A stretch of 64,000 bases of DNA from Aigarchaeota archaeon (GTDB lineage: Archaea > Thermoproteota > Nitrososphaeria_A > Caldarchaeales > Wolframiiraptoraceae), in contig JANXDS010000001.1 of NCBI GenBank assembly GCA_025059205.1, forward strand, positions 202,014-266,013. The letters run 5' to 3'. The position numbers were made by a program, and so were the translations under genes. This document shows positions 1 to 64,000 of the stretch, in pieces. The notes beneath the pieces are model-generated. The model saw only the letters and a program-made list of their open reading frames with translations, ran no database searches and was not told the origin of the DNA. Each line of letters starts with the position of its first letter. Position 1 is the first letter of the stretch.

Positions 1-443
1 TCATGTATGTTGCCCTTTAACTCCTTGATGGTCATGACGTCGGCGAGTGCTTGACAAGGATGGAATTTATCGCTTAAGGCATTGATTACTGGAACCGAGC
101 TATATTTTACCATCTCGGAAAGCGTCTCATGTTTGTAGACTCTTGCAACGACAGCATCCACATAGGCTGATAGAACGCGCATGGTATCGCTTAACGGTTC
201 TCCTCTGCTCAGTTGCATTTCGTTAACGTTGAGCGGTATGCTTTCACCACCAAGTTTCGTTATTGCAACTTGGAATGATACTCTAGTCCTAGTAGATGGT
301 TTTTCAAAAATCAAAACCACAGACTTGCCAGATAGTGGTTTGTTGTCGGGATATCCTTTCTTCTTAAAATTTATAGCCATGTCTATCATGTAAAGTATCT
401 CTTCTGCAGCGTATCCCTCAAAGTCCAAAAAATGTCTAACCAT
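1..443 (-). CDS. argF: Ornithine carbamoyltransferase, 3' part beyond window edge
   Basis: The enzyme makes citrulline from ornithine and carbamoyl phosphate in arginine synthesis. About 147 N-terminal codons are visible on the minus strand before the window ends. The conceptual protein begins MVRHFLDFEGY and carries the carbamoyl-phosphate-binding STRTR motif (in EKPSTRTRVSF) near residue 55, followed by the HPCQALAD motif that separates ornithine from aspartate carbamoyltransferases in practice. The ATG at 443 lies about 28 nt downstream of a TATA-like GCTTAAATATT (467-477), so the mRNA is probably leaderless. It is divergent from the HTH/ATP-cone gene. Confidence 0.93.
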   Translation of the reverse strand, partial: MVRHFLDFEGYAAEEILYMIDMAINFKKKGYPDNKPLSGKSVVLIFEKPSTRTRVSFQVAITKLGGESIPLNVNEMQLSRGEPLSDTMRVLSAYVDAVVARVYKHETLSEMVKYSSVPVINALSDKFHPCQALADVMTIKELKGNIH

Positions 444-466
444 GTCCCAAAATCGTATTACACATC

Positions 467-477
467 AATATTTAAGC
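467..477 (-). promoter_or_regulatory. TATA-box promoter of argF
   Basis: GCTTAAATATT on the minus strand sits about 28 nt before the argF ATG at 443, the spacing expected for an archaeal leaderless transcript. Seen by eye only. Confidence 0.5.
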
Positions 478-592
478 GTACTAACTAGTGATACACCGGT
501 AACCTTATCTTAATTATCGTCTACAGTGTAACGTGACATAGGGGGCGATTCTTATATCTGTCGATGAGGAAGGTAGGACACTTGATAGGATA

Positions 593-2392
593 TTGGAAGC
601 ATTGGCATCGCCCATAAGGATTGAGATGCTTAAGCAGCTCTCAAAACAAGATATGAACTACACAGAATTAATACGCTCGGTAGGTATGAACCCGCAGAAG
701 GATGCAGGAAAATTTTCTTACCACTTAAAGAAGTTATTTAGTTCAAAACTAATAAGAATTAACGAGAAGACAAAACTTTACGAGCTTTCACACAGCGGCA
801 GGATAACGCTTGAAGCAATAGAACAAGTAAAGAGGAAACTAGCCGGCTCAGATTTGCTAATCGTCCGACGTAGTGAATGCTCGATAGAGCCATTCGATAA
901 AAATAAGATAGTGAATGCTTTGGTTAAGGAAGCAGGAATGCCAGCAAAGCTTGCTCACAAAATTGCGTGCATTGTTGAAGAAAAGCTTCTTGACCTTAGA
1001 ATAGATTATCTCTCCGCTCCTTTAATCAGGGAGCTTGTAAATTCCGTTTTGATAGACCAGGGTTTGGAGAAGTATAGGCACAAATTAACAAGAGTAGGGA
1101 TGCCAATTTACGACGTCACCCAGACAATCAAGAATGCATCAAAGCAAGGTGGAACAAACATTGTCGTGAAGACTGCGGCAAACTCGGTTTTAAAGGAGTA
1201 CGTCTTACTTAATGTGCTACCAAGAAACGTAGCCGATGCTCACCTTTCTGGGACAATAGACATTTGCTTTCTAGAATCATGGGCCACCTCAGTTTACGGT
1301 AAGGTATACGATGTGAATATGCTAAATAAAGCTGAAAGTAATGTAGACGTATGCGAGACGCTTACAGCAAGTATCATGGAAGATATATTTGCCGTGGAGA
1401 AGGAGTTCATTCTTCATAATCTTGAAGACGTTATAGCTAACAAAAAATTATTAAAACAGATTACCTCGGCACTCCTAAAAATCTCCTCTTTGAGAACATT
1501 TGAAGAGCATAAATTTGTTATCAACATCGCTGAGGACCTGGAATATATGAAAGACTTTATGGAGGCTTTTGACAAACATCAAAAGAATAACGTTTCCATC
1601 GTGGTAGGTAAAGATTTAATCGAAAAGGTGTCCGCGCATTACGTTTCCAAGGACAGTCTTGAGCTAATATTCACAAATAGTTCTAAATCAGAGGTCTTGG
1701 CTAGTAATGGATACAAAGTCTCCATTAAGGATTCAGAAAACTTTCAGCGTTTTCTATGCGGTGTGGCTGCAGTTAACGTGCCAAGGTTGGCGCTACAATG
1801 TGCGGGTAGCGAAGAAGAATTCATGGAGTCTTTGAGGAGGACGGTACAACTCGTCATAACAGCCTTCATAAAGAAGATGAATCTAACAAATACGCTTTAT
1901 GGGGATGTAAACATCAAACACCACTTCGTAATATCGCCATGCGGCATGTTCGAAGCAATAAAGTGTTTAACGGGAGAGTATCCGACCAGTGGTTCTTCGG
2001 ATATCCTGCTGAATGTGTTGAGGGAGATGGTTAAGTTAGCATTGAAGAGTTCTAAGAAGGGCTTTCAGATAGGTGTCACCAATACCTGTCCACTACAATC
2101 TTCTAAGAGGATGATAAAATCCGATATTGACAAATTCGGATTTAAAAAAATATCAAGCCTATCACCCTATTCAGTTACGTCCAACTTTGTCTATTCGACT
2201 ACTATCGTGCCCTACGATATGAAAATGCCGCAGGAAGATAGGCTACAGTTCGAGACAAAAGTTGCCAAAGTTTTGAACGGCGGTTACATGGTGATGCTGT
2301 CCAAACCTTCAAAGGATAAAAATATTCAAGAATCCGTTGAGCTTGCCAAGAAGTACTTAGAAGAAGGCTGCGATTCTTTAAAATTCATTTAG
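593..2392 (+). CDS. ArsR-type HTH / ATP-cone / NrdD-like protein
   Basis: Residues 1-70 form a winged helix of ArsR type (EALASPIRIEMLKQL, then FSYHLKKL recognition region). Residues about 87-175 match an ATP-cone (LIVRRSECSIEPFDKNKIVNAL), the nucleotide-sensing module of ribonucleotide reductases and of the repressor NrdR. The remaining ~400 residues have faint similarity to anaerobic ribonucleotide reductase NrdD (LPRNVADAHLSGTIDICFL resembles its AHLxGxIHIHDL region). The C-terminus has no glycyl-radical RxCGYxG motif, so catalysis is unlikely. I infer a nucleotide-responsive regulator, perhaps of RNR genes; a class II RNR gene lies at the other end of the window. The TTG start at 593 is uncertain. 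A TATA-like TCTTATATC at 549-557 would place transcription start near 581. The 3' end overlaps the NAC gene by 8 bp. Confidence 0.75.
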   Translation: MEALASPIRIEMLKQLSKQDMNYTELIRSVGMNPQKDAGKFSYHLKKLFSSKLIRINEKTKLYELSHSGRITLEAIEQVKRKLAGSDLLIVRRSECSIEPFDKNKIVNALVKEAGMPAKLAHKIACIVEEKLLDLRIDYLSAPLIRELVNSVLIDQGLEKYRHKLTRVGMPIYDVTQTIKNASKQGGTNIVVKTAANSVLKEYVLLNVLPRNVADAHLSGTIDICFLESWATSVYGKVYDVNMLNKAESNVDVCETLTASIMEDIFAVEKEFILHNLEDVIANKKLLKQITSALLKISSLRTFEEHKFVINIAEDLEYMKDFMEAFDKHQKNNVSIVVGKDLIEKVSAHYVSKDSLELIFTNSSKSEVLASNGYKVSIKDSENFQRFLCGVAAVNVPRLALQCAGSEEEFMESLRRTVQLVITAFIKKMNLTNTLYGDVNIKHHFVISPCGMFEAIKCLTGEYPTSGSSDILLNVLREMVKLALKSSKKGFQIGVTNTCPLQSSKRMIKSDIDKFGFKKISSLSPYSVTSNFVYSTTIVPYDMKMPQEDRLQFETKVAKVLNGGYMVMLSKPSKDKNIQESVELAKKYLEEGCDSLKFI

Positions 2393-2768
2393 ACTTCAGT
2401 AAGAGTATGGCCTTTGCCAAGTCTCCGCCTACTTCTATGAGCGCCCTCTTCGCCTCTTCCTCAGATACGCCTGCCTGTAGTGCTACGATTGTTATGTCTT
2501 CCGGTGAAGGCTCATAGGTCTGAACTCTGGCCTCACTTATGGCGGCCTTTTTTTCAGAAACTTCGCCCCCTATGATCTGGTAGACTTTTTCTTCACCGAC
2601 CTGCAAAACTACGACAGTCGGATCCTTTATTACTACCTCCTTGTCCGGCAAGCGGATCAGCACTTCCTTAGCAACGTTTTGCTCCGTCACGTCGAGACCC
2701 AAACTACTGAGCAGCTTTGATTGCATCCTTCTAAGCTCGCGCGAACTCAGCTTCCTCATAATTTTCAC
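2385..2768 (-). CDS. nac: Nascent polypeptide-associated complex alpha homologue
   Basis: Archaeal NAC is a homodimeric ribosome-associated factor that binds nascent chains near the exit tunnel. At 127 aa it has the family's usual size: a basic RRMQSKLLSSLG N-terminus, a NAC beta-barrel at about 30-75 (VVIKDPTVVVLQVGEEKVYQIIG), and a C-terminal UBA domain from about 88 (EDITIVALQAGVSEEEAKRAL). The first ATG lies inside the upstream PUA gene, giving a 38-nt overlap. A start at the ATG of residue 4 is also possible. It is the last gene of an mbf1–hflX–PUA–nac series, all on the minus strand. Confidence 0.93.
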   Translation of the reverse strand: MKIMRKLSSRELRRMQSKLLSSLGLDVTEQNVAKEVLIRLPDKEVVIKDPTVVVLQVGEEKVYQIIGGEVSEKKAAISEARVQTYEPSPEDITIVALQAGVSEEEAKRALIEVGGDLAKAILLLKSK

Positions 2769-3216
2769 CCCTAACCTTTCTAACCCTCACAGCAAGACCC
2801 CGTTTAAACCTACCCATCTCACAACCACTAATTACGGCCCTACCCACCGCCAATACCTCGCCCTTATCATTTTCTATGATAACCTCCTCGCCGGGTAAAA
2901 TTTTTGGGTCAGCCTGAAGAACATGTTTAGAAAATAGAGACCTCCCCCCTCTGATGAATCTAATAGCATCGTTTGATGCAACGACTTTAAACCTGCCGGA
3001 TGGTAGCAAAGCCCTTAACCTCATAGCGCCTTCAATCGTTAAGGCTATTAAACCATCGTTACTCCTAACGGTCGCCAAAAGCTTACCGTTTAAGTAGATC
3101 CTCTTGGGTTTGCCTGTACGTTTTGACACCTCAACCACAGTGCCGTCCGGGAAAAGCTGCTCGCCTACGTTCGCACCAAATTGATAATTTGAAATCGCCC
3201 TGACTACGTCCAACAA
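2731..3216 (-). CDS. PUA-domain RNA-binding protein
   Basis: A 161-aa protein with a C-terminal PUA domain (about residues 76-150: FKVVASNDAIRFIRGGRSLF through VLAVGRAVISGCEM), the RNA-binding fold of archaeosine transglycosylases and pseudouridine synthases. No catalytic domain is present. The N-terminal ~70 residues resemble the pre-PUA region of such proteins. A stand-alone PUA gene directly before nac is a recurrent archaeal arrangement as I recall it. Translation starts at TTG 3216, 1 nt after the hflX stop, so coupling is likely. RNA target unknown. Confidence 0.8.
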   Translation of the reverse strand: MLDVVRAISNYQFGANVGEQLFPDGTVVEVSKRTGKPKRIYLNGKLLATVRSNDGLIALTIEGAMRLRALLPSGRFKVVASNDAIRFIRGGRSLFSKHVLQADPKILPGEEVIIENDKGEVLAVGRAVISGCEMGRFKRGLAVRVRKVRGENYEEAEFARA

Positions 3217-3217
3217 A

Positions 3218-4471
3218 TCAACTACCCTCTATCCTGAACGATTTAACCAAGCTGAGCCTCTTCAGCTTTTCGGCCAGGTAATTAGGCGCCTCGACCTTCA
3301 ACTCTATGAACCCGTTGTCGTATCTCAACTCTAAAACGTTCGATCTCTTATATATCTCTGACAAAACTTTTGCAGAACTTTCGTCGCTCCCGTCTAATTT
3401 GGCCGTTGCGACCACGTAATTTCCCATCATCGAAGCTATAGTTTGCTCCAAAATGTCTATGTTAGTACGGTACAGGGCCGATATCATTACGTAGGGTAGT
3501 GTCAAGCCAAGCCTTTCAACCTTTTTTTCAGCATCGCCCACGAGGTCTATCTTATTTAGTACGATGAGCATCGGTATGGAGTGAGCTCCTATTGAACCCA
3601 AAGTTTCTAATGAATATGCGATCTTTTCCTTGATGGTCTCTACGGGTTCCGAAAGATCTGCGACCAAAAGTATTAAGTCAGAGAACAGAATCTCGCTCAG
3701 CGTAGAGTGAAACGCGTCGATGAGCATTGAAGGCAAGTTTTTGATGAATCCAACAGTATCTGATAAGAATGCACTCCTGCCCTTTATCTTGACGAGCCTG
3801 ACCGTCGTAGATAGTGTGGTAAAGAGTCTGTTATCAACGGGCACGTTCTCTGATGCTAGTACGTTAAAGAGCGTCGATTTACCCGCATTAGTATAGCCAA
3901 CGAGCGATATCGTTGGAATTCCGTACTTTTCCCTTCGAAGTCTGAACAACTCGCGTCTTTTCTTTATGCTGGCCAGCTTGTTAGTCAATGTATGTATTCT
4001 TCTGTTAATCTCGTTGTAGTAAACGTCAGCCTCATAAGCACCTAGTCCATGGAAGCCTGGTTGCTCCCCCATTTTCGCAAGCCGGACTTTTTCCCTGGCC
4101 CTCGAGAGCTCATACTTCAGCTCCGCTAGCTTGATTTGCAGCTTAGCCTCTTTTGATGAAGCGTGGAGAGAAAATATCTCAAGTATCAACTGGATTCTCG
4201 ACATTACAGGGACGCCGAGGGCTTTTGCTAGATTATATTCTTGGACGGTCTTTATATCGTTCTCGAAGATTACCTTTTCTATGTTGAACTTTTTGATGGC
4301 TTTCTTTAACTCCTCCAACTTCCCCGGACCGATGTTATACTTCGGGTGCGGATAGCGACTTTGCACGAGCTCGTATACCACTTCATAACCAGCAGTCAGG
4401 CATAACTCTCTAAGCTCGTCCAAGTTTGGCTTCTCGCCAGGCTGTACGCGATGAATTATCGCTACCCTCAA
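3218..4471 (-). CDS. hflX: GTPase HflX
   Basis: HflX is a translational GTPase that binds the large ribosomal subunit and can split stalled ribosomes. The protein has the glycine-rich HflX N-domain (YNIGPGKLEELKKAI at about 45-58), a long basic helical linker, then a G domain with P-loop VGYTNAGKSTLFNVL near residue 195, DTVGFI (G3) near 238 and NKID (G4) near 310. Its 417 aa match archaeal and bacterial family members. The start is TTG at 4471. It lies 31 nt after mbf1 and 1 nt before the PUA gene. Confidence 0.95.
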   Translation of the reverse strand: MRVAIIHRVQPGEKPNLDELRELCLTAGYEVVYELVQSRYPHPKYNIGPGKLEELKKAIKKFNIEKVIFENDIKTVQEYNLAKALGVPVMSRIQLILEIFSLHASSKEAKLQIKLAELKYELSRAREKVRLAKMGEQPGFHGLGAYEADVYYNEINRRIHTLTNKLASIKKRRELFRLRREKYGIPTISLVGYTNAGKSTLFNVLASENVPVDNRLFTTLSTTVRLVKIKGRSAFLSDTVGFIKNLPSMLIDAFHSTLSEILFSDLILLVADLSEPVETIKEKIAYSLETLGSIGAHSIPMLIVLNKIDLVGDAEKKVERLGLTLPYVMISALYRTNIDILEQTIASMMGNYVVATAKLDGSDESSAKVLSEIYKRSNVLELRYDNGFIELKVEAPNYLAEKLKRLSLVKSFRIEGS

Positions 4472-4502
4472 AGGCTTATGTGTAGTACTTCTATGAGTTA
4501 TA

Positions 4503-4880
4503 TCAACTTTCCCTCTCTTCTGCTCCGAGTTTCTTCAAAACGTCGCCTAGCGTATACCCGCTAGGTTGCGGTTTGTTGAGGAACGGCCCATAATGGTAAT
4601 CCTCCATCACCTCTTCTATTATCTGGATCTTCAAAAATTTCTCGAGCCTTCTAGCAAGCTCGATAGATGGTTTGACCTCTCCCTGCTCAATTTTCTTGAT
4701 TAGTGTTACTTTTTCGTTTAATTGTGCGGCAAGCTCTTCTTGTGACAAACCCATGCGCTCCCTTGCATTTCTTATCCTTACGTGGAACCCCTCCACGTAA
4801 TCGATCTTTTCCGTAGGCATAAGGCCTTTTTGGGCCACACCCCTCTTAGGTTCAGCCCTTTTTTGAGGCTTAGAAACCAT
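4503..4880 (-). CDS. Multiprotein bridging factor 1-like HTH protein, no zinc ribbon
   Basis: MBF1 is an archaeal/eukaryotic coactivator homologue that in archaea associates with the translation machinery. Residues about 30-95 are a Cro/C1-type HTH (VRIRNARERMGLSQEELAAQL ... EQGEVKPSIELARRLEKFL), and the tail (GYTLGDVLKKL) is typical of archaeal MBF1. The usual N-terminal CxxC zinc ribbon is absent: the first 28 residues are basic and contain no cysteine. An in-frame stop just upstream of the ATG rules out a simple missed extension. Probably the first gene of the hflX–PUA–nac operon. Confidence 0.85.
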   Translation of the reverse strand: MVSKPQKRAEPKRGVAQKGLMPTEKIDYVEGFHVRIRNARERMGLSQEELAAQLNEKVTLIKKIEQGEVKPSIELARRLEKFLKIQIIEEVMEDYHYGPFLNKPQPSGYTLGDVLKKLGAEERES

Positions 4881-4910
4881 GCTGATTCACTAAAAGTACT
4901 CAAAACGCCC

Positions 4911-4923
4911 TAATATATTTATG
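4911..4923 (-). promoter_or_regulatory. TATA-box promoter of the mbf1–hflX–PUA–nac series
   Basis: CATAAATATATTA on the minus strand is centred about 36 nt before the mbf1 ATG, implying a leader of about 9 nt. Confidence 0.55.
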
Positions 4924-4970
4924 CGAGAATCATCGATGTGTTAGGATTAAACGCTTAATTTTAACGGTAG

Positions 4971-5702
4971 GTGTGTAAAGTTCGTATGATCTTCGTGGAT
5001 AGTAAAGAGGCGTCAAAAAGTAAGAAAGTACTCGATATGCTGACGAGCGTACTGGGCCAACAGGTTGGTGTAAAAAACCTAGAGGTTGGAGATTATCTCC
5101 TTGACGGCACCGAGGGTATGGCCGTCATCGAGAGGAAAACCATAACAGATTTGCTAAGTTCTTTGAAACCTGATGAATCGGGCCGTGGAAGGATATGGTC
5201 CCAGTTAGATAGGTTCTCCGAGATGAACTCCTTCGAAAAGATTCTGGTAATCGAGGGATGGCTGGGCGCGATAAGAAGGATGACAGAATGGAATGAGGCC
5301 AGCGTCTACAGGGCGATAGAGAGCATTCAGAGGAGTTACGAGATAGTGGTCGTTCATACACCAGATTGGAAAGGGACTGGAGCCTATGTGATAGCAAAAT
5401 ATAAAAGCCTCTTGGAGAAACCGGAGCCAAGGGACATAAGACTTCGGGCAAGCTCTGTTTCTATGACGCCGGAACAACAAGCACTCTACGTAGTGGAGGG
5501 GCTTCCAAGGGTTGGACCTAGCCTAGCCAAGGCTCTTCTCAAGACTTATGGGTCCGTGAAGAACGTATTCGACTCGTTGGCCTCGAAGCCCGTTGAACTC
5601 TTGAGGGATGAGGTTGCTAAGTTTTTGGGCAGAAAACCCCCAGAGGCTGTTATAAAGAATGCTAAGGATATTATCGTAAGAGAAGTAAAGTTAGAAGAAT
5701 AG
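4971..5702 (+). CDS. xpf: Short archaeal XPF/Mus81-family structure-specific endonuclease
   Basis: It cleaves 3'-flap and related branched DNA. The ERCC4 nuclease domain occupies residues ~6-150, with the catalytic GDY...ERKTITDLLSSL signature (ERKxxxD at about 53-59). A helix-hairpin-helix pair follows at ~170-230 (VEGLPRVGPSLAKALLKTYG). At 243 aa it is the short, helicase-less form known from Crenarchaeota, which works with PCNA. The GTG at 4971 is the longest start; the ATG at 4986 (residue 6, beginning MIFVDSKE) fits the family N-terminus equally well. Divergent from mbf1. Confidence 0.92.
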   Translation: MCKVRMIFVDSKEASKSKKVLDMLTSVLGQQVGVKNLEVGDYLLDGTEGMAVIERKTITDLLSSLKPDESGRGRIWSQLDRFSEMNSFEKILVIEGWLGAIRRMTEWNEASVYRAIESIQRSYEIVVVHTPDWKGTGAYVIAKYKSLLEKPEPRDIRLRASSVSMTPEQQALYVVEGLPRVGPSLAKALLKTYGSVKNVFDSLASKPVELLRDEVAKFLGRKPPEAVIKNAKDIIVREVKLEE

Positions 5703-5731
5703 GTTCAAGGGCTGAATATGTGTTATCTAGG

Positions 5732-6571
5732 CTAAACTAAGTTACCGAGTAGCAGCGACGCTACAGTAGCGACTGTGATTATAAGTAAGGTTTCGAGTGA
5801 TATTTTCTTCCAACTCACTCGAGATTTCTTAGAGCGGTATCTGATGAGGTACGCATTCATTAAACCGACGATCATAAGCGCCATTATGATATTCGCTGGT
5901 TTTGGCATAATTATGTATACGGTAATAGGTATGCTGCCTGCCAAAAAAGTAGTCGCGCCGCATATGAGCGCGGCATAAAAATTAGACAGCCTTACTTCCT
6001 TATGGAGCAACATGAACAGTCTCTTGACCAACATGAGGGACTTATTACGTTCATTTTTGTCAGGAATGTCACTCAAGCTGAACCTCATCAAAATTTGAAT
6101 GGACCTTATGTCCGCTAAATCCTCCGTTATTCCACCTAAGAGAAAACTCGAGAAGTTCGTTATGGCTACCGCTACCAGCGTTAGAAGAGCCGCGAATGTT
6201 GTGGCGTTAGCAATTAGCCCAGACAGGAAAACGGAAAGGACTACGACAAGTCCTGCCACGGACCCGTCTACGAGACCGGCTACGACTTCAAGTATAGGTT
6301 CCCTTTTCAACAAAAGGTTCCTCCATTCCTTACCCAGCTTTAGACCTTGAAGCGTCGGTCGGATGTAATCGCCCTCTTCGACTATCAACCCTTCAGAAAC
6401 CATCTCTTTTAATGCCTTATCCAAGTCACTCGCTTCTACGCAGACATGGTCAGCACAAATTTCATCAATGCGTTTTTTGAGGAGAGCCTTATGCGTACTT
6501 GATCCTCTTTTCAAGTTTAATAGAATAAACACTTTTATAACATCGGGCAATTCTTGAACTTCAAAGGACAC
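5732..6571 (-). CDS. Winged-helix domain fused to VIT1/CCC1-like membrane protein
   Basis: Residues ~10-85 look like a winged helix (VFILLNLKRGSSTHKALLKKR ... ALKEMVSEGLIVEEGDYIRPT). From residue 90 the protein resembles the VIT1/CCC1 iron/manganese transporter family: EVVAGLVDGSVAGLVVVLS matches the first helix with its conserved Glu and Asp-Gly, followed by FAALLTLVAVAITNFSSFLLGG and three more hydrophobic helices. Five membrane segments are expected in that family. The cytoplasmic metal-binding loop is short here. The GTG start at 6571 begins MSFEVQ. It could be a metal transporter with a regulatory domain, or a membrane-bound regulator. Confidence 0.7.
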   Translation of the reverse strand: MSFEVQELPDVIKVFILLNLKRGSSTHKALLKKRIDEICADHVCVEASDLDKALKEMVSEGLIVEEGDYIRPTLQGLKLGKEWRNLLLKREPILEVVAGLVDGSVAGLVVVLSVFLSGLIANATTFAALLTLVAVAITNFSSFLLGGITEDLADIRSIQILMRFSLSDIPDKNERNKSLMLVKRLFMLLHKEVRLSNFYAALICGATTFLAGSIPITVYIIMPKPANIIMALMIVGLMNAYLIRYRSKKSRVSWKKISLETLLIITVATVASLLLGNLV

Positions 6572-6807
6572 TCAGCGCTTCACCGCTCGCATTTTAGTGG
6601 ATATGTTTATCGACCTAATAACCCTTCTGCCCTCTGTATAGGCGTCGTTCGCTGGAGATTTGTTAAAAATACCGCCCCAAATTTTTCTTACTTTTAATTC
6701 ATCATGTACAATTTCCAAGCGAGGCCAGCACGACAAATTCGCGTAACAGTTTTAAATTCCCATCACGTTTCACACTTTAAACCTACGACATAAGAGGCTG
6801 GCGTAGA
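6572..6807. other. Divergent intergenic region, nothing further identified
   Basis: These 236 bases separate the minus-strand VIT gene from the plus-strand VTT gene. Short AT-rich tracts could serve as divergent promoters. I see no RNA gene or convincing small ORF. Confidence 0.4.
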
Positions 6808-7428
6808 TTGAATAAGGTGCGTATGCGGAGCAAGCTTTCAGAAGTCTTAGGTATTCCATGGATAAGGTCATCACTAATTTTGGGTGGGATACTTGCGGCC
6901 GTAGGTATAACATTGATTCTGGTCTTCAAGCTTTTGAACCTCGGAAGCTCTTCATTCATTATGGACATAAAGAGTCTCGTTGTAGAGTATGGACTCGTAG
7001 GTATATTCATGGCCACGATACTGGCAGGTACCGTCGTACCAGTCGGGAGCCCGGCACTTGTCGTAGCCGCAGCATCTTTCGGCATTCATCCTATGATTTT
7101 AACGATTGTCGCCACAGCCGGCTTCACAGTGGGTATGGTAGTAAACTACGCTTTGGCCTACGGTCTCGGAAGACCTTTCGTGGTGAAAAAATTAGGAATG
7201 GAAAGACTTGAAGAGATATCTGCTTTGTGGAATCGATGGGGCTGGATAATATACGTGTTATTCGGGATCATACCCGTGCTCCCAGTTGAGTTTTTAGCTT
7301 TATTCTGCGGACTGATAAAGGCACAATTCGACCGCTTCCTTATCTTAAGTTTCATTCCACGTTTGATAGTGTTCACCCTCTTATCCTACTTCGGGATTCA
7401 GCTTGGTCAGTGGCTCGAAATAATGTAA
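6808..7428 (+). CDS. VTT/SNARE-associated (DedA/YqaA-like) membrane protein
   Basis: The protein has an N-terminal helix at ~22-45 and a VTT domain over ~55-200, with several hydrophobic segments. ILAGTVVPVGSPALVVAAASFG and the GRPFVVKKLG loop resemble DedA/YqaA proteins, which act in lipid scrambling or membrane homeostasis. It is 206 aa, typical for the YqaA branch. Possible starts are TTG 6808, GTG 6817 and ATG 6823, all in frame; ATG 6823 (MRSKLSEV) is the simplest. Substrate unknown. Confidence 0.78.
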   Translation: MNKVRMRSKLSEVLGIPWIRSSLILGGILAAVGITLILVFKLLNLGSSSFIMDIKSLVVEYGLVGIFMATILAGTVVPVGSPALVVAAASFGIHPMILTIVATAGFTVGMVVNYALAYGLGRPFVVKKLGMERLEEISALWNRWGWIIYVLFGIIPVLPVEFLALFCGLIKAQFDRFLILSFIPRLIVFTLLSYFGIQLGQWLEIM

Positions 7429-7500
7429 TGTGCCAAAACTTAAAGTCGAGAATACGTTCCGGCAGCTCTCTTACGCCTCAAGAACTATAAGAAAATTAAG

Positions 7501-7590
7501 TGGACCGGCGGGGATTCGAACCCCGGACCTCGCGCAATCCAGCCGAAACGAGGTCGCCAGGCGCGCGATCTTCCGCTGATCTACCGGCCC
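7501..7590 (-). tRNA. tRNA-Ala(GGC) with an 18-nt intron
   Basis: On the minus strand the sequence folds as a tRNA: acceptor GGGCCGG/CCGGUCC with the G3:U70 pair that identifies tRNA-Ala, D stem GAUC/GAUC, anticodon stem CGCGC/GCGCG, T arm CGGGG-UUCGAAU-CCCCG, discriminator A. The anticodon loop is 25 nt instead of 7. Splicing at the canonical 37/38 site leaves CUGGCGU with anticodon GGC; exon CUGG can pair with intron CUGG (two G:U) as the central helix of a bulge-helix-bulge. The mature length is 72 nt. CCA is not encoded. The GGC assignment depends on that splice site. Confidence 0.88.
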
Positions 7591-7633
7591 AATTATAATA
7601 GATAAATTTGTTCGTAGCGTTTAAAGCTTTTCT

Positions 7634-7810
7634 TCAAGTTTTCATTTTTAATGGCTTTAACCATTTATAGGATCTCAGCTTCTTCGAAGCACCAAAACCA
7701 CAAGCGGCGCACCGTCTCTTAAAAACATGAAACGATCTGCGTCCACATCTCCTACAGCGAATATGCACCGGTTTATTTCGCTTTCCGAAGGAAGGTGTGC
7801 CCTTCACCAT
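7634..7810 (-). CDS. rpl37e: 50S ribosomal protein L37e
   Basis: A 58-aa zinc-ribbon protein of the large subunit. The minus-strand frame reads [19 protein letters not shown], followed by [21 protein letters not shown], giving the CxxC...CxxC zinc site at residues 19/22 and 34/37, and ends in a basic tail (WLKPLKMKT). GTPSFGKR is the family's signature N-terminus. ATG at 7810, TGA at 7634-7636. It lies 46 nt after the LSm gene; the LSm–L37e pairing is conserved in archaea. Confidence 0.96.
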
Positions 7811-7856
7811 GTTGACTCAAACAGACCGTTAAAATCTTTCTAATAAGCTTATCACA

Positions 7857-8090
7857 CTATTCCTTAGGACTAGTGCTTATCATTATTATATTATCTCCTC
7901 TCACAACTATGGTTCCGATCTGGGTGCTATTATTCTGCTCCAGGACTTCTTCGGCGTTTTCCAAGACTAGGTTTAGATGTTGGTCGTAGCCCTGAAGGAG
8001 ACCCCTGATCAGCTTACCATTCCTGAGCTTTACGAGGACTTTTTCGCCCAAGCTTTTGGAGAGGATCTTTATCGATATGTCACCGGACAT
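7857..8090 (-). CDS. Sm-like (LSm) RNA-binding protein
   Basis: A 77-aa archaeal Sm protein forming heptameric rings that bind U-rich RNA. The Sm1 motif (VLVKLRNGKLIRGLLQGYDQHLNLVLENAEE, residues ~19-49) and Sm2 motif (IGTIVVRGDNIIMIS, ~58-72) are both clear. It is followed by rpl37e in the same direction. The gene begins at ATG 8090 (MSGDISIK), preceded by a short AT-rich promoter-like segment at about 8136-8150. Confidence 0.95.
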   Translation of the reverse strand: MSGDISIKILSKSLGEKVLVKLRNGKLIRGLLQGYDQHLNLVLENAEEVLEQNNSTQIGTIVVRGDNIIMISTSPKE

Positions 8091-8167
8091 ACTTCACACA
8101 ACCTCTTGCTCTATGCACCCTCTAATATTTCTTTCAATAATTAAATTTATCGTTCGAACGACGATAT

Positions 8168-10069
8168 CTAACCAAAAAGCGATATGGTCTCGAGGTTCTT
8201 CGGCATGTATATGTTCGCCGTAACGATCTTTGAGGCAGACTCTGCCAAACTCTCGATAGCCTTGGCTTCGCCATGTAACAAGACAACATTCTTCGGCTTT
8301 GGTGTGAATTTCTTTAGATAGTTCAACAGTTGTTGTCTGCTAGAATGTCCCGAGAATCCATCCACTTTTTCTATACGCAACTTAATGTTTAAAACTTCGG
8401 TCTTACCTCTCTCATCTATAAACGACACTTCCCTTATACCTTTAAGTAACTTTCTGCCCAAAGTCCCCTCAACCTGGTAGCTAACGAATATTAACATGTT
8501 CTTTTCGTCGTTTGCAAACTCCTTCAAATAATTCAGTACGGGCCCTCCTTCCAACATTCCTGATGTGGAAATCACGATAGCAGGCCCCTCAGCATTTAGT
8601 GCCTCCTCCCTTTGCGAGTGACTCTTCACTGGTGTGAAGTAGTCCGACATAAACACGTTCCCTTGGTCCCCCATACTCTCTTGCAGTTCTTGGGAAGCGT
8701 ACTCGGGAAAGGCCGTATATATTGCAGTAGCCTCTATGATAAGGCCGTCCAAGTAAACTGGCACCTCCGGTATGCTCTTAGAGCTTAGAAGGTCGTTGAG
8801 GACGAGCATTATCTCTTGAGCCCTGCCTACAGCCGGTACAGGTATCAGCACCTTACCACCTGACTGTATCGTCTGCTTTATGTAGTCGGCTAACAGAGCT
8901 TCGCTCTCTTCTCTAGTGAACGGTATAGGTGTCGCGCCGTAAGTGCTTTCCATCACCAATGTCTCTGCCCTTAAGAATTTGTGTGCACATGCATCTAATG
9001 TTCTAGTCTTCTCAAACTTGAAGTCGCTGGTGTAGACGACGTTGTACAACCCCTCGCCCACATGTATGTGAACGACCGAGGAGCCTAAGATGTGGCCTGC
9101 ATTATACATCGTTATTCTTATATCGGGTGTTATGCTAGTAACGCTACCGTACTTAAGGGTTATGGTATGTTGGACCGCTGTCTTTACGTCGTTCTCGTTA
9201 TACAAAGGAAATAGGCCTTCCTTTTCTGCGACATTAACAAAGTCTAATTGTTCCATCGTCATGAGCGGTAACGTCGGCTCAGTACAATAAACGGGCCCTC
9301 TGTAGCCGTACTTAAATAAGTAGGGTATGGCACCGGTATGGTCGAGGTGCGCATGCGTCGCGATCACCGCATCGAGTTCTTCAAAGATTGAAGGATAAGC
9401 ATCAAACCTAGGTAGCATATCAAGCTTACTCGTAGCACCAACGGCGATTCCACAATCCAACAATATCTTGCTCTCATTAGTCTGAAGTAGTATGGCAGAC
9501 CTTCCGACCTGTCTTCCGGAACCAAGTATGCTAAGCATTACATCACTCGTTCCGAAAGTTTGTACCCCGAATACTCTTTCACCTATCGCCCGTAATATGC
9601 TCAGTCTTTTATCCGAATCTTTGTAAAGGTATTGGTTGATCTTCTCGATCGTCTTCGAAGGCATTAACATTTTCCTCATTACTTTTACATGCCAACCGGT
9701 TGCTTTGCAGGCATTCTTGACAATCTCCCCATTTTTGTTGGGGTTAAAATTCTTGACCTCAACGATGGCCTCTCCTAGCGTTTCGTCAAAGAACACGGTG
9801 ACATCTTCACCAAAGGTTGATTTGAGTACCTTTTCCGCTTCCTCTTGTGGTAGCCTTATTGCTGGGTCGGACCTTATGACCACGCGCTTCTTAAGTATGT
9901 TCACGAGGTCTTTCGCGATCTGATCCCTTTCTAAGAACAACTCGGCATTTTTGGTGTATATGGCGAGCCTTGTCCCTTCATATTCAATTCTTGTAATAGC
10001 CGCCTCCCTAGGGCTAACTACAGAGAAGTACCTCAATATCTCTGCTCTTAGCCTATCCGCCGCGCTCAA
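8168..10069 (-). CDS. KH / metallo-beta-lactamase / beta-CASP ribonuclease (aCPSF1/FttA)
   Basis: A 633-aa homologue of eukaryotic CPSF73 that acts in archaeal 3'-end formation and transcription termination. The N-terminal ~150 residues hold the archaeal KH region (DVTVFFDETLGEAIVEVKNFNPNKNGEIV). The metallo-beta-lactamase core has ATHAHLDHTGAIPYL near residue 240 (HxHxDH zinc motif). The beta-CASP domain follows, and a C-terminal metal-binding segment (GFSGHSSRQQLLNYL, then LHGEAKA) completes the active site. Full length for the family. It is 20 nt downstream of the proteasome beta gene and likely co-transcribed. Confidence 0.95.
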   Translation of the reverse strand: MSAADRLRAEILRYFSVVSPREAAITRIEYEGTRLAIYTKNAELFLERDQIAKDLVNILKKRVVIRSDPAIRLPQEEAEKVLKSTFGEDVTVFFDETLGEAIVEVKNFNPNKNGEIVKNACKATGWHVKVMRKMLMPSKTIEKINQYLYKDSDKRLSILRAIGERVFGVQTFGTSDVMLSILGSGRQVGRSAILLQTNESKILLDCGIAVGATSKLDMLPRFDAYPSIFEELDAVIATHAHLDHTGAIPYLFKYGYRGPVYCTEPTLPLMTMEQLDFVNVAEKEGLFPLYNENDVKTAVQHTITLKYGSVTSITPDIRITMYNAGHILGSSVVHIHVGEGLYNVVYTSDFKFEKTRTLDACAHKFLRAETLVMESTYGATPIPFTREESEALLADYIKQTIQSGGKVLIPVPAVGRAQEIMLVLNDLLSSKSIPEVPVYLDGLIIEATAIYTAFPEYASQELQESMGDQGNVFMSDYFTPVKSHSQREEALNAEGPAIVISTSGMLEGGPVLNYLKEFANDEKNMLIFVSYQVEGTLGRKLLKGIREVSFIDERGKTEVLNIKLRIEKVDGFSGHSSRQQLLNYLKKFTPKPKNVVLLHGEAKAIESLAESASKIVTANIYMPKNLETISLFG

Positions 10070-10089
10070 CCTCTCGCACCTTAACTATT

Positions 10090-10806
10090 TCATCTAACAC
10101 TGATTTTCAGAAATTCCTCATAAAGCGGCATCTTCTCTTCTAGCGTTAATTCAGTATATGGTTTGGTAGTAGTAATATACGCGACGTCAATACTATCTCC
10201 AGTACCAATATCCCTCCTGATAGCGGATGCTACACTCTTAAAGGCTAACCTAATACCACCCTCAAGCTTCAAGTCTGGCCTATATTCCGACTCGATTATG
10301 CCGTATGCAACGGGAGAACCCGAACCCGTTGCGATCATGAGCTCCTCAGTCATAGAACCCGTTGGGTCTAGGTTATACAGATGTGGTCCTTGACTATCCA
10401 CACCGCCTATTATCAATTGTGCTATCAACGGAAAATACCTATGGTTAAACAGGATGTTCGAGGCTAGTCTAGCCACAGATACGATCTCCATACGTCTTGC
10501 CCATTGAATCTGATAGTAGTTAATGTTAGCACGGAGTACGTCTATAATGCTCTGCGCGTCGGCGACCCTACCCGCGATAGTTATCGCAACATGATCTGCC
10601 AGTGGGAAGACCTTCCTTCCCTTTTTATGGGCTATAAAGTAGCCCGCCGTAACCCTAGTGTCTGTGGCGAACACTACCGCGTCCTTTACAACCAGGCCTA
10701 CCGTCGTGGTCCCCGTCTTTAAGAGTTTGCCCCCATTCACCTCATATCCAAACATTGTCTTTAACACCGACTGTTGGTCTAATAGCCTATTCTTGGCTTT
10801 ATGCAA
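10090..10806 (-). CDS. psmB: Proteasome beta subunit
   Basis: The catalytic subunit of the archaeal 20S proteasome. A propeptide of about 32 residues ends in LLKTG, and autocleavage exposes Thr33 of TTTVGLVVKDAVVFATDTR, with the catalytic Asp (DTR) and the Lys region (HKKGRKVFPL) present. GSGSPVAYGIIE is the conserved substrate-groove segment. The protein is 238 aa including the propeptide. It precedes the aCPSF1 gene on the same strand. Divergent from the FKBP gene, with AT-rich promoter sequence between. Confidence 0.96.
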   Translation of the reverse strand: MHKAKNRLLDQQSVLKTMFGYEVNGGKLLKTGTTTVGLVVKDAVVFATDTRVTAGYFIAHKKGRKVFPLADHVAITIAGRVADAQSIIDVLRANINYYQIQWARRMEIVSVARLASNILFNHRYFPLIAQLIIGGVDSQGPHLYNLDPTGSMTEELMIATGSGSPVAYGIIESEYRPDLKLEGGIRLAFKSVASAIRRDIGTGDSIDVAYITTTKPYTELTLEEKMPLYEEFLKISVR

Positions 10807-10893
10807 AAGCCACCAGGATGTATAATTCTACCAAAATAAAAATGTTTATGCGTTAACACTTTAAATAAAACCCATTAAGCAAAAAGTTGAGAA

Positions 10894-11658
10894 ATGTCCT
10901 CAGAAAGTTTAGAAACCCCTAAGGAAAAAGAAAGCACCGGTGAAAGTAGGGCATCTGAGGTCCCCAAACCTAGCTTACCCTCTGGTAGCTTCGTTTTAGT
11001 AGATTACTCGATAAGAATCAAAGAAACCGGCGAGCTAGTTGATACAACCTCAGAAGAGGAAGCGAGACAGGCAGGTATCTACGACGCCTCGAGGCTTTAT
11101 GAACCCAGGTTGGCTATAATCGGTAAGGGTATGTTACTTAAGGCAATCGAGGATGAACTGGTCACAATGTCTGTTGGCGAGTCTAAGACGTTCGAAATCT
11201 CACCAGAAAAGGCCTTTGGCCAGAGGGACCCTGCAAAGGTTAAGGTTTACCCGATCAGGAAGTTCAAAGATGTTGAAGCACCACTGGTCGTTGGTGCGAA
11301 AGTCAACATCGACGGAAAGGAAGGCATAATACGATCTATAGGTTCTGGAAGAGTTCAGGTGGACTTTAACCCATATCTTGCCGGCAAGACGCTCGTCTGT
11401 AGCATTACCGTAAGGAAGCTCATAACCGACGACAGGGAAAAGGTCCAGCATATACTACACAATAGGCTACCGGATGTAGACCTTCAAAAATTCGCTATAG
11501 AGTTTGCACCACCGGAGATAACTATTACTATACCGGAGGAGGCATACCTTCTGCCAAATCTGCAAATAGTCAAGAGACTCGTAGCCAAGGAAATTCAAGA
11601 GAATATTCAAGGAATAGAAAGAGTAAAGGTTATCGAGCTTTACACGCGGCAGACATAA
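10894..11658 (+). CDS. FKBP-type peptidyl-prolyl isomerase, long archaeal form
   Basis: Catalyses prolyl cis-trans isomerisation and acts as a folding chaperone. After a charged, probably disordered N-tail of ~30 residues comes the FKBP domain (FVLVDYSIRIKETGELVDTTSEE, IGKGMLLKAIEDEL, MSVGESKTFEISPEKAFGQRDP) with an inserted IF/SlyD-like flap (about 115-180). A C-terminal ~75-residue extension is characteristic of long archaeal FKBPs. It is cytoplasmic, with no signal peptide. Confidence 0.92.
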   Translation: MSSESLETPKEKESTGESRASEVPKPSLPSGSFVLVDYSIRIKETGELVDTTSEEEARQAGIYDASRLYEPRLAIIGKGMLLKAIEDELVTMSVGESKTFEISPEKAFGQRDPAKVKVYPIRKFKDVEAPLVVGAKVNIDGKEGIIRSIGSGRVQVDFNPYLAGKTLVCSITVRKLITDDREKVQHILHNRLPDVDLQKFAIEFAPPEITITIPEEAYLLPNLQIVKRLVAKEIQENIQGIERVKVIELYTRQT

Positions 11659-11702
11659 GGGGCCTTAAGCTAAATTTTATAATGCCTCCGTTGTTTTGTT
11701 GT

Positions 11703-11809
11703 AATGTGTCGGCCGGGGTACCCGAGCCTGGTCAAGGGGGTGGGCTCAAGACCCACTGGCGTAGGCCATCCTGGGTTCGAATCCCAGCCCCGGCACATCC
11801 CGACACATT
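11703..11809 (+). repeat. Perfect 10-bp inverted repeat flanking tRNA-Leu
   Basis: AATGTGTCGG (11703-11712, ending on the first tRNA base) is the exact reverse complement of CCGACACATT (11800-11809). The leader and trailer of the pre-tRNA could therefore pair beyond the acceptor stem, leaving a few unpaired trailer bases (11796-11799/11800). Possible role in tRNA processing is inference. Confidence 0.7.
11712..11795 (+). tRNA. tRNA-Leu(CAA)
   Basis: A class II tRNA of 84 nt: acceptor GCCGGGG/CCCCGGC, D stem CCC/GGG with the Leu-type loop GAGCCUGGUCAA, anticodon stem GUGGG/CCCAC around CUCAAGA (anticodon CAA), long variable arm (GGC-GUAG-GCC), T arm CUGGG-UUCGAAU-CCCAG, discriminator A. There is no intron and no encoded CCA. 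A TATA-like TAAATTTTATAA lies upstream near 11670. Confidence 0.95.
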
Positions 11810-12021
11810 TAACAGGTTAGAGTTTATTTCAAAAGGACCCCTCTACGTGTAGCGTTATGTCAGACTAATTGCTGAGAGGTAGGTGTGAGATGAATTAAAA
11901 ATCCATTGCAAAAAGTAGCACGATCGCGTAATATCTGCCTTCGTAGAATATGACCATAATTTAAATACATCCGCACCACTTTCTCCGATTAAAACCTAGG
12001 CGTTGGTTTGGTGCACCTAGT
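11810..12021. promoter_or_regulatory. Intergenic region with acr3 promoter and repeat
   Basis: TTAAATACA (11961-11969) is a likely TATA box for acr3, giving a leader of about 30 nt. The leader contains ACCTAG twice (11994-11999 and 12015-12020, 21 nt apart), which also gives a short CTAGG/CCTAG inverted repeat. This could be a regulator site. Nothing else is evident in the rest. Confidence 0.4.
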
Positions 12022-13089
12022 ATGGCTGAGCAGAAAGCTACCTTACCAATCCTAAGCAAGTTTTTGACGCTTTGGATCTTCTTAGCAATAATAGCAGGCG
12101 TAGGCTTGGGTTACGTCTTCCCAGGTATTGCCGATGTGTTGGGCCATCTAAGCATAGGCACAACATCCATACCTATAGCTATAGGTCTAATCTGGATGAT
12201 GTATCCGCCTCTTGCTAAGGTGAGATACGAGGAGCTCAGGAAGATAGTCACGACTAAAGGTTCTAAGACTATGCTCACGGAGTCGCTTATACTTAACTAT
12301 CTGGTGGGCCCGTTTCTCATGTTTGTCCTTGCGTGGATATTCCTTGCAGATTTCCCTGAATTCAGAAATGGTGTAATCTTGGTAGGTTTAGCAAGATGTA
12401 TAGCGATGGTTATCGTCTGGAACGATCTTGCCGATGGTGATAGGGAATGGGCAGCCATTCTCGTCGCCTTGAACTCTGTCTTTCAGATAGCGTTCTATTC
12501 CGTTTATGCTTACTTCTATATTACCCTCGTAAGTTCTTGGATTGCTGGGACCGGCACCGTAGTTGAAGTATCTTTTGTAGAGGTTGCGACGTCGGTTCTA
12601 GTATACCTCGGCATACCGTTCTTTGGTGGAATGATTACGCGTTTCTATTTCCTTAAGAAGAAAGGGAGAGAGTGGTACGATAAGGTTCTTATGCCGAAAC
12701 TTGGTCCAACATCCCTCTTTGCGCTTTTATTTACCATAGTCGTCATGTTCTCTTTAAAGGGCGAGTATATAGTTGCCCTTCCGATGGATGTTGCCAGGAT
12801 AGCCATGCCGCTGCTTTGCTATTTCGTTATAATGTTCCTTTTATCCTTCTTGATTGGTTACAAATCGGGTCTCGACTACAGTAGGGTCACTTCTTTGGCT
12901 TTTACAGCCGCAAGCAACAATTTTGAGCTTGCAATAGCTGTGGCGGTGTCTGTTTTTGGCTTAGCTTCAAAAGAAGCCTTTGCTACGGTGATAGGCCCCT
13001 TAATAGAGGTTCCTGTGATGATTTCGCTTGTAAACGTAGCGCTCTGGTTTAGGAGACACCTCTACGAAAAAATAAAGGTGGTTGCATGA
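12022..13089 (+). CDS. acr3: Arsenite efflux transporter Acr3
   Basis: A membrane arsenite/H+ antiporter of the BART superfamily, 355 aa with ten hydrophobic segments. Diagnostic regions are visible: [10 protein letters not shown] early, then [19 protein letters not shown], which includes the essential conserved Cys of helix 4, and [19 protein letters not shown] near the C-terminus (NNFELA is highly conserved). No arsR or arsenate reductase gene lies beside it, so its regulation must come from elsewhere. The frame remains open for 40 codons after its TGA stop. Confidence 0.93.
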
Positions 13090-13303
13090 ACCGACAAATT
13101 CAAACTCATTCGCCCATTCCAGAAGATGGCCGACATTCTATTCAAAAAATGGGGAAAAGTTATGGAGTATAACGTAATGGTCTCGTGCACTTTGGCCGAT
13201 TTTGAACTTTAAGATTTTCTTGATGGCTATTTTTGTGCAAATTTCCAAAAACTTCTTTATCGTTACAATTATGAAGTAACGCTTTTACTATTTTAGAGTG
13301 AAA
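13090..13303. other. Intergenic stretch downstream of acr3
   Basis: The only notable item is that the acr3 frame stays open from 13090 to TAA at 13210-13212 after the TGA stop, including an internal ATG. I cannot support it as a gene. AT-rich sequence follows. Confidence 0.3.
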
Positions 13304-13313
13304 CGTATAAATC
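13304..13313 (+). promoter_or_regulatory. TATA/BRE promoter of the structured RNA
   Basis: CGTATAAATC preceded by a BRE-like GTGAAA is centred about 28 nt upstream of the first base of the terminal stem at 13337, the spacing of an archaeal promoter to its transcription start. Confidence 0.6.
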
Positions 13314-13336
13314 AATGTTGCTATGTTATTTCAATT

Positions 13337-13546
13337 GCGTCGTCCGGAAAAGGAGAGGCCGACGCTGAGCGACGTCTGGGGGAAGCCTCAGGCGTTGTAA
13401 GCGTCGACCCATACCTAGCGCTCCGGGGCTGCTTCGGCAGTACCCTCAAGCTAGGTATGGATGGGAAGTGCCCGTAGGGGCACTAGGGGTTAAATCCGCG
13501 GAGGGTGCCCCTAGCAGGGAAGCCTGCCATCTCCGAAAGACGACGC
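13337..13546 (+). ncRNA. Structured non-coding RNA candidate, ~210 nt, unassigned
   Basis: The ends pair perfectly: GCGTCGTC (13337-13344) with GACGACGC (13539-13546). A second closing stem, GGAGA-GGC (13352-13359) with GCC-A-TCTCC (13526-13534), follows an A-rich internal loop. Inside are CGACGC/GCGTCG (13360-13365/13401-13406), enclosing GACGTCTG/CAGGCGTT; an 11-bp stem CCATACCTAGC/GCTAGGTATGG (13409-13419/13450-13460) capped by a CUGC-UUCG-GCAG hairpin; GTGCC/GGCAC; CTAGGGG/CCCCTAG; and CAGG-GAAG-CCTG. GGGAAG occurs three times in these elements. I do not find SRP RNA helix 8 (GGAAGG...AGCAG), RNase P CR-I/CR-V sequences or a tRNA fold. The orientation is set by the upstream promoter. It lies in the convergent gap between acr3 and a putative nuclease gene. 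Confidence 0.75.
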
Positions 13547-13568
13547 AAATTTATATCAACAAACTATA

Positions 13569-14255
13569 TTATTTACCTCTCTTCTCGTACGATTCGTACA
13601 TTAAGAATGACATATTCGCGACTTTCGCTACTTGTTCAAGAATTTCATAGTATTCTTGCGGTGATAACTCGCTAACAGTAACCTCATCAACGTTTATCAC
13701 GTATATCATACAAAGCCTCGCGTTGAGTATCTCTTCGAAGCTAATGGGCGGTTTTGTGTAGTAGAGGTCGCAAATTCTTTTAATGTAACGTATTTCTTCT
13801 TCAGTCCTGTCCCTTGGCGGCTTTAGAAACGTATAAGGAATCTGGACGATATTATGTGGCGGCGTTCCAATAGCGAACTTTTTAGCAAAAGCACTATACC
13901 TTGCTATCTTACTGGCGACCCTGGCTAAGAGATAGGTATTAGGATCGAGTGCATGTTCAGGAGGCACAAAACCGGTCTCTATCTCAATTATGATATTACC
14001 ATCGCCCTTTACTCCGTATACGTCACATGTTAGTATGTCGTTAAGTCTGTGCTCAACATCTACCTCGTAACCATTAATGATTAAATCGGTAGCGCAGACG
14101 ATTTCCATCACGGAATGGTTTATCTTTACCATGTTGGCTTCGTAAAGTTTGCACAGTTTCCTGTACATACCGTCGAGCTTATCAACAACTTCCTTGCCGT
14201 ACTTATCGCTTATATGCGTAATGATTCTCAAAACGTCTTCTTCGAATTTATTCAT
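13569..14255 (-). CDS. Uncharacterised protein, possible PD-(D/E)XK-type nuclease
   Basis: I do not recognise the family with certainty. The 228-aa protein is soluble, with an alpha-helical N-terminal third and then ILTCDVYGVKGDGNIIIEIETGFV (split here for reading: Asp near 78, Glu near 91 and 93), a pattern like the D...ExK/ExE core of restriction-type nucleases after a GYEVDVEHRL strand. The C-terminal third contains PPRDRTEEEIRYIKRICDLYY. I chose the ATG at 14255 because GAGGGG lies 4 nt upstream; a TTG at 14267 is in frame. It converges on the structured RNA. The function is unknown. Confidence 0.6.
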   Translation of the reverse strand: MNKFEEDVLRIITHISDKYGKEVVDKLDGMYRKLCKLYEANMVKINHSVMEIVCATDLIINGYEVDVEHRLNDILTCDVYGVKGDGNIIIEIETGFVPPEHALDPNTYLLARVASKIARYSAFAKKFAIGTPPHNIVQIPYTFLKPPRDRTEEEIRYIKRICDLYYTKPPISFEEILNARLCMIYVINVDEVTVSELSPQEYYEILEQVAKVANMSFLMYESYEKRGK

Positions 14256-14404
14256 CAAACCCCTCAAAACGTCCGATAAAGATAAACTTTTGACGAATGT
14301 GCATAACGATCACGGATGATGAACGAGTTAGTTTTAGCTTCTGGCCATCGTTAAAGATTATACTAAAACCCTTAAATTCGGACGTCGGTATCAGGTAATG
14401 ATGG

Positions 14405-16453
14405 ATGGCAAAAGACCCCGTATGTGGAATGTTCGTAGAGGAAACGGATGGTGCCTTAAAAGCTACGGTAAGAGGTAGGACGTATTACTTCTGTAGTGAA
14501 ACATGCCTCAAAACTTTCCTAATGCCCGAGGTTGAGATCAGGAACCTGAAAAGGATGACAGTCCTTAGCTTTGTGCTGGGGATACCTGCCCTCGTATTAA
14601 CATGGCTTTCGGATCTACCATTGTCTATACCTAGCGGACTCTTGTTATTCTTTTTGGCGACACCGGTACAGTTTGTCGCGGGCTGGCCCTTCTATAAAGG
14701 TATGTGGCATGCAATTAGAGCAAAATCAGCAAACATGGATGCCCTCATAGCCATAGGAACATCTACAGCATGGTTTTATAGCACGCTCGTGACGTTCTTA
14801 CCTTCTCTATTTCCAGGAGATTTCTATTACGAAGTATCAGCGTTGATAATAGCTTTCGTGCTTCTCGGAAGACTGCTCGAACATATCGTAAGAAGGAAAG
14901 CATCGGATGCTGTTAGAAAGCTTATGGAAATCCAGCCTACTACGGCGAGAGTAATACAGAATGGTGCTGAGATTGTGGTCCCCGTAGAGAAAGTGAAGGT
15001 TGGTGACTTGTTGCTAGTTAAACCGGGTGAGAAGATACCGGTAGATGGTGTAGTCGTTGATGGTCATTCTGCAGTTGATGAAAAAATAATCACCGGTGAG
15101 AGCATTCCTGTAGAAAAAGAAGTGGGCGACGAAGTTATAGGCGGCACGATGAACAAAACTGGCCTCCTTTTAATTAAAGCAACGAAAGTTGGAGCTGACA
15201 CCACGTTATCCCAAATAGTAAGGCTTGTCGAAGAAGCTCAGGCAGCTCAAGCTCCAATAGAACGCTTTGCAGATAGAGTAGCCTCCTACTTCGCCCCCTT
15301 AGTCGTGAGTGTTAGCGTTGTCGCATTCTTATTATGGTATCTTCTCTTCGATAATTTGCTTCGTGGCCTTACCTCATTCATAGCCGTTTTAATAGTAGCT
15401 TGTCCTTGCGCCTTAGGTTTAGCAACACCAGCGGCCGTTGTAGTCGGTGTGGGGAAGGGTGCTGAAAACGGCATACTGATAAAAGGTGGCGAAAACCTCG
15501 AAAGGGCATACAGAATAACGACTGTAGTCTTCGATAAGACGGGTACACTCACGAAAGGCGAGCCAACCGTAACGGACATTGTATTATTAGATAAAATGGA
15601 TGAGAAAGAGGTCATGATGCTGGCGGCATCCGCGGAACTCGGTTCTGAGCATCCTTTGGGAGAGGCCATAATTAAGAAGGCGAAAGAACTCGGAGTAGAA
15701 CCCGTAAGACCGGAAATATTTGAGTCAGTCCCTGGCAAAGGTGTAATAGCAACCGTGAATGGGAAGCGTGTGCTGATAGGTAACAGGAGGTTATTCATCT
15801 CAATGGACCTAAAATCGTCTGAGTTAGAGGAAGCTCTGAAAAAGCTTGAGCAAGAAGGTAAGACTGTCTTAATAGTTTCTGTTAGTGAAAGACCTGTTGC
15901 TCTAATAGGCTTAGAGGATATTCCGAAGGAAGATGCGGCCGAGGCCGTGAGTCAACTGAAATCGATGAATCTCGAAGTCATAATGCTTACGGGTGATAAC
16001 GAAAGGACGGCAAAGGCGGTGGCAAAAAAGCTTGGTATAGAGCACGTGATAGCGGAAGTCTTACCTTCTGAGAAGCTGGAAATCATAAAGAAGCTTCAGT
16101 TAGAAGGAAAGGTGGTGGCCATGGTTGGCGACGGTGTGAATGATGCTCCGGCGCTGGCTCAATCCGACGTTGGCATCGCAATAGGCAGTGGAACAGACGT
16201 CGCCATAGAAACTGCCGGCATAGTCCTGATAAAAGACGATTTAAAGAACGTCGTGGCGGCAATAAGACTTAGCAGGATTACAATGCGTAAGATAAAACAG
16301 AACCTTTTTTGGGCCTTCGCTTACAACGTTTCACTCATACCCGTTGCCGCCATGGGTTACCTTAATCCAATATTGGCCGGTATAGCCATGGCGCTGAGCT
16401 CGGTCAGTGTCGTCACAAATTCCTTAACATTAAAAAGATTAAATTTAAGATAG
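14405..16453 (+). CDS. copA: Copper-type heavy-metal P1B-ATPase with N-terminal YHS domain
   Basis: Exports Cu(I) or a related soft metal using ATP. Residues 1-40 are a YHS/TRASH metal-binding domain (DPVCGM, then CSETC), replacing the usual HMA domain. Membrane segments follow. Key motifs: TGES actuator loop ([10 protein letters not shown]), CPC metal site at about 333-335, phosphorylated Asp in DKTGTLTKG at 377, HP in the nucleotide domain (SEHPLGEAI), and hinge [20 protein letters not shown]. The 682-aa length is typical. An in-frame stop immediately upstream fixes the ATG at 14405. TTAAATTC near 14374 is a plausible TATA element. Confidence 0.94.
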
Positions 16454-16507
16454 ATTGTGATAACAAAATTTTTATTTCAAAAGCTAAGGCTTTAGTGAGA
16501 ATAAAAC

Positions 16508-17275
16508 ATGAGCGCAACTAGGAGCCTACTAAATATCATATATAACAGAAGGACTATCAGAAAGTTTAAGCCTGCCGATATACCAGAAGAGCTGCTTCAC
16601 ATGATAGTGGAAGCAGGTCAAAGAGCGCCTTCGTACAATCAAGCCTACTCGTTCATACTTGTCAGTGATAAAGAAAAGAGGAAAGCGCTCGAGGATATCT
16701 GTGAGGTAAATTACATATCAAACGCCTCCGTAGTAATAGTCATATGTAGCGACCTTAACAGAGTCGGTAAGATGTTTAACTACCTTAATCGCAATCATAT
16801 TCTGACCTCTGAAGAATACCCAGTAGAGACAATATACAGCATATTCGAGGCTGGGCTAGCAACCCAGAACATGATTATCGCTGCTGAGGTTTTAGGCTTC
16901 GGTACTGCTCTACTTGACTGCGTGCTTTTTGAGGCAGAACGTGTAGCGGCATTACTAGAACTTCCGAAAGGCGTGATTCCCATAGGCCTCCTTTGCATAG
17001 GTGAAAAGGATGAACTGCCACCCAAGAGGCCTAGATGGCCATTACACATAGTTTTTCACAAAAACAAGTATCGAGAACCTAATCCATACGAGATTGCGAA
17101 TTACGTAGAAGAATCTTCAGAAATGTACGACCGAGAGGGTTATTTGATGAAGTATGCCGGCATTCCCATGAAGTACAAGGATTATTTGATAGCGAAGATT
17201 GAGCGCACGAAAGACGTGGAAAAGAAGTATGAAAAGTTATCAAAGTTTCTTAGGAAGGCAGGCTTTAAGATCTAG
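16508..17275 (+). CDS. Nitroreductase-family FMN oxidoreductase
   Basis: NAD(P)H-dependent flavoprotein of the nitroreductase fold. The FMN-binding N-terminus RRTIRKFKPADIPEELLHMI is followed by AGQRAPSYNQAYSFILVSD, then GLATQNMIIAAEVLGFGTALLDC, the second flavin-contact region, and GLLCIGEKDELPPKRPR. A C-terminal ~60-residue extension (YDREGYLMKYAGIPMKYKDYL) goes beyond the minimal fold. The substrate cannot be inferred. Confidence 0.88.
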   Translation: MSATRSLLNIIYNRRTIRKFKPADIPEELLHMIVEAGQRAPSYNQAYSFILVSDKEKRKALEDICEVNYISNASVVIVICSDLNRVGKMFNYLNRNHILTSEEYPVETIYSIFEAGLATQNMIIAAEVLGFGTALLDCVLFEAERVAALLELPKGVIPIGLLCIGEKDELPPKRPRWPLHIVFHKNKYREPNPYEIANYVEESSEMYDREGYLMKYAGIPMKYKDYLIAKIERTKDVEKKYEKLSKFLRKAGFKI

Positions 17276-17339
17276 CCATACAGGTGGACAACAATCCCTG
17301 GCTTTTATAATCTTAATATAGGAAGTATACCAGAAAAAC

Positions 17340-18413
17340 ATGACAGGTATGGAACAACAGGTACTAAGCATGCTAAAGGAGTACTCTAGGCTTGTCGAGA
17401 AGGCCATAGAGCGTTATATGCCGAGAAAGTTTACGCAAGAGGAAGCCGTTAGGCTGTTCGGTGTGCCGAGGTTTTCGTACGAGCCCGAGTCGTTGACCAG
17501 AGCAATCTCCGAACCATTCTGGGACCTTATGGATAGAGGTGGAAAAAGGTGGAGACCGGTCTTACTTTTAATAACGTATGAGGCGTTAGGCGGTAAGGCC
17601 GAGGATATAGTGGACATGGCCATAATACCTGAGATAGTCCATAATGGTACGTTAATAGTTGACGACGTAGAAGATAATGGAGATTTTAGACGGGGCAAGG
17701 AATGCATTCATAAAATCTATGGCGTTGACATAGCAGTCAATGTTGGCAATACGATGTATTACCTCCCGCTTTTGGGTTTGCTGAACGATAAAAGAGTACC
17801 TCCTGATAAAATGCTGGCAATCATGCGGTGCTACGTCGAGGAGATGCTCAGGCTGAGTCTAGGTCAAGCTATGGATATTGCTTGGCATAAAGGGCTTGTT
17901 GAAGAAATTACCGAAGAACATTACATGCAGATGTGTGCTTTTAAAACTGGTTCGCTGTCTCGTATGGCTGTCGGTATAGCTGGCATAATGGCAGGCGCAG
18001 ATCACAGGCTTTTAGAAAACTTAAAGGAATTCGCAGAGTCTCTAAGTATAGCTTTCCAGATACAGGACGACATACTAAACATCGTAGGTGATATGACGAA
18101 GTACGGTAAGGAGATAGGTGGTGACATAAAGGAGGGTAAGAGAACGCTGATGGTGATTTACGCGCTGAAACACTTATCAAAAGATGAGGCGAATAGACTC
18201 AAAGAAATACTTTCGTTACACACGAGCGAGCCCAGTCTAATAGAAGAGGCTATCGCCCTGATAAGGAAGAGTGGCGCCATAGAGTATGCGAGCAAAGTCG
18301 CCAGGGAATTGGTTAGCAAGTCTTGGAGTATGCTAGATGCGCTCTTACCAGAGACGCCCGCAAAGAAAAAGCTCAAGGCTTTAGCGGACTTTCTAATCAC
18401 TCGTGAATTCTAA
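17340..18413 (+). CDS. Trans-polyprenyl (geranylgeranyl/farnesyl) diphosphate synthase
   Basis: Chain-elongating prenyltransferase providing C15-C20 or longer isoprenoids for archaeal lipids or quinones. The first aspartate-rich motif is DDVEDNGDFRRG (near residue 104), GGKRWRPVLLL is the IPP-binding Lys/Arg region, and QDDILNIVGD with GGDIKEGKRTL is the second motif. The 357 aa include a family-typical N-terminal extension of ~50 residues. Product length cannot be told safely by eye. The 3' end overlaps the DUF763 gene by 21 bp, tail to tail. Confidence 0.92.
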   Translation: MTGMEQQVLSMLKEYSRLVEKAIERYMPRKFTQEEAVRLFGVPRFSYEPESLTRAISEPFWDLMDRGGKRWRPVLLLITYEALGGKAEDIVDMAIIPEIVHNGTLIVDDVEDNGDFRRGKECIHKIYGVDIAVNVGNTMYYLPLLGLLNDKRVPPDKMLAIMRCYVEEMLRLSLGQAMDIAWHKGLVEEITEEHYMQMCAFKTGSLSRMAVGIAGIMAGADHRLLENLKEFAESLSIAFQIQDDILNIVGDMTKYGKEIGGDIKEGKRTLMVIYALKHLSKDEANRLKEILSLHTSEPSLIEEAIALIRKSGAIEYASKVARELVSKSWSMLDALLPETPAKKKLKALADFLITREF

Positions 18414-19541
18414 AATTGTCATTCGCTCAGCACGTGCTAGCCTTTTGAGAGCCTCGAGTTTTGACTCTCTCTCCAACTCGGCAGCCTCGATCATCTCCTT
18501 TAGGAATCTTGTCGCTTCGTCCATGGTCCTCCTCGATACGGGGTACGGTACACCATCCTTTCCACCCACAGCGAAACTATATTTTACGGGGTCCCTCCAG
18601 TCAATTTCTGCACCGAATATGAGCGTAGCAATGAGGGCTAGTGCTCTAACAGTTGACGGTCCAACTCCCCTTATCTCGATTAACTCTTCGTAATTTCTTG
18701 GTTTGTGTTCGTACAACCTCCTTAGTAAATTCCAGTTTATGCTTTTGGGCATACGAAGGTATGCCGGGATTTTTTCCATCACCATCTTATCGGTTTTCTC
18801 ATCCAACCATTTTGTTAAACTTTCCTGCTTATTGAGAATATTAAACATACGTATCAACTTTGATGGCGATTCACATACAAGGTCAACTGAAACTTTTCTG
18901 GCACCTTCGCACTTTCTTGAAGTCATGTTAAGAACCATGGACGAAATACCGTCGCTGATTATGGAAGAGTGTGGTTCGATGACAAAACTTTTCACGGACT
19001 CACCAAGCCAGTGGTACCTTCTTGCATAGCCCTCTGAAACGTTCATACCCTGCTGGACCACTGCCCAATTTCCTTTTTCACTTACAAATATAGCGTGGTG
19101 GTAAAGTTCATAACCGTCCTGGATAAGCGCGTTGTCAACTTTTGCGGACAATCTACTTGCACGTAACAAATATTCTATCCTTCCCTCATCAAATCCATGC
19201 GAGACGAGTGTTGACTTTAACTCATCGGGTGTCCTTTTACTTTTTGAACCCTTTCCACCAGCGACTACCACACCATGTTTATCGAAGTTTAAGCACTCTC
19301 TAAGAACACCAGTTACTACAGTCGTCAGACCGCTTGAGTGCCAGTCAAAACCGAGTACGCAGCCGAACGACTGGAACCAGAAGGGGTCCGATATCCTTCT
19401 GAGAAACTCTCCAGTATCGTAGCTTTCGACGATAACAGCGACTATGGCGTCTGCAAGCCTTTTCATTTTCTCTATAAGCCAGTTTGGCGCATGGCCAGAA
19501 TGTAACGGTAGTTCGGCGACGCCCGTCCTAACAGATACCAT
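18393..19541 (-). CDS. DUF763 family protein
   Basis: The N-terminus [21 protein letters not shown] and the [17 protein letters not shown] segment are characteristic of DUF763, a family found widely in archaea and scattered bacteria with no established function. A helix-hairpin-helix-like stretch ([22 protein letters not shown], ~300-322) suggests nucleic-acid contact. [16 protein letters not shown] resembles other members. 382 aa. The start ATG at 19541 is divergent from the DUF355 gene. Confidence 0.85.
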
Positions 19542-19595
19542 CTACAGTGGATTAAAAACTCGGGCGATAATAAATGTAGTGTTGTTCAAGCATTT

Positions 19596-20144
19596 ATGTC
19601 GCGGTTAAAAATGAATGTTTTTATCAAACTACGCGCCCCTAAGTATTCTGGTGAACACAAGTTGAAGATGGAGATAGTAGACATAAAGATACCCGAAGGT
19701 TGTAATGTTATATTTGGTATAACGCATTTTATTAAGAGTGTGGAGGACATTTACGAGGCGATAATGAACTCCGTACCGGGAGCGAAGTTCGGTTTAGCAT
19801 TCGCCGAGGCCAGCGGTCCGTGCCTTATAAGACATGAAGGTACGGATGAAGAGTTAAGGAAGCTTGCTGCCGAAACATTGTTTAGAATCGGATGTGGTCA
19901 TACGTTTTTAGTGTTCATAAAGGACATGTATCCAATAAACGTGCTGAACAGGCTGAAAGAGGTGCCTGAGGTCTGCACGATTCTGGCCGCCACAGCAAAC
20001 CCGCTTCAGGTTATCGTAGTGGAGTCTGCGCAAGGTAGAGGTGTACTCGGCGTGATCGATGGTTATAAATCAAAAGGAATAGAGGGAGAAGAAGACATAA
20101 AGAAGAGGAAGGAATTCTTGAGGAAGATAGGGTACAAATTATAG
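19596..20144 (+). CDS. DUF355 / adenosine-specific kinase family protein
   Basis: The core is [23 protein letters not shown], then [59 protein letters not shown] and a C-terminal [10 protein letters not shown]. These match the small archaeal/bacterial DUF355 family, some of whose members have been called adenosine-specific kinases on structural grounds. The 182-aa length includes ~20 extra N-terminal residues; a start at the ATG of residue 6 is possible. Confidence 0.85.
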
Positions 20145-20151
20145 CAAACGT

Positions 20152-21510
20152 TCAAAGAGTGCTCTTTGTGAATTCAACCTCAGCGATAAGCGCCCAAGGG
20201 GCATAAACAGGTGTCTCTACCTCCCACCATTCTATCCAGTACCTCTCCGTGCTTAGAGCTGTTATGGAGTTCAGAAGCTTTATCATATTACCGACGAGTC
20301 TGAGACCTTTAAGAGGTTTTTCTATGCTACCGTTCTTTACCATGAAGAGCCCGTCTCTAGGAACCGTGGAGAAATCACCTTCTCTATAGTTTGAATACCT
20401 TAGATACCAGTCGTTTGTTACGTAGATGCCCTTATCAATCCCAGAAATCAACTTCTCGAAACTTTTGTCACCACCATCAACAACCAGATTAAACGGCGTA
20501 GGAACTATTATCCCGGCGTTAGCGGTGCTCGTCGTACCATGCCTTTTCGCCGTCGTGCTATTATGAAGATATGTTTTCAAGGTACCGTTTTCAATGATTA
20601 CGTTCCTTCTGGTTGGTAGTCCTTCATCATCAAAAGGTTCGGCACCATAGGTGTTATACAACGTAGGGTCGTCGATCAACGTGAATCTTTGTGAGGCAAC
20701 CTGCTTCCCTAACACATCAATGAAGAACGACACACCAGTGTCTACATTAAAGGCAGATGCTGCCGAGCCGACTTCGTCAACAATATGAGCAAACGTCATG
20801 GGCCCTAAAATTGTCTCATAACTTCCCGGCTCACCTTCAACCGGGTTTAACGCCATATTTGCTATTTCGCCAGTGATAGAGCCAACTTCTTCCGGCCTAA
20901 ATTCTGAATCGCTAGCCGCAACAGTCGCAAACTGTCCTGTGGCGTTATCTGCTGCGAATGCTCTCACAGAAATAGCAACGGCACTCTTTGTGGAAGATAT
21001 CTCTACATTACCGCTTGTACAAAGTATGGTTTCATTCTTCATAGACCTAAGGGAACCAGCAACCCTTTTAGCACCAGCAGAAATTGCGGAGTTTACTGCA
21101 GCGCTCACATGGTCAACGAGCACTTCAGGTTCCATAGCAACTTTGCCGACTTTCAGAAGACGTTTGTCGTACTTAAACGGACCATTCGGAAGTGGTGCAT
21201 AAACGTCCGAAGGTTGAACGGTCTTAGCGGTAGATATTAATTGTTCAACCGTTCTTTCAATTGAAGCTTGTGAAAGGTCGGTTATTGTGCCTGTAACTCT
21301 TCTTTCTTTAAACGCCACATATATTTCCAATGAAACGTTCTTAAAAGAGTTCGATATGGTGATATCATTGTTCGAAAACCTTATCATAGCCGAATTTGAT
21401 ACGTTTAACTTCGTCGCTACATCGGATGCGCCTAACTTTAGAATCTTTCTAACGAGCTTTCTCGGAAGTTCCCGAATTTCTGAACCAGACGACATACCGA
21501 ATCTCGTCAT
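20152..21510 (-). CDS. PmbA/TldE-like protein of the TldD–TldE family
   Basis: Part of the U62 peptidase-like family. The protein lacks the HExxxH zinc motif of TldD, so it is the TldE/PmbA-like, noncatalytic partner type. Conserved regions: FSNNDITISNSFKN, MALNPVEGEPGSYETILGP, FDDEGLPTRRNVIIENG, LHNSTTAKRHGTTSTANAG, and RDGLFMVKNGSIEKPLKGLRLVGN. I prefer the ATG at 21510, which would sit ~25 nt after a TTTAAAC box; the longer frame from 21546 would abut the divergent gene. No tldD lies nearby in the window. Confidence 0.88.
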   Translation of the reverse strand: MTRFGMSSGSEIRELPRKLVRKILKLGASDVATKLNVSNSAMIRFSNNDITISNSFKNVSLEIYVAFKERRVTGTITDLSQASIERTVEQLISTAKTVQPSDVYAPLPNGPFKYDKRLLKVGKVAMEPEVLVDHVSAAVNSAISAGAKRVAGSLRSMKNETILCTSGNVEISSTKSAVAISVRAFAADNATGQFATVAASDSEFRPEEVGSITGEIANMALNPVEGEPGSYETILGPMTFAHIVDEVGSAASAFNVDTGVSFFIDVLGKQVASQRFTLIDDPTLYNTYGAEPFDDEGLPTRRNVIIENGTLKTYLHNSTTAKRHGTTSTANAGIIVPTPFNLVVDGGDKSFEKLISGIDKGIYVTNDWYLRYSNYREGDFSTVPRDGLFMVKNGSIEKPLKGLRLVGNMIKLLNSITALSTERYWIEWWEVETPVYAPWALIAEVEFTKSTL

Positions 21511-21546
21511 GCTGGACGAGAATAAAAGTTTAAACCTTGAACTCAA

Positions 21547-23220
21547 ATGTTGTATAATAGGATGTACGCAATTCCGGAAGACAGGCTAAATATGCTTGCG
21601 CAAACGGCACTCGAAGCCTCGAGAAGTATCTTTAAGGAAAACACCATATCATGTCTTTGCTTGTATGGTTCGCAAATCTCTGGCTACTCCTCAAAGGGCA
21701 GCGACTTGGATGTGCTATGCATAGTGAAAGATTTCAAGGAAGACATAAAGTACTACTATCTAAGGAATTTTGAACCTACCGTTGCTATATTAGCTGTTGA
21801 CGAAGATGCTATGAGAGGGGACGTAACAAGTGGCTCCCTAGGAGAATTCGTGGCAGGAAGACTTCTGACACCGTTTTATCCTGTTTTGGGTACCGTTCTT
21901 TTAGAAGAGTTTGATAAGACTTACAAGAAGAATGTTGTGTTAGAACTCTGCAATAACTTAATACTAGAGCACAGGATGGCGGCGAGCGAGCTCTTGATAC
22001 GACCCGAGTACTTTCTCTTCGAGAAGTTAAGAAGAAGGGCTCTAATATATCCACCCGCGCGTTATAGTTATTCGAAGATATTTTCTGGCCCCAATAAGAA
22101 GGTGAACGTGGAAATTTGTATGAGAGGATTTCATGCCGCTTTTGCAGATTTGGAATCTGAAGGTTTATTGGTCAAAGATGGTGAGTATTATCGCCTCTCT
22201 AGCAAGTTTATACTCTCTATCCTAAATCAGGCGAATAAATTTGCCAAGAAACTTTACGAGTTCGAAAGGATGTTTAAGATGTATCTTGTGCATGGTTATG
22301 CAGGACGCTTTAATCCACGTATCATAGCGGAAGAACTATACTCAAAAATCAGGAGATCACTATTTTATAAGAATGAAAACGACCTTCCAGATCCGGAGGA
22401 ATACGTATTCATTAAAACTGCGATAAGAGAACAACCATTAAAAGAACGATTCGATATCTTAGATTTTGTCGAACGAGTTTACGATGTAGACAGAAGTCAG
22501 ATATCCATAAAGAAGATAGGCCGAATGCTCAATTCAACTTACGCGGTCACAATTCGCACAAAAGATTCAGAAGAGAAAATATTTGTGAAGAAATACCTCA
22601 ATTGGACGGACCTAAAGTGGGTGGTGGCAAGGATTTGGACTGTAGGTGTAAAAAACTTTTCAGTCGTAGCCGAAGTTAGGTTATCCAATGAGGTTTATTT
22701 TGTCAATAAGCTCGCAGAACTTGGCTTTAACACGGCAGACATATACCACGTAAATTGGAAGAAGAAGATGCTATTCCAGAAATTCATCGAAGGACAAGAC
22801 TTGATGCAGATGTGGACATCAGAAAGTGAACAAAACGTACGGCAGAAAGCCGCATTTATGGTGGGAAGAGAATTGGCAAAAATTCATCAATGCGGCATCA
22901 CGTTAGGTGATTGTAAGCCTGAAAACTTTATAATTTCTAGAGATAAAGTTTACATAACGGATTTAGAACAGGCATCTTTCGACGGTGATAAGGTATGGGA
23001 TTTAACAGAGCTCGTGCTTTACATAGGACATTATCTCGATGTAAATAAATCGGTGGAATATGCTCGCTCGCTTTTGTCTGGATACCTATCCGCCGGTAGC
23101 AAGGACGTTCTGATAGGTATTGTTGACGGTAAGTATGCATCACTTTTAATACCTTGGACGCCTATGTGGGTGCAGAAGAGAGTTCTTAGCGAGGTGGAGG
23201 CAATTCTTCAATCGGAATAA
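21547..23220 (+). CDS. Nucleotidyltransferase fused to kinase-like domain
   Basis: The N-terminus has the minimal nucleotidyltransferase motif YGSQISGYSSKGSDLDVL (Gly41-Ser42, Asp53, Asp55). A middle ~200 residues is alpha-helical, with possible winged-helix content (GFHAAFADLESEGLLVKDGEYYRLSS). The C-terminal ~230 residues resemble Bud32/RIO/WaaP-type kinases: VTIRTKDSEEKIFVKKYL carries the putative ATP-binding lysine, LGDCKPENFII at 453-463 stands for the HGDxxxxN catalytic loop but with Leu replacing His, and YITDLEQ (470-475) for the metal-binding DFG-like site. ATG 21547 or ATG 21562. Substrate unknown. The 3' end overlaps the next gene by 35 bp. Confidence 0.75.
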   Translation: MLYNRMYAIPEDRLNMLAQTALEASRSIFKENTISCLCLYGSQISGYSSKGSDLDVLCIVKDFKEDIKYYYLRNFEPTVAILAVDEDAMRGDVTSGSLGEFVAGRLLTPFYPVLGTVLLEEFDKTYKKNVVLELCNNLILEHRMAASELLIRPEYFLFEKLRRRALIYPPARYSYSKIFSGPNKKVNVEICMRGFHAAFADLESEGLLVKDGEYYRLSSKFILSILNQANKFAKKLYEFERMFKMYLVHGYAGRFNPRIIAEELYSKIRRSLFYKNENDLPDPEEYVFIKTAIREQPLKERFDILDFVERVYDVDRSQISIKKIGRMLNSTYAVTIRTKDSEEKIFVKKYLNWTDLKWVVARIWTVGVKNFSVVAEVRLSNEVYFVNKLAELGFNTADIYHVNWKKKMLFQKFIEGQDLMQMWTSESEQNVRQKAAFMVGRELAKIHQCGITLGDCKPENFIISRDKVYITDLEQASFDGDKVWDLTELVLYIGHYLDVNKSVEYARSLLSGYLSAGSKDVLIGIVDGKYASLLIPWTPMWVQKRVLSEVEAILQSE

Positions 23221-24229
23221 TATACTCTTTATTCATCCCTTCGAATGTACCAATTACTAACCACTTAAAAGAGCGTCCACTTCTCAGATCCGTTGCATAT
23301 TCAACCTTTCCAAAAGCCTCTATATGTGCGCCTTCTTCAAACATTGCGGTGAATGTACCATCAAAACATGCCAACATCTCTACGTCCCTAGCATATTCTT
23401 GTTCCGTCTCCACATCGGATAGCCTGTAAATAACCGGTGTGAAGCAAGATTCTGATGCATCAGAAATCACGGCTCTTATTTTAGCAAGACCTAAGCTACG
23501 GTAAATAACTTCTCCGTAACTTCTACTCACCTCTTCGTCCAATCTAACACCATGAATCGAGAAAGGTGTTCCTTTGTACACGTATTTGTTTTTTAATAAT
23601 CTCGCTAACTTTGACAACATGTCCACCGAGATGGGATATTTTAAGCTTGCTCTTCTAATCCATCCATTCAAATTTGACTCGTCGAGAGGTTTAACACCAC
23701 CAATCGAACGCAGGCTCTGCAATACTTTCCAAAAGTTGTTTTTTCCATACACGATGAGGTCTATGTCCGACTCTAAATGGTGTATCTTTAATAGTATAGA
23801 GCCAGTAATGCCCATGTTTCTTATGTCTACGCCGGAGGCTTCGGTTATTGATTCCACCAATTCCTTAACTTTACTCTCAAGTTTATCTAGATCTTTACCT
23901 TCCAGTATTTCGCGCAATCTATCGTCGCATCTATAGTATTTCGATATTTTGTTAAGTGGAACACAAGACATTTCGGCATCTATCGTCTCATCATAAAAAA
24001 CATATTCTGGTTTATTTTTCTTGAGAAAATTTATCGTGTCGAGCAACTCCTGCATCGAGTAAGTACGTATGGTCCTCATGAAACTTTTTCCTTTTCTCGA
24101 CCATATCCCATCGCCCGGCAAGTATTTCAGATAAGCGACGAGTTTGTCACTGGGATGACTTTCACCTACTATACAGAAGAACCACTCTTCATGTGTCTCA
24201 ACGTAATCTTTGTCCCTGAACTTTCTCAA
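23186..24229 (-). CDS. Archaeal predicted nucleotidyltransferase (COG1665-like), copy 2
   Basis: 347 aa. MGITGSILLKIHHLESDIDLIVYG (Gly-Ser at 143-144, Asp155 and Asp157) is a polymerase-beta-type nucleotidyltransferase signature. The ~135-residue N-terminal domain (FFCIVGESHPSDKLVAYLKYLPGD) and the C-terminal part (RYSGEV... ISDASESCFTPVIYRLSDV) are shared with the neighbouring copy. Start ATG overlaps the stop of the upstream paralogue by 4 nt (ATGA), so they are translationally coupled. No substrate is known to me. Confidence 0.8.
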   Translation of the reverse strand: MRKFRDKDYVETHEEWFFCIVGESHPSDKLVAYLKYLPGDGIWSRKGKSFMRTIRTYSMQELLDTINFLKKNKPEYVFYDETIDAEMSCVPLNKISKYYRCDDRLREILEGKDLDKLESKVKELVESITEASGVDIRNMGITGSILLKIHHLESDIDLIVYGKNNFWKVLQSLRSIGGVKPLDESNLNGWIRRASLKYPISVDMLSKLARLLKNKYVYKGTPFSIHGVRLDEEVSRSYGEVIYRSLGLAKIRAVISDASESCFTPVIYRLSDVETEQEYARDVEMLACFDGTFTAMFEEGAHIEAFGKVEYATDLRSGRSFKWLVIGTFEGMNKEYIIPIEELPPPR

Positions 24230-25203
24230 GAAGGATCAACCATTAAGAAGTCTTTCGGATCGTTCCCAATAAATAATCTTAACTCACCGTCGCTTGATGT
24301 CTCGAGTCTCCCTGAAGCTATGCCAACTTCACCGTCGCGAAGTTGTTCAGAAAATCTACTCCTAAACGAGACGATCGAAGATACGCTCGCTGAAATATCT
24401 GGTCCTTTGATTACGTTGGTTACTTTAACCCTATAATAACAAGGTGTGAAGATCCCTTTCGATGCATCATCCACCTGAAAACGTATTGTGGTTCTGCCGA
24501 TCTCCTTAAAACGGCGCTCTCCGTATTTATCCCAAAATTCTTCTGGAAGGGGGACAAGCTTTAAAGTGTATGGTCTTCCCGTGAATACTCCGTTTGTTAT
24601 TTTTCTCCTTTCGTGCTTCGCCCATATAACGGGTTCTATGCAGGTATCGGATCTTGATTCCAGGACCTTTTCCAGGGCGTTTCCGGAAAGACACTCAGTC
24701 ACTTTATTTTCACGCATGATCTTTAGAGCGTCGTAAACCTTCAGACAATTTTTTACACCATAAACTACAATATCCACATCGGAGGACTCATTATGAAGAC
24801 CCAAAAGTATAGAACCTGTTATGCCAACGAATTCGCTCTTTACACCAGAGTTTTCAACAATTGTGCTCACCATTTTAAGGGCAATGCTTGATATCTTATC
24901 CTCTTTCAAGCGATTCTTCCCGTCGATCGGGTCGTAAACCCGCTTAACTTCTTCCAAAGGTATAAGCGGCACCACCTGACCCAAGTACTCGTCGTATACC
25001 AAAAAATCAGGAAAGTGTCTCTTGAAAAAATCCATTGAGGAGTTAAAGTCACCCAACTTAATGGTAGAGCCTCCTACCCTTGCATACTTTGGGACCGCTA
25101 TTATGCCTTTAGGTGGATGAGATACGCCCTTTACTGCAAATATCGTGCTATCTTTCAACTCGACGTAACTGCCCTCTATTAAGTTTGGTCTTTTAACGTC
25201 CAA
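24226..25203 (-). CDS. Archaeal predicted nucleotidyltransferase (COG1665-like), copy 1
   Basis: 325 aa. GITGSILLGLHNESSDVDIVVYG (Gly-Ser at 130-131, Asp142 and Asp144) is the nucleotidyltransferase core. Shared with its downstream paralogue: the N-terminal FAVKGVSHPPKGIIAVPKYAR / CIVGESHPSDKLVAYLKYL segment, the FLVYDEYLGQVVPLIPLEEVKRVY segment and the C-terminal VDDASKGIFTPCYYRV. Amino-acid identity looks moderate, so the duplication is old. Divergent from srp54. Confidence 0.8.
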   Translation of the reverse strand: MDVKRPNLIEGSYVELKDSTIFAVKGVSHPPKGIIAVPKYARVGGSTIKLGDFNSSMDFFKRHFPDFLVYDEYLGQVVPLIPLEEVKRVYDPIDGKNRLKEDKISSIALKMVSTIVENSGVKSEFVGITGSILLGLHNESSDVDIVVYGVKNCLKVYDALKIMRENKVTECLSGNALEKVLESRSDTCIEPVIWAKHERRKITNGVFTGRPYTLKLVPLPEEFWDKYGERRFKEIGRTTIRFQVDDASKGIFTPCYYRVKVTNVIKGPDISASVSSIVSFRSRFSEQLRDGEVGIASGRLETSSDGELRLFIGNDPKDFLMVDPS

Positions 25204-25257
25204 ATCGCGGTCCTACTGCTATGCGCACTTATTGAGAATAAACCTTTCTTGAGCAAC

Positions 25258-25268
25258 GTTTATTATTA
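25258..25268 (+). promoter_or_regulatory. TATA-box promoter of srp54
   Basis: GTTTATTATTA is centred about 28 nt before the TTG start at 25292, consistent with a leaderless mRNA and supporting that unusual start codon. Confidence 0.55.
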
Positions 25269-25291
25269 GACTCCAGCCTATTATTTCAGCC

Positions 25292-26641
25292 TTGAACCCG
25301 ATAACTTCGCTTGGCGAACTCATAAAGCAGGCCATAAGTAAGTTCATGTCAGCTCCAGGAGTAGATAAGAATGTCATTGAAGAACTCATAAGGGGCATAC
25401 AAAGAGCTCTATTACTTTCGGACGTAAATGTCGAGCTCGTGATGAAACTTTCAGAAAAGATAAGGGATAGGGCACTAAAAGAGAAAGTTCCACCGGGTAT
25501 TTCCAAAAAAGATCAGATCATAAAAATAGTATACGAAGAGCTTGTCTCGCTTATAGGCGAGAAGCCGTATAAGGTTGCCATAGATAAATCCAAACAATAT
25601 ATAATAATGGTCGTCGGCATACAGGGACACGGGAAGACAACCACGGTTGCGAAGTTGGCAAATTATCTTAAGAAATTGGGTTACTCTGTAGGTGTGGTTT
25701 GTGCCGATACGTTTAGAACTGGAGCGTATGAACAACTGAAGCAACTCCTTAACGGAAAAGATATACCCGTATATGGCTTACCTGGGGAACGTGATGCCGT
25801 TACCATAGCTACGAAAGGTGTTGAATATTTGTATAAGCAACAAAAATGCAACGTTATACTGGTTGACACAGCTGGTAGGCACAAAGACCAACAATCGCTA
25901 ATGCGGGAGATGAAAGCATTAGAGGAAAAGATTAAGCCTAACGAGATCATGCTAGTCTTAGACGGAACGATTGGTCAACAAGCTGGTGCACATGCCGAAG
26001 CATTTCACAAAGCAACGCCAATAGGTTCCATAATAGTCACCAAGATGGACACGTCCGCAAAAGGTGGTGGTGCGCTTTCGGCCGTGGCCGCCACCGGAGC
26101 ACAGATAAAGTTTATCGGTACCGGTGAAAAGCTCGAAGATATAGAAGTATTTAACCCGCAAGGATTTATCGGTAGGCTCTTGGGAATAGGTGATATAGAA
26201 GGACTTTTAGAGAGAATAAAGATCGCTGAGTTAGAGTTTAGTAAAGAGAAGCTCAAGAGCTTTACGAGCGGTACCTTTACCCTAGAAGATTTCGTGAAGC
26301 AATTTAAAGAAATGAAAAAATTGGGCCCGTTAAAGAAAATAATAGCTAAGCTACCTCTACCCGGACTTCCCAACCTGCCCGATGAGGAGTTTGAAAGGGT
26401 TGAGGCACAAATCGAAAAATGGTCGGCAATCCTACTTTCTATGACACCTGAGGAAAGGGAGAACCCCCACATCATAGACTCATCAAGGATAAGACGCATA
26501 GCTAGGGGATCAGGTGTGACGGAGAAGGATGTTAAGCACCTCCTCCAACAGTATAATTTATTAAAGAGAGTGATGAAATCTATGAAAAGGTCTCCTTGGA
26601 AGTTACCAAAGCATATGTTCGGCGCAGAATTGGGAGATTGA
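25292..26641 (+). CDS. srp54: Signal recognition particle protein SRP54
   Basis: GTPase that binds SRP RNA and signal sequences for co-translational targeting. The N domain (~1-85: ALLLSDVNVELVMKLSEKIRDRAL), G domain (GIQGHGKTTTVAKLANYL P-loop near 109, DTAGRH, TKMDTSAKGGGALS) and methionine-bearing M domain (~300-440, with SRIRRIARGSGVTEKDVKHLL, the RNA-binding helix-turn-helix) are all present in order. 449 aa is usual for archaea. The TTG start is supported by a TATA box at leaderless spacing. Confidence 0.95.
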   Translation: MNPITSLGELIKQAISKFMSAPGVDKNVIEELIRGIQRALLLSDVNVELVMKLSEKIRDRALKEKVPPGISKKDQIIKIVYEELVSLIGEKPYKVAIDKSKQYIIMVVGIQGHGKTTTVAKLANYLKKLGYSVGVVCADTFRTGAYEQLKQLLNGKDIPVYGLPGERDAVTIATKGVEYLYKQQKCNVILVDTAGRHKDQQSLMREMKALEEKIKPNEIMLVLDGTIGQQAGAHAEAFHKATPIGSIIVTKMDTSAKGGGALSAVAATGAQIKFIGTGEKLEDIEVFNPQGFIGRLLGIGDIEGLLERIKIAELEFSKEKLKSFTSGTFTLEDFVKQFKEMKKLGPLKKIIAKLPLPGLPNLPDEEFERVEAQIEKWSAILLSMTPEERENPHIIDSSRIRRIARGSGVTEKDVKHLLQQYNLLKRVMKSMKRSPWKLPKHMFGAELGD

Positions 26642-26664
26642 ACGCGTAAGGTTGGTGAGTGTAG

Positions 26665-27993
26665 ATGGACGAGATGCTTGACTTAGCATACAGGATGTTA
26701 CAGAAATATGCGCTTTGCGATTACTGTCTTGGAAGACAGTTTGCGAGATTATTGTCTGGTGTGGGTAATAAGGTAAGGGGTGAGGCTCTTAAAGTTGTGT
26801 TGGCGATGGACGCAAACGTAAAGTTACTAGCGAACGATAAGGATGCAGCAAATATTTTGAAAATCGTTGCTGAAAACGGCATGAACAAACATGCAAGAAA
26901 ACTTGCCAAGACGTTCAATTATCAGATTAATGAAAATAAAACATGCTACGTATGTGAAGGCAAATTAACTGAGGACAACTTGCGTCGTATGGCTGAGGAG
27001 ATTATGGAAGAGTTGAAGGAATATGAGTTCTCGAACTTCCTGATAGGCGCATCCGTTCCAGCTCGTATAAAAGAAAAGGATGACCAGCTAAAGGCTGAAT
27101 TTGCCTTGACCTTCGGTGAAGAAATCAAGAGCGACATAACAAGGGAAATAGGAAAAATTATTGAAGGAGTTATGAGAAAACCTGTTGAATTCGCCACACC
27201 TGATATAACTATACTCGTGGACATTTTTTCAGGAACGTTCACGATCAAGCCAAACCCTGTATACATAAGAGGTTATTATAGAAAATTGCAGCCTAACATA
27301 CCTCAGGCACCATGGATATGCAGGAAATGTCGAGGCAAAGGATGTGATGCTTGCAGTCATACTGGAAGAGAATATCCGGACTCCATTAGCGAGCTTATAG
27401 GAGATCCGGCCTTAAGTTTCTTTGAAGCCCTTGACTACAAATTCCACGCAGCAGGAAGGGAAGACGTGGACGTAACAGTTCTTGGAACTGGAAGACCTTT
27501 CATCCTTGAGTTGAAATCACCAAGAAAGAGGTTTGTTCAACTCAACCAACTACAGGACGTCATAAACGAGCACGCAAAAGGTAAAGTCGAGGTCCTGTCT
27601 TTATCATATGCAACGAAAAAAGATGTGAGGGATATGAAAGCAAAATCAGCGGTCGCCTCAAAAACTTATGCCGCACTCGTTGAGTTCGATTCCAGTGTAG
27701 ATGAGAATAAGCTGAAGGAGGTTTGCGAGAAATTCAAGAACTTAGTGATACACCAGAGGACACCAACCAGGATCCTTCGTAGAGGCGATAGGGTCAGGAA
27801 AAAATATCTCTATTCTATAGAGGCTGAAAAGAAAGGGGATAGGCTTGTCGAGTTTAAGATAAAGGCACAAGGAGGCCTTTACATAAAGGAAGTGATAAAC
27901 GGTGACGGTGGGAGGACTGTGCCTAATATAGCTGATGCCTTAGGAACCGCACCGATAAATATTACCCTTTCGGTCTTAGAGGTGGAGGGGTAA
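26665..27993 (+). CDS. pus10: tRNA pseudouridine synthase Pus10
   Basis: Makes pseudouridine 54/55 in archaeal tRNA. The N-terminal zinc-binding THUMP-containing module has cysteines at CDYC (18/21) and CYVC (~93/96). The catalytic domain has ICRKCRGKGCDACSHTGREYPDSISELIG and the catalytic Asp in AAGREDVDVTVLGTGRPFILE. The C-terminus (QGGLYIKEVINGDGGRTVPNIADALG) is family-typical. It lies 23 nt after srp54 and 8 nt before rpl21e, all on the plus strand. Confidence 0.95.
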   Translation: MDEMLDLAYRMLQKYALCDYCLGRQFARLLSGVGNKVRGEALKVVLAMDANVKLLANDKDAANILKIVAENGMNKHARKLAKTFNYQINENKTCYVCEGKLTEDNLRRMAEEIMEELKEYEFSNFLIGASVPARIKEKDDQLKAEFALTFGEEIKSDITREIGKIIEGVMRKPVEFATPDITILVDIFSGTFTIKPNPVYIRGYYRKLQPNIPQAPWICRKCRGKGCDACSHTGREYPDSISELIGDPALSFFEALDYKFHAAGREDVDVTVLGTGRPFILELKSPRKRFVQLNQLQDVINEHAKGKVEVLSLSYATKKDVRDMKAKSAVASKTYAALVEFDSSVDENKLKEVCEKFKNLVIHQRTPTRILRRGDRVRKKYLYSIEAEKKGDRLVEFKIKAQGGLYIKEVINGDGGRTVPNIADALGTAPINITLSVLEVEG

Positions 27994-28001
27994 AGGCTAG
28001 T

Positions 28002-28298
28002 ATGCCCAAATCGCATGGTTACAGGGTGAGAACCAGGCAACTCCTTAAGAAGGAGCATGGCTCGCGGAGCGGCCCAAGGCCAGACATATATCTCAAAGAG
28101 TACAATCCAGGCGATAAGGTGTTGATCGTAATTGATCCGACCGTCCAAAAAGGGATGCCACACAAGAGGTTTCATGGTAAGATAGGTACAATAATTTCAA
28201 AGAAGGGTAATGCCTACGAAGTTTCTCTTATGTTAGGGGATAGGTTGAAGAAGTTAACAATTTTACCGGACCACATTAGACCTTGGGAAGGTGGCTGA
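28002..28298 (+). CDS. rpl21e: 50S ribosomal protein L21e
   Basis: 98-aa large-subunit protein: KSHGYRVRTRQLLKKEHGSR, then PGDKVLIVIDPTVQKGMPHKRFHGKIGTI, the conserved SH3-like core of the family. It sits between pus10 and rpoF, and its stop overlaps the rpoF start by 8 nt, indicating coupled translation. Confidence 0.96.
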   Translation: MPKSHGYRVRTRQLLKKEHGSRSGPRPDIYLKEYNPGDKVLIVIDPTVQKGMPHKRFHGKIGTIISKKGNAYEVSLMLGDRLKKLTILPDHIRPWEGG

Positions 28299-28662
28299 GT
28301 TGCCGAGGAAGATATTGAGCTCTAAGCCTATACCTATGGCCGAAGTCAAGAGAATATTAGAAGAAAGGGAGCAATACCTAAACCCGCTTCAACTAAAAAC
28401 GTTAAGTTATGCGAGAAAGTACTCAAAATTAACACCTGAGCAAGCCGAGATGCTTATCAGTAAGCTTACGAGCGAATATGGGCTCGAAAGGGAAGAGGCC
28501 GTCCAGATCGTTGACATATGTCCTGAGACCGTAGAGGAACTTAGAACAATCTTGAGCGGTTACCGCCGCCTTGTATCATTTCTACTTTTCTCCGAAGAAA
28601 AGATGCATGGTATACTAAACCTCGTCAAGCAGGCTTTAGAGGCAAGTAAACAACAAATTTGA
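28291..28662 (+). CDS. rpoF: RNA polymerase subunit F (Rpb4)
   Basis: 123-aa partner of RpoE in the polymerase stalk. The HRDC-like fold is seen in LNPLQLKTLSYARKYSKLTPEQAEMLISKL and the C-terminal DICPETVEELRTILSGYRRLV, which is the family's most conserved segment. The gene follows rpl21e with an 8-nt overlap, the usual archaeal L21e–RpoF pairing. The first codon is TTG (MAELPRKILSSK...) within the L21e 3' end. Confidence 0.93.
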   Translation: MAELPRKILSSKPIPMAEVKRILEEREQYLNPLQLKTLSYARKYSKLTPEQAEMLISKLTSEYGLEREEAVQIVDICPETVEELRTILSGYRRLVSFLLFSEEKMHGILNLVKQALEASKQQI

Positions 28663-28698
28663 ACCTCATACGATAAGACATTAAAGGGGGATCCGCGT

Positions 28699-29310
28699 CT
28701 GCAGAAGCAGAAGAAATATGAAGATTATGCTTATGTGTTAGACGTAGTTGACGCAACGATACTCAGAAGCTCGCCCCATCGTGTAAATATACGTAGGGGC
28801 GAATTACTTCTTCAATTGTTAGGCGAAGAATACTTCACCTTATTGGAGGCCGCGATAAACGAGAACTATAGACCACGCGTAGGCATAAGGCTTTATATAG
28901 GTAAGGACGTTCCGAGAAACATCCTAAGGATACTTGGACGAATAAGTTATGATGAGCTTACCGAGACTGCTAAAATCGAATTAGAAAACGCCGTCCAAAA
29001 GATAGTTGAGGCAAATGAACAGCGATTCGTAGAGTTCTTTAATACATGTACGCCCGTGTCACCGAGACTTCATGCGCTCGAGCTGATACCCGGTATCGGT
29101 AAAAAATCTATGCAAAAGATTCTAGAGGAAAGGGAGAAAAAACCCTTTGAGTCTTTTAAGGATCTACATGAAAGGGGCGGACTTTCGGATCCAGCAAAAG
29201 CAATTGCAAAGAGAATAATGGACGAGTTGACCGGTCGGAGCGGCGGCTATTTCTTACTAGTTCGGGAGCCGTCCAGTATAGCGTCAGAAAAATTCTTTAA
29301 AAAAGAATAA
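28699..29310 (+). CDS. DUF655 helix-hairpin-helix protein
   Basis: Archaeal protein of unknown function with an OB-like N-terminal half and helix-hairpin-helix motif ELIPGIGKKSMQKILEEREKKPFESF. The frame is open upstream of the GTG at 28735, and the residues before it (KKYEDYAYVLD) match the family's conserved N-terminus (EEYAYVLD-like). No ATG, GTG or TTG is available there. A CTG at 28699, 6-8 nt after GGGGGATC, is my preferred start, giving about 203 aa. It lies downstream of rpoF, a common archaeal order. Confidence 0.85.
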   Translation: MQKQKKYEDYAYVLDVVDATILRSSPHRVNIRRGELLLQLLGEEYFTLLEAAINENYRPRVGIRLYIGKDVPRNILRILGRISYDELTETAKIELENAVQKIVEANEQRFVEFFNTCTPVSPRLHALELIPGIGKKSMQKILEEREKKPFESFKDLHERGGLSDPAKAIAKRIMDELTGRSGGYFLLVREPSSIASEKFFKKE

Positions 29311-29378
29311 TATTTGATAAAGTGATAAAGATTAATTAACAGCTAACTCTCGCAATATAGACAAATAGGGTAGATAGA

Positions 29379-29903
29379 ATGAAGGCTAGGAATTACCGCA
29401 GGACGGAAGGTATGCCTTATACGAGAGAAGAATATATCCATGGTGCGCCTGAACCAAGGATAAGCAAGTATAGTATGGGAACGTATAAAGAAGACTATAC
29501 GCACGCACTTGAGCTTATATCGCTAGAAGAGCTCCAGGTTAGGGACGTTGCTCTGGAGTCGGCCAGAGTGAGTATAGGAAAGGCACTTAGCGCCAAATTA
29601 GGTGAGAATTACTTTCTAGAACTTAAGGCCCACCCGCACATTGTTTTGAGAGAAAATAAGATGATTTTTGGAGCACACGCAGACAGGCTACAGGAAGGCA
29701 TGAGAAGAGCGTTCGGAAAACCCGTAGGAAGGGCTGCACGATTAGAACCTGGAAAGCCCGTCTTCAGAGTCCTTGTATATGAAAATGGTGTTAACGCCGC
29801 TAAAGAAGCCCTTAAGCTTGCATCAAAAAAACTTCCCAAAAATTATAAAATAGTTATTAACGAACTAAAGGAATCAAAGTCGGTTTCTCCGTTAAACGCT
29901 TAA
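29379..29903 (+). CDS. rpl10e: 50S ribosomal protein L10e (uL16)
   Basis: 174-aa uL16 homologue: MKARNYRRTEGMPYTREEYIHGAPEPRIS, FLELKAHPHIVLRENKMIFGAHADRLQEGMRRAFGKPVGRAARL. The HADRLQEGMRRAFGKP motif near the peptidyl-transferase loop is diagnostic. It precedes ppsA, with a palindrome in the short gap. Confidence 0.96.
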   Translation: MKARNYRRTEGMPYTREEYIHGAPEPRISKYSMGTYKEDYTHALELISLEELQVRDVALESARVSIGKALSAKLGENYFLELKAHPHIVLRENKMIFGAHADRLQEGMRRAFGKPVGRAARLEPGKPVFRVLVYENGVNAAKEALKLASKKLPKNYKIVINELKESKSVSPLNA

Positions 29904-29918
29904 AAGTTAATTTAGAAG

Positions 29919-29952
29919 TTATAATTTCTTACCTCGTAATGAGGGTAAGAAA
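29919..29952 (+). promoter_or_regulatory. ppsA promoter with overlapping palindrome
   Basis: TTATAATTT (29919-29927) is a TATA-like box about 27-30 nt before the ppsA ATG at 29953. A perfect 9-bp inverted repeat, TTTCTTACC (29925-29933) and GGTAAGAAA (29944-29952), fills the space up to the start codon. The arrangement suggests a repressor operator covering the transcription start. A 5'-leader hairpin is less likely if the mRNA is leaderless. Confidence 0.65.
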
Positions 29953-32340
29953 ATGAAGGAGAATGCCCTCATACTCGAGCTGGACTCAATAACTAAGGAA
30001 GATGTGCCCCTTGTCGGAGGTAAGGGCGCGAACTTAGGCGAAATGCTAAGGTTGGGTATACCTGTACCTCCTGGCTTTACAATAACGGCATATGCATACA
30101 AGTATTTTATAGAAAAAGCTGGTATTGCTGAGCAAATACGCAAGATACTGGACGAAATAAATTACTCAAACCCTGAGTCGATAGAAGAGAAAACTAAAGA
30201 GATAAGGAACCTAATATTAAAACAAGAAATCCCCAAAGAATTGGAGACGGAAATCGTAGCGGCATACAGAAGGTTGGCCGAGAAAGTAGGTATGGTCGAC
30301 CCCCCTGTAGCCGTTAGGTCGAGCGCAACCGCCGAGGATTTAACATCGGCCAGCTTTGCTGGACAGCAGGAGACCTATCTAAACGTTAGGGGCGAAACAC
30401 GATTATTGGAAAGTGTTAAGAAGTGTTGGGCTAGCCTATTCACCGCAAGGGCAACATTTTACAGACACGAGAAAGGATTTGACCACATGAGCGTATACTT
30501 ATGCGTAGTGGTTCAGAAGATGGTTAACGCAAAAGCCTCTGGTGTAATGTTCACACTACACCCAGTTACGGGTGATGCTTCAAAGATACTGATAGAAGCA
30601 AATTGGGGGCTTGGCGAATCTGTAGTGAGCGGTGAGGCCACGCCCGATGTATATGTAGTTGATAAAAAGACATTGAAAATAATAGAAAAGAAGGTCGCAA
30701 GAAAAACCGTCGAGGTTGTTTATAGCCCAAAGGGTGGCACGGAGAAACATGAAGTTCCACTTTCAAAGCAGAATGTGCCGTGCTTAACTGACGAAGAGAT
30801 ATATAGGCTTGCAGAACTTGCTCTTCGCATCGAAGAGCATTACGGTGCACCGCAAGATATAGAATGGAGCATAGACATGGACGTACCGTTCCCATACAAC
30901 GTGTTCATAGTTCAGTCTAGACCAGAGACTGTGTGGTCCCAAAAAGCGGTCGCAAAAACTTCTGCTACGCCGGAAACAGTGAGCGTTGCTAGGAAAATTG
31001 TCACAAAAGGTTTACCAGCTAGTCCCGGCATCGCAATTGGAACCGCTAGAGTGATCTTAGATGTGAAGAACATAGGGCAGATGAGGAAGGGCGACATACT
31101 GGTTACACGGATGACATCGCCCGACTGGGTACCTGCAATGCGAATAGCGTCAGCGATAGTTACTTCGGAAGGTGGAATGACGTGCCATGCGGCTATAGTT
31201 TCGAGGGAATTGGGCATACCTTGTATAGTAGGTACTGGTGATGCCACCGAGACTATGGTGGACGGCCAGGTTTATACGGTTGATGCTAAATCAGGTGTAG
31301 TATACGAAGGTGCTGTAGAGGATTTAATGGCTAAGCAGCCTACTCCCACAGCGGCTCCTTCCGGAGCCCCCGTCTCCTTACTTAGTGTACCGGTCACAGC
31401 CACGAAGATCATGATGAACCTTGGGGTTCCAGAAAAGATAGATGAGTATGCAGACCTACCCTTTGACGGAATAGGTTTAATGCGCATAGAGTTCATACTG
31501 GCTTCGTATATAGGTGAGCACCCGAATTATCTTATTGAGATAGGACAACCTGAAAAATTCGTCGACAAGTTAGCCGAGGGTATCGCAAAGGTCGCTAGGG
31601 CAATACAGCCTAGACCGGTCGTGGTCAGGTTTTCGGACTTCAAGACAAATGAGTACAGAGAATTGAAGGGTGGAGAGAAGTACGAGGTTGAAGAGGCGAA
31701 CCCGATGATGGGATGGAGAGGAGCGGCGAGGTACATAAGCAAAGGTTATGAAAAGGCATTTAGACTTGAATGCAGAGCTATCAGAAAGGTCAGGGACGAG
31801 TGGGGATTAAAGAACGTTTGGGTCATGATACCTATGGCGAGAACCATATGGGAGGTAAAGAGAGTCTTGGAGATAATGAAGGAGGAAGGACTTGAGAGAG
31901 GTAGGGACTTCAAGGTATGGTTGATGGCAGAAGTCCCGAGCACAATAATAATGGCAGACGAATTCAGTAAGCTGTGCGATGGTTTTAGCATAGGTTCTAA
32001 CGACCTTACCCAGTTCATACTGGCGACAGATAGGGATTCCGCCATACTGCCCAGTATAGACAACAGATACTTTGACGAGAGGGATCCGGCTATATTAAGA
32101 GCAATAGAACATCTGATAAAAGTTGCACATGAAAACGGTGTCACAGTCTCGATTTGTGGGCAGGCACCTAGCGTTTATCCAGAATTTACGGAGTTCCTAG
32201 TTAGATGCGGCATCGACTCGATAAGCGTAAACCCAGACGTGGTAATCAAAACAAAACAACTTGTAGCTAGCATAGAACAAAAGATACTCTTGGAAAAGCT
32301 CAGTGAACTTACAAAATCTAAAAACCGAACTTTAGGGTAA
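29953..32340 (+). CDS. ppsA: Phosphoenolpyruvate synthase
   Basis: Converts pyruvate, ATP and water to PEP, AMP and phosphate, the gluconeogenic entry. The N-terminal ATP-grasp-like domain includes [22 protein letters not shown] and [23 protein letters not shown]. The swivelling phosphohistidine domain carries [21 protein letters not shown] with the catalytic His. The C-terminal TIM barrel has [18 protein letters not shown] and the Cys-containing ICGQAPS. Full length at 795 aa. Confidence 0.96.
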
Positions 32341-32347
32341 GGGTTAT

Positions 32348-32770
32348 TTGCAACCAAATCATAACATCCAAGGGTATGCCGAAGTCGAGATATACGTTGA
32401 TGGTGCATCTAGGGGTAATCCCGGACCCGCAGGTATCGGAATAGTTCTTAAGCTTAATTCCAAAACTGTTTGTTTCAAGAAGTTTATAGGAAATAAAACA
32501 AATAATGAAGCCGAATACCTGGCTCTCTTAGAAGGGTTAAAGTTAGCTGTAGGGTTTAATGCAAAGAAAGTAAAGGTTTTCTCTGACAGTGAGCTGATAG
32601 TAAAGCAGCTTAAAGGTGAATTCTCTGTTAAAGAAGAAAGGCTTAGTAAGCTTCACTCTGAAGTAAAAGAGCTGGAAAAGATACTCGACGTTGAGTATTT
32701 TCACGTCCCTAGGGAATCGAACAAGTTGGCCGACGAACTTGCTAATGAGGCCATAGATGAGAACCGCTAG
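32348..32770 (+). CDS. rnhA: Ribonuclease HI
   Basis: Degrades the RNA strand of RNA/DNA hybrids. The 140-aa protein has the type 1 RNase H fold with catalytic acids in VDGASRGNPGPAGIG (Asp near 14), NNEAEYLALLEGL (Glu), FSDSELIVKQL (Asp) and the C-terminal SNKLADELANEA (Asp). The TTG start at 32348 is 7 nt after ppsA and preceded by AGGGTTA; co-transcription is likely. Confidence 0.93.
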   Translation: MQPNHNIQGYAEVEIYVDGASRGNPGPAGIGIVLKLNSKTVCFKKFIGNKTNNEAEYLALLEGLKLAVGFNAKKVKVFSDSELIVKQLKGEFSVKEERLSKLHSEVKELEKILDVEYFHVPRESNKLADELANEAIDENR

Positions 32771-32782
32771 ATTTATAAATTT
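32771..32782 (+). promoter_or_regulatory. TATA-box promoter of the protein disulfide oxidoreductase gene
   Basis: ATTTATAAATTT is centred 27 nt upstream of the ATG at 32804, fitting a leaderless transcript and choosing that ATG over TTG codons at 32798 and 32801. Confidence 0.6.
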
Positions 32783-32803
32783 GACCTAGTAAATGTTTTG
32801 TTG

Positions 32804-33472
32804 ATGCCAATCCTGAAAGAAAGGGATAAAAAGCTCATCTCAGAAAGGCTTAGCAAAAATATGGAAAACAATGTTAGGCTCGTCGTATTTACACAAGATT
32901 TTGAGTGCGAGTATTGTGCAACCAATAGGGAGCTAATGGAAGAATTAGCATCACTTTCAGATAAAATAAAGCTTGAGGTATTCGATTTCGAAAGGGATTA
33001 CGAGAAAGCACAAAAGTGGGGGATAGACAAAATACCGGCAACGGCAGTATTCGGCATCCGTGAATACGGCATAAGATTCTTCGGTCTACCAATGGGTTAC
33101 GAATTTCCAGCGTTCATCGACACCATAATAGATGCATCAAGGGGAACAACAAATCTTCAACCTAAGATAAAAGAGAAAATTAAAAGTGTGAAGGAGCCCG
33201 TACATATTCAAGTATTCGTAACACCCACATGTCCGTACTGTCCTAGAGCCGTAAGAATCGCACATCAGCTGGCAATAGAGAACGAATTCATTAGAGCTGA
33301 TATGATAGAGGCTATAGAATTCCCTCAACTTGCAAACAAGTACGACGTAATGGCGGTTCCTAAAATAGTCATAAACGACGCCATCTCCTTCGAGGGAGCC
33401 TTACCGGAGCCGCACTTCGTCGAATATGTTCTCTCGGCTATTAAACCGGATAGAACACTGGGCTATAGATAA
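32804..33472 (+). CDS. pdo: Protein disulfide oxidoreductase (two-thioredoxin-fold, glutaredoxin-like)
   Basis: Two tandem thioredoxin folds, each with a CxxC centre: CEYC near residue 30 and CPYC near residue 145 (FVTPTCPYCPRAVR). The arrangement and ~222-aa length are those of archaeal PDO, linked in thermophiles to making disulfides in cytoplasmic proteins. Each half ends with a cis-Pro segment (KIPATAVFG, MAVPKIVIN). The tail overlaps ctaB on the opposite strand by 10 bp. Confidence 0.93.
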   Translation: MPILKERDKKLISERLSKNMENNVRLVVFTQDFECEYCATNRELMEELASLSDKIKLEVFDFERDYEKAQKWGIDKIPATAVFGIREYGIRFFGLPMGYEFPAFIDTIIDASRGTTNLQPKIKEKIKSVKEPVHIQVFVTPTCPYCPRAVRIAHQLAIENEFIRADMIEAIEFPQLANKYDVMAVPKIVINDAISFEGALPEPHFVEYVLSAIKPDRTLGYR

Positions 33473-34362
33473 ATCGGAAAGAAAACGTCAAGGACCATGC
33501 CCGTAAATAATGCGGCTAAGTAAGGGCTTGATATCTTAAACACTAACCATGCCCTCTTAGCGCTAGGACTGATGACAAGTAAGAAGTTAAGGACCAAAAT
33601 TACTGCGCCAAAAATGAATGCCGTCATTATGTATATTGCTCGAAAAACGTCCATGAAAACGGGTACGAAACTAAACGCGACCATCATAACGCTAGTGGAT
33701 GCTATGCACCTTATGGCGACCCTTTCAGGTACGACCACGGGTAACATTGGAACTTTTACCTTTGCATAATCTTCCTTATACCTAAGCGCGAGACTCCATA
33801 TGTGCGTAGGTATCCATAGAACAACAAGCGCCGCGATTATTAAACCGAGAGCAAGGTTTTCGGTTGTAGCCGCTAAGTAGCCTATCATGGCGGGTGCACC
33901 GCCGGAGAAGCCGCCAGCTATTATGTTAATTGGGTTTCGACGCTTTAACCACTTACTATAAACTAAGATGTTGTCTAGCAGTCCAAAGAGCATCAAGCCG
34001 AAACATATAGGGTTAAGCATTAAGGACATCAAGATAGCTACTATTGAGAGTATGAGGCCGAAGTAAAGCGCCTTTTCAGCTGGTTTTATCTTACCAGAAG
34101 GCAAAGGCCTCATTTTAGTCCTATCCATCACTGCATCAATGTCTCTGTCTATGTAGCATGTGATCGCGTTGGCTCCTGCCGAGCCTAATGCAATGGCTAA
34201 AGTTGCTAGTGTAACGACGTACCAGTCTATGCTTTTTCCAGAAATTCCGAAACCAACTATGGCGCTACAGAATCCGGTAAAGGTTAGAAGAAACCATGTG
34301 CGTGGCTTTGTAACTTGCCAATAACCAGCCAACGTGGACAACGACACTTTCAAAGAGTTCAC
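33463..34362 (-). CDS. ctaB: Protoheme IX farnesyltransferase (heme O synthase)
   Basis: Membrane UbiA-family enzyme attaching farnesyl to heme B for heme-copper oxidases. The first aspartate motif NAITCYIDRDIDAVMDRTKMRPLPSGKI (Asp in DRDID) and a second site in loop PTHIWSLALRYKEDYAKVKVPMLPVV are diagnostic. About nine hydrophobic segments in 299 aa. Its presence implies aerobic or microaerobic respiration. Divergent from the sarcosine-oxidase-like operon. Confidence 0.95.
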   Translation of the reverse strand: MNSLKVSLSTLAGYWQVTKPRTWFLLTFTGFCSAIVGFGISGKSIDWYVVTLATLAIALGSAGANAITCYIDRDIDAVMDRTKMRPLPSGKIKPAEKALYFGLILSIVAILMSLMLNPICFGLMLFGLLDNILVYSKWLKRRNPINIIAGGFSGGAPAMIGYLAATTENLALGLIIAALVVLWIPTHIWSLALRYKEDYAKVKVPMLPVVVPERVAIRCIASTSVMMVAFSFVPVFMDVFRAIYIMTAFIFGAVILVLNFLLVISPSAKRAWLVFKISSPYLAALFTGMVLDVFFPIYL

Positions 34363-34447
34363 ACCTTAAGTCTTGGCTGCCTTTTCTTGGTTTAGTTTGT
34401 GGCGTGCTTAAAAAAGTTTTTTAAACAAACTCATCAGACATAAAAAC

Positions 34448-36244
34448 ATGAACACTCTACGTGTTAAAGAGCCGACAACAAACAGTCAAGGTGAGACCGT
34501 CTTCATCAACGTTGATGGTATGACTATAAAAGGTTTTACCTCGGAATCAATAAGTGTGGCACTGTACGCCAACGACATAAAATCTTTCGATAGGAGCAAA
34601 AAGCTCTACAGAGCACGTGGGTTCTTCAGCCTACATCCGCAAGCCAGAACGGCGATGGTTAACGTAAATGGTATGCCTGCCATGAACCCGTCCGAAATTT
34701 ATTTAACGGAAGGACTTAAAGTTCGCACACAACAAAAAAGGCCTTTATCGATTCGTTTTTTTGAATCTATGATAGACACAAGTCTAATCCACAAGTCATT
34801 CGTGAAGAACAGGTTGATTTGGTCTCTGGCGCTCAAATTTATTGCAAATAACATTAACAACCCAGAACCAGTCGAATATAAAATACCGCATACTGTCTCT
34901 ACGATCGTAGAAAAAGCTGATTTAGTAGTGGTTGGCGGTGGTGTTGCAGGACTTTCAGCAGCCATCGAAGCCAGAAAGTATGGCCTTGAAGTTCTTCAGA
35001 TAGATGATGGTGTCGAGCTTGGTGGAGAGATGTTGTATGATGAGTTAGAGCCACCGGGGATGTCAGAACCTGGCTGTATTTTTGTAAGAAACTTGAGGAA
35101 AAAAGCTCTCGAGCTCGGTGTGAAGCTCTTATCAAAAACTACTTTCATCGGTTTTTTCGAGGATGCAGCACTCGCATTTTCACCTTATCCAATCGGTAAC
35201 GGAACACCCTACATAATATCAGCCAAGACGTACGTTGTCGCTACGGGTGCCGTAGATCTACCGTGCATATTCGCTAACAACGATCTGCCCGGAATAATCG
35301 ATACCTCGTCTGCCCTTAGAATGTTAAATATGCATGGCGTTATTCCGGGCAAGAGTGTTGCCATACTGGGAGCCACGCTCCGTGGCCTAAGGCTTGCAGA
35401 ACATCTAAAGAAACATGCTGTCAAAGTAATCGTACTCGATAAGTCGAGAGGTGACTCTGATAAAAGCGACATCATGCATGGGGTGAAAGAAATTATTGCA
35501 GTAGGGAAAGATAGGGTAAAAGCCCTTAAGGTAAAACGTGATGGTGAGGAGCTTAAGTTAAACGTCGATTGCGTAGTTTGCGCAGCTTCTACGAATCCCG
35601 ACATAAAAGTTTCTGCTCAGGCTGGTGCCAAAATAACTTACATCAAAGAACTTGGTTTTGTAACAATGCATGATCCTTTCATGAGAACTTCAAAGAGCGG
35701 TCTTTTTGTGGCGGGAGGTGCTTCTGGTTCACCTTACGGAATACTTCATGTAGTAGAAGGTAGGATTGCAGGACTCTCTGCTGCTATTGAATTAGCTAAA
35801 CGTGATGCTGAAGCCGAACGCGAAGCTCTCGCGAAAGAATACAGGTCATTACTTCAAAAGTTCGGTATAAGTGATTCCAAAGAAAAGTTGTTCAAGTCCT
35901 TCGAAACAGGTATTGTCCCAGACGAGAAAATAGCTGAGCCGCCTACATTATTCTGCTCAGGGCCAAGAAGAGACGCGTTCATCTGTTTCTGTGAAGATAT
36001 TAGATTGTGGGATCTGCACCGTTCCGTATCTGTTTATGGTTTCAAATGTCTCGAGAAAGTTAAACGTAGCACTGGAATTGGCACGGCTAGATGTCAAGGT
36101 AGGTTGTGCCTCGTTAATTCTGCGTTATATATAGCATACGTCTCTGACCTGAGTCCTAACGCGGTCGGTATGGCTAGGCAAAGACCGCCTACGATATCTA
36201 TGCCCATTAATGTGTTGGCTAGTATGGAGGTAAATGAGGCATGA
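34448..36244 (+). CDS. Sarcosine-oxidase-alpha-like FAD oxidoreductase with C-terminal BFD-type Cys motif
   Basis: 598 aa. Residues ~15-95 look like the 2Fe-2S-type N-terminal domain of SoxA, but as in SoxA the cluster cysteines are missing (YRARGFFSLHPQARTAMVNVNG). FAD/NAD-binding core: ADLVVVGGGVAGLSAAIEARKYG (~157-180) and a second Rossmann segment GKSVAILGATLRGLRLAEHL. Near the C-terminus FICFCED and ARCQGRLC provide four cysteines as in BFD-like [2Fe-2S] domains. It lacks the folate-binding C-terminal half of full SoxA. With the next gene it forms a two-subunit amine/amino-acid dehydrogenase of the HcnBC or proline dehydrogenase kind. Substrate uncertain. The stop overlaps the next start (ATGA). 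Confidence 0.85.
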   Translation: MNTLRVKEPTTNSQGETVFINVDGMTIKGFTSESISVALYANDIKSFDRSKKLYRARGFFSLHPQARTAMVNVNGMPAMNPSEIYLTEGLKVRTQQKRPLSIRFFESMIDTSLIHKSFVKNRLIWSLALKFIANNINNPEPVEYKIPHTVSTIVEKADLVVVGGGVAGLSAAIEARKYGLEVLQIDDGVELGGEMLYDELEPPGMSEPGCIFVRNLRKKALELGVKLLSKTTFIGFFEDAALAFSPYPIGNGTPYIISAKTYVVATGAVDLPCIFANNDLPGIIDTSSALRMLNMHGVIPGKSVAILGATLRGLRLAEHLKKHAVKVIVLDKSRGDSDKSDIMHGVKEIIAVGKDRVKALKVKRDGEELKLNVDCVVCAASTNPDIKVSAQAGAKITYIKELGFVTMHDPFMRTSKSGLFVAGGASGSPYGILHVVEGRIAGLSAAIELAKRDAEAEREALAKEYRSLLQKFGISDSKEKLFKSFETGIVPDEKIAEPPTLFCSGPRRDAFICFCEDIRLWDLHRSVSVYGFKCLEKVKRSTGIGTARCQGRLCLVNSALYIAYVSDLSPNAVGMARQRPPTISMPINVLASMEVNEA

Positions 36245-37377
36245 GGATCGTGATAGTAGGTTCAGGAATCATGGGACTATCTTCAGCGTACAACTTAGCA
36301 AAGTTTGGAGCAAAGGATATAGTTATCTTTGAAAGGGAGTATCTCTCGTACGGCTCAACGGTAAGGTCTGCCAGCAGATTCAGAGTTCACTTCTGGACCG
36401 AAGAAAACTCTAGATTTGCCTTAGAGTCGAGGAAGATCATGCTCAGGCTATCATCGATTACTGGTTGGAATATGATAATAACTACGGGTGGCTATCTCTG
36501 GTTGCTGTTTACCGAAGAACAGGTTAAAACATTTCGCGAGAAGAACAAGATGTGGGAGCGACTCGGAATAGCTGGAAAGTTTCTTTCACCATCTGAAATT
36601 AAAGAAAGGTACCCGTACATATACACAGACGATGTTCTTGAGGGTTTCTTTGGCCCACAGAACGGAAGTTGTTTCCATAATTACGTAGCGTTCGGTTATT
36701 ACAAAGCTGCTGCAAAACTTGGTGCTAAGCTTTTTGAGAGGTCACCCGTCGAGAGGGTGCTTGTAGAAAACAACAAGGTTGTGGGAGTTGAGCTTCCCCA
36801 AGGCAAAGTAGAGGCCGATATCGTTTTATTGGCTGCTGGTGCTTGGACTGATGAACTCTTGAGAGATTTAGGTATAGAATTGCCAACCAAGCCCGAAAGA
36901 AAGGAGATAGCTTTAACAGAAGCTTACAAATACTTCATCGAACCCTTGATCATAGACTTTGGAACTTCAGCATATGTCGGTCAGGCGCTTAAAGGCGAGA
37001 TACTTGGAAGCATAGAGGTTCCGGTAAAGAGTGGGCTTTTACCTCTGGAGAACACGCTTAACTTCTTGGTAAAGTGGGCTAGAGCTGTATACAAGAGGTT
37101 TCCTACGTTAAGAGGAGCTAGGATCATGAGATGCTGGAGCGGGTATTATTCTATGTCTGCAGATTCGAGCCACATAATGGGAAGGGACCCGGAGTGGCCA
37201 GAAGGGCTTTACGTGGCCTACGGCGACAGCGGTCATGGTTTCATGATGGGGCCTCTAATCGGTAAGTTGCTGGCTAAGAACATATTATATGGAGAAATCG
37301 ACGAGCTTATGAAACCATTCTTACCTACAAGGTTCAAGGAAGGGAAACTGATACCCGAAAAGTTGGTCATAGGTTAG
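36241..37377 (+). CDS. FAD-dependent amine/amino-acid oxidase, sarcosine-oxidase-beta-like
   Basis: 378-aa DAO-superfamily flavoprotein: MRIVIVGSGIMGLSSAYNLAKFGAKDIVIFE dinucleotide-binding N-terminus, GSTVRSASRFRVHFWTEENSRFA (covalent/flavin-contact segment of the beta subunit type), VLLAAGAWTDELLRDLG and C-terminal YVAYGDSGHGFMMGPLIGKLLA. Start overlaps the alpha-like gene by 4 nt. As substrate-oxidising subunit it likely demethylates or deaminates a secondary amine or imino acid. Electron acceptor could be ETF, whose genes are at 53-55 kb. Confidence 0.88.
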   Translation: MRIVIVGSGIMGLSSAYNLAKFGAKDIVIFEREYLSYGSTVRSASRFRVHFWTEENSRFALESRKIMLRLSSITGWNMIITTGGYLWLLFTEEQVKTFREKNKMWERLGIAGKFLSPSEIKERYPYIYTDDVLEGFFGPQNGSCFHNYVAFGYYKAAAKLGAKLFERSPVERVLVENNKVVGVELPQGKVEADIVLLAAGAWTDELLRDLGIELPTKPERKEIALTEAYKYFIEPLIIDFGTSAYVGQALKGEILGSIEVPVKSGLLPLENTLNFLVKWARAVYKRFPTLRGARIMRCWSGYYSMSADSSHIMGRDPEWPEGLYVAYGDSGHGFMMGPLIGKLLAKNILYGEIDELMKPFLPTRFKEGKLIPEKLVIG

Positions 37378-39323
37378 AGTAGTACAGAGAGAACCCTATA
37401 GATTAGTCCTCCGATAAACATTGTAAACGCAAGCTGGGAGATCGTGATGTAGCAAGCTGTCTTCCATCCAAATTCCCTTTTTAATATCATAAATGTAGAG
37501 ACACAAGGCACATAGTACATAGCTATGAACGCTATAGTTATCATCTGTATGGGTGTAAACAGAGACGCAAAGTTTGTGGTTCCAAAAAGTATGGCCGGCA
37601 TGATTACGATCATTTCCTTTCTTATCACGCCGAAAAACAACGGAATGCTTGCATAAACTGGTAACCCCAACCATCCTACGGTTAGCGGAGTCAGCAAATC
37701 TTCTACTGGTTGTAAAACGTTGAACGAATACAACGTCGCCAATATTCCACCTCCTAAGATGTAGATAGGAAACACTACATATATTATTGATTTAATGTTG
37801 TTCCATGTCTGTGTCAAAACTGTTTTTAATGTAGGCAGTCTTAACGGTGGTATTTCCATTATTAGACCCATCGACTCCCCCGGACAGATCTTGAAAGCCA
37901 CCTTAGCCATTCCCATGACAATTACTAAATTCACCAACAGTAGTAAATATGCCCACTCTATACCGACGAAAGCTCCTACCAACCCATATATCACGACGAG
38001 CCGTGCTGTGCAGGGAATGAACGTAACTGCAAATGCGGATATAAGACGCTCTCTCGGGGTCTCCATTATTCTACATGCATAACATGCAGGAACATTACAA
38101 CCATAACCCATTATGAGTGGTATTATGGCCTTTCCGTGAAGGCCTACTTTGTGCATAACGTTATCGAGAAGGGATGCAACTCTTGGAAGATACCCCGTAT
38201 CCTCCAACACTGAGAGAAACAAATAGAAAGGAAGTGCGAACGGAATTAGAAGAGTAATGCCAGCTATGAATCCACCGAAGAACCCTTCCCAAAACACTTC
38301 GCCTGTTATTGCAATTATTGACGGTTTAATGGCATCAAATATTTCTGACAGTATGGTGGAAAGATAATCGCCAAAGGTAAATATAGCATAAAAAGATGAG
38401 AATAAGATAAATGTCATTATTAAATATCCCAGAATTTTATGTGTAAGTAAACGGTCAATCTTCTCCGTCAGGCCAATTTTTGAAGGTACAAAAATTTTCT
38501 GAGATTCTTTAATTATCCTGCTTATGATAGCATATCTTTCAGAAGCTATTATGATTGACGCAGGCATGCCCCTTGTTTCCTCGATCTCTTTTGCAAACTT
38601 CTCAGCAACTTCAACAACCTCTTTGCTAACTTTTCTTTTAATGTCTTCATCTCCTTCTAGCAGTTTTACAGCAACGAAACGGGGTGGGTAGTGTACGTTT
38701 TCACTCCTGAGAAGTTCCGTCAGCCCTTCTATCCTTTCTTCAATATCCTTACTGTATACGACACTCATAGGTTTTAGCTTTATATTGTTTTCTGCTAATT
38801 TGACGGCTTCTTGAATCAACTCGTAGACACCTGCACCTTTACTCGCAACAGTAGGAACGACGGGTACACCAAGTATTTCGCTCAACTTCCTATGGTCTAT
38901 GTTCAAGCCCTTATCTTCGGCTAAGTCAACCATGTTTAGAGCAATAACGATTGGTGTCTGCAACTCTAGAAGTTGGAGCGTAAAATACAGATTCCTCTCT
39001 AGCACAGAAGCATCTACAACATTTATCACAACGTCCGGCCTTTCAAATACTATATACTCACGGGATATGAGCTCTTCTATTGAGAAGGTTGATAGAGAAT
39101 ATATGCCGGGTAAGTCTATAACGTCTATCGTGTAACCGTCAACTACTAAGCTCCCCTCACGTTTTTCAACAGTCTTACCAGGCCAATTACCCACGTGCTG
39201 GTGCAGTCCTGTTAGTTGATTAAATAATGTGCTCTTACCGACGTTTGCGTTGCCGGCCAACGCAATAACCAAGTCAGCCTTACCGCGCTTTTTGATGCCT
39301 GATGACATATGACAAATGCTCAT
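37374..39323 (-). CDS. feoB: Ferrous iron transport protein B
   Basis: Membrane Fe(II) uptake protein. N-terminal G domain: LAGNANVGKSTLFNQLTG P-loop, DLPGIYSLS (G3), NMVD (G4). The C-terminal ~370 residues form the FeoB transporter with two Gate regions, LLIPFALPFYLFLSVLEDTGYLPRVA and GCNVPACYACRIMETPRERL, including the conserved Cys. 649 aa is typical. The start overlaps feoA by 4 nt. The 3' end overlaps the flavoenzyme gene by 4 bp. Confidence 0.96.
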   Translation of the reverse strand: MSICHMSSGIKKRGKADLVIALAGNANVGKSTLFNQLTGLHQHVGNWPGKTVEKREGSLVVDGYTIDVIDLPGIYSLSTFSIEELISREYIVFERPDVVINVVDASVLERNLYFTLQLLELQTPIVIALNMVDLAEDKGLNIDHRKLSEILGVPVVPTVASKGAGVYELIQEAVKLAENNIKLKPMSVVYSKDIEERIEGLTELLRSENVHYPPRFVAVKLLEGDEDIKRKVSKEVVEVAEKFAKEIEETRGMPASIIIASERYAIISRIIKESQKIFVPSKIGLTEKIDRLLTHKILGYLIMTFILFSSFYAIFTFGDYLSTILSEIFDAIKPSIIAITGEVFWEGFFGGFIAGITLLIPFALPFYLFLSVLEDTGYLPRVASLLDNVMHKVGLHGKAIIPLIMGYGCNVPACYACRIMETPRERLISAFAVTFIPCTARLVVIYGLVGAFVGIEWAYLLLLVNLVIVMGMAKVAFKICPGESMGLIMEIPPLRLPTLKTVLTQTWNNIKSIIYVVFPIYILGGGILATLYSFNVLQPVEDLLTPLTVGWLGLPVYASIPLFFGVIRKEMIVIMPAILFGTTNFASLFTPIQMITIAFIAMYYVPCVSTFMILKREFGWKTACYITISQLAFTMFIGGLIYRVLSVLL

Positions 39324-39631
39324 TTTTCACCATCTTTTACACGCACAAGTACTCCTCTAGCAATGTCTTTCCCGATGGCCAATCTGCTTCCCCTTACGAG
39401 GATTTCAACAGGTCCACCGAAAGGTATAGAGTTTATGACCTCTACTACGGTGTTGGGTACTATGCCTAGTTCCGAAAGCCTATGTATGGTTTTTTCGTCT
39501 CCTTCCAAAAGAACCACTATGCCTTTCTGACCATTTTTAAGCTCCGGCAAAGAAATCAAATCTCCAAACTTTTGACGGTACGTGTGCTTATGCCTACAGC
39601 TTCCGTCGTAATCGGTGCTGTTATTTTTCAT
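39320..39631 (-). CDS. feoA: Ferrous iron transport protein A
   Basis: Small SH3-like partner of FeoB: residues ~28-103 show SLPELKNGQKGIVVLLEGDEKTIHRLSELGIVPNTVVEVINSIPFGGPVEILVRGSRLAIG, the FeoA fold with its conserved LGIVPxTxVEV segment. The ~25 N-terminal residues (SCRHKHTYR) contain His and Cys and may bind metal. The operon is controlled by a DtxR-type palindrome upstream. Confidence 0.94.
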   Translation of the reverse strand: MKNNSTDYDGSCRHKHTYRQKFGDLISLPELKNGQKGIVVLLEGDEKTIHRLSELGIVPNTVVEVINSIPFGGPVEILVRGSRLAIGKDIARGVLVRVKDGEK

Positions 39632-39643
39632 AATTTAGTCTAA

Positions 39644-39661
39644 AGTTAGGCTAGCCTAACT
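39644..39661 (-). promoter_or_regulatory. DtxR/IdeR-type operator of feoAB
   Basis: AGTTAGGCTAGCCTAACT is a perfect 18-bp palindrome containing TTAGGCTAGCCTAA, which matches the DtxR/IdeR/MDR1-type iron box (TTAGG...CCTAA). It lies 13 nt before the feoA ATG. A TATA-like TTTAAAA at 39672-39679 would place transcription start inside the palindrome. Repression by an iron-bound DtxR-family protein is the expected behaviour of such sites; the regulator is not in this window. Confidence 0.88.
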
Positions 39662-39673
39662 ATTATTTATGTT

Positions 39674-40975
39674 TTAAATAAAATGGATGCTCGCACCCAG
39701 GCTAGTAAGGTCTCTGAGAAAATTCGGGTAAGATACGTTTGCGGATTCTGCTCCTAATACTGTACACCCTTCTTCTAAGACGAGCCCTAAAAGACAATAG
39801 GCCATAAAGAGTCTATGGTCACCCTTTGGGTCAAGCACGGCATGCTTAACCAGTTTGCCTCGTGTTATACTCAAACCATCCTTCATCTCTTTTACGTTCA
39901 TTCCTACTTTAGAAAGGGCATGGGCAAGAGCACTAACTCTATCGCTTTCCTTAACTCTTGCATGTTCTACGCCGGTTATTTCGACCGTCCCTTCGCATCT
40001 AGTGGTTAGGACCGCCAGAACCGGCAAAAGGTCTGGAAAGTCGGATAAATTAAAGCTACCGCCCTCAAGCTTTCCGCTTCCACTAACGGTTACACGGCCA
40101 TAACTATAATCCGACTTGATGTTGGCTCCCATTTTAGTAAGTATATCTACTATGGCAGCATCGGCTTGAGGTAAATCTTGGCTAAGCCCCTCGACAGTAA
40201 CCGAACCGTCTGTCATAAGAGCTGCAGCCATCATGAAAGAGGCGAGCCCAAAATCTCCCGGTACCGTAAAACGTGCAGGCTTAAAATTCTGTTGTGAAGG
40301 AATATGAAAGACCTTGTACTCTTCTCTCTCTACACTGACACCAAAACGCTCTAGTACTTTTATGGTTGCATCAACATAAGGCCTCGATACGAGATCTCCT
40401 TGTATTGTAAGCGTCGTATCATTTAGAGCCTTTGGTGACGAGAAGAGTATAGAGGATACGAACTGGGATGACACGTTACCGATCATCCAAGCATTACCGC
40501 CTTTTAGTCCACTGCCTTTAACGACTATTGGTGCGCAACCGTTAAGCCTTGTAGACCAGCACTCCCCTCCAAGCATATTAAGGGCATCGAGTAATGGTTG
40601 CATCGGTCTTCTCCTTATGCTTTCATCACCCGTGAGAACTACGTACCCGTCTTGGACTAAGCAACTTACACCAGTCATTATCCTTAACGTGGTTCCTGAA
40701 TTCTGAACGTTCACAACATCATCCGGTGCCTTAGGTACCGAGAAACCACTGACGATGAGTTTGTCGTTTTCCTCTATAATTGATGCGCCGAATTTTTTAC
40801 ACGCGTTGATCGTGGCAAGAACATCGTCGGACTTTGAAACGTTTTCTACAACGCATTCACCATCCGTCATAGAAGCAGCTATTATGGCTCTATGACTGTA
40901 GCTTTTACTTGGAGGTGCTCGCACCCTGCCCGATATTGTCGACGGTCTAACCAAGACTTGCAGCATGATCACCAA
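39674..40975 (-). CDS. aroA: 3-Phosphoshikimate 1-carboxyvinyltransferase (EPSP synthase)
   Basis: Joins shikimate 3-phosphate and PEP to form EPSP. Motifs: PPSKSYSHRAIIAASMTDG (N-terminal shikimate-phosphate site), VQNSGTTLRIMTG, the glyphosate-loop-like GDESIRRRPMQPLLDALNMLG, ARVKESDRVSALAHAL and GDHRLFMAYCLLGLV. The ORF starts at 40975 within aroK; the ATG of residue 4 (40966, MLQVLVRPS) is an equally good start. Last gene of the lysC–asd–aro series. Confidence 0.95.
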   Translation of the reverse strand: MVIMLQVLVRPSTISGRVRAPPSKSYSHRAIIAASMTDGECVVENVSKSDDVLATINACKKFGASIIEENDKLIVSGFSVPKAPDDVVNVQNSGTTLRIMTGVSCLVQDGYVVLTGDESIRRRPMQPLLDALNMLGGECWSTRLNGCAPIVVKGSGLKGGNAWMIGNVSSQFVSSILFSSPKALNDTTLTIQGDLVSRPYVDATIKVLERFGVSVEREEYKVFHIPSQQNFKPARFTVPGDFGLASFMMAAALMTDGSVTVEGLSQDLPQADAAIVDILTKMGANIKSDYSYGRVTVSGSGKLEGGSFNLSDFPDLLPVLAVLTTRCEGTVEITGVEHARVKESDRVSALAHALSKVGMNVKEMKDGLSITRGKLVKHAVLDPKGDHRLFMAYCLLGLVLEEGCTVLGAESANVSYPNFLRDLTSLGASIHFI

Positions 40976-41825
40976 CCCATGAATAAGCTTTTCTGTTGTT
41001 CGGTTTAGCTACTATGAGCTCGCACTCCTTTTCACTCAATGCGTTAATGACGTCGCTTACAGCATCTTTTTTACATACAGCAGCGATGGCTGGACCAGTG
41101 CCGGATAAACCAGCAGCCAAGGCTCCTGCTCTTATAGCGTCCAAAGCCTTCTTCGGACTATAGTTTAACGCCGCCGCATGAAGTATGCCGTTAAGTGTTA
41201 ATGCTTTCCAATATTCTCCGTTCAGAGACATCTTATATGCCTCCTCAACAAGCGACGCGATGGGCCTGAGTGCACTTTTATCAAAAAACTTAGTGTAACT
41301 TTTCAATTCTGGGACTAGCAAAACAACCGTATAGTCTTCTGGAGCCTCTACTCTCCTCACAATCTGCCTCTTTAAGTTATCTGTGATGACTATGCCGCCG
41401 TAATAACTAGCGCAAGCATCGTCGTATGCTCCTGTTATAGTAACGCCAGCCTCGATTGCAGCATCAACACCTATGTTTAGTATGTCGGTATCGCTTAAGT
41501 TTAAGTTTGCAGCTTTTGTTGCAGCCAAAACTACGGCATTTGCAGCCGCACTGGAACTCTTTAACCCTCTGCCTATGGGTATGTTAGAACTGATTTCGAC
41601 ATACGCTCCGCAGTCCATTTGTGCCAGCTTTAAGATCTTACTTACTGCCGCCTTTGCTAATGTTGTGTCTTCATCCGGGTTTTCTTTTATCACGACATGT
41701 ATGTCTCTGCCACCTATTTCCACGGTGGCCTCTGTATAAAGGTCGATACCCATGGCCGCTCCTTTACCGATTGATATGGCATTGACGATGGTTATAGCAC
41801 CATGCACTCTAGCAGTCGCCCTCAT
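40947..41825 (-). CDS. aroK: Archaeal shikimate kinase (GHMP family)
   Basis: Phosphorylates shikimate; unrelated to the bacterial P-loop AroK. GHMP signature PIGRGLKSSSAAANAVVLAA and C-terminal GLSGTGPAIAAVCKK are clear. The start MRATARVHGAITIVNAISIGKGAA at 41825 overlaps the aroE stop as ATGA; the longer frame to 41894 lies wholly in the aroE 3' end and is unlikely. 292 aa fits the family. Confidence 0.94.
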   Translation of the reverse strand: MRATARVHGAITIVNAISIGKGAAMGIDLYTEATVEIGGRDIHVVIKENPDEDTTLAKAAVSKILKLAQMDCGAYVEISSNIPIGRGLKSSSAAANAVVLAATKAANLNLSDTDILNIGVDAAIEAGVTITGAYDDACASYYGGIVITDNLKRQIVRRVEAPEDYTVVLLVPELKSYTKFFDKSALRPIASLVEEAYKMSLNGEYWKALTLNGILHAAALNYSPKKALDAIRAGALAAGLSGTGPAIAAVCKKDAVSDVINALSEKECELIVAKPNNRKAYSWVGDHAASLG

Positions 41826-42682
41826 GTAAAACGACCTATCGCCTCCATAGCAACATTTTTCATAACTTCTATCGGAGGATCCAACGACGTCCACAATTTA
41901 AAGGACTCCGCGGCTTGAAAGAGCAACATTTCCAGCCCGGATACACATATGGCACCTGCTTGCTTCGCCTCTTTCAGGAGTAGTGTTTCAGGAGGATTGT
42001 ACACCATATCCATTACGATGGACCCGCTTCGTATCTGTTCCTTCTTTAGGAGTGAATGGTCTTTATTCGGCCACATACCAACGGGCGTTGCATTGATTAT
42101 TACGCTACAGGTTTTGGTAACTTTAGATAAACTGTTGACGGAAAGACTCGTACCCTCTACAGAAATTTTTACCCTTCGTTTTAAGAAGCTTGCTAGCTTA
42201 CGGGCTTTCGAAGGCGTCCTGTTAGCAAACGTTATGCGATTACAACCAAGCCTGAATAAGGCTAAAGCTGCAGCCGAAGCACCCCCGCCTGAACCAAGTA
42301 TCAAGGCTTCGCACCCACTCAGTAAGTCCTTGTAGGGCATAAGAGCTTTTATTACGCCCAATATATCCGTATTGTATCCAAGCATTCTATCTTTCTTGAT
42401 TACGACGGTGTTCACAGTCTTTATGATCTTGGCATCATCTACAAGCTTATCCAAAAACTTCACGACTTTCTGTTTGTATGGTATCGTTACGTTGAAACCT
42501 ACAGCTCCGAGGGCCTTAAGACCCTTGACTGCATATCCAAGAGCGTTTTTCTCCACATCGAATGCGTTATAGAAATAATCAATGTTCATGTAGTTGAACG
42601 CGGCATTGTGAATGTCCGGTGAAATCGAATGCTTTACCGGATGTCCTATGAGGCCTACAAGTTTTTTGTTACCAAAGCGCAT
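41822..42682 (-). CDS. aroE: Shikimate dehydrogenase
   Basis: NADP-dependent reduction of 3-dehydroshikimate. N-terminus LVGLIGHPVKHSISPDIHNAAFNY binds substrate, with catalytic Lys/Asp in FNVTIPYKQKVVKFLD and YNTDILGV. The nucleotide-binding loop is ALILGSGGGASAAALAL and the NRTPSK motif (FANRTPSKARKLA) confers NADP preference. C-terminal GLEMLLFQAAESFKLW is typical. 286 aa. Confidence 0.96.
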   Translation of the reverse strand: MRFGNKKLVGLIGHPVKHSISPDIHNAAFNYMNIDYFYNAFDVEKNALGYAVKGLKALGAVGFNVTIPYKQKVVKFLDKLVDDAKIIKTVNTVVIKKDRMLGYNTDILGVIKALMPYKDLLSGCEALILGSGGGASAAALALFRLGCNRITFANRTPSKARKLASFLKRRVKISVEGTSLSVNSLSKVTKTCSVIINATPVGMWPNKDHSLLKKEQIRSGSIVMDMVYNPPETLLLKEAKQAGAICVSGLEMLLFQAAESFKLWTSLDPPIEVMKNVAMEAIGRFT

Positions 42683-42700
42683 ACGTACCGATATGTCCGG

Positions 42701-43408
42701 TCACGCTCCGCAATGATTCGAGGAAAGCATGCGAATGACCTCCTTAGCTTCTATGATGCTAGGCTGACCTGGTGCCGTAGGTGCTCCAGGTAATGAGACA
42801 TACATAAAGGGTGCCCCCAACATCAATGAGAGAAACCGTGATAGAATGCCTTCCGTTCCCATGCAGAAGGCGATGAGTCTATGTTTATAGGCAACATTGT
42901 ATAAGGAGAGAACCTTGAGGTTATCGCTAAAAGATTTAGCCATGGTTACAATTTTCACAATACTTCCGCCCTTCATGGATAAATCGACTATCCGTCGTAG
43001 CTCATCAATTTCTGGTGTCTTCTCAAAGTCGTGCCATGAAACTATTACGGTGGTACCTATTTTCATCAACTCTCTTGTGAGCTCCTGAAACATGGGAGAG
43101 CGAAGCTCTATGTCAACATATGCTGGACTTTCTTGACACAACTTCTTGAGGATCTCTGCCCTTTCTTCTTCATCACCCTCGAATAACCCGTTCTCGTAGC
43201 GTGGTCTGAGTGTTAGCAATAGCTTACCCATGTAGGGTCTTAACGCTGAGCTCACAGATTTAACGTCCAACTCTTTCAAGTAATCAAGTCTAACCTCTAC
43301 AATATCTGCGTCACTTTCTATCGCTTTAACCACAGAGTCTTTCAAAGAGTTTACATCTCTTCCAAACGTTGATACGCATAGTTTGAACCGTTCTGTCTTC
43401 ATAAACAT
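42701..43408 (-). CDS. aroD: 3-Dehydroquinate dehydratase, type I
   Basis: Type I class aldolase-fold enzyme forming a Schiff base. DIVEVRLDYLKEL, LLLTLRPRYENGLFEGDEEERAEIL, IVSWHDFEKTPEIDEL (His of the catalytic pair) and KIVTMAKSFSDN (Schiff-base Lys) are all present, followed by PFMYVSLPGAPTAPGQPSI. An ATG at residue 3 (43402) is an alternative start. 235 aa. Confidence 0.95.
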   Translation of the reverse strand: MFMKTERFKLCVSTFGRDVNSLKDSVVKAIESDADIVEVRLDYLKELDVKSVSSALRPYMGKLLLTLRPRYENGLFEGDEEERAEILKKLCQESPAYVDIELRSPMFQELTRELMKIGTTVIVSWHDFEKTPEIDELRRIVDLSMKGGSIVKIVTMAKSFSDNLKVLSLYNVAYKHRLIAFCMGTEGILSRFLSLMLGAPFMYVSLPGAPTAPGQPSIIEAKEVIRMLSSNHCGA

Positions 43409-43438
43409 CGATCCGCCAGTTCTGATCTTAATTGACGG

Positions 43439-44539
43439 TTACCTTTCTATTATGAATTCGTCTACGGCCACTCCGAAATGTCTGGCTTTCTCCTTGCTTA
43501 TGTATGCTAGTACTTTATCACCCGGCTTAATCTCAGTTACCGAAATGGGCTTACCATCAGCTCCCACAAGCCTTATGGTCTCAGCATTTTGTAGGATTAC
43601 CGTCCCTTCTTCACCGTCAACCTTAGCCTTGACAAGCCTAAGCGGCCTTCTTTCTATCTTCACCCTACCGACAGTAATGGACCTCGCCGAACCTTGCGTG
43701 TTAATTATCAAGACCCTATCACCCGCCTTTATCTCTGACAAATATTTGGTCACACCAGTGGGTGTTAGAACATAGCTATGTATCGCGCCTGCATTTATCC
43801 TAAAAGGTCTCGGCTCCGTGAACGAAGAACCCAAAGATTCGTTGTGTATGAGAAATAGAAAGCTTGCTTTACTTCCAACGAGCATACCTTCCCCCATTAA
43901 TAAAATAGATACGGTATCAACGCATGCCCTGTCTCCCATTCCTACGTCCTTGATCTCTGTAACTTCTGCCGGAGATAACTGAACTTTTGTAAGATAGTTG
44001 ATTGCATCGAAAATTCTACCTATGTCTTCTTTATTCTTTGGTTTGAACAGGACAACATCAACACCTTTCTCTAAGATGCCGTACATCGTCTCGATCTCTT
44101 CTGGACTGCTAACCTTTGTCACGAGTTTTGTTGATGTTTTATGCAGGTATGCGATTATATTTTCTAATGGTATTATCTTCCAGTCTTTAGTGTCAACTAT
44201 CAAAGCTTCAGCGCCTAGTTTTGCCGCGGATATTAACTTCTCTATATCGCTATAACTTTGCACGAAAGCATACACCGCAAACCTCCTAGCTTGCTGCACC
44301 TCTTTACCGAGAGGTATAACAAGAATATCACCATCTGGTGAATCTGAATATATCGTCAGCTTTTGCCTAAACTCTGGGGGAATGTTGATAGGGTCACAAT
44401 AGTACGAGGTAATCCCTTTCGAGAGCGCCTCTCTAAAAATTTCGTCGTCCCAATCTCTTAAATCTATACAAACTTCTTTTTTACTTAGTAGAGACGTCTT
44501 TAAGCACCTCCAAAGCCTCTTTAACTGTGTATCCGTCAA
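43439..44539 (-). CDS. aroB': 3-Dehydroquinate synthase II
   Basis: Archaeal DHQ synthase, unrelated to bacterial AroB; converts 2-amino-3,7-dideoxy-D-threo-hept-6-ulosonate to dehydroquinate with NAD. Recognisable segments: [41 protein letters not shown] (written here from residues ~190-235; [11 protein letters not shown] is diagnostic) and [32 protein letters not shown]. The only usable start is TTG at 44539, which overlaps the upstream ADH synthase gene by 59 nt; a GGAGGTG lies within the overlap. A start nearer [11 protein letters not shown] would need a non-standard codon. Confidence 0.92.
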   Translation of the reverse strand: [366 protein letters not shown]

Positions 44540-45278
44540 TTATTATAGCCTTGAGCGCCTTAGTTATCGCGAACGGGTTATCGTGCTGGAACACGTTCCT
44601 ACCTATTGCCGCACCTATAGCACCAGCGTCCATCGCTTCCTTTACCATCTTCAAAACCTCTAGGTCGCTTTCCGCCTTAGGTCCACCTGCTATAACTATA
44701 GGGACAGGACACCCATCCACGACCTTCCTGAAGGTCTCCGGGTTGCCTATGTACGGTGTCTTTATTATATCAGCTCCAAGCTCAGCACCTATCCTCGCGA
44801 CATGTGCGGCAATGTCAGGGTCGTTTGGATTCTTTATATTCTCGCCCCTTGGATACATCATAGCTATGAACGGTACTTGCCATTCATCACATTCGTCAGC
44901 AAGCATCCCAAGCTTCCTCAACATTTTTGGCTCATCGCTACACCCTATGTTAACATGAACAGAGACGGCATCCGCTCCGAGTCTTAAAGCCTCTTCCACG
45001 CCCGAAACCCTTACCTTGAAGTTAGGTGAGGGTCCTAAAGATGTACTTGCAGAGATGTGTAATATAGTGCCGACATTCAAAGGTTTGGGCATCGTCCGCA
45101 GTATGCCTTTCTGTGCTAAAATTGCTGTAGCCCCTCCGAGGCTGACCTTTTCTATAGTATCGAATATCTTGTCTAAACCTTTTACCGGACCTATAGTAAC
45201 ACCATGGTCCATTGGTATGCAGAGCATCTTTCCTTTTTCCGTGATTCTATTCAGTCTAACTTGCTTTCCAAACACCAT
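44481..45278 (-). CDS. aroA': 2-Amino-3,7-dideoxy-D-threo-hept-6-ulosonate (ADH) synthase
   Basis: Class I aldolase-like enzyme joining aspartate semialdehyde and a deoxyketohexose phosphate in the archaeal start of the shikimate route. MLCIPMDHGVTIGPVKGLDKI near the N-terminus, LGADAVSVHVNIGCSDE, ADIIKTPYIGNPETFRKVVDGCPVPIVIAGGPK (Schiff-base Lys in IKTPY) and AIGRNVFQHDNPFAITKAL are typical of the DhnA/MJ0400 family. 265 aa. It lies between asd and DHQ synthase II, which supports the ADH synthase rather than fructose-bisphosphate aldolase role. Confidence 0.93.
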   Translation of the reverse strand: MVFGKQVRLNRITEKGKMLCIPMDHGVTIGPVKGLDKIFDTIEKVSLGGATAILAQKGILRTMPKPLNVGTILHISASTSLGPSPNFKVRVSGVEEALRLGADAVSVHVNIGCSDEPKMLRKLGMLADECDEWQVPFIAMMYPRGENIKNPNDPDIAAHVARIGAELGADIIKTPYIGNPETFRKVVDGCPVPIVIAGGPKAESDLEVLKMVKEAMDAGAIGAAIGRNVFQHDNPFAITKALKAIIIDGYTVKEALEVLKDVSTK

Positions 45279-45280
45279 GT

Positions 45281-46336
45281 CTACTTTACCCCCCCGGATA
45301 CGTACAATAACTCTGCTGTAAGTATTGCTATACCGGCAGCACCCCTTATCGTGTTATGACTAAGAACGAAGAACTTCAAAGCCCTCTCATCTTTTGCGGG
45401 TCTTATCCTTCCAACTACTACACTCATGCCTGGAACGCTTCCAGCATATATATCGAGCCTTGGTTGTGGTCTGTCCTCCTCTTCCATGACGATTATAGGC
45501 TTCTCAGGAGCTGTAGGAAGTGCTAGCTTTTGTGGAAGACCTTTGAACTCTGCTAGCACGTTTTTTGCATCATCTACGCTCAAAGCTTTTTCTGTCTCAA
45601 TATAGACAGACTCTAAGTGTCCATCTATCGTGGGAACTCTCGTGCAACTGGCCTCGATCGTTATGCGGGTCGGTTCAATAGTTCCATCCTTGAGCCTTCC
45701 CAGTATCTTCTGTGTTTCTTTTTCCACTTTACTTTCCTCGCCTGATATGTATGGTATAACGTTTCCTAGTATGGAAAGCGAAGGTACGCCCGGGAAACCT
45801 GCACCAGATACCGCCTGCATAGTGGTCACCACGACTTTTTTAAGAGTATACGCATCATGCAATGGCTTGAGAGGTATTACTAGACCTACTGTCGTGCAAT
45901 TTGGCGTGGTTACGATGTAACCATCCCACTTCCTATTCTTTTTTTGAACCTCTATCAATTCGATGTGCTCCGGGTTTATCTCCGGCACGATAAGCGGGAC
46001 GTCTTTCTCCATCCTGTGGGCAGAAGCATCGCTTACAATGGGAAACCCTTCTTGTGCGAATAGTGGTTCTGATTCGTGAGCAGCTTCAGTCGGTAGTGGG
46101 GAGAACACCAAGTCTGCGTCAACATACTTCGGCTCGTTAGGTACGACTTCCATATCTGCCACGCTAGATGGTATGTCGATCGGGTTGCCCCTTACTGCCT
46201 CTCCATACTTCTTACCGACAGACTCCTTCCCTGTCACGCATGAAAGTTTGAACCAAGGATGCTTTGAAAGCATGCTTACATATCTTTGACCTACCATTCC
46301 AGTAGCCCCGAGCACAGCAACCTTAATTTGTTTCAT
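45281..46336 (-). CDS. asd: Aspartate-semialdehyde dehydrogenase
   Basis: Reduces aspartyl phosphate to aspartate semialdehyde. [24 protein letters not shown] is the NADP-binding N-terminus, [21 protein letters not shown] carries the catalytic Cys, and [22 protein letters not shown] carries the catalytic His region of the archaeal/fungal branch. 351 aa. The start overlaps lysC by 14 nt and the stop is 2 nt before the ADH synthase start, so expression is tightly linked. Confidence 0.95.
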
Positions 46337-47540
46337 TCAATTCCACCTCCAGATTTGCTTTTATAAGAGAGGCGACTTTTTCTACATCTTTTGCTGACAC
46401 GAATACCCTAATAGACGAGCTTATGGTCACTAAACCGTATATGTTTATACCATTTAGTGCGAGCGGTGCTACCACTTTGTGTATCACCCCTGGACTCGTT
46501 TCAAGCATTCTGCCGCTTATGCTTATGGCGGATAATCCCTCGAAAAAGCTTATAGCCTTACCCGTACCCGATTCCACAACTTCCCTATGTAGCTCATCTA
46601 TAAACTTGGCATCCAAATTCGTGTAAACTATTATGGACTTTTCACCGGTAGTTATGTTGAGAACCTCCCCTTTGTGCCTTTGAACAAATTCTATGACGAG
46701 TTTAACCATTGACGCTCCGTCCGAATTTCTTGAGAGTATTGTTATCATAGTCACTTTAGCCGGATGCACGCTAACTTCAAGCTTTGGAAGTGTGCCGATT
46801 ATGACAGTTCCCGACTTTCCCAGACCTTCCATACTGGACACCCTCAACTTGAGACCCTCTGATAGATATCTTAGTGCCTTCGAATGGATGACCTTTGCAC
46901 CACCTTCTGTCAACAACCTGACTTCGTCCACGTTAAGTGTATCGAGTATCTCGGCCTTACTGACTTTGTCAGGATCTCCTGAGTATATGCCCTCGACATC
47001 TTTTATTAATACAACTTCAGTAGCGTTTAGACAGCTACCTAGAAGTATAGCAGTCGTGTCACTGCCGCCCCTACCCAACGTAGTTATTTTACCTGAGGTG
47101 CTGACACCAATATATCCGCATACGACAGGAACCTTACCAGCCTCGATTAGCGGTAACAGTTTCTCTTTACATCGCTTTTCTGTTTCATGGTATATGGGGT
47201 TTGCATCAAGATGTACGTCATCCGTTATTACAGGCCAGTATTCGTTGGATGGGTCCACTAAAACAGCATCGACACCAAACCTGTTCAACGCAGCCGTAAA
47301 AAGTCTAGCACTAGTCCGTTCACCCATCGCTAGAACCTCGTCGAGCATATCGGGTCGGATATCTGGATTCACCTCCTTAGCCGTCCTCAACAGTTCATCA
47401 GTCATACCCTTCAGTGCAGATACCACCACTACCAGCCCATGTTCTTTCGACAAGTCCTTTACCCAAGACGCCGCTCTTTCAAGAGCCTTAGAGTCTTGAA
47501 GGACAGAGCCACCAAGCTTTATGACCATTATATCCTTCAT
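46323..47540 (-). CDS. lysC: Aspartate kinase
   Basis: Phosphorylates aspartate, first step to lysine, threonine, methionine and, here, aromatic amino acids. IMVIKLGGSVLQDSKALERA begins the kinase domain; GRGGSDTTAILLGSCLNATEVVLIKDVEGIYSGDP is the substrate/ATP site. Two C-terminal ACT domains (~265-400) imply allosteric feedback. I prefer the ATG at 47540: GGGAGGT lies about 8 nt upstream of it but only 1-2 nt before the first ATG (47546). First gene of the lysC–asd–aro operon, preceded by a structured leader. Confidence 0.94.
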   Translation of the reverse strand: MKDIMVIKLGGSVLQDSKALERAASWVKDLSKEHGLVVVVSALKGMTDELLRTAKEVNPDIRPDMLDEVLAMGERTSARLFTAALNRFGVDAVLVDPSNEYWPVITDDVHLDANPIYHETEKRCKEKLLPLIEAGKVPVVCGYIGVSTSGKITTLGRGGSDTTAILLGSCLNATEVVLIKDVEGIYSGDPDKVSKAEILDTLNVDEVRLLTEGGAKVIHSKALRYLSEGLKLRVSSMEGLGKSGTVIIGTLPKLEVSVHPAKVTMITILSRNSDGASMVKLVIEFVQRHKGEVLNITTGEKSIIVYTNLDAKFIDELHREVVESGTGKAISFFEGLSAISISGRMLETSPGVIHKVVAPLALNGINIYGLVTISSSIRVFVSAKDVEKVASLIKANLEVELNETN

Positions 47541-47592
47541 AGACATAACCTCCCTCTAAAGCTGGTAAACAATTAAGAGGAGAGATGGCTTC
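47541..47592 (-). promoter_or_regulatory. lysC leader distal part with strong ribosome-binding site
   Basis: Between the three-way junction and the ATG is AGAGGGAGGT, an unusually strong Shine-Dalgarno sequence for this window, and an upstream CCTCT that could sequester it. This selects the second ATG (47540) as the start. Confidence 0.5.
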
Positions 47593-47680
47593 AGAGAGAG
47601 GCGTCCAGCTCGCTATAGCGATACCAGCGATAGCTGGCCGTGAGGAAAAGGCAATCCCTCACGTTCACCGCCTCTCTTTA
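47593..47680 (-). promoter_or_regulatory. Candidate three-way-junction leader RNA (riboswitch-like) of lysC–aro operon
   Basis: Read on the minus strand, an ~11-bp stem (core AGAGAGGCG, 47669-47677, with CGCCTCTCT, 47595-47603) closes two hairpins: CGTGAGG/CCTCACG (47657-47663 with 47639-47645) and CCAGCT-(AT)-CGCT/AGCG-AGCTGG (47632-47637, 47626-47629, 47611-47614, 47605-47610). A further CCTCT (47577-47581 region) could pair with the AGAGG of the lysC ribosome-binding site. The fold begins at the predicted transcription start. It matches no riboswitch class I can recall. Function is inference from position and structure. Confidence 0.65.
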
Positions 47681-47700
47681 GTAAATTGCGTCTATGTTTG

Positions 47701-47717
47701 TTATTTAAGCGTTTCGA
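47701..47717 (-). promoter_or_regulatory. BRE/TATA promoter of the lysC leader
   Basis: On the minus strand TCGAAACG then CTTAAATAA (47701-47709) form a BRE and TATA box. The box is centred about 26 nt upstream of position 47679, the 5' edge of the leader's closing stem. Confidence 0.6.
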
Positions 47718-47783
47718 ACGTATAAAAGAATCGTCGTTAAGGTTTTATTTACAACCGCCTTACAGTTAACTGAAACTTCGTAG

Positions 47784-47793
47784 TATTTATATA
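47784..47793 (+). promoter_or_regulatory. TATA-box promoter of MobA-like gene
   Basis: TATTTATATA is centred about 43 nt before the ATG at 47832, implying a leader of ~16 nt. Confidence 0.5.
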
Positions 47794-47831
47794 GGTTTGT
47801 AGATAAGTGTAATTAGCTCTCAAACTAAGCT

Positions 47832-48509
47832 ATGGCCGGAAACAAGTTTTCAGAAAGAGAGGAAGAGTTGACGTCTATGTCTAAAAGTAGGATGGGGAGC
47901 TATGCTTGTGTCGTCCTAGTAAATGGAAGGGGTTACATGGGCGATAAGAAGGGTTTAGTGAAGATAGCTGGGAGACCTATGATCGAGTACGTCCTCGATA
48001 GTGTGCCTGATGAGGTCACCGAGTTATTCGTATCTGTTGAGAATGAAACGCAAGCCGCGGCTTACGAGCCTATATGCGAAAAGTACTTTGCTTCATTAAT
48101 GAGAATGGAGAAAAATCAGTATTTGAATGAACATGAAAAAGTAAAAGAGGTTCTAGAAACTATTCCAAGTTCTAATGTACTTATTCTTCCTTGCGATATG
48201 CCGTGCATCACATTAGAGTTTACTTGCTTTTTGCTGGAAGCCTCTAAAAAATTCACGGCAGTGTTGCCTAGGATGCTGGATAACAATGTTGACTTTAGCT
48301 TAGCATCCTACCAAGCCGGCCCCTTCCTCGAGGCATTTAAAAAATATCCTGAGATGCACCTGCCCGAGCTCATTAAGAAGCTTAGGAACGTGCTTTATGT
48401 ATCAACCAATGCTCTCAGGATGTTCGATAGCAAGCTCGGCATTTTATACAAGGTATCTTCTGCAGCAGACGTACCGAAAGTGGAGAGCATACTTCGTAGC
48501 AGGTTATAG
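47832..48509 (+). CDS. MobA/CobY-like NTP-transferase domain protein
   Basis: 225 aa with a degenerate nucleotidyltransferase signature: CVVLVNGRGYMGDKKGLVKIAGRPMIEYVLD, where the usual GGxxxRMGxxK is altered, then VLILPCDMPCITLEFTCFLLE holding the metal-binding Asp. It resembles molybdenum-cofactor guanylyltransferase MobA and adenosylcobinamide-phosphate guanylyltransferase CobY. It cannot be assigned to either by sequence alone; CobY would fit the B12-dependent class II RNR. The true start may be later (MGSYACVVLVNG), but the promoter allows ATG 47832. Confidence 0.8.
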   Translation: MAGNKFSEREEELTSMSKSRMGSYACVVLVNGRGYMGDKKGLVKIAGRPMIEYVLDSVPDEVTELFVSVENETQAAAYEPICEKYFASLMRMEKNQYLNEHEKVKEVLETIPSSNVLILPCDMPCITLEFTCFLLEASKKFTAVLPRMLDNNVDFSLASYQAGPFLEAFKKYPEMHLPELIKKLRNVLYVSTNALRMFDSKLGILYKVSSAADVPKVESILRSRL

Positions 48510-48546
48510 GGTTTTATACATTTAAAATATATGATGGAGTCGTGGT

Positions 48547-49578
48547 ATGAGGATAACCTACGGTAAGTTACCGAGAGAAGTGTTGGAGAAAACGGTCTTC
48601 AAATGGATGGGTGCAAAGAGAAAAGACGTTCTTCTATGGCCGGCATATGGTGAGGACGCAGCCGTAGTCAAAGTTTCCAATAGGCGCCTTGTTGTGACAT
48701 GCGACCCTATCACCGGCTCAAGGAGATTACTCGGATGGTTATCAGTCCATATAAATGCTAACGACGTAGCAGTTTGTGGTGCAAGACCCGCTTGGTTCTC
48801 GTCTTGCATACTGCTGCCTGAAGGTAATGAGAAACTCTTTGCATCCATAGTTAAGCAGATTCACAAAGCAGCATCAGAGCTTCACGTCTCTGTTATCACG
48901 GGCCATTCCGAAGTCGCGCTTTATGTGTCTGAGCCGATAATAATTGGCACGATGATAGGTGTAATCGAAGGGAATAAGCACTATAGAACTAGGGATGCTA
49001 AACCTGGTGATAAGATACTCATGACAAAGACTGTGGCCATAGAAGGAACGGCAATACTCGCAACGGATCTGTCGGATATACTCAGCTCGAAGGTAGATAA
49101 ACGCTTACTCAGGAGAGCATCCGCATTTTACAAGAAGATAAGCGTCGTAGACGAGGCTATGATAATAGCACCAACAGGTCTCGCTACGGCAATGCACGAT
49201 CCGACTGAAGGTGGTCTGTTAGGTGGACTTTACGAAATGGCTGAGGCTTCCGGGACGGGATTCGTTGTCTACGAAGATGCCATACCGATCGCGAGGGAGA
49301 CCAAGGTAGTTTGTGAGATACTCGGATGCGACCCTTTAAAATTGATAAGCTCTGGTACCTTGATAGCATCCATCAGGGGCGATCATGAAAAACTCCTTAC
49401 CGCTCTTAAAAGAGCGGGTGTAAAAGCCTCTATTATAGGCGAAGTAGTGCCTAAAAGGTATGGAAGGAAACTAATAAGATCCGAAGGTACGGTTGAGAGC
49501 ATAAAGTCGGCTATTACCGATGAGTTATGGCGAATACTATTAGAGCACCCGCTTCCAAATTACGGAATAAGGTATTAA
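48547..49578 (+). CDS. AIR-synthase-related (PurM/HypE-like) protein
   Basis: 343 aa of the ATP-binding PurM/HypE/SelD fold. YGEDAAVVKVSNRRLVVTCDPITGS is the N-terminal ATP/metal loop, followed by NANDVAVCGARPAWFSS; AMHDPTEGGLLGGLYEMAEASGTG and SSGTLIASI are the C-terminal domain's hallmarks. The HypE C-terminal carbamoyl-accepting Cys tail (PRIC) is absent: the protein ends HPLPNYGIRY, so it is not HypE. Substrate unknown. Confidence 0.85.
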   Translation: MRITYGKLPREVLEKTVFKWMGAKRKDVLLWPAYGEDAAVVKVSNRRLVVTCDPITGSRRLLGWLSVHINANDVAVCGARPAWFSSCILLPEGNEKLFASIVKQIHKAASELHVSVITGHSEVALYVSEPIIIGTMIGVIEGNKHYRTRDAKPGDKILMTKTVAIEGTAILATDLSDILSSKVDKRLLRRASAFYKKISVVDEAMIIAPTGLATAMHDPTEGGLLGGLYEMAEASGTGFVVYEDAIPIARETKVVCEILGCDPLKLISSGTLIASIRGDHEKLLTALKRAGVKASIIGEVVPKRYGRKLIRSEGTVESIKSAITDELWRILLEHPLPNYGIRY

Positions 49579-49602
49579 AGTTTATTATAGTTTAAATATG
49601 CG

Positions 49603-51081
49603 GTGGTTAAATTAGAGTTTGGTATGAACAACATACCGTTAAAGAAGTTAGATGAAAATGTGTGGGTCATAGATAAGGACTTCAAACAAGGTATGAGAGT
49701 ACCGGTCATGATATTCGCGTCTCAGAAACTTCTTCAAAAGATGACGCAAGACAGAACACTCGAGCAGGGCGCAAACGTCGCTATGCTCCCAGGCATATAC
49801 AAAGCTAGCGTAGTTCTTCCTGATGCACACGAAGGTTATGGATTCCCTATAGGAGGTGTGGCAGCCATGGACGCGACTGAGGGTGTTATATCTCCAGGAG
49901 GTGTGGGGTATGATATCAACTGTGGTGTTAGACTCATGACAACAAACCTTACCGTAAAGGACGTCATGCCCAAAGTAAGGGAGTTAGTAGACACGATTTT
50001 CAGGAATATTCCTGCAGGTCTCGGAAGCAGGCGGAAGGACTTCAGGGTGAGCGCTTCAGACCTCGACAGAATAGCAGTAGAGGGCGCGCGCTATATAATA
50101 GAGAAGTATGGTCTCGGTTGGAGTGAAGACATAAAGCATATAGAAGAGGAGGGAACTCTGGAAGGAGCAGACCCATCAAAAGTCTCACCGACTGCTAAAA
50201 GTAGGGGCGAGCCTCAGATAGGTACGCTCGGTAGCGGTAACCACTTCCTCGAGATACAGAGGGTTGACAAAATATTCAACCGCGAAGCGGCAAAAATCGT
50301 GGGAATAAACCAGGAGAATCAGATAACGGTCTTGGTCCATACGGGTAGTAGGGGCTACGGTCACCAAATATGCAGCGATTATCTGAAGGTCATGGAAAGG
50401 GCAGCCCATAAATATGGAATCAAGCTGCCAGATAGAGAGCTTGCGTGCGCGCCCGCCAATACGCCTGAGGCTGATCAGTACCTTAAGGCATTTGCATGCG
50501 CTGTTAACTTCGCATTCGCAAATAGACAAGCAATTAGCCACTGGGTTAGACAGAGTTTCGAGGAGGTGTTTAAACAACCAGCAGAATCGCTCGGGATGAA
50601 GCTTGTGTACGACGTAGCCCACAACATCGTGAAACTCGAAAAACACAAGGTAGACGGCGAGATAAAGGACGTCTATGTACACCGAAAAGGAGCGACGAGG
50701 AGTTTCCCCGCCGGACACCCACTCGTGCCTAGCGATTATAGGAGTATAGGACAACCTGTGATAATTCCCGGATCGATGGGGACTGCAAGTTGGCTTTTGT
50801 TAGGAAGCCCAAAGGCTATGGAGTTGAGCTTCGGCAGTACGGCTCACGGAGCTGGAAGAGAAATGAGCAGGGCGGGAGCAAAAAGGCGTTATACAGGTCT
50901 AACGGTTATAAAGGAGATGGAGAGCAAGGGCATAGTTGTCAGGAGCGACAGCACGGAGACTCTAATAGAAGAGGCTGACGAAGCTTATAAGAACGTTGAC
51001 GAGGTGGTTGAGGTAAGCCACGCAGTAGGTATAGCAACAAAAGTTGCCAGACTTGTCCCTATAGGCGTAATTAAAGGTTGA
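49603..51081 (+). CDS. rtcB: RNA-splicing ligase RtcB
   Basis: Joins 2',3'-cyclic-phosphate and 5'-OH ends during tRNA splicing and RNA repair with GTP and Mn. Landmarks: DAHEGYGFPIGGVAAMD, YDINCGVRLM (metal Cys), LGSGNHFLEIQ, LVHTGSRGYGHQIC, YDVAHNIVKLE, HRKGATRSFPAGHP, GSMGTASWLL and FGSTAHGAGREMSR (guanylated His). No intein is present. GTG 49603 is the longest start; ATG 49624 (MNNIPLKKLDENVW) matches the usual family N-terminus. The substrate in this window would be the intron-containing tRNA-Ala. Confidence 0.96.
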   Translation: MVKLEFGMNNIPLKKLDENVWVIDKDFKQGMRVPVMIFASQKLLQKMTQDRTLEQGANVAMLPGIYKASVVLPDAHEGYGFPIGGVAAMDATEGVISPGGVGYDINCGVRLMTTNLTVKDVMPKVRELVDTIFRNIPAGLGSRRKDFRVSASDLDRIAVEGARYIIEKYGLGWSEDIKHIEEEGTLEGADPSKVSPTAKSRGEPQIGTLGSGNHFLEIQRVDKIFNREAAKIVGINQENQITVLVHTGSRGYGHQICSDYLKVMERAAHKYGIKLPDRELACAPANTPEADQYLKAFACAVNFAFANRQAISHWVRQSFEEVFKQPAESLGMKLVYDVAHNIVKLEKHKVDGEIKDVYVHRKGATRSFPAGHPLVPSDYRSIGQPVIIPGSMGTASWLLLGSPKAMELSFGSTAHGAGREMSRAGAKRRYTGLTVIKEMESKGIVVRSDSTETLIEEADEAYKNVDEVVEVSHAVGIATKVARLVPIGVIKG

Positions 51082-51122
51082 ATCGGTAGAGGGTTTAAAT
51101 TTTAAATTTTTATTCTAGTTAA

Positions 51123-53315
<2,193 letters not shown>

Positions 53316-53321
53316 AAAATT

Positions 53322-54284
53322 TCAGACTTGCCCTTTTATTCTTTTGACAGCATTTATGAGGGCTGGTAAAACTTTGTACAAATCACCTACTATGCTATAG
53401 TCGGCCTCCTTATGCATCGGAGCGTTTGGGTCCGTATTTATACACACGACAGTCTTTGATTCCCTCATGCCTACCACATGCTGTATTTGGCCTGATATGC
53501 CAACAGCAATGTAGAGCTTAGGCTTTACGCGCTTTCCAGAAAGACCTATGTGTCTATCATCAGGAAGCCATTTTAGGTCTCCGGATATAGGTCTTGTGCA
53601 ACCAAGCTCGGCCCCTAGCACCTTCGCTAACTCTTCTGCTAATTTTAAATCATCTTTTCTTTTTAAGCCCCTTCCCACAGCAACAACGACTTCTGCATCC
53701 TCTAGCTTAACGCCGCTTTTCTCTACCGCCCGTGATTCGAGTTTAGACATTCTCCTCTGCACTACAACCTTTACATTCTCTACTTTCCCTTCACCCTTCG
53801 ACCGTACAGCTTGAAATCTGCGAGGTGGTATTGTGACCACAGCGGGATAACTCTCAAAAATCTGTCTTGCTAAAAATCCGCCACCCATTACAAGCCTCGT
53901 GACCTCCACCCATGGCCCCTCAACTAAGACGTCTAAACATTCTGATGCGCACCCCGTGTGCAAGCTTTGTGCCACATAAGCAGCAACCTCCTTTCCTATC
54001 TTCGTCGCTGCAATCAATATCAACCTCGGCGATACATTCAAAACAACTTGCGATACGCCCTCGGCAATTACATCTGTCCCGTCTTTTATTGAATCAATAT
54101 CTGGAACCACGAAGATTTTATCAGCACCGTGTTCCGTAAATTTAGCAACCCTATCACTACCGTCGCCTAAGATTATGGCCCCCGTCCAAGAACCTAGTTG
54201 GTCAGATAGTTTCTTAGCTAGTGCAAGAAGTTCAAACGCAAAGTTATCCTCCTCAGAGAAGACTAGGACTGCTCCCTCCGTCAT
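53322..54284 (-). CDS. etfA: Electron transfer flavoprotein alpha subunit
   Basis: 320 aa. FAD-binding C-terminal domain: VVAVGRGLKRKDDLKLAEELAKVLGAELGCTRPISGDLKWLPDDRHIGLSGKRVKPKLYIAVGISGQIQHVVGMRESKTVVCINTDPNAPMHKEADYSIVGD is the standard EtfA sequence (shown in pieces: LGCTRPIS, IGLSGKRVKPKLYIAVGISG, INTDPNAPMHKEADY). Start overlaps etfB by 4 nt. Accepts electrons from flavin dehydrogenases. Confidence 0.95.
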   Translation of the reverse strand: MTEGAVLVFSEEDNFAFELLALAKKLSDQLGSWTGAIILGDGSDRVAKFTEHGADKIFVVPDIDSIKDGTDVIAEGVSQVVLNVSPRLILIAATKIGKEVAAYVAQSLHTGCASECLDVLVEGPWVEVTRLVMGGGFLARQIFESYPAVVTIPPRRFQAVRSKGEGKVENVKVVVQRRMSKLESRAVEKSGVKLEDAEVVVAVGRGLKRKDDLKLAEELAKVLGAELGCTRPISGDLKWLPDDRHIGLSGKRVKPKLYIAVGISGQIQHVVGMRESKTVVCINTDPNAPMHKEADYSIVGDLYKVLPALINAVKRIKGQV

Positions 54285-55054
54285 CCCCTTATAACTCCCT
54301 CCTTTAGCAAACTCGTGAGCAGCTTTTCGGCCACCTCTTCAGGATTGCCTTCTATCACCACGTTCTTCCTCTCGCTCTTCACGACCTTCATTTCCACAGT
54401 TCTTAAGGCTGGCTTAACCGTGATTCCCAAATCTTTTAAACTCCAAGACGTTATGGGCTTCTTAGACGACGCCTTTATCATAAGTAAGCTCGGAATCCTT
54501 GGTGTGTTTATCTCTAAACCTACCGTAAATAGGACCGGTAAACTCACTTCGTATGTTTCTACAAAGTCTTCCAAAGTTCTCTCGACCAATACCTTACCCG
54601 ATTTTAGTTCCAACCTTGTCACATACGCAAGGAAGGGTATACCGAGCTCTTTAGCTAGTCTAGGACCTATTTGGTATCCAGCATCGTCGGACGATGCCTC
54701 TCCACATAAGATGATGTCCCACCCTTTTATCTTCCTTGCTGCCTCTGCTAAGACCATGGCTATAGCTAGACCATCAGACCCCTCCATGGCGGGATCTGAG
54801 ACCACGTAAGCCTCGTCGGCACCCATAGCAAGTGCCTCCCTTACCAGCATCGTTTTAACATCAGAGCCGACACTGAGAATCGTAACCTTACCGCCGTGCT
54901 TCTCTTTTAACCTTACAGCCTCTTCTAGTGCGTTTAAGTCGAATTCGCTGATCTTCCTCGGCGCACGTTGCATGGCCTCCTGAAGAGCTCCATTCGACAC
55001 CCTGAGCTGGTTTACGTCTACGACCTGCTTTATGCATACAAGAACGTTCACCAT
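54281..55054 (-). CDS. etfB: Electron transfer flavoprotein beta subunit
   Basis: ~257 aa. The family N-terminus is MVNVLVCIKQVVDVNQLRV, so I start at ATG 55054; the longer frame from 55078 adds unrelated residues. AMP-binding features include ISEFDLNALEEAVRLKEKHGGKVTILSVG, AMGADEAYVVSD, IILCGEASSDDAGYQIGPRLAKELGIPFLAYV. Followed by etfA with a 4-nt overlap. Confidence 0.95.
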   Translation of the reverse strand: MVNVLVCIKQVVDVNQLRVSNGALQEAMQRAPRKISEFDLNALEEAVRLKEKHGGKVTILSVGSDVKTMLVREALAMGADEAYVVSDPAMEGSDGLAIAMVLAEAARKIKGWDIILCGEASSDDAGYQIGPRLAKELGIPFLAYVTRLELKSGKVLVERTLEDFVETYEVSLPVLFTVGLEINTPRIPSLLMIKASSKKPITSWSLKDLGITVKPALRTVEMKVVKSERKNVVIEGNPEEVAEKLLTSLLKEGVIRG

Positions 55055-55100
55055 AACGTTATCACAAAATACGCTCATTTTACCGATATTTCTAATTTTT

Positions 55101-57131
55101 CTAAATTTTTTGTTGATCGAAGATGGACGCTGCTAAGACTTCTGCTATGTCCATTACAGTAAAGCTCTCTAGATTCATGACCCTCACAGCATCTTCGAAC
55201 ATCGCCAGACAATACGGGCACTCGACCACAAGCATTTCTGCACCCATCGAGACCGCCTCCTCGACTCTTATCAAAGATTCTCTCTTGAGTCTTGGTATGT
55301 GATACCAATAATTGCAACCGCCTGCACCGCAACAGAAAGTATCTTCTTTCGAGCGCTGGAATTCTAATGGTCTATTCGAAAACACGGCGGACAGCACATG
55401 CCTAGGCTCGACGTATACCCCGTTTATACGAGCGAGATAACATGAGTCGTGTAGGGCAGCACGCACCTCAAGCTTTTTCTTTACATGAAGTCTTCCGTCT
55501 TTTAACAGCATGCACAGCAGCTGAGTATGATGAATAACGTCAGCGTCCAACCCGAACTCCCTATACTCATTCTTTAATGTGTTATAGCAGTGCGGACAAT
55601 GCGTTACTATCTTCTTCACTTTAAGCTCCGTTAACCTCTCAACGTTAGCGTATGCCTGTTCTTGGAATCTTCCTTCCTCTCCAATCCTTCTGGCCGGATC
55701 GCCAGTACATTTTTCATCAAAGAGTATCCCAACGCTTAATCCTGCCTCCTTCAGCAGTCTAATGGTCGTCTTAGCTACTTTTCCAACTCTTGGGTCGTAA
55801 AAAGCAGCACAACCGAGCCAGTACAAGTATTCAACCTCGCCGTCATAGGGTAGAATCTTTACATCCATCTTCCTGAGTTCTTCGACTAGCTTCTCCTTCT
55901 CATACTCAGGTATACCGAACGGGTTTGAAGTCCTAGCTATGTTAGAAATCAGTGGGTAAACTCTTTCATCCATCTTCCCCTCGAAGACGATTGCCCTCCT
56001 AATATCGATCACGTACCTCGCGGGGTTTATGAGAACTGGACACCTCCAAAAACATGCATGACAGGTCGTACATGCCCACACCGCCTCTTCTTTTATCACA
56101 CCCCCCGCTAACAGATCTCGGTCTTCGAACCTATTGTCGAACGTAAATTTCAGCGATTGGATGAGCCTCCTCGGCGATAAAGCCGATCCCGCCTCGTAAG
56201 CTGGACAAGATTCTTCACATCTGCCGCAATCTGTGCAGGCGTAAACACTGAGCACGTCCCTCCAACCCATTTCTCCCGCTTTTTTGAAGCCTATGCGTAG
56301 CTCAAATTCTCCGGCATCCTCTAGGGCTTTAATGTTAAACGGTGTTGTCAACTTTCCAATAGGTTCCATCGGCCTTGAAAGATAGATGTTCATGGATGAA
56401 GTTAGGATGTGCATAAGGTTGGAATAGGGCAGAAGAGCTATTAACGTAAGGGCTACGAGTCCATGGCTCCACCAGAGTGCAACATACAAACTGTGTGCTA
56501 ACTCTCGGTTAACACCAGAGTACGAAAGTGCATCTGCGATCGCCACACCTACGAAAGAGTAGCTAGACCAAGGAACATCTTTGAGAAATAATCTGAACCC
56601 TTCCACCAGGAATCCAGATATGCCCACGTAAAACAATCCTATTAGCACTAAAGTGTACTGGACATGGGCGCCTATTCTGTAAGGGTATCTGATAATCCTA
56701 GAGATAAGAAGCATCGTTACACTCAACACGAACAGCAATCCGAAGAGGTCTAAAAACAGCTCAAGGGCTGGATAAACATCTCCGACTAGTAGTTTTATCC
56801 CAAACTTTTCGATCGTGTGGTCGACAAAAACTATACATGTGCCTATGAATAAGACGAGTGTTCCGACGAAGAGTGTTGCATGCAGACTACCCCTAAAGTG
56901 GTCAGAAACTATCCTTGCCTGAAGCAGGCCATACTTAAGGAAAGCCCCCAACCTTTGCCTGCCATATTTAGCAACTTCTTTTATCACATAACGTCCGTAA
57001 AGCCTATAATGCTTGTACAGACCTATAAGAAGCACAGTTACAAACGGTATTAAGAGTAAGTAAAAAACGAACTCCACATGTTGCGGTAGCAATGCAAAAC
57101 TTTCTCGGAATGGTTGGAACAAGACAGGCAC
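55101..57131 (-). CDS. Membrane-anchored iron-sulfur oxidoreductase (EtfD/HdrD-GlcF-like)
   Basis: 676 aa. The first ~240 residues hold six or so transmembrane segments resembling a NarI/HdrE-type cytochrome b domain. Then two 4Fe-4S ferredoxin motifs (CTDCGRCEESCP ~304 and CTTCHACFWRCP ~353) and two CCG (CX-CCG-CXXC) cysteine clusters (HCPHCYNTLKNEY, CCGAGGCNYWYHIPR). The architecture is that of EtfD, which links ETF to the quinone pool in mycobacteria. It stands 22-46 nt before etfB in one operon. Quinone as acceptor is inference. Confidence 0.88.
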   Translation of the reverse strand: MPVLFQPFRESFALLPQHVEFVFYLLLIPFVTVLLIGLYKHYRLYGRYVIKEVAKYGRQRLGAFLKYGLLQARIVSDHFRGSLHATLFVGTLVLFIGTCIVFVDHTIEKFGIKLLVGDVYPALELFLDLFGLLFVLSVTMLLISRIIRYPYRIGAHVQYTLVLIGLFYVGISGFLVEGFRLFLKDVPWSSYSFVGVAIADALSYSGVNRELAHSLYVALWWSHGLVALTLIALLPYSNLMHILTSSMNIYLSRPMEPIGKLTTPFNIKALEDAGEFELRIGFKKAGEMGWRDVLSVYACTDCGRCEESCPAYEAGSALSPRRLIQSLKFTFDNRFEDRDLLAGGVIKEEAVWACTTCHACFWRCPVLINPARYVIDIRRAIVFEGKMDERVYPLISNIARTSNPFGIPEYEKEKLVEELRKMDVKILPYDGEVEYLYWLGCAAFYDPRVGKVAKTTIRLLKEAGLSVGILFDEKCTGDPARRIGEEGRFQEQAYANVERLTELKVKKIVTHCPHCYNTLKNEYREFGLDADVIHHTQLLCMLLKDGRLHVKKKLEVRAALHDSCYLARINGVYVEPRHVLSAVFSNRPLEFQRSKEDTFCCGAGGCNYWYHIPRLKRESLIRVEEAVSMGAEMLVVECPYCLAMFEDAVRVMNLESFTVMDIAEVLAASIFDQQKI

Positions 57132-57217
57132 CTTTGTTACGGCGCATTAACGCTAGTAAGCTAGCTTTAATATCATGAGGTTAAATAGTTTTCGCGAATC
57201 TGTGGAGGTTCAAGACG

Positions 57218-57418
57218 TTGCGCAAAGAGTATAAGGTCGTCTCGTGCCCAAGTTGCGGCCACCTACAAATCACTTTTGCCGAGCGTTATTTTACGTGTAA
57301 TGGTTGCGGTAAGAGAAACTACGTCAGTTCTAAACACGTGCTGTATAGGTCCGAGAACCAGGAGGACGCTAGGGCTGTACTGCTCTCTCTAAAGACTAAA
57401 AAAGCGTACAAGCCCTAG
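57218..57418 (+). CDS. DUF1922-like zinc-ribbon protein
   Basis: 66 aa. CPSCGHLQ and CNGCGKRN form a CxxC...CxxC zinc ribbon at residues 10-35, with a basic tail. It resembles the DUF1922 archaeal family. TTG start at 57218. The stop codon TAG overlaps the GTG of the following long frame by 1 nt. Probable nucleic-acid or protein contact; function not known to me. Confidence 0.7.
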   Translation: MRKEYKVVSCPSCGHLQITFAERYFTCNGCGKRNYVSSKHVLYRSENQEDARAVLLSLKTKKAYKP

Positions 57419-57483
57419 TGCTTCTGAACTCCGTCAAAGTTATACAGCAAATGCTTTTCTATGAGTTACTGGACTCTACAGAT

Positions 57484-58338
57484 ATGATGGCAGGCCCTGT
57501 CCTTGGAGCACACGTTTCTATAGCAGGCTCGATTGATAAGGCTGTTGACAGGGCCGTGGAAATTGGCTGTACTGGTACTTTCCAGATATTCACGAGAAAC
57601 CCAAGAGGATGGGCATTCAAAAAACTAAACCCAGAAGAAGTTAAGCTATTCAGAGAAAAAGTTGTAGCTAAAGGATTTTTCGTGCCTGTTGGCCATATGC
57701 CGTACCTGCCTAACATAGCCTCACCTTCGAAGCAACTCTTTACGAAGTCTCTTAACGTCCTTATGGCCGAGATGGAGAGATGTGGTGAACTGGGTATGAA
57801 GTTCCTTGCAGTGCACCTGGGAAGTCATATGGGCAAGGGTGTTGATATAGGCATACAGAGGGTGGTTGAGGCGTGTAGGACCGCATTGGAAAAAGTCCAG
57901 AACGACGTCACTATACTTCTGGAGAACATGGCAGGACAGAAGAATAGCGTCGGATCAAGATTTGAGGAGCTAAGAAGAATTCTAGACTTGATAGGCGACG
58001 AAAGACGGGTCGCTATATGTTTCGATACATGTCATGCATTTGCAGCTGGTTACGACTTAAGAAACGAGGAAGCGGTCGAGAAGACTGTCGAACAATTTGA
58101 TAACGTGATAGGCATAAAACACCTTAAGGTAATTCACATAAACGATTCAAAGGGTGAGCTCGGTAGTCATCTGGACAGACATGAGCACATAGGTATGGGC
58201 ATGATAGGCGACGAAGGTTTCAGGGCAATATTCCACCACAAGGCTCTAAGGAATCTTCCGTTCATTCTAGAAACACCTGAAGATAAAAGAGGAAACTTTA
58301 GGACAAATATACTGAAGTCTAAGGAACTCTACGGGTGA
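57484..58338 (+). CDS. nfo: Endonuclease IV
   Basis: AP endonuclease of base excision repair. Conserved zinc-site and core motifs: VLGAHVSIAGSIDKAVDRAVEIG, FQIFTRNPRGW, FLAVHLGSHMGKG, VTILLENMAGQKN, ICFDTCHAFAAGYDLR, VIHINDSKGELGSHLDRHEHIGMGMIGDEGF and PFILETP. I start at the ATG before MAGPVLGAHV (57484 or 57487, ~284 aa); the GTG at 57418 would add 22 residues not seen in the family, although it is translationally coupled in position to the gene before. Confidence 0.94.
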   Translation: MMAGPVLGAHVSIAGSIDKAVDRAVEIGCTGTFQIFTRNPRGWAFKKLNPEEVKLFREKVVAKGFFVPVGHMPYLPNIASPSKQLFTKSLNVLMAEMERCGELGMKFLAVHLGSHMGKGVDIGIQRVVEACRTALEKVQNDVTILLENMAGQKNSVGSRFEELRRILDLIGDERRVAICFDTCHAFAAGYDLRNEEAVEKTVEQFDNVIGIKHLKVIHINDSKGELGSHLDRHEHIGMGMIGDEGFRAIFHHKALRNLPFILETPEDKRGNFRTNILKSKELYG

Positions 58339-58371
58339 ATCATTACGAAAAGATATAACACTAAGACGCTA

Positions 58372-58773
58372 ATGCTAAAGCTTGTTAGGAGTATCTTGAC
58401 GGTAAGGTTTTTAGAGTTTAGTATCGTAGGCGCTATAGGTGTCCTTGTTAACCAGGCGGTGCTTTTCCTTTTGACTTACCTCATCGGAATGTATTATATG
58501 TTAGCGGCTGTGTTCAGCTTCGAAGTCGCGCTCCTTAACAACTTCATCCTTAATGAGCTATGGACGTTCAGGAAAAGAGAAACATCCTCGTCGCGCTGGT
58601 TTAGGCTCTTTAAATTTCACGTATCAAGAATTCTTGGCTTTATCGCGACCATCGCCACGCTTTTTTTCATAACGGAATTTTTAAGCATACACTACTTAAT
58701 ATCTAACGTAATAGCGATAGGTATCGGTACGTTGGTTAACTACTTTACGAGCGATTTATGGGTTTGGAAGTAA
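58372..58773 (+). CDS. GtrA-family membrane protein
   Basis: 133 aa, four transmembrane helices: FSIVGAIGVLVNQAVLFLLTYLIG, YMLAAVFSFEVALLNNFILNELWTF, IATIATLFFITEFLSI, and VIAIGIGTLVNYFTSDLWVW. LVNQAVL, NNFILNELWTF and NYFTSDLWVW are typical of GtrA, often involved in flipping or transferring lipid-linked sugars. No glycosyltransferase gene is adjacent. Confidence 0.88.
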   Translation: MLKLVRSILTVRFLEFSIVGAIGVLVNQAVLFLLTYLIGMYYMLAAVFSFEVALLNNFILNELWTFRKRETSSSRWFRLFKFHVSRILGFIATIATLFFITEFLSIHYLISNVIAIGIGTLVNYFTSDLWVWK

Positions 58774-58815
58774 GCGATACTCTTGTCGCGGTTTCTATAA
58801 GCGCTTTTTATTTAT

Positions 58816-58824
58816 CTATATAAG
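58816..58824 (+). promoter_or_regulatory. TATA-box promoter of thiDN
   Basis: CTATATAAG centred about 34 nt before the thiDN ATG implies a leader of only a few nucleotides, leaving no room for a TPP riboswitch. Confidence 0.55.
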
Positions 58825-58853
58825 CCCGACCTTATCACATTCAACGAAGTACC

Positions 58854-60206
58854 ATGAAAGCGTTTAGGGCGCGCGCTCTAACGGTTGCAGGCTCAGACTC
58901 AGGAGGTGGTGCCGGGATACAGGCGGACCTCAAGACCTTTGCAGCATTGGGCGTTCATGGCATGTGTGCAATAACCGCGATCACAGCCCAGAACACTGTT
59001 GGGGTTTTTGACGTGCAGGACATAGAGGTGGAGGTTATCAGAAGTCAGATAAGGGTTGTAGCCGAGGACATAGGGGTAGATGCCGTCAAAACCGGCATGC
59101 TGCACACTTCTCAAATAATAGATGCGGTTGCCGACGAACTTTCCAAGATTTCCAAACCAGTGGTTGTAGATCCCGTGATGGTCGCGAAGAGCGGCGCTGA
59201 GCTGCTAAAACAGGATGCTATAAAAGCCCTCATCGAGAGGATGCTGCCGATTGCTACCGTCTTAACACCGAATGCATTAGAGGCCTCGAAGCTTGTGGGT
59301 TTCACTGTGAAGACTTTAGATGATGCGAAGAAAGCAGCGAAAGCAATAGCTGAGATGGGGCCGAAGGCAGTGGTTGTGAAGGGCGGACACATAAGTGCTG
59401 AAAGGTCTATCGACACGTTGTACTACGATGGTGAATTCAGAATACTGGATTCTCCAAGAATTGATACGAAGAATACGCACGGAACGGGATGCGTTTTTGC
59501 ATCTGCCATAGCGGCGGAACTGGCAAAAGGTTCGGATATCCTTAATGCAGTCTTAGTAGCTAAGCGATTCGTCCTGGACGCTATCAAGAACGGAATAAAT
59601 ATCGGTAGAGGACATGGACCAGTAAACCCGTCTGCATACGTGTACGAGGCTGCCGTGAAGTTTGAAGCTTTAAAGTGTGTTAAAGACGCCGTCAGGATGC
59701 TGGAATCCAATCCAGCGGTTGCGAAGCTCATACCGGAGTCGCAGTCTAATATAGCTATGGCCATTCCGTATGCAGAAAGCAAAGAAGAGGTTGTTGCAAT
59801 ACCTGGAAGGATAGTAAGACAACCATGGGGCGTTAAGAGTTCTGGATGCCCTGAGTTTGGTGCATCTAGGTACGTAGCTAACGCAGTGCTGGCTGCCATG
59901 GAGTGCGACCCGAACGTAAGGGCAGCTATGAACATAAGGTTGGGCGAGGATGTGCTAAACGCGGCAAGAGCGATGAACCTCAGCGTATCGCGTTATGATA
60001 GAAGATCAGAGCCCGAAGATGTTAAGAAGATAGAAGACATGAGTGTGAGATGGGGCATAACTCAAGCTGTGAAACTCCATGGTGGAGTCCCGAACATAGT
60101 ATACCATGAAGGTGATTGGGGGAAAGAACCAATGGTCATCGTGTTCGGAAAGGATGCCGTGGAAGTCGCATCGCTTGTGATCAAGCTGGCCGAAATGATA
60201 AAGTAG
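58854..60206 (+). CDS. thiDN: Bifunctional ThiD–ThiN (HMP kinase / thiamine-phosphate synthase)
   Basis: 450 aa. Residues 1-265 are Thi[77 protein letters not shown] with the catalytic Asp/Gly region. Residues ~275-450 are ThiN, thiamine-phosphate synthase in archaea that lack Thi[44 protein letters not shown] and [30 protein letters not shown]. The fusion order is common in archaea. Confidence 0.95.
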
Positions 60207-60208
60207 CC

Positions 60209-60445
60209 TCAGCGCTTAACCAGCAACAGTATGATATAGATCAGAATCGCCGCCAGTATGAATGCCGGCGAGGTTCCTACAGTAACACCGTTAATCCTGA
60301 ACCACCAAAATACGAAAGGATGAATTTCTTCCAACTTAGGTATGAACTTCAGCAAGACTGGAAGTGCGATCAACATTACACCAACTATTATAAGAAGTAT
60401 ACCGAGAAATACGAGCGGAGACATCAGTTCATCATCCCTTATCAT
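60209..60445 (-). CDS. Small membrane protein, DUF131/TIGR00304-like
   Basis: 78 aa with two hydrophobic segments (LVFLGILLIIVGVMLIALPVLLKFIP and VGTSPAFILAAILIYIILLLV) and a short loop FVFWWFRINGV between. Resembles the TIGR00304 small membrane family. Starts as ATGA inside the stop of the phosphoribosyltransferase gene, so the two are coupled. Function unknown. Confidence 0.75.
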   Translation of the reverse strand: MIRDDELMSPLVFLGILLIIVGVMLIALPVLLKFIPKLEEIHPFVFWWFRINGVTVGTSPAFILAAILIYIILLLVKR

Positions 60446-61083
60446 GCAGAACCCCTTCTGGCCGAAAGAAGTCTTATGACTTCCTCATCCTCAACTTGTT
60501 CAAATTCTTCGTAAAACTGGCCTATGGCATAGAAAGGCTCCGGAGTTGACAGACACACAACCCTATCAACCTCTCGCCTTAAACTTTTAACGACATCTGG
60601 CGGTGCTACTGGTACAGCAACCACTATCGCCTTAGGTCCAAATTTCTTAACGTAATTTATCGCCGCCCTCATGGTCGCACCGGTTGCGAGACCATCATCT
60701 ACAAGTATTACGATCTTGTCCTTTATCGGTATCGCATCTCTCCCTGACCTGTAGAGCGATACGCGCCTCCTTATCTCAGCAACCTCCTCCTTGATCTTCC
60801 TTTCTATATACTGTCGTGATACGCCCATGGACTCTATCAACTCTTCGTTCAACACGCTCGTGCCGTTTTCTGCTACGGCTCCGATAGCCAGCTCCGGCTG
60901 AAGTGGTGCACCCAATTTTCTTGGTATTATTACGTCAAGCGGACAATCCAGCTCCTCAGCAACATGATAGCCGACTACGACACCACCTCTAGGAATTGCC
61001 AAGACGACTACGTCGCATCCCTTGTAATCTTTGAGTGCCTTCGCTAATAACCTGCCAGCCTCCTCTCTATTCTTAAAAAACAT
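60442..61083 (-). CDS. Phosphoribosyltransferase-domain protein
   Basis: 213 aa, COG1926-like. The PRPP-binding loop KIVILVDDGLATGATMRAAINYVKKFG is a type I PRTase signature; VLAIPRGGVVVGYHVAEELDCPLDVIIPRKLGAP and AIGAVAENGTSVLNEELI are typical of this branch. The nucleobase or other acceptor is unknown. Confidence 0.88.
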   Translation of the reverse strand: MFFKNREEAGRLLAKALKDYKGCDVVVLAIPRGGVVVGYHVAEELDCPLDVIIPRKLGAPLQPELAIGAVAENGTSVLNEELIESMGVSRQYIERKIKEEVAEIRRRVSLYRSGRDAIPIKDKIVILVDDGLATGATMRAAINYVKKFGPKAIVVAVPVAPPDVVKSLRREVDRVVCLSTPEPFYAIGQFYEEFEQVEDEEVIRLLSARRGSA

Positions 61084-61135
61084 ACAAAAAGTAATACACA
61101 GTTGCTGCTTATAAACGCTAAGTTAGTGGGTTTGT

Positions 61136-62602
61136 TTAATGGACAAGCAAGGAGTTAGCGATCGCTTTTGTCATTTCTAGGAATGGCGACGGATATGCTC
61201 CTATGAATATGCCGAGGCCGGCAAGAATTATGACTGGTATCAACATCGGTAGGCCAACCTCGTGTGCCTTTTCGGAGATGGGCGTTATAGGTTTCAGGAA
61301 TATTATTTGAATTACTCTTAGGTAGTAAGCGACGCCGATGAGAACGTTGATTATCATTATCACGGTGAAGGGTAGCATTCCTGCCTCTAGACCAGCCGTT
61401 ATGATCTGAAACTCGCTTACAAAAGCGCTCAGGCCGGGTATGCCGGCAAGCGAGAAGGCACCTATTGCGAACGTTATTCCGCTAATTGGCATCTTGCGAC
61501 CTATACCCGAGAGCTCATCTAGATTTCTTGTGCCGACTGCGTGTATGAAAGCTCCAGCCGATAAGAAGAGCAGCCCCTTCATGGTCGCATGATTTAGGAC
61601 GTGTAAGAGACTTCCGGCTAAGCCGTTAACCGTAGCTACGGATATCCCGAAGACTATGTAGCCTATGTGGGCTATGCTGCTGAATGCAAGCAGCCGCTTT
61701 ATGTCTTCTTGAAGCATGGCCATAAGGTTGCCGACGGTCATCGTTACGGCCGCATATAAAGCCAGGGCTATTCCCCAATTGTAAACCGTCGAGGGAAATA
61801 TGACAGTTAAAACCCTGAACATCGCGAATATTCCTGTTTTTATCACAACACCTGATAACATCGCGCTGATTGGACTGGGCGCGGCCGGGTGAGCATCAGG
61901 TAACCAGCTGTGAAACGGTACCATCGCAGCATTAACGCCGAGTCCTGCTAAAAGAAGTGCCAAAATGGCGTAACTCCAAACATCACCTGCCATGTCTCGA
62001 AGACCAAAGATCGTTGAGAGAGCGCTCATGTTGAGCGTGCCCGCTATGCCGTACATGAGCGATAGCGCAAAGAGTATGGCGGCAGTGCCCGCCGAGCTTA
62101 TTATAAGATACTTCAACGAAGCCTCCACGGCCTCCCAGCTTTTGTACCTAAACGCTACAAGAGCATAAGCCGATAAACTCATCACCTCCCAGAATATGAA
62201 GAAAGTCACGAAGTCGCCGGAAGACGCGACACCTACCATTCCGGTTATCATCGCTAGGAGGAGTGGATAGTACTCTGCCTTTCGCTCTTCTATGTACCCG
62301 ATCGAGAAGAGCGCGGACATTAGGCCGACGAGCACAAACACGAAGGTTATGTAAGCAGACAACTTATCGATGAAAATTACAGACGCCGTTTCTTTGGGTA
62401 GAACGGTAAACGTTAAAGTGTCACCTTGAAACGTAGCATCCAACATTTGGATGATCGCAAAGTAAACTACGACTACAAGACCGGCAACGGAATAAACGTC
62501 CATCGTGCGCTCTACACGGAGCTTCCTTGATACGTAGGCTAAAATAGGCGATATGGCCGTAAGAATTATAAGAATGTATAAGGGCGATGGTACAAAATCC
62601 AC
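61136..62602 (-). CDS. MrpD/NuoN-type proton-translocating antiporter subunit
   Basis: 488 aa, about 14 transmembrane helices. Key residues are present: Glu in FFIFWEVMSLSAYALVAF, Lys in EASLKYLIISSAG, WLPDAHPAAPSPISAMLSGVVIKTG with the second key Lys, and HVLNHATMKGLLFLSAG. It could be MrpD, NuoM/N or an Ech/Hyf-type subunit. No other subunit genes flank it. GTG start (MDFVPSPLY) at 62602 follows GGAGGGG by about 8 nt. Confidence 0.9.
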   Translation of the reverse strand: MDFVPSPLYILIILTAISPILAYVSRKLRVERTMDVYSVAGLVVVVYFAIIQMLDATFQGDTLTFTVLPKETASVIFIDKLSAYITFVFVLVGLMSALFSIGYIEERKAEYYPLLLAMITGMVGVASSGDFVTFFIFWEVMSLSAYALVAFRYKSWEAVEASLKYLIISSAGTAAILFALSLMYGIAGTLNMSALSTIFGLRDMAGDVWSYAILALLLAGLGVNAAMVPFHSWLPDAHPAAPSPISAMLSGVVIKTGIFAMFRVLTVIFPSTVYNWGIALALYAAVTMTVGNLMAMLQEDIKRLLAFSSIAHIGYIVFGISVATVNGLAGSLLHVLNHATMKGLLFLSAGAFIHAVGTRNLDELSGIGRKMPISGITFAIGAFSLAGIPGLSAFVSEFQIITAGLEAGMLPFTVIMIINVLIGVAYYLRVIQIIFLKPITPISEKAHEVGLPMLIPVIILAGLGIFIGAYPSPFLEMTKAIANSLLVH

Positions 62603-62656
62603 CCTCAGCCCCTCCTGACAATGTTTTACATAAACGCCTTAGATATTAAAATTAAC

Positions 62657-64000
62657 TTACGCTATCGGGCAGCTGCTCCATCCACAGTCTATGCATTTCG
62701 TACATGTCTCTTGGTACAAGATGTTAATGCTGCCACAAACCGGGCATTTCTCCATTTTTTCTTTTATGCTTGATATCTTTTCAGGGGCCGTTATGAGGTG
62801 TGCTAGTTTTGGTTTTACTTTTAACTTTTCGTGTGCGGCGTTTGCCTTGATGTGCCTCATCAGAATCTGATCGACCCTGAACCCGAGTTCCTCCATCATC
62901 TTCAAAGTTTTGTTGGGCATCATGACGACGTACTTTTCCATCCTTTGCGTTGGCGTAACCAAGACCTGCGCTGTTTTAGAAGAATCTCTATACACAGTTA
63001 TTCCCTTTAACCCGAGCTTATATGCGAAAAGGTATGCCATCATAACGTCGTCAGAGGTAACCCAGCTTGGCATGTTGATGGTCTTGCTTACTGATGCATC
63101 AACCCACTTGCTAATTTCAAATTGTGCCCTAACATGGTCCCACCAAGGTATGTCGTATGCAACAAGAAAGACTTTTCTCATCTCCTCCGGGACCTCGTCC
63201 AATCCTTGGACCGAGCCACCGTTTTCAGCGACCTTTTTTAATAAAGCATCGATGTACAGTCCCGCCTCCTTCAATTGCCTTTCAAACTCGACATCACAAT
63301 AATAGAACGTACCAACAGTAACTCTCTTTTCAAAGACAAGAGCAAACTGGGGCTCAAGGCCTGAGGATGTGTCTAATAACATCGATATGCTACCGGTCGG
63401 TGCAACTGTGGTAACATGCGAGTTCCTTATTCCGTGGTTCTTTACTGCACTCACTACCTCCTCCCAGTTTAAAGTCCACCAATCTCTATGGTAATATCCT
63501 TCTATTGGTAACTCGCCGTCCACATAACTCGAGTTTTGGAACTCTGGGAAAGTACCTCTCTCTTTTGCTAACTCAACTGACGCTAGCATCGCATGGAATG
63601 CTATGAACTCCATGATTTTACTCATCATGGTAAAACCCTCTTCGCTGTTGTACGGAATTCTTAACGCATAAAGCGTATCCGCCAATCCCATTATACCGAG
63701 ACCTATTCTCCTCGTCCTTTTGGTCATATTCTCTATGCTTTGCAAAGGATACTTGTTGACGTCTATCACGTTGTCCAGGAACCTAACAGCAAGTCTCACG
63801 GTATTAGAAAGTTCTTCCCAATCCAACGTGGGTCCATTAGCCGTGTGACGCACGAAAGCATACAAATTTATAGAGCCAAGGTTACACGATTCATAAGGAT
63901 ATAATGGTTGCTCGCCGCATGGGTTTGTTGCCCTAATATATCCTAGGGTCTTCTTCAACGGGTTTCTCTTGTTCAGATTGTCTAAGAAAATCACACCGGG
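62657..64000 (-). CDS. nrdJ: Adenosylcobalamin-dependent (class II) ribonucleotide reductase, C-terminal part
   Basis: The 5' part lies beyond the window; the frame is open to position 64000 and reads PGVIFLDNLNKRNP upstream of the longest local ATG-type start. Motifs: RATNPCGEQPLYPYESCNLGSINL (active-site NPCGE with Cys), VAPTGSISMLLDTSSGLEP, and KGITVYRDSSKTAQVL. The C-terminus is a zinc-ribbon/redox tail with cysteines CPVC, CTKCIDC and SSC. Reduces ribonucleotides using B12, oxygen-independent. Confidence 0.95.
   Translation of the reverse strand, partial: PGVIFLDNLNKRNPLKKTLGYIRATNPCGEQPLYPYESCNLGSINLYAFVRHTANGPTLDWEELSNTVRLAVRFLDNVIDVNKYPLQSIENMTKRTRRIGLGIMGLADTLYALRIPYNSEEGFTMMSKIMEFIAFHAMLASVELAKERGTFPEFQNSSYVDGELPIEGYYHRDWWTLNWEEVVSAVKNHGIRNSHVTTVAPTGSISMLLDTSSGLEPQFALVFEKRVTVGTFYYCDVEFERQLKEAGLYIDALLKKVAENGGSVQGLDEVPEEMRKVFLVAYDIPWWDHVRAQFEISKWVDASVSKTINMPSWVTSDDVMMAYLFAYKLGLKGITVYRDSSKTAQVLVTPTQRMEKYVVMMPNKTLKMMEELGFRVDQILMRHIKANAAHEKLKVKPKLAHLITAPEKISSIKEKMEKCPVCGSINILYQETCTKCIDCGWSSCPIA

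Follow-up and report, generated by a model that had tools for sequence, protein, structure and literature searches.

The lysC–asd–aro locus and its leader

The window (the whole stretch of 64,000 nucleotides analysed here) contains an operon on the minus strand that opens with lysC, encoding aspartate kinase, and continues through asd and the genes for 2-amino-3,7-dideoxy-D-threo-hept-6-ulosonate (ADTH) synthase, 3-dehydroquinate synthase (DHQS) II and the later shikimate pathway enzymes (Table 1). The downstream genes were named by NCBIfam profiles. The start of lysC is ambiguous, because the ATG at 47546 lies just 2 nt past GGAGG and the in-frame ATG at 47540 is normally spaced; the latter is conserved in most congeners, and is ATA in G004.

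In archaea, aspartate semialdehyde and 6-deoxy-5-ketofructose-1-phosphate react en route to dehydroquinate (PMC4162585, where the original work on this route is credited to White). LysC and Asd here catalyze early steps of aromatic synthesis, and the operon encodes one pathway to Phe, Tyr and Trp, not two. The original prediction envisaged joint control of the aspartate and shikimate families of amino acids. Because ADTH synthase (TIGR01949) consumes aspartate semialdehyde toward dehydroquinate (PMC4162585), the puzzle of two families disappears.

Table 1. Coordinates of the operon genes and leader features in the window.
Feature	Position	Strand	Basis and remarks
lysC, aspartate kinase, first structural gene	46323..47546	-	TIGR00657, above cut-off; start ATG 47546 or in-frame ATG 47540
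asd, aspartate-semialdehyde dehydrogenase	45281..46336	-	TIGR00978
ADTH synthase	44481..45278	-	TIGR01949
3-dehydroquinate synthase II	43439..44539	-	best NF002627, E 4e-104, below its cut-off
aroD	42701..43408	-	TIGR01093
aroE	41822..42682	-	TIGR00507
Archaeal shikimate kinase	40947..41894	-	TIGR01920
aroA	39674..40975	-	TIGR01356
TATA-like promoter element GCTTAAATAA	47701..47710	-	read directly in sequence
Shine-Dalgarno-like tract of leader ORF AGAGAGGCGGUGA	47665..47677	-	sequence; also P1 5′ arm region
Leader peptide ORF MRDCLFLTASYRWYRYSELDASL, 23 codons + UGA	47591..47662	-	three-frame reading; GTG 47662-47660, UGA 47593-47591
Closing stem P1, 5′ arm AGAGAGGCG	47669..47677	-	folding; identical across six congeners; 47677-47669 paired with 47603-47595
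P1, 3′ arm CGCCUCUCU	47595..47603	-	folding; adjoins leader stop codon; strand common to helix B
Hairpin P2, perfect, 9 bp	47639..47663	-	folding; holds leader start codon
Hairpin P3, imperfect: 5 bp, 2-nt bulge, 6 bp	47605..47637	-	folding; over Tyr/Trp codons
Helix B, 5′ arm CCUCUCUCUGAAGC	47588..47601	-	folding; extends across leader stop codon; cannot form together with P1; 47601-47588 paired with 47562-47549
Helix B, 3′ arm GCUUUAGAGGGAGG	47549..47562	-	folding; contains lysC Shine-Dalgarno
Second pyrimidine tract AUCUCUCCUCUU	47575..47586	-	folding; alternative partner of lysC Shine-Dalgarno
lysC Shine-Dalgarno AGAGGGAGGT	47557-47548	-	can pair with pyrimidine tracts

The minus-strand leader upstream of lysC (47679-47547) folds well past chance. 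The 140-nt leader has a minimum free energy of -56.6 kcal/mol, compared with a mean of -42.1 kcal/mol (sd 4.0) for 200 dinucleotide shuffles, none of which was equally stable (z = -3.65). The TATA-like element is present in five other congeners with unchanged spacing to the stem, which makes the predicted transcription start near 47679 plausible. The predicted stem closing two hairpins is also present on this strand, but the stem (P1) has 9 bp instead of 11 bp, and only P2 is perfect, P3 being bulged. P1 does not vary among six congeners and therefore cannot be assessed by covariation. In P3, two pairs are changed on both sides among these congeners, and four other pairs are broken in some of them. 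The idea that a pyrimidine tract could sequester the ribosome-binding site (RBS) likewise holds up, since tracts in the leader are able to pair with the lysC Shine-Dalgarno sequence. The region is a structured, conserved and probably cis-regulatory leader of the lysC–asd–shikimate operon.

The original prediction overlooked a short ORF that covers P2 and P3 and has its stop codon just past the 3′ arm of P1. Its GTG start lies two bases downstream of a purine-rich tract, giving a start, a stop and an imperfect RBS (GGUGA/GAGG) upstream of the operon. Five of its codons (6, 11, 13, 14 and 16) specify Phe, Tyr or Trp. All five positions remain aromatic in six congeners, including a two-base UGG/UAU exchange at codon 13; of the 17 remaining residues after the start, 10 vary. 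Taken on its own, the window leader has an aromatic content of only p = 0.035 relative to shuffles. Purifying selection at the protein level was not seen in the window genus (16 synonymous versus 53 non-synonymous single-difference codon pairs). The absence of such selection is expected if control codons alone matter; equally, it offers no positive evidence for coding.

Leader ORFs ahead of aro operons in related archaea

Related loci were collected through whole-genome LysC searches and 80 retrieved regions. LysC sequences of group 1 are mostly encoded in lysC–(asd)–ADTH synthase–DHQS–aro operons, and the paralogous LysC group has, with one exception, no aro genes nearby. Group-1 lysC genes are preceded by short ORFs ending in aromatic clusters, including SFDYGFYYFGYFP and FFYSFWSYRYFTLA, each followed directly by the stop codon, and FYSFEYSFYYYFN. 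Further aromatic-rich ORFs at this position are MKAAHFYRFSGYTYYRI, MFNTENLRPSFGKTFDTYSFSYFFYYSF, MRGYNKATKFNWPYYWYYF and one ending in NPYYYYYYYCFF. Between clades the ORF sequences are wholly unrelated, and agree in position, frame and aromatic content.

Across 62 lysC loci that are followed by aro genes, the best aromatic count per 12 residues averaged 6.6, against 2.94 in dinucleotide shuffles. The count was significant at p ≤ 0.01 in 37 and at p ≤ 0.05 in 47 of these loci, which are mutually related and do not represent 62 independent events. By the same measure, none of 14 paralogous lysC loci without aro genes reached p ≤ 0.05. Aromatic codons make up 49.5% of the last 15 codons in 58 leaders, against 8% and 11% when the other two frames of the sense strand are read, a difference that follows in part from the choice of these ORFs for their aromatic content. 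The clusters show UGG in place of UAU or UUU, and indels within the ORFs are multiples of three. In 44 of the 58 leaders, no more than one codon separates the final aromatic codon from the stop; in leaders of the window genus, the final Tyr stands eight codons ahead of the stop.

Within one phylum the element recurs in about 11 families. Lack of conservation in relatives, which the original prediction had named as grounds for abandoning it, was checked, and the element proved widespread. About a quarter of the aro loci (families f16, f37 and f55) have no clearly significant aromatic ORF, and f3 has only a very short one. A dense aromatic ORF is missing upstream of lysC in f37 and f55 (L146, L158, L182, L185, L186), and some of these loci share another short ORF motif, such as LFGDGVY. 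A Jordarchaeia lysC (L037) has MWMDYFFMHN, followed by a stop, at the equivalent upstream place, which suggests that the device may extend past the phylum.

An ORF that belongs to the aro operon should precede whichever gene opens it, and ADTH synthase was therefore searched for in genomes lacking a lysC-first operon. In G013 and G006 the leader ORF lies ahead of ADTH synthase and has GLWSYWYFGFCYFALA and GLWSYFEFYYFALA, respectively, at its end before the stop; that of G013 is flanked by the same helices as in its sister genus. In G042 and G022, and less strongly in G036, the ORF lies ahead of asd. No clear leader ORF was found in this test in G024, G027 and G039. In G024 and G039, lysC lies apart from the aro genes and has no leader ORF, and G031 retains the leader on lysC–asd though its ADTH synthase gene is elsewhere. 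Judged by these gene orders, the leader ORF is linked to the aro operon, not to lysC.

No comparable leader was found at 30 pheA loci, and none that was clear at 20 his loci, which means that the device does not serve amino-acid operons in general. One genome with a his operon (G372) has a short ORF ending ELHSRQHNHH and a stop (L297, 5246-5306), about 190 bases before the first his ORF and overlapping an upstream ORF.

The original prediction called the leader riboswitch- or attenuator-like. A riboswitch built on the three-way junction, binding lysine, an aromatic amino acid or a pathway intermediate and leaving the ORF as a by-product, would account for the stability of the junction (z = -3.65) and its retention in six congeners beside an RBS-pairing tract. 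Against this, no Rfam family, the lysine riboswitch and T-box models included, was matched in the window at E ≤ 10, and none reached its gathering score in eight relatives; membership of an Rfam riboswitch or T-box family was accordingly rejected. Beyond the genus, moreover, no aptamer-like core is conserved: fold and sequence change entirely and the aromatic ORF stays. We consider a ligand-binding riboswitch extremely improbable. The attenuator-like part of the prediction stands, and the lysine, threonine or shikimate riboswitch gives way to a conserved ORF dense in Phe, Tyr and Trp codons.

Short ORFs containing Trp codons, though few in each, also occur ahead of some trp operons. Directly before trpE, this genome has MPRLWGMCLWQ and a stop (L222, G000:C1:21600-38200), a possible Trp leader peptide, and three congeners (L223, L227, L229) have versions in which CLW(Q/H) and the stop are conserved. 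Other candidate trp leaders are MRDIIWHYWFNR and MRDRVWAFLH, each followed by a stop, and one beginning MRDNVWHPQ. Five trp leaders (L225, L228, L230, L232, L233) start with MRD(N/R/I)(V/I/F)W, similar to the N-termini of some aro leaders: MRDCLF in the window, MRGGSVY in L035, and the complete peptides MRGDCVYNCQ (G023) and MRGGCVYSCQ (G026). An RNA motif common to trp and aro leaders, DTGAGRGRYNNNGTTT, was rejected as a genome-wide element, since it occurs at about control frequency outside trp.

The N-terminal motif MR(D/GD)x(V/L/I)(W/Y/F), common to some trp and aro leaders, and the location of the aromatic cluster at the extreme end of the ORF would suit nascent-peptide arrest, in which a short aromatic peptide stalls the ribosome on free Tyr, Phe or Trp, as in TnaC, rather than on uncharged tRNA. 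The peptides are, however, highly divergent between clades and keep only their composition, a better fit to codon sensing, and arrest of this kind seems unlikely.

Alternative helices and a proposed mechanism

Folding revealed a second helix that the original prediction had missed. Helix B (14 bp) buries the lysC RBS and has a duplex energy of -22.6 kcal/mol, compared with -15.6 kcal/mol for the 9 bp of P1. By folding, the two helices share 47601-47595 and cannot coexist: P1 shuts the leader RBS, and helix B shuts that of lysC. With the leader RBS masked, the probability of helix B is near 1 in five of six species, and 0.34 in G003. The lysC RBS is hidden in nearly every modelled state, by helix B or by the second pyrimidine tract; in G003 it is partly open.

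Ribosome positions on the leader were also modelled. In the window, the lysC RBS becomes accessible (unpaired probability 0.79) only when the ribosome occupies the leader stop codon; the corresponding values in five other congeners are 0.14-0.42. Modelled stalls at the Tyr codons leave it closed in the window, so simple occlusion fails to explain the sign of the switch. The last Tyr is too far from the stop as well, and a starved ribosome would abut the 3′ arm without covering it in the window genus. Occlusion of helix B by a Tyr-starved ribosome is thus unsupported in the window by both stall modelling and codon geometry.

The opening of the lysC RBS solely by a ribosome at the leader stop is what would be expected of a constitutive uORF, translation of which enhances that of lysC with no sensing of amino acids, and coupling through RNA unfolding has been discussed for prokaryotes, archaea among them (PMC12548453). 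Little coupling was reported in Haloferax volcanii or E. coli once the spacing exceeds 30 nt (PMC12548453), however, and the spacing here is at least 44 nt. Such a uORF also gives no reason for the ORFs to be rich in precisely those amino acids that the operon makes, or to be absent at paralogous lysC and at pheA. This alternative appears very unlikely.

In the window, helix B extends as far as the lysC start and there is no U-run, unlike a hairpin-plus-U-run terminator. By inspection, a hairpin at the leader stop codon is followed by U4-5 in G067, G081, G331, G296 and G375. In family f5 (24 Bathyarchaeota-type sequences), a strand immediately upstream of the leader start is paired with an ORF strand ahead of the aromatic cluster, and a hairpin occupies the interval from the stop codon to just short of the lysC RBS. 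In these helices 95% of cells are paired, none of 500 shuffles matched their covariation and pair types, and pairing is lost when the helix partners are shifted against each other; covariation support is confined to this family. In clades other than f5, the hairpin at the stop codon is unrelated in sequence.

The sequences themselves show the ORF with its reading frame and its richness in aromatic codons, the association with the aro operon, and the helices. We propose, with a probability of about 0.8, that the leader is a ribosome-mediated attenuator sensing aromatic amino acids. Translation of the short ORF would start at 47662, and the ribosome would advance according to the supply of charged tRNA-Tyr, tRNA-Phe and tRNA-Trp. 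The position of the ribosome would then fix the fold around the leader stop codon and hence expression of lysC–asd–aro; we infer that the leader ORF is translated and that starvation switches the operon on. The pyrimidine strand at the stop codon of the window leader would pair with either the leader RBS (P1) or the lysC RBS (helix B), and the favoured output in the window, in the folding models, is lysC translation, helix B covering its RBS. Most relatives have a predicted hairpin that begins where the aromatic cluster ends, one or two codons ahead of the stop. Given the footprint generally assumed for a ribosome, one stalled by starvation on the final aromatic codons would cover the 5′ arm of this hairpin. 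For relatives with a hairpin and U-run, we favour transcription termination as the probable output.

Comparison with known attenuation systems

Bacteria are the classical setting of ribosome-mediated attenuation. As regards archaea, a 2021 paper stated that no transcription attenuation was then known (PMC8448881), and a search of mainly openly accessible literature found no paper on an archaeal leader peptide. We judge it likely that archaea of the source phylum, Bathyarchaeota-type families included, control aromatic and probably tryptophan biosynthesis by leader-peptide ribosome-mediated attenuation, with an RBS-swapping variant in the window genus, and that this is the first such archaeal system described. 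If so, ribosome movement would be coupled to gene control in archaea across about 11 families of one phylum, and whether this is ancient or convergent with bacteria would become a question. The leader would also serve as a natural reporter, making archaeal transcription–translation coupling directly testable.

Like the lysine riboswitch (L box, RF00168) and T-box elements, which provide structured lysC leaders or tRNA-responsive leaders in bacteria, the element is a leader RNA, but it has no Rfam match and its information is carried by an ORF. The erm translation attenuators are similar in that the position of a ribosome on the leader controls a helix burying the RBS of the next gene. The erm leaders sense antibiotics by peptide arrest, whereas codon composition here points to charged tRNA. 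The closest resemblance is to bacterial trpL, pheL and hisL, with which the proposed attenuator shares a leader ORF with an RBS, control codons matching the product, alternative helices, a hairpin near the leader stop and a matching operon. It differs from them in that a bacterial 2:3-type antiterminator helix is not seen in most clades, with a possible one in G346, and in that the window helices compete for two RBSs and lack a terminator U-run. It also differs in its archaeal host, and in placing codons for Phe, Tyr and Trp alike before the common trunk of their synthesis, lysC–asd–aro.
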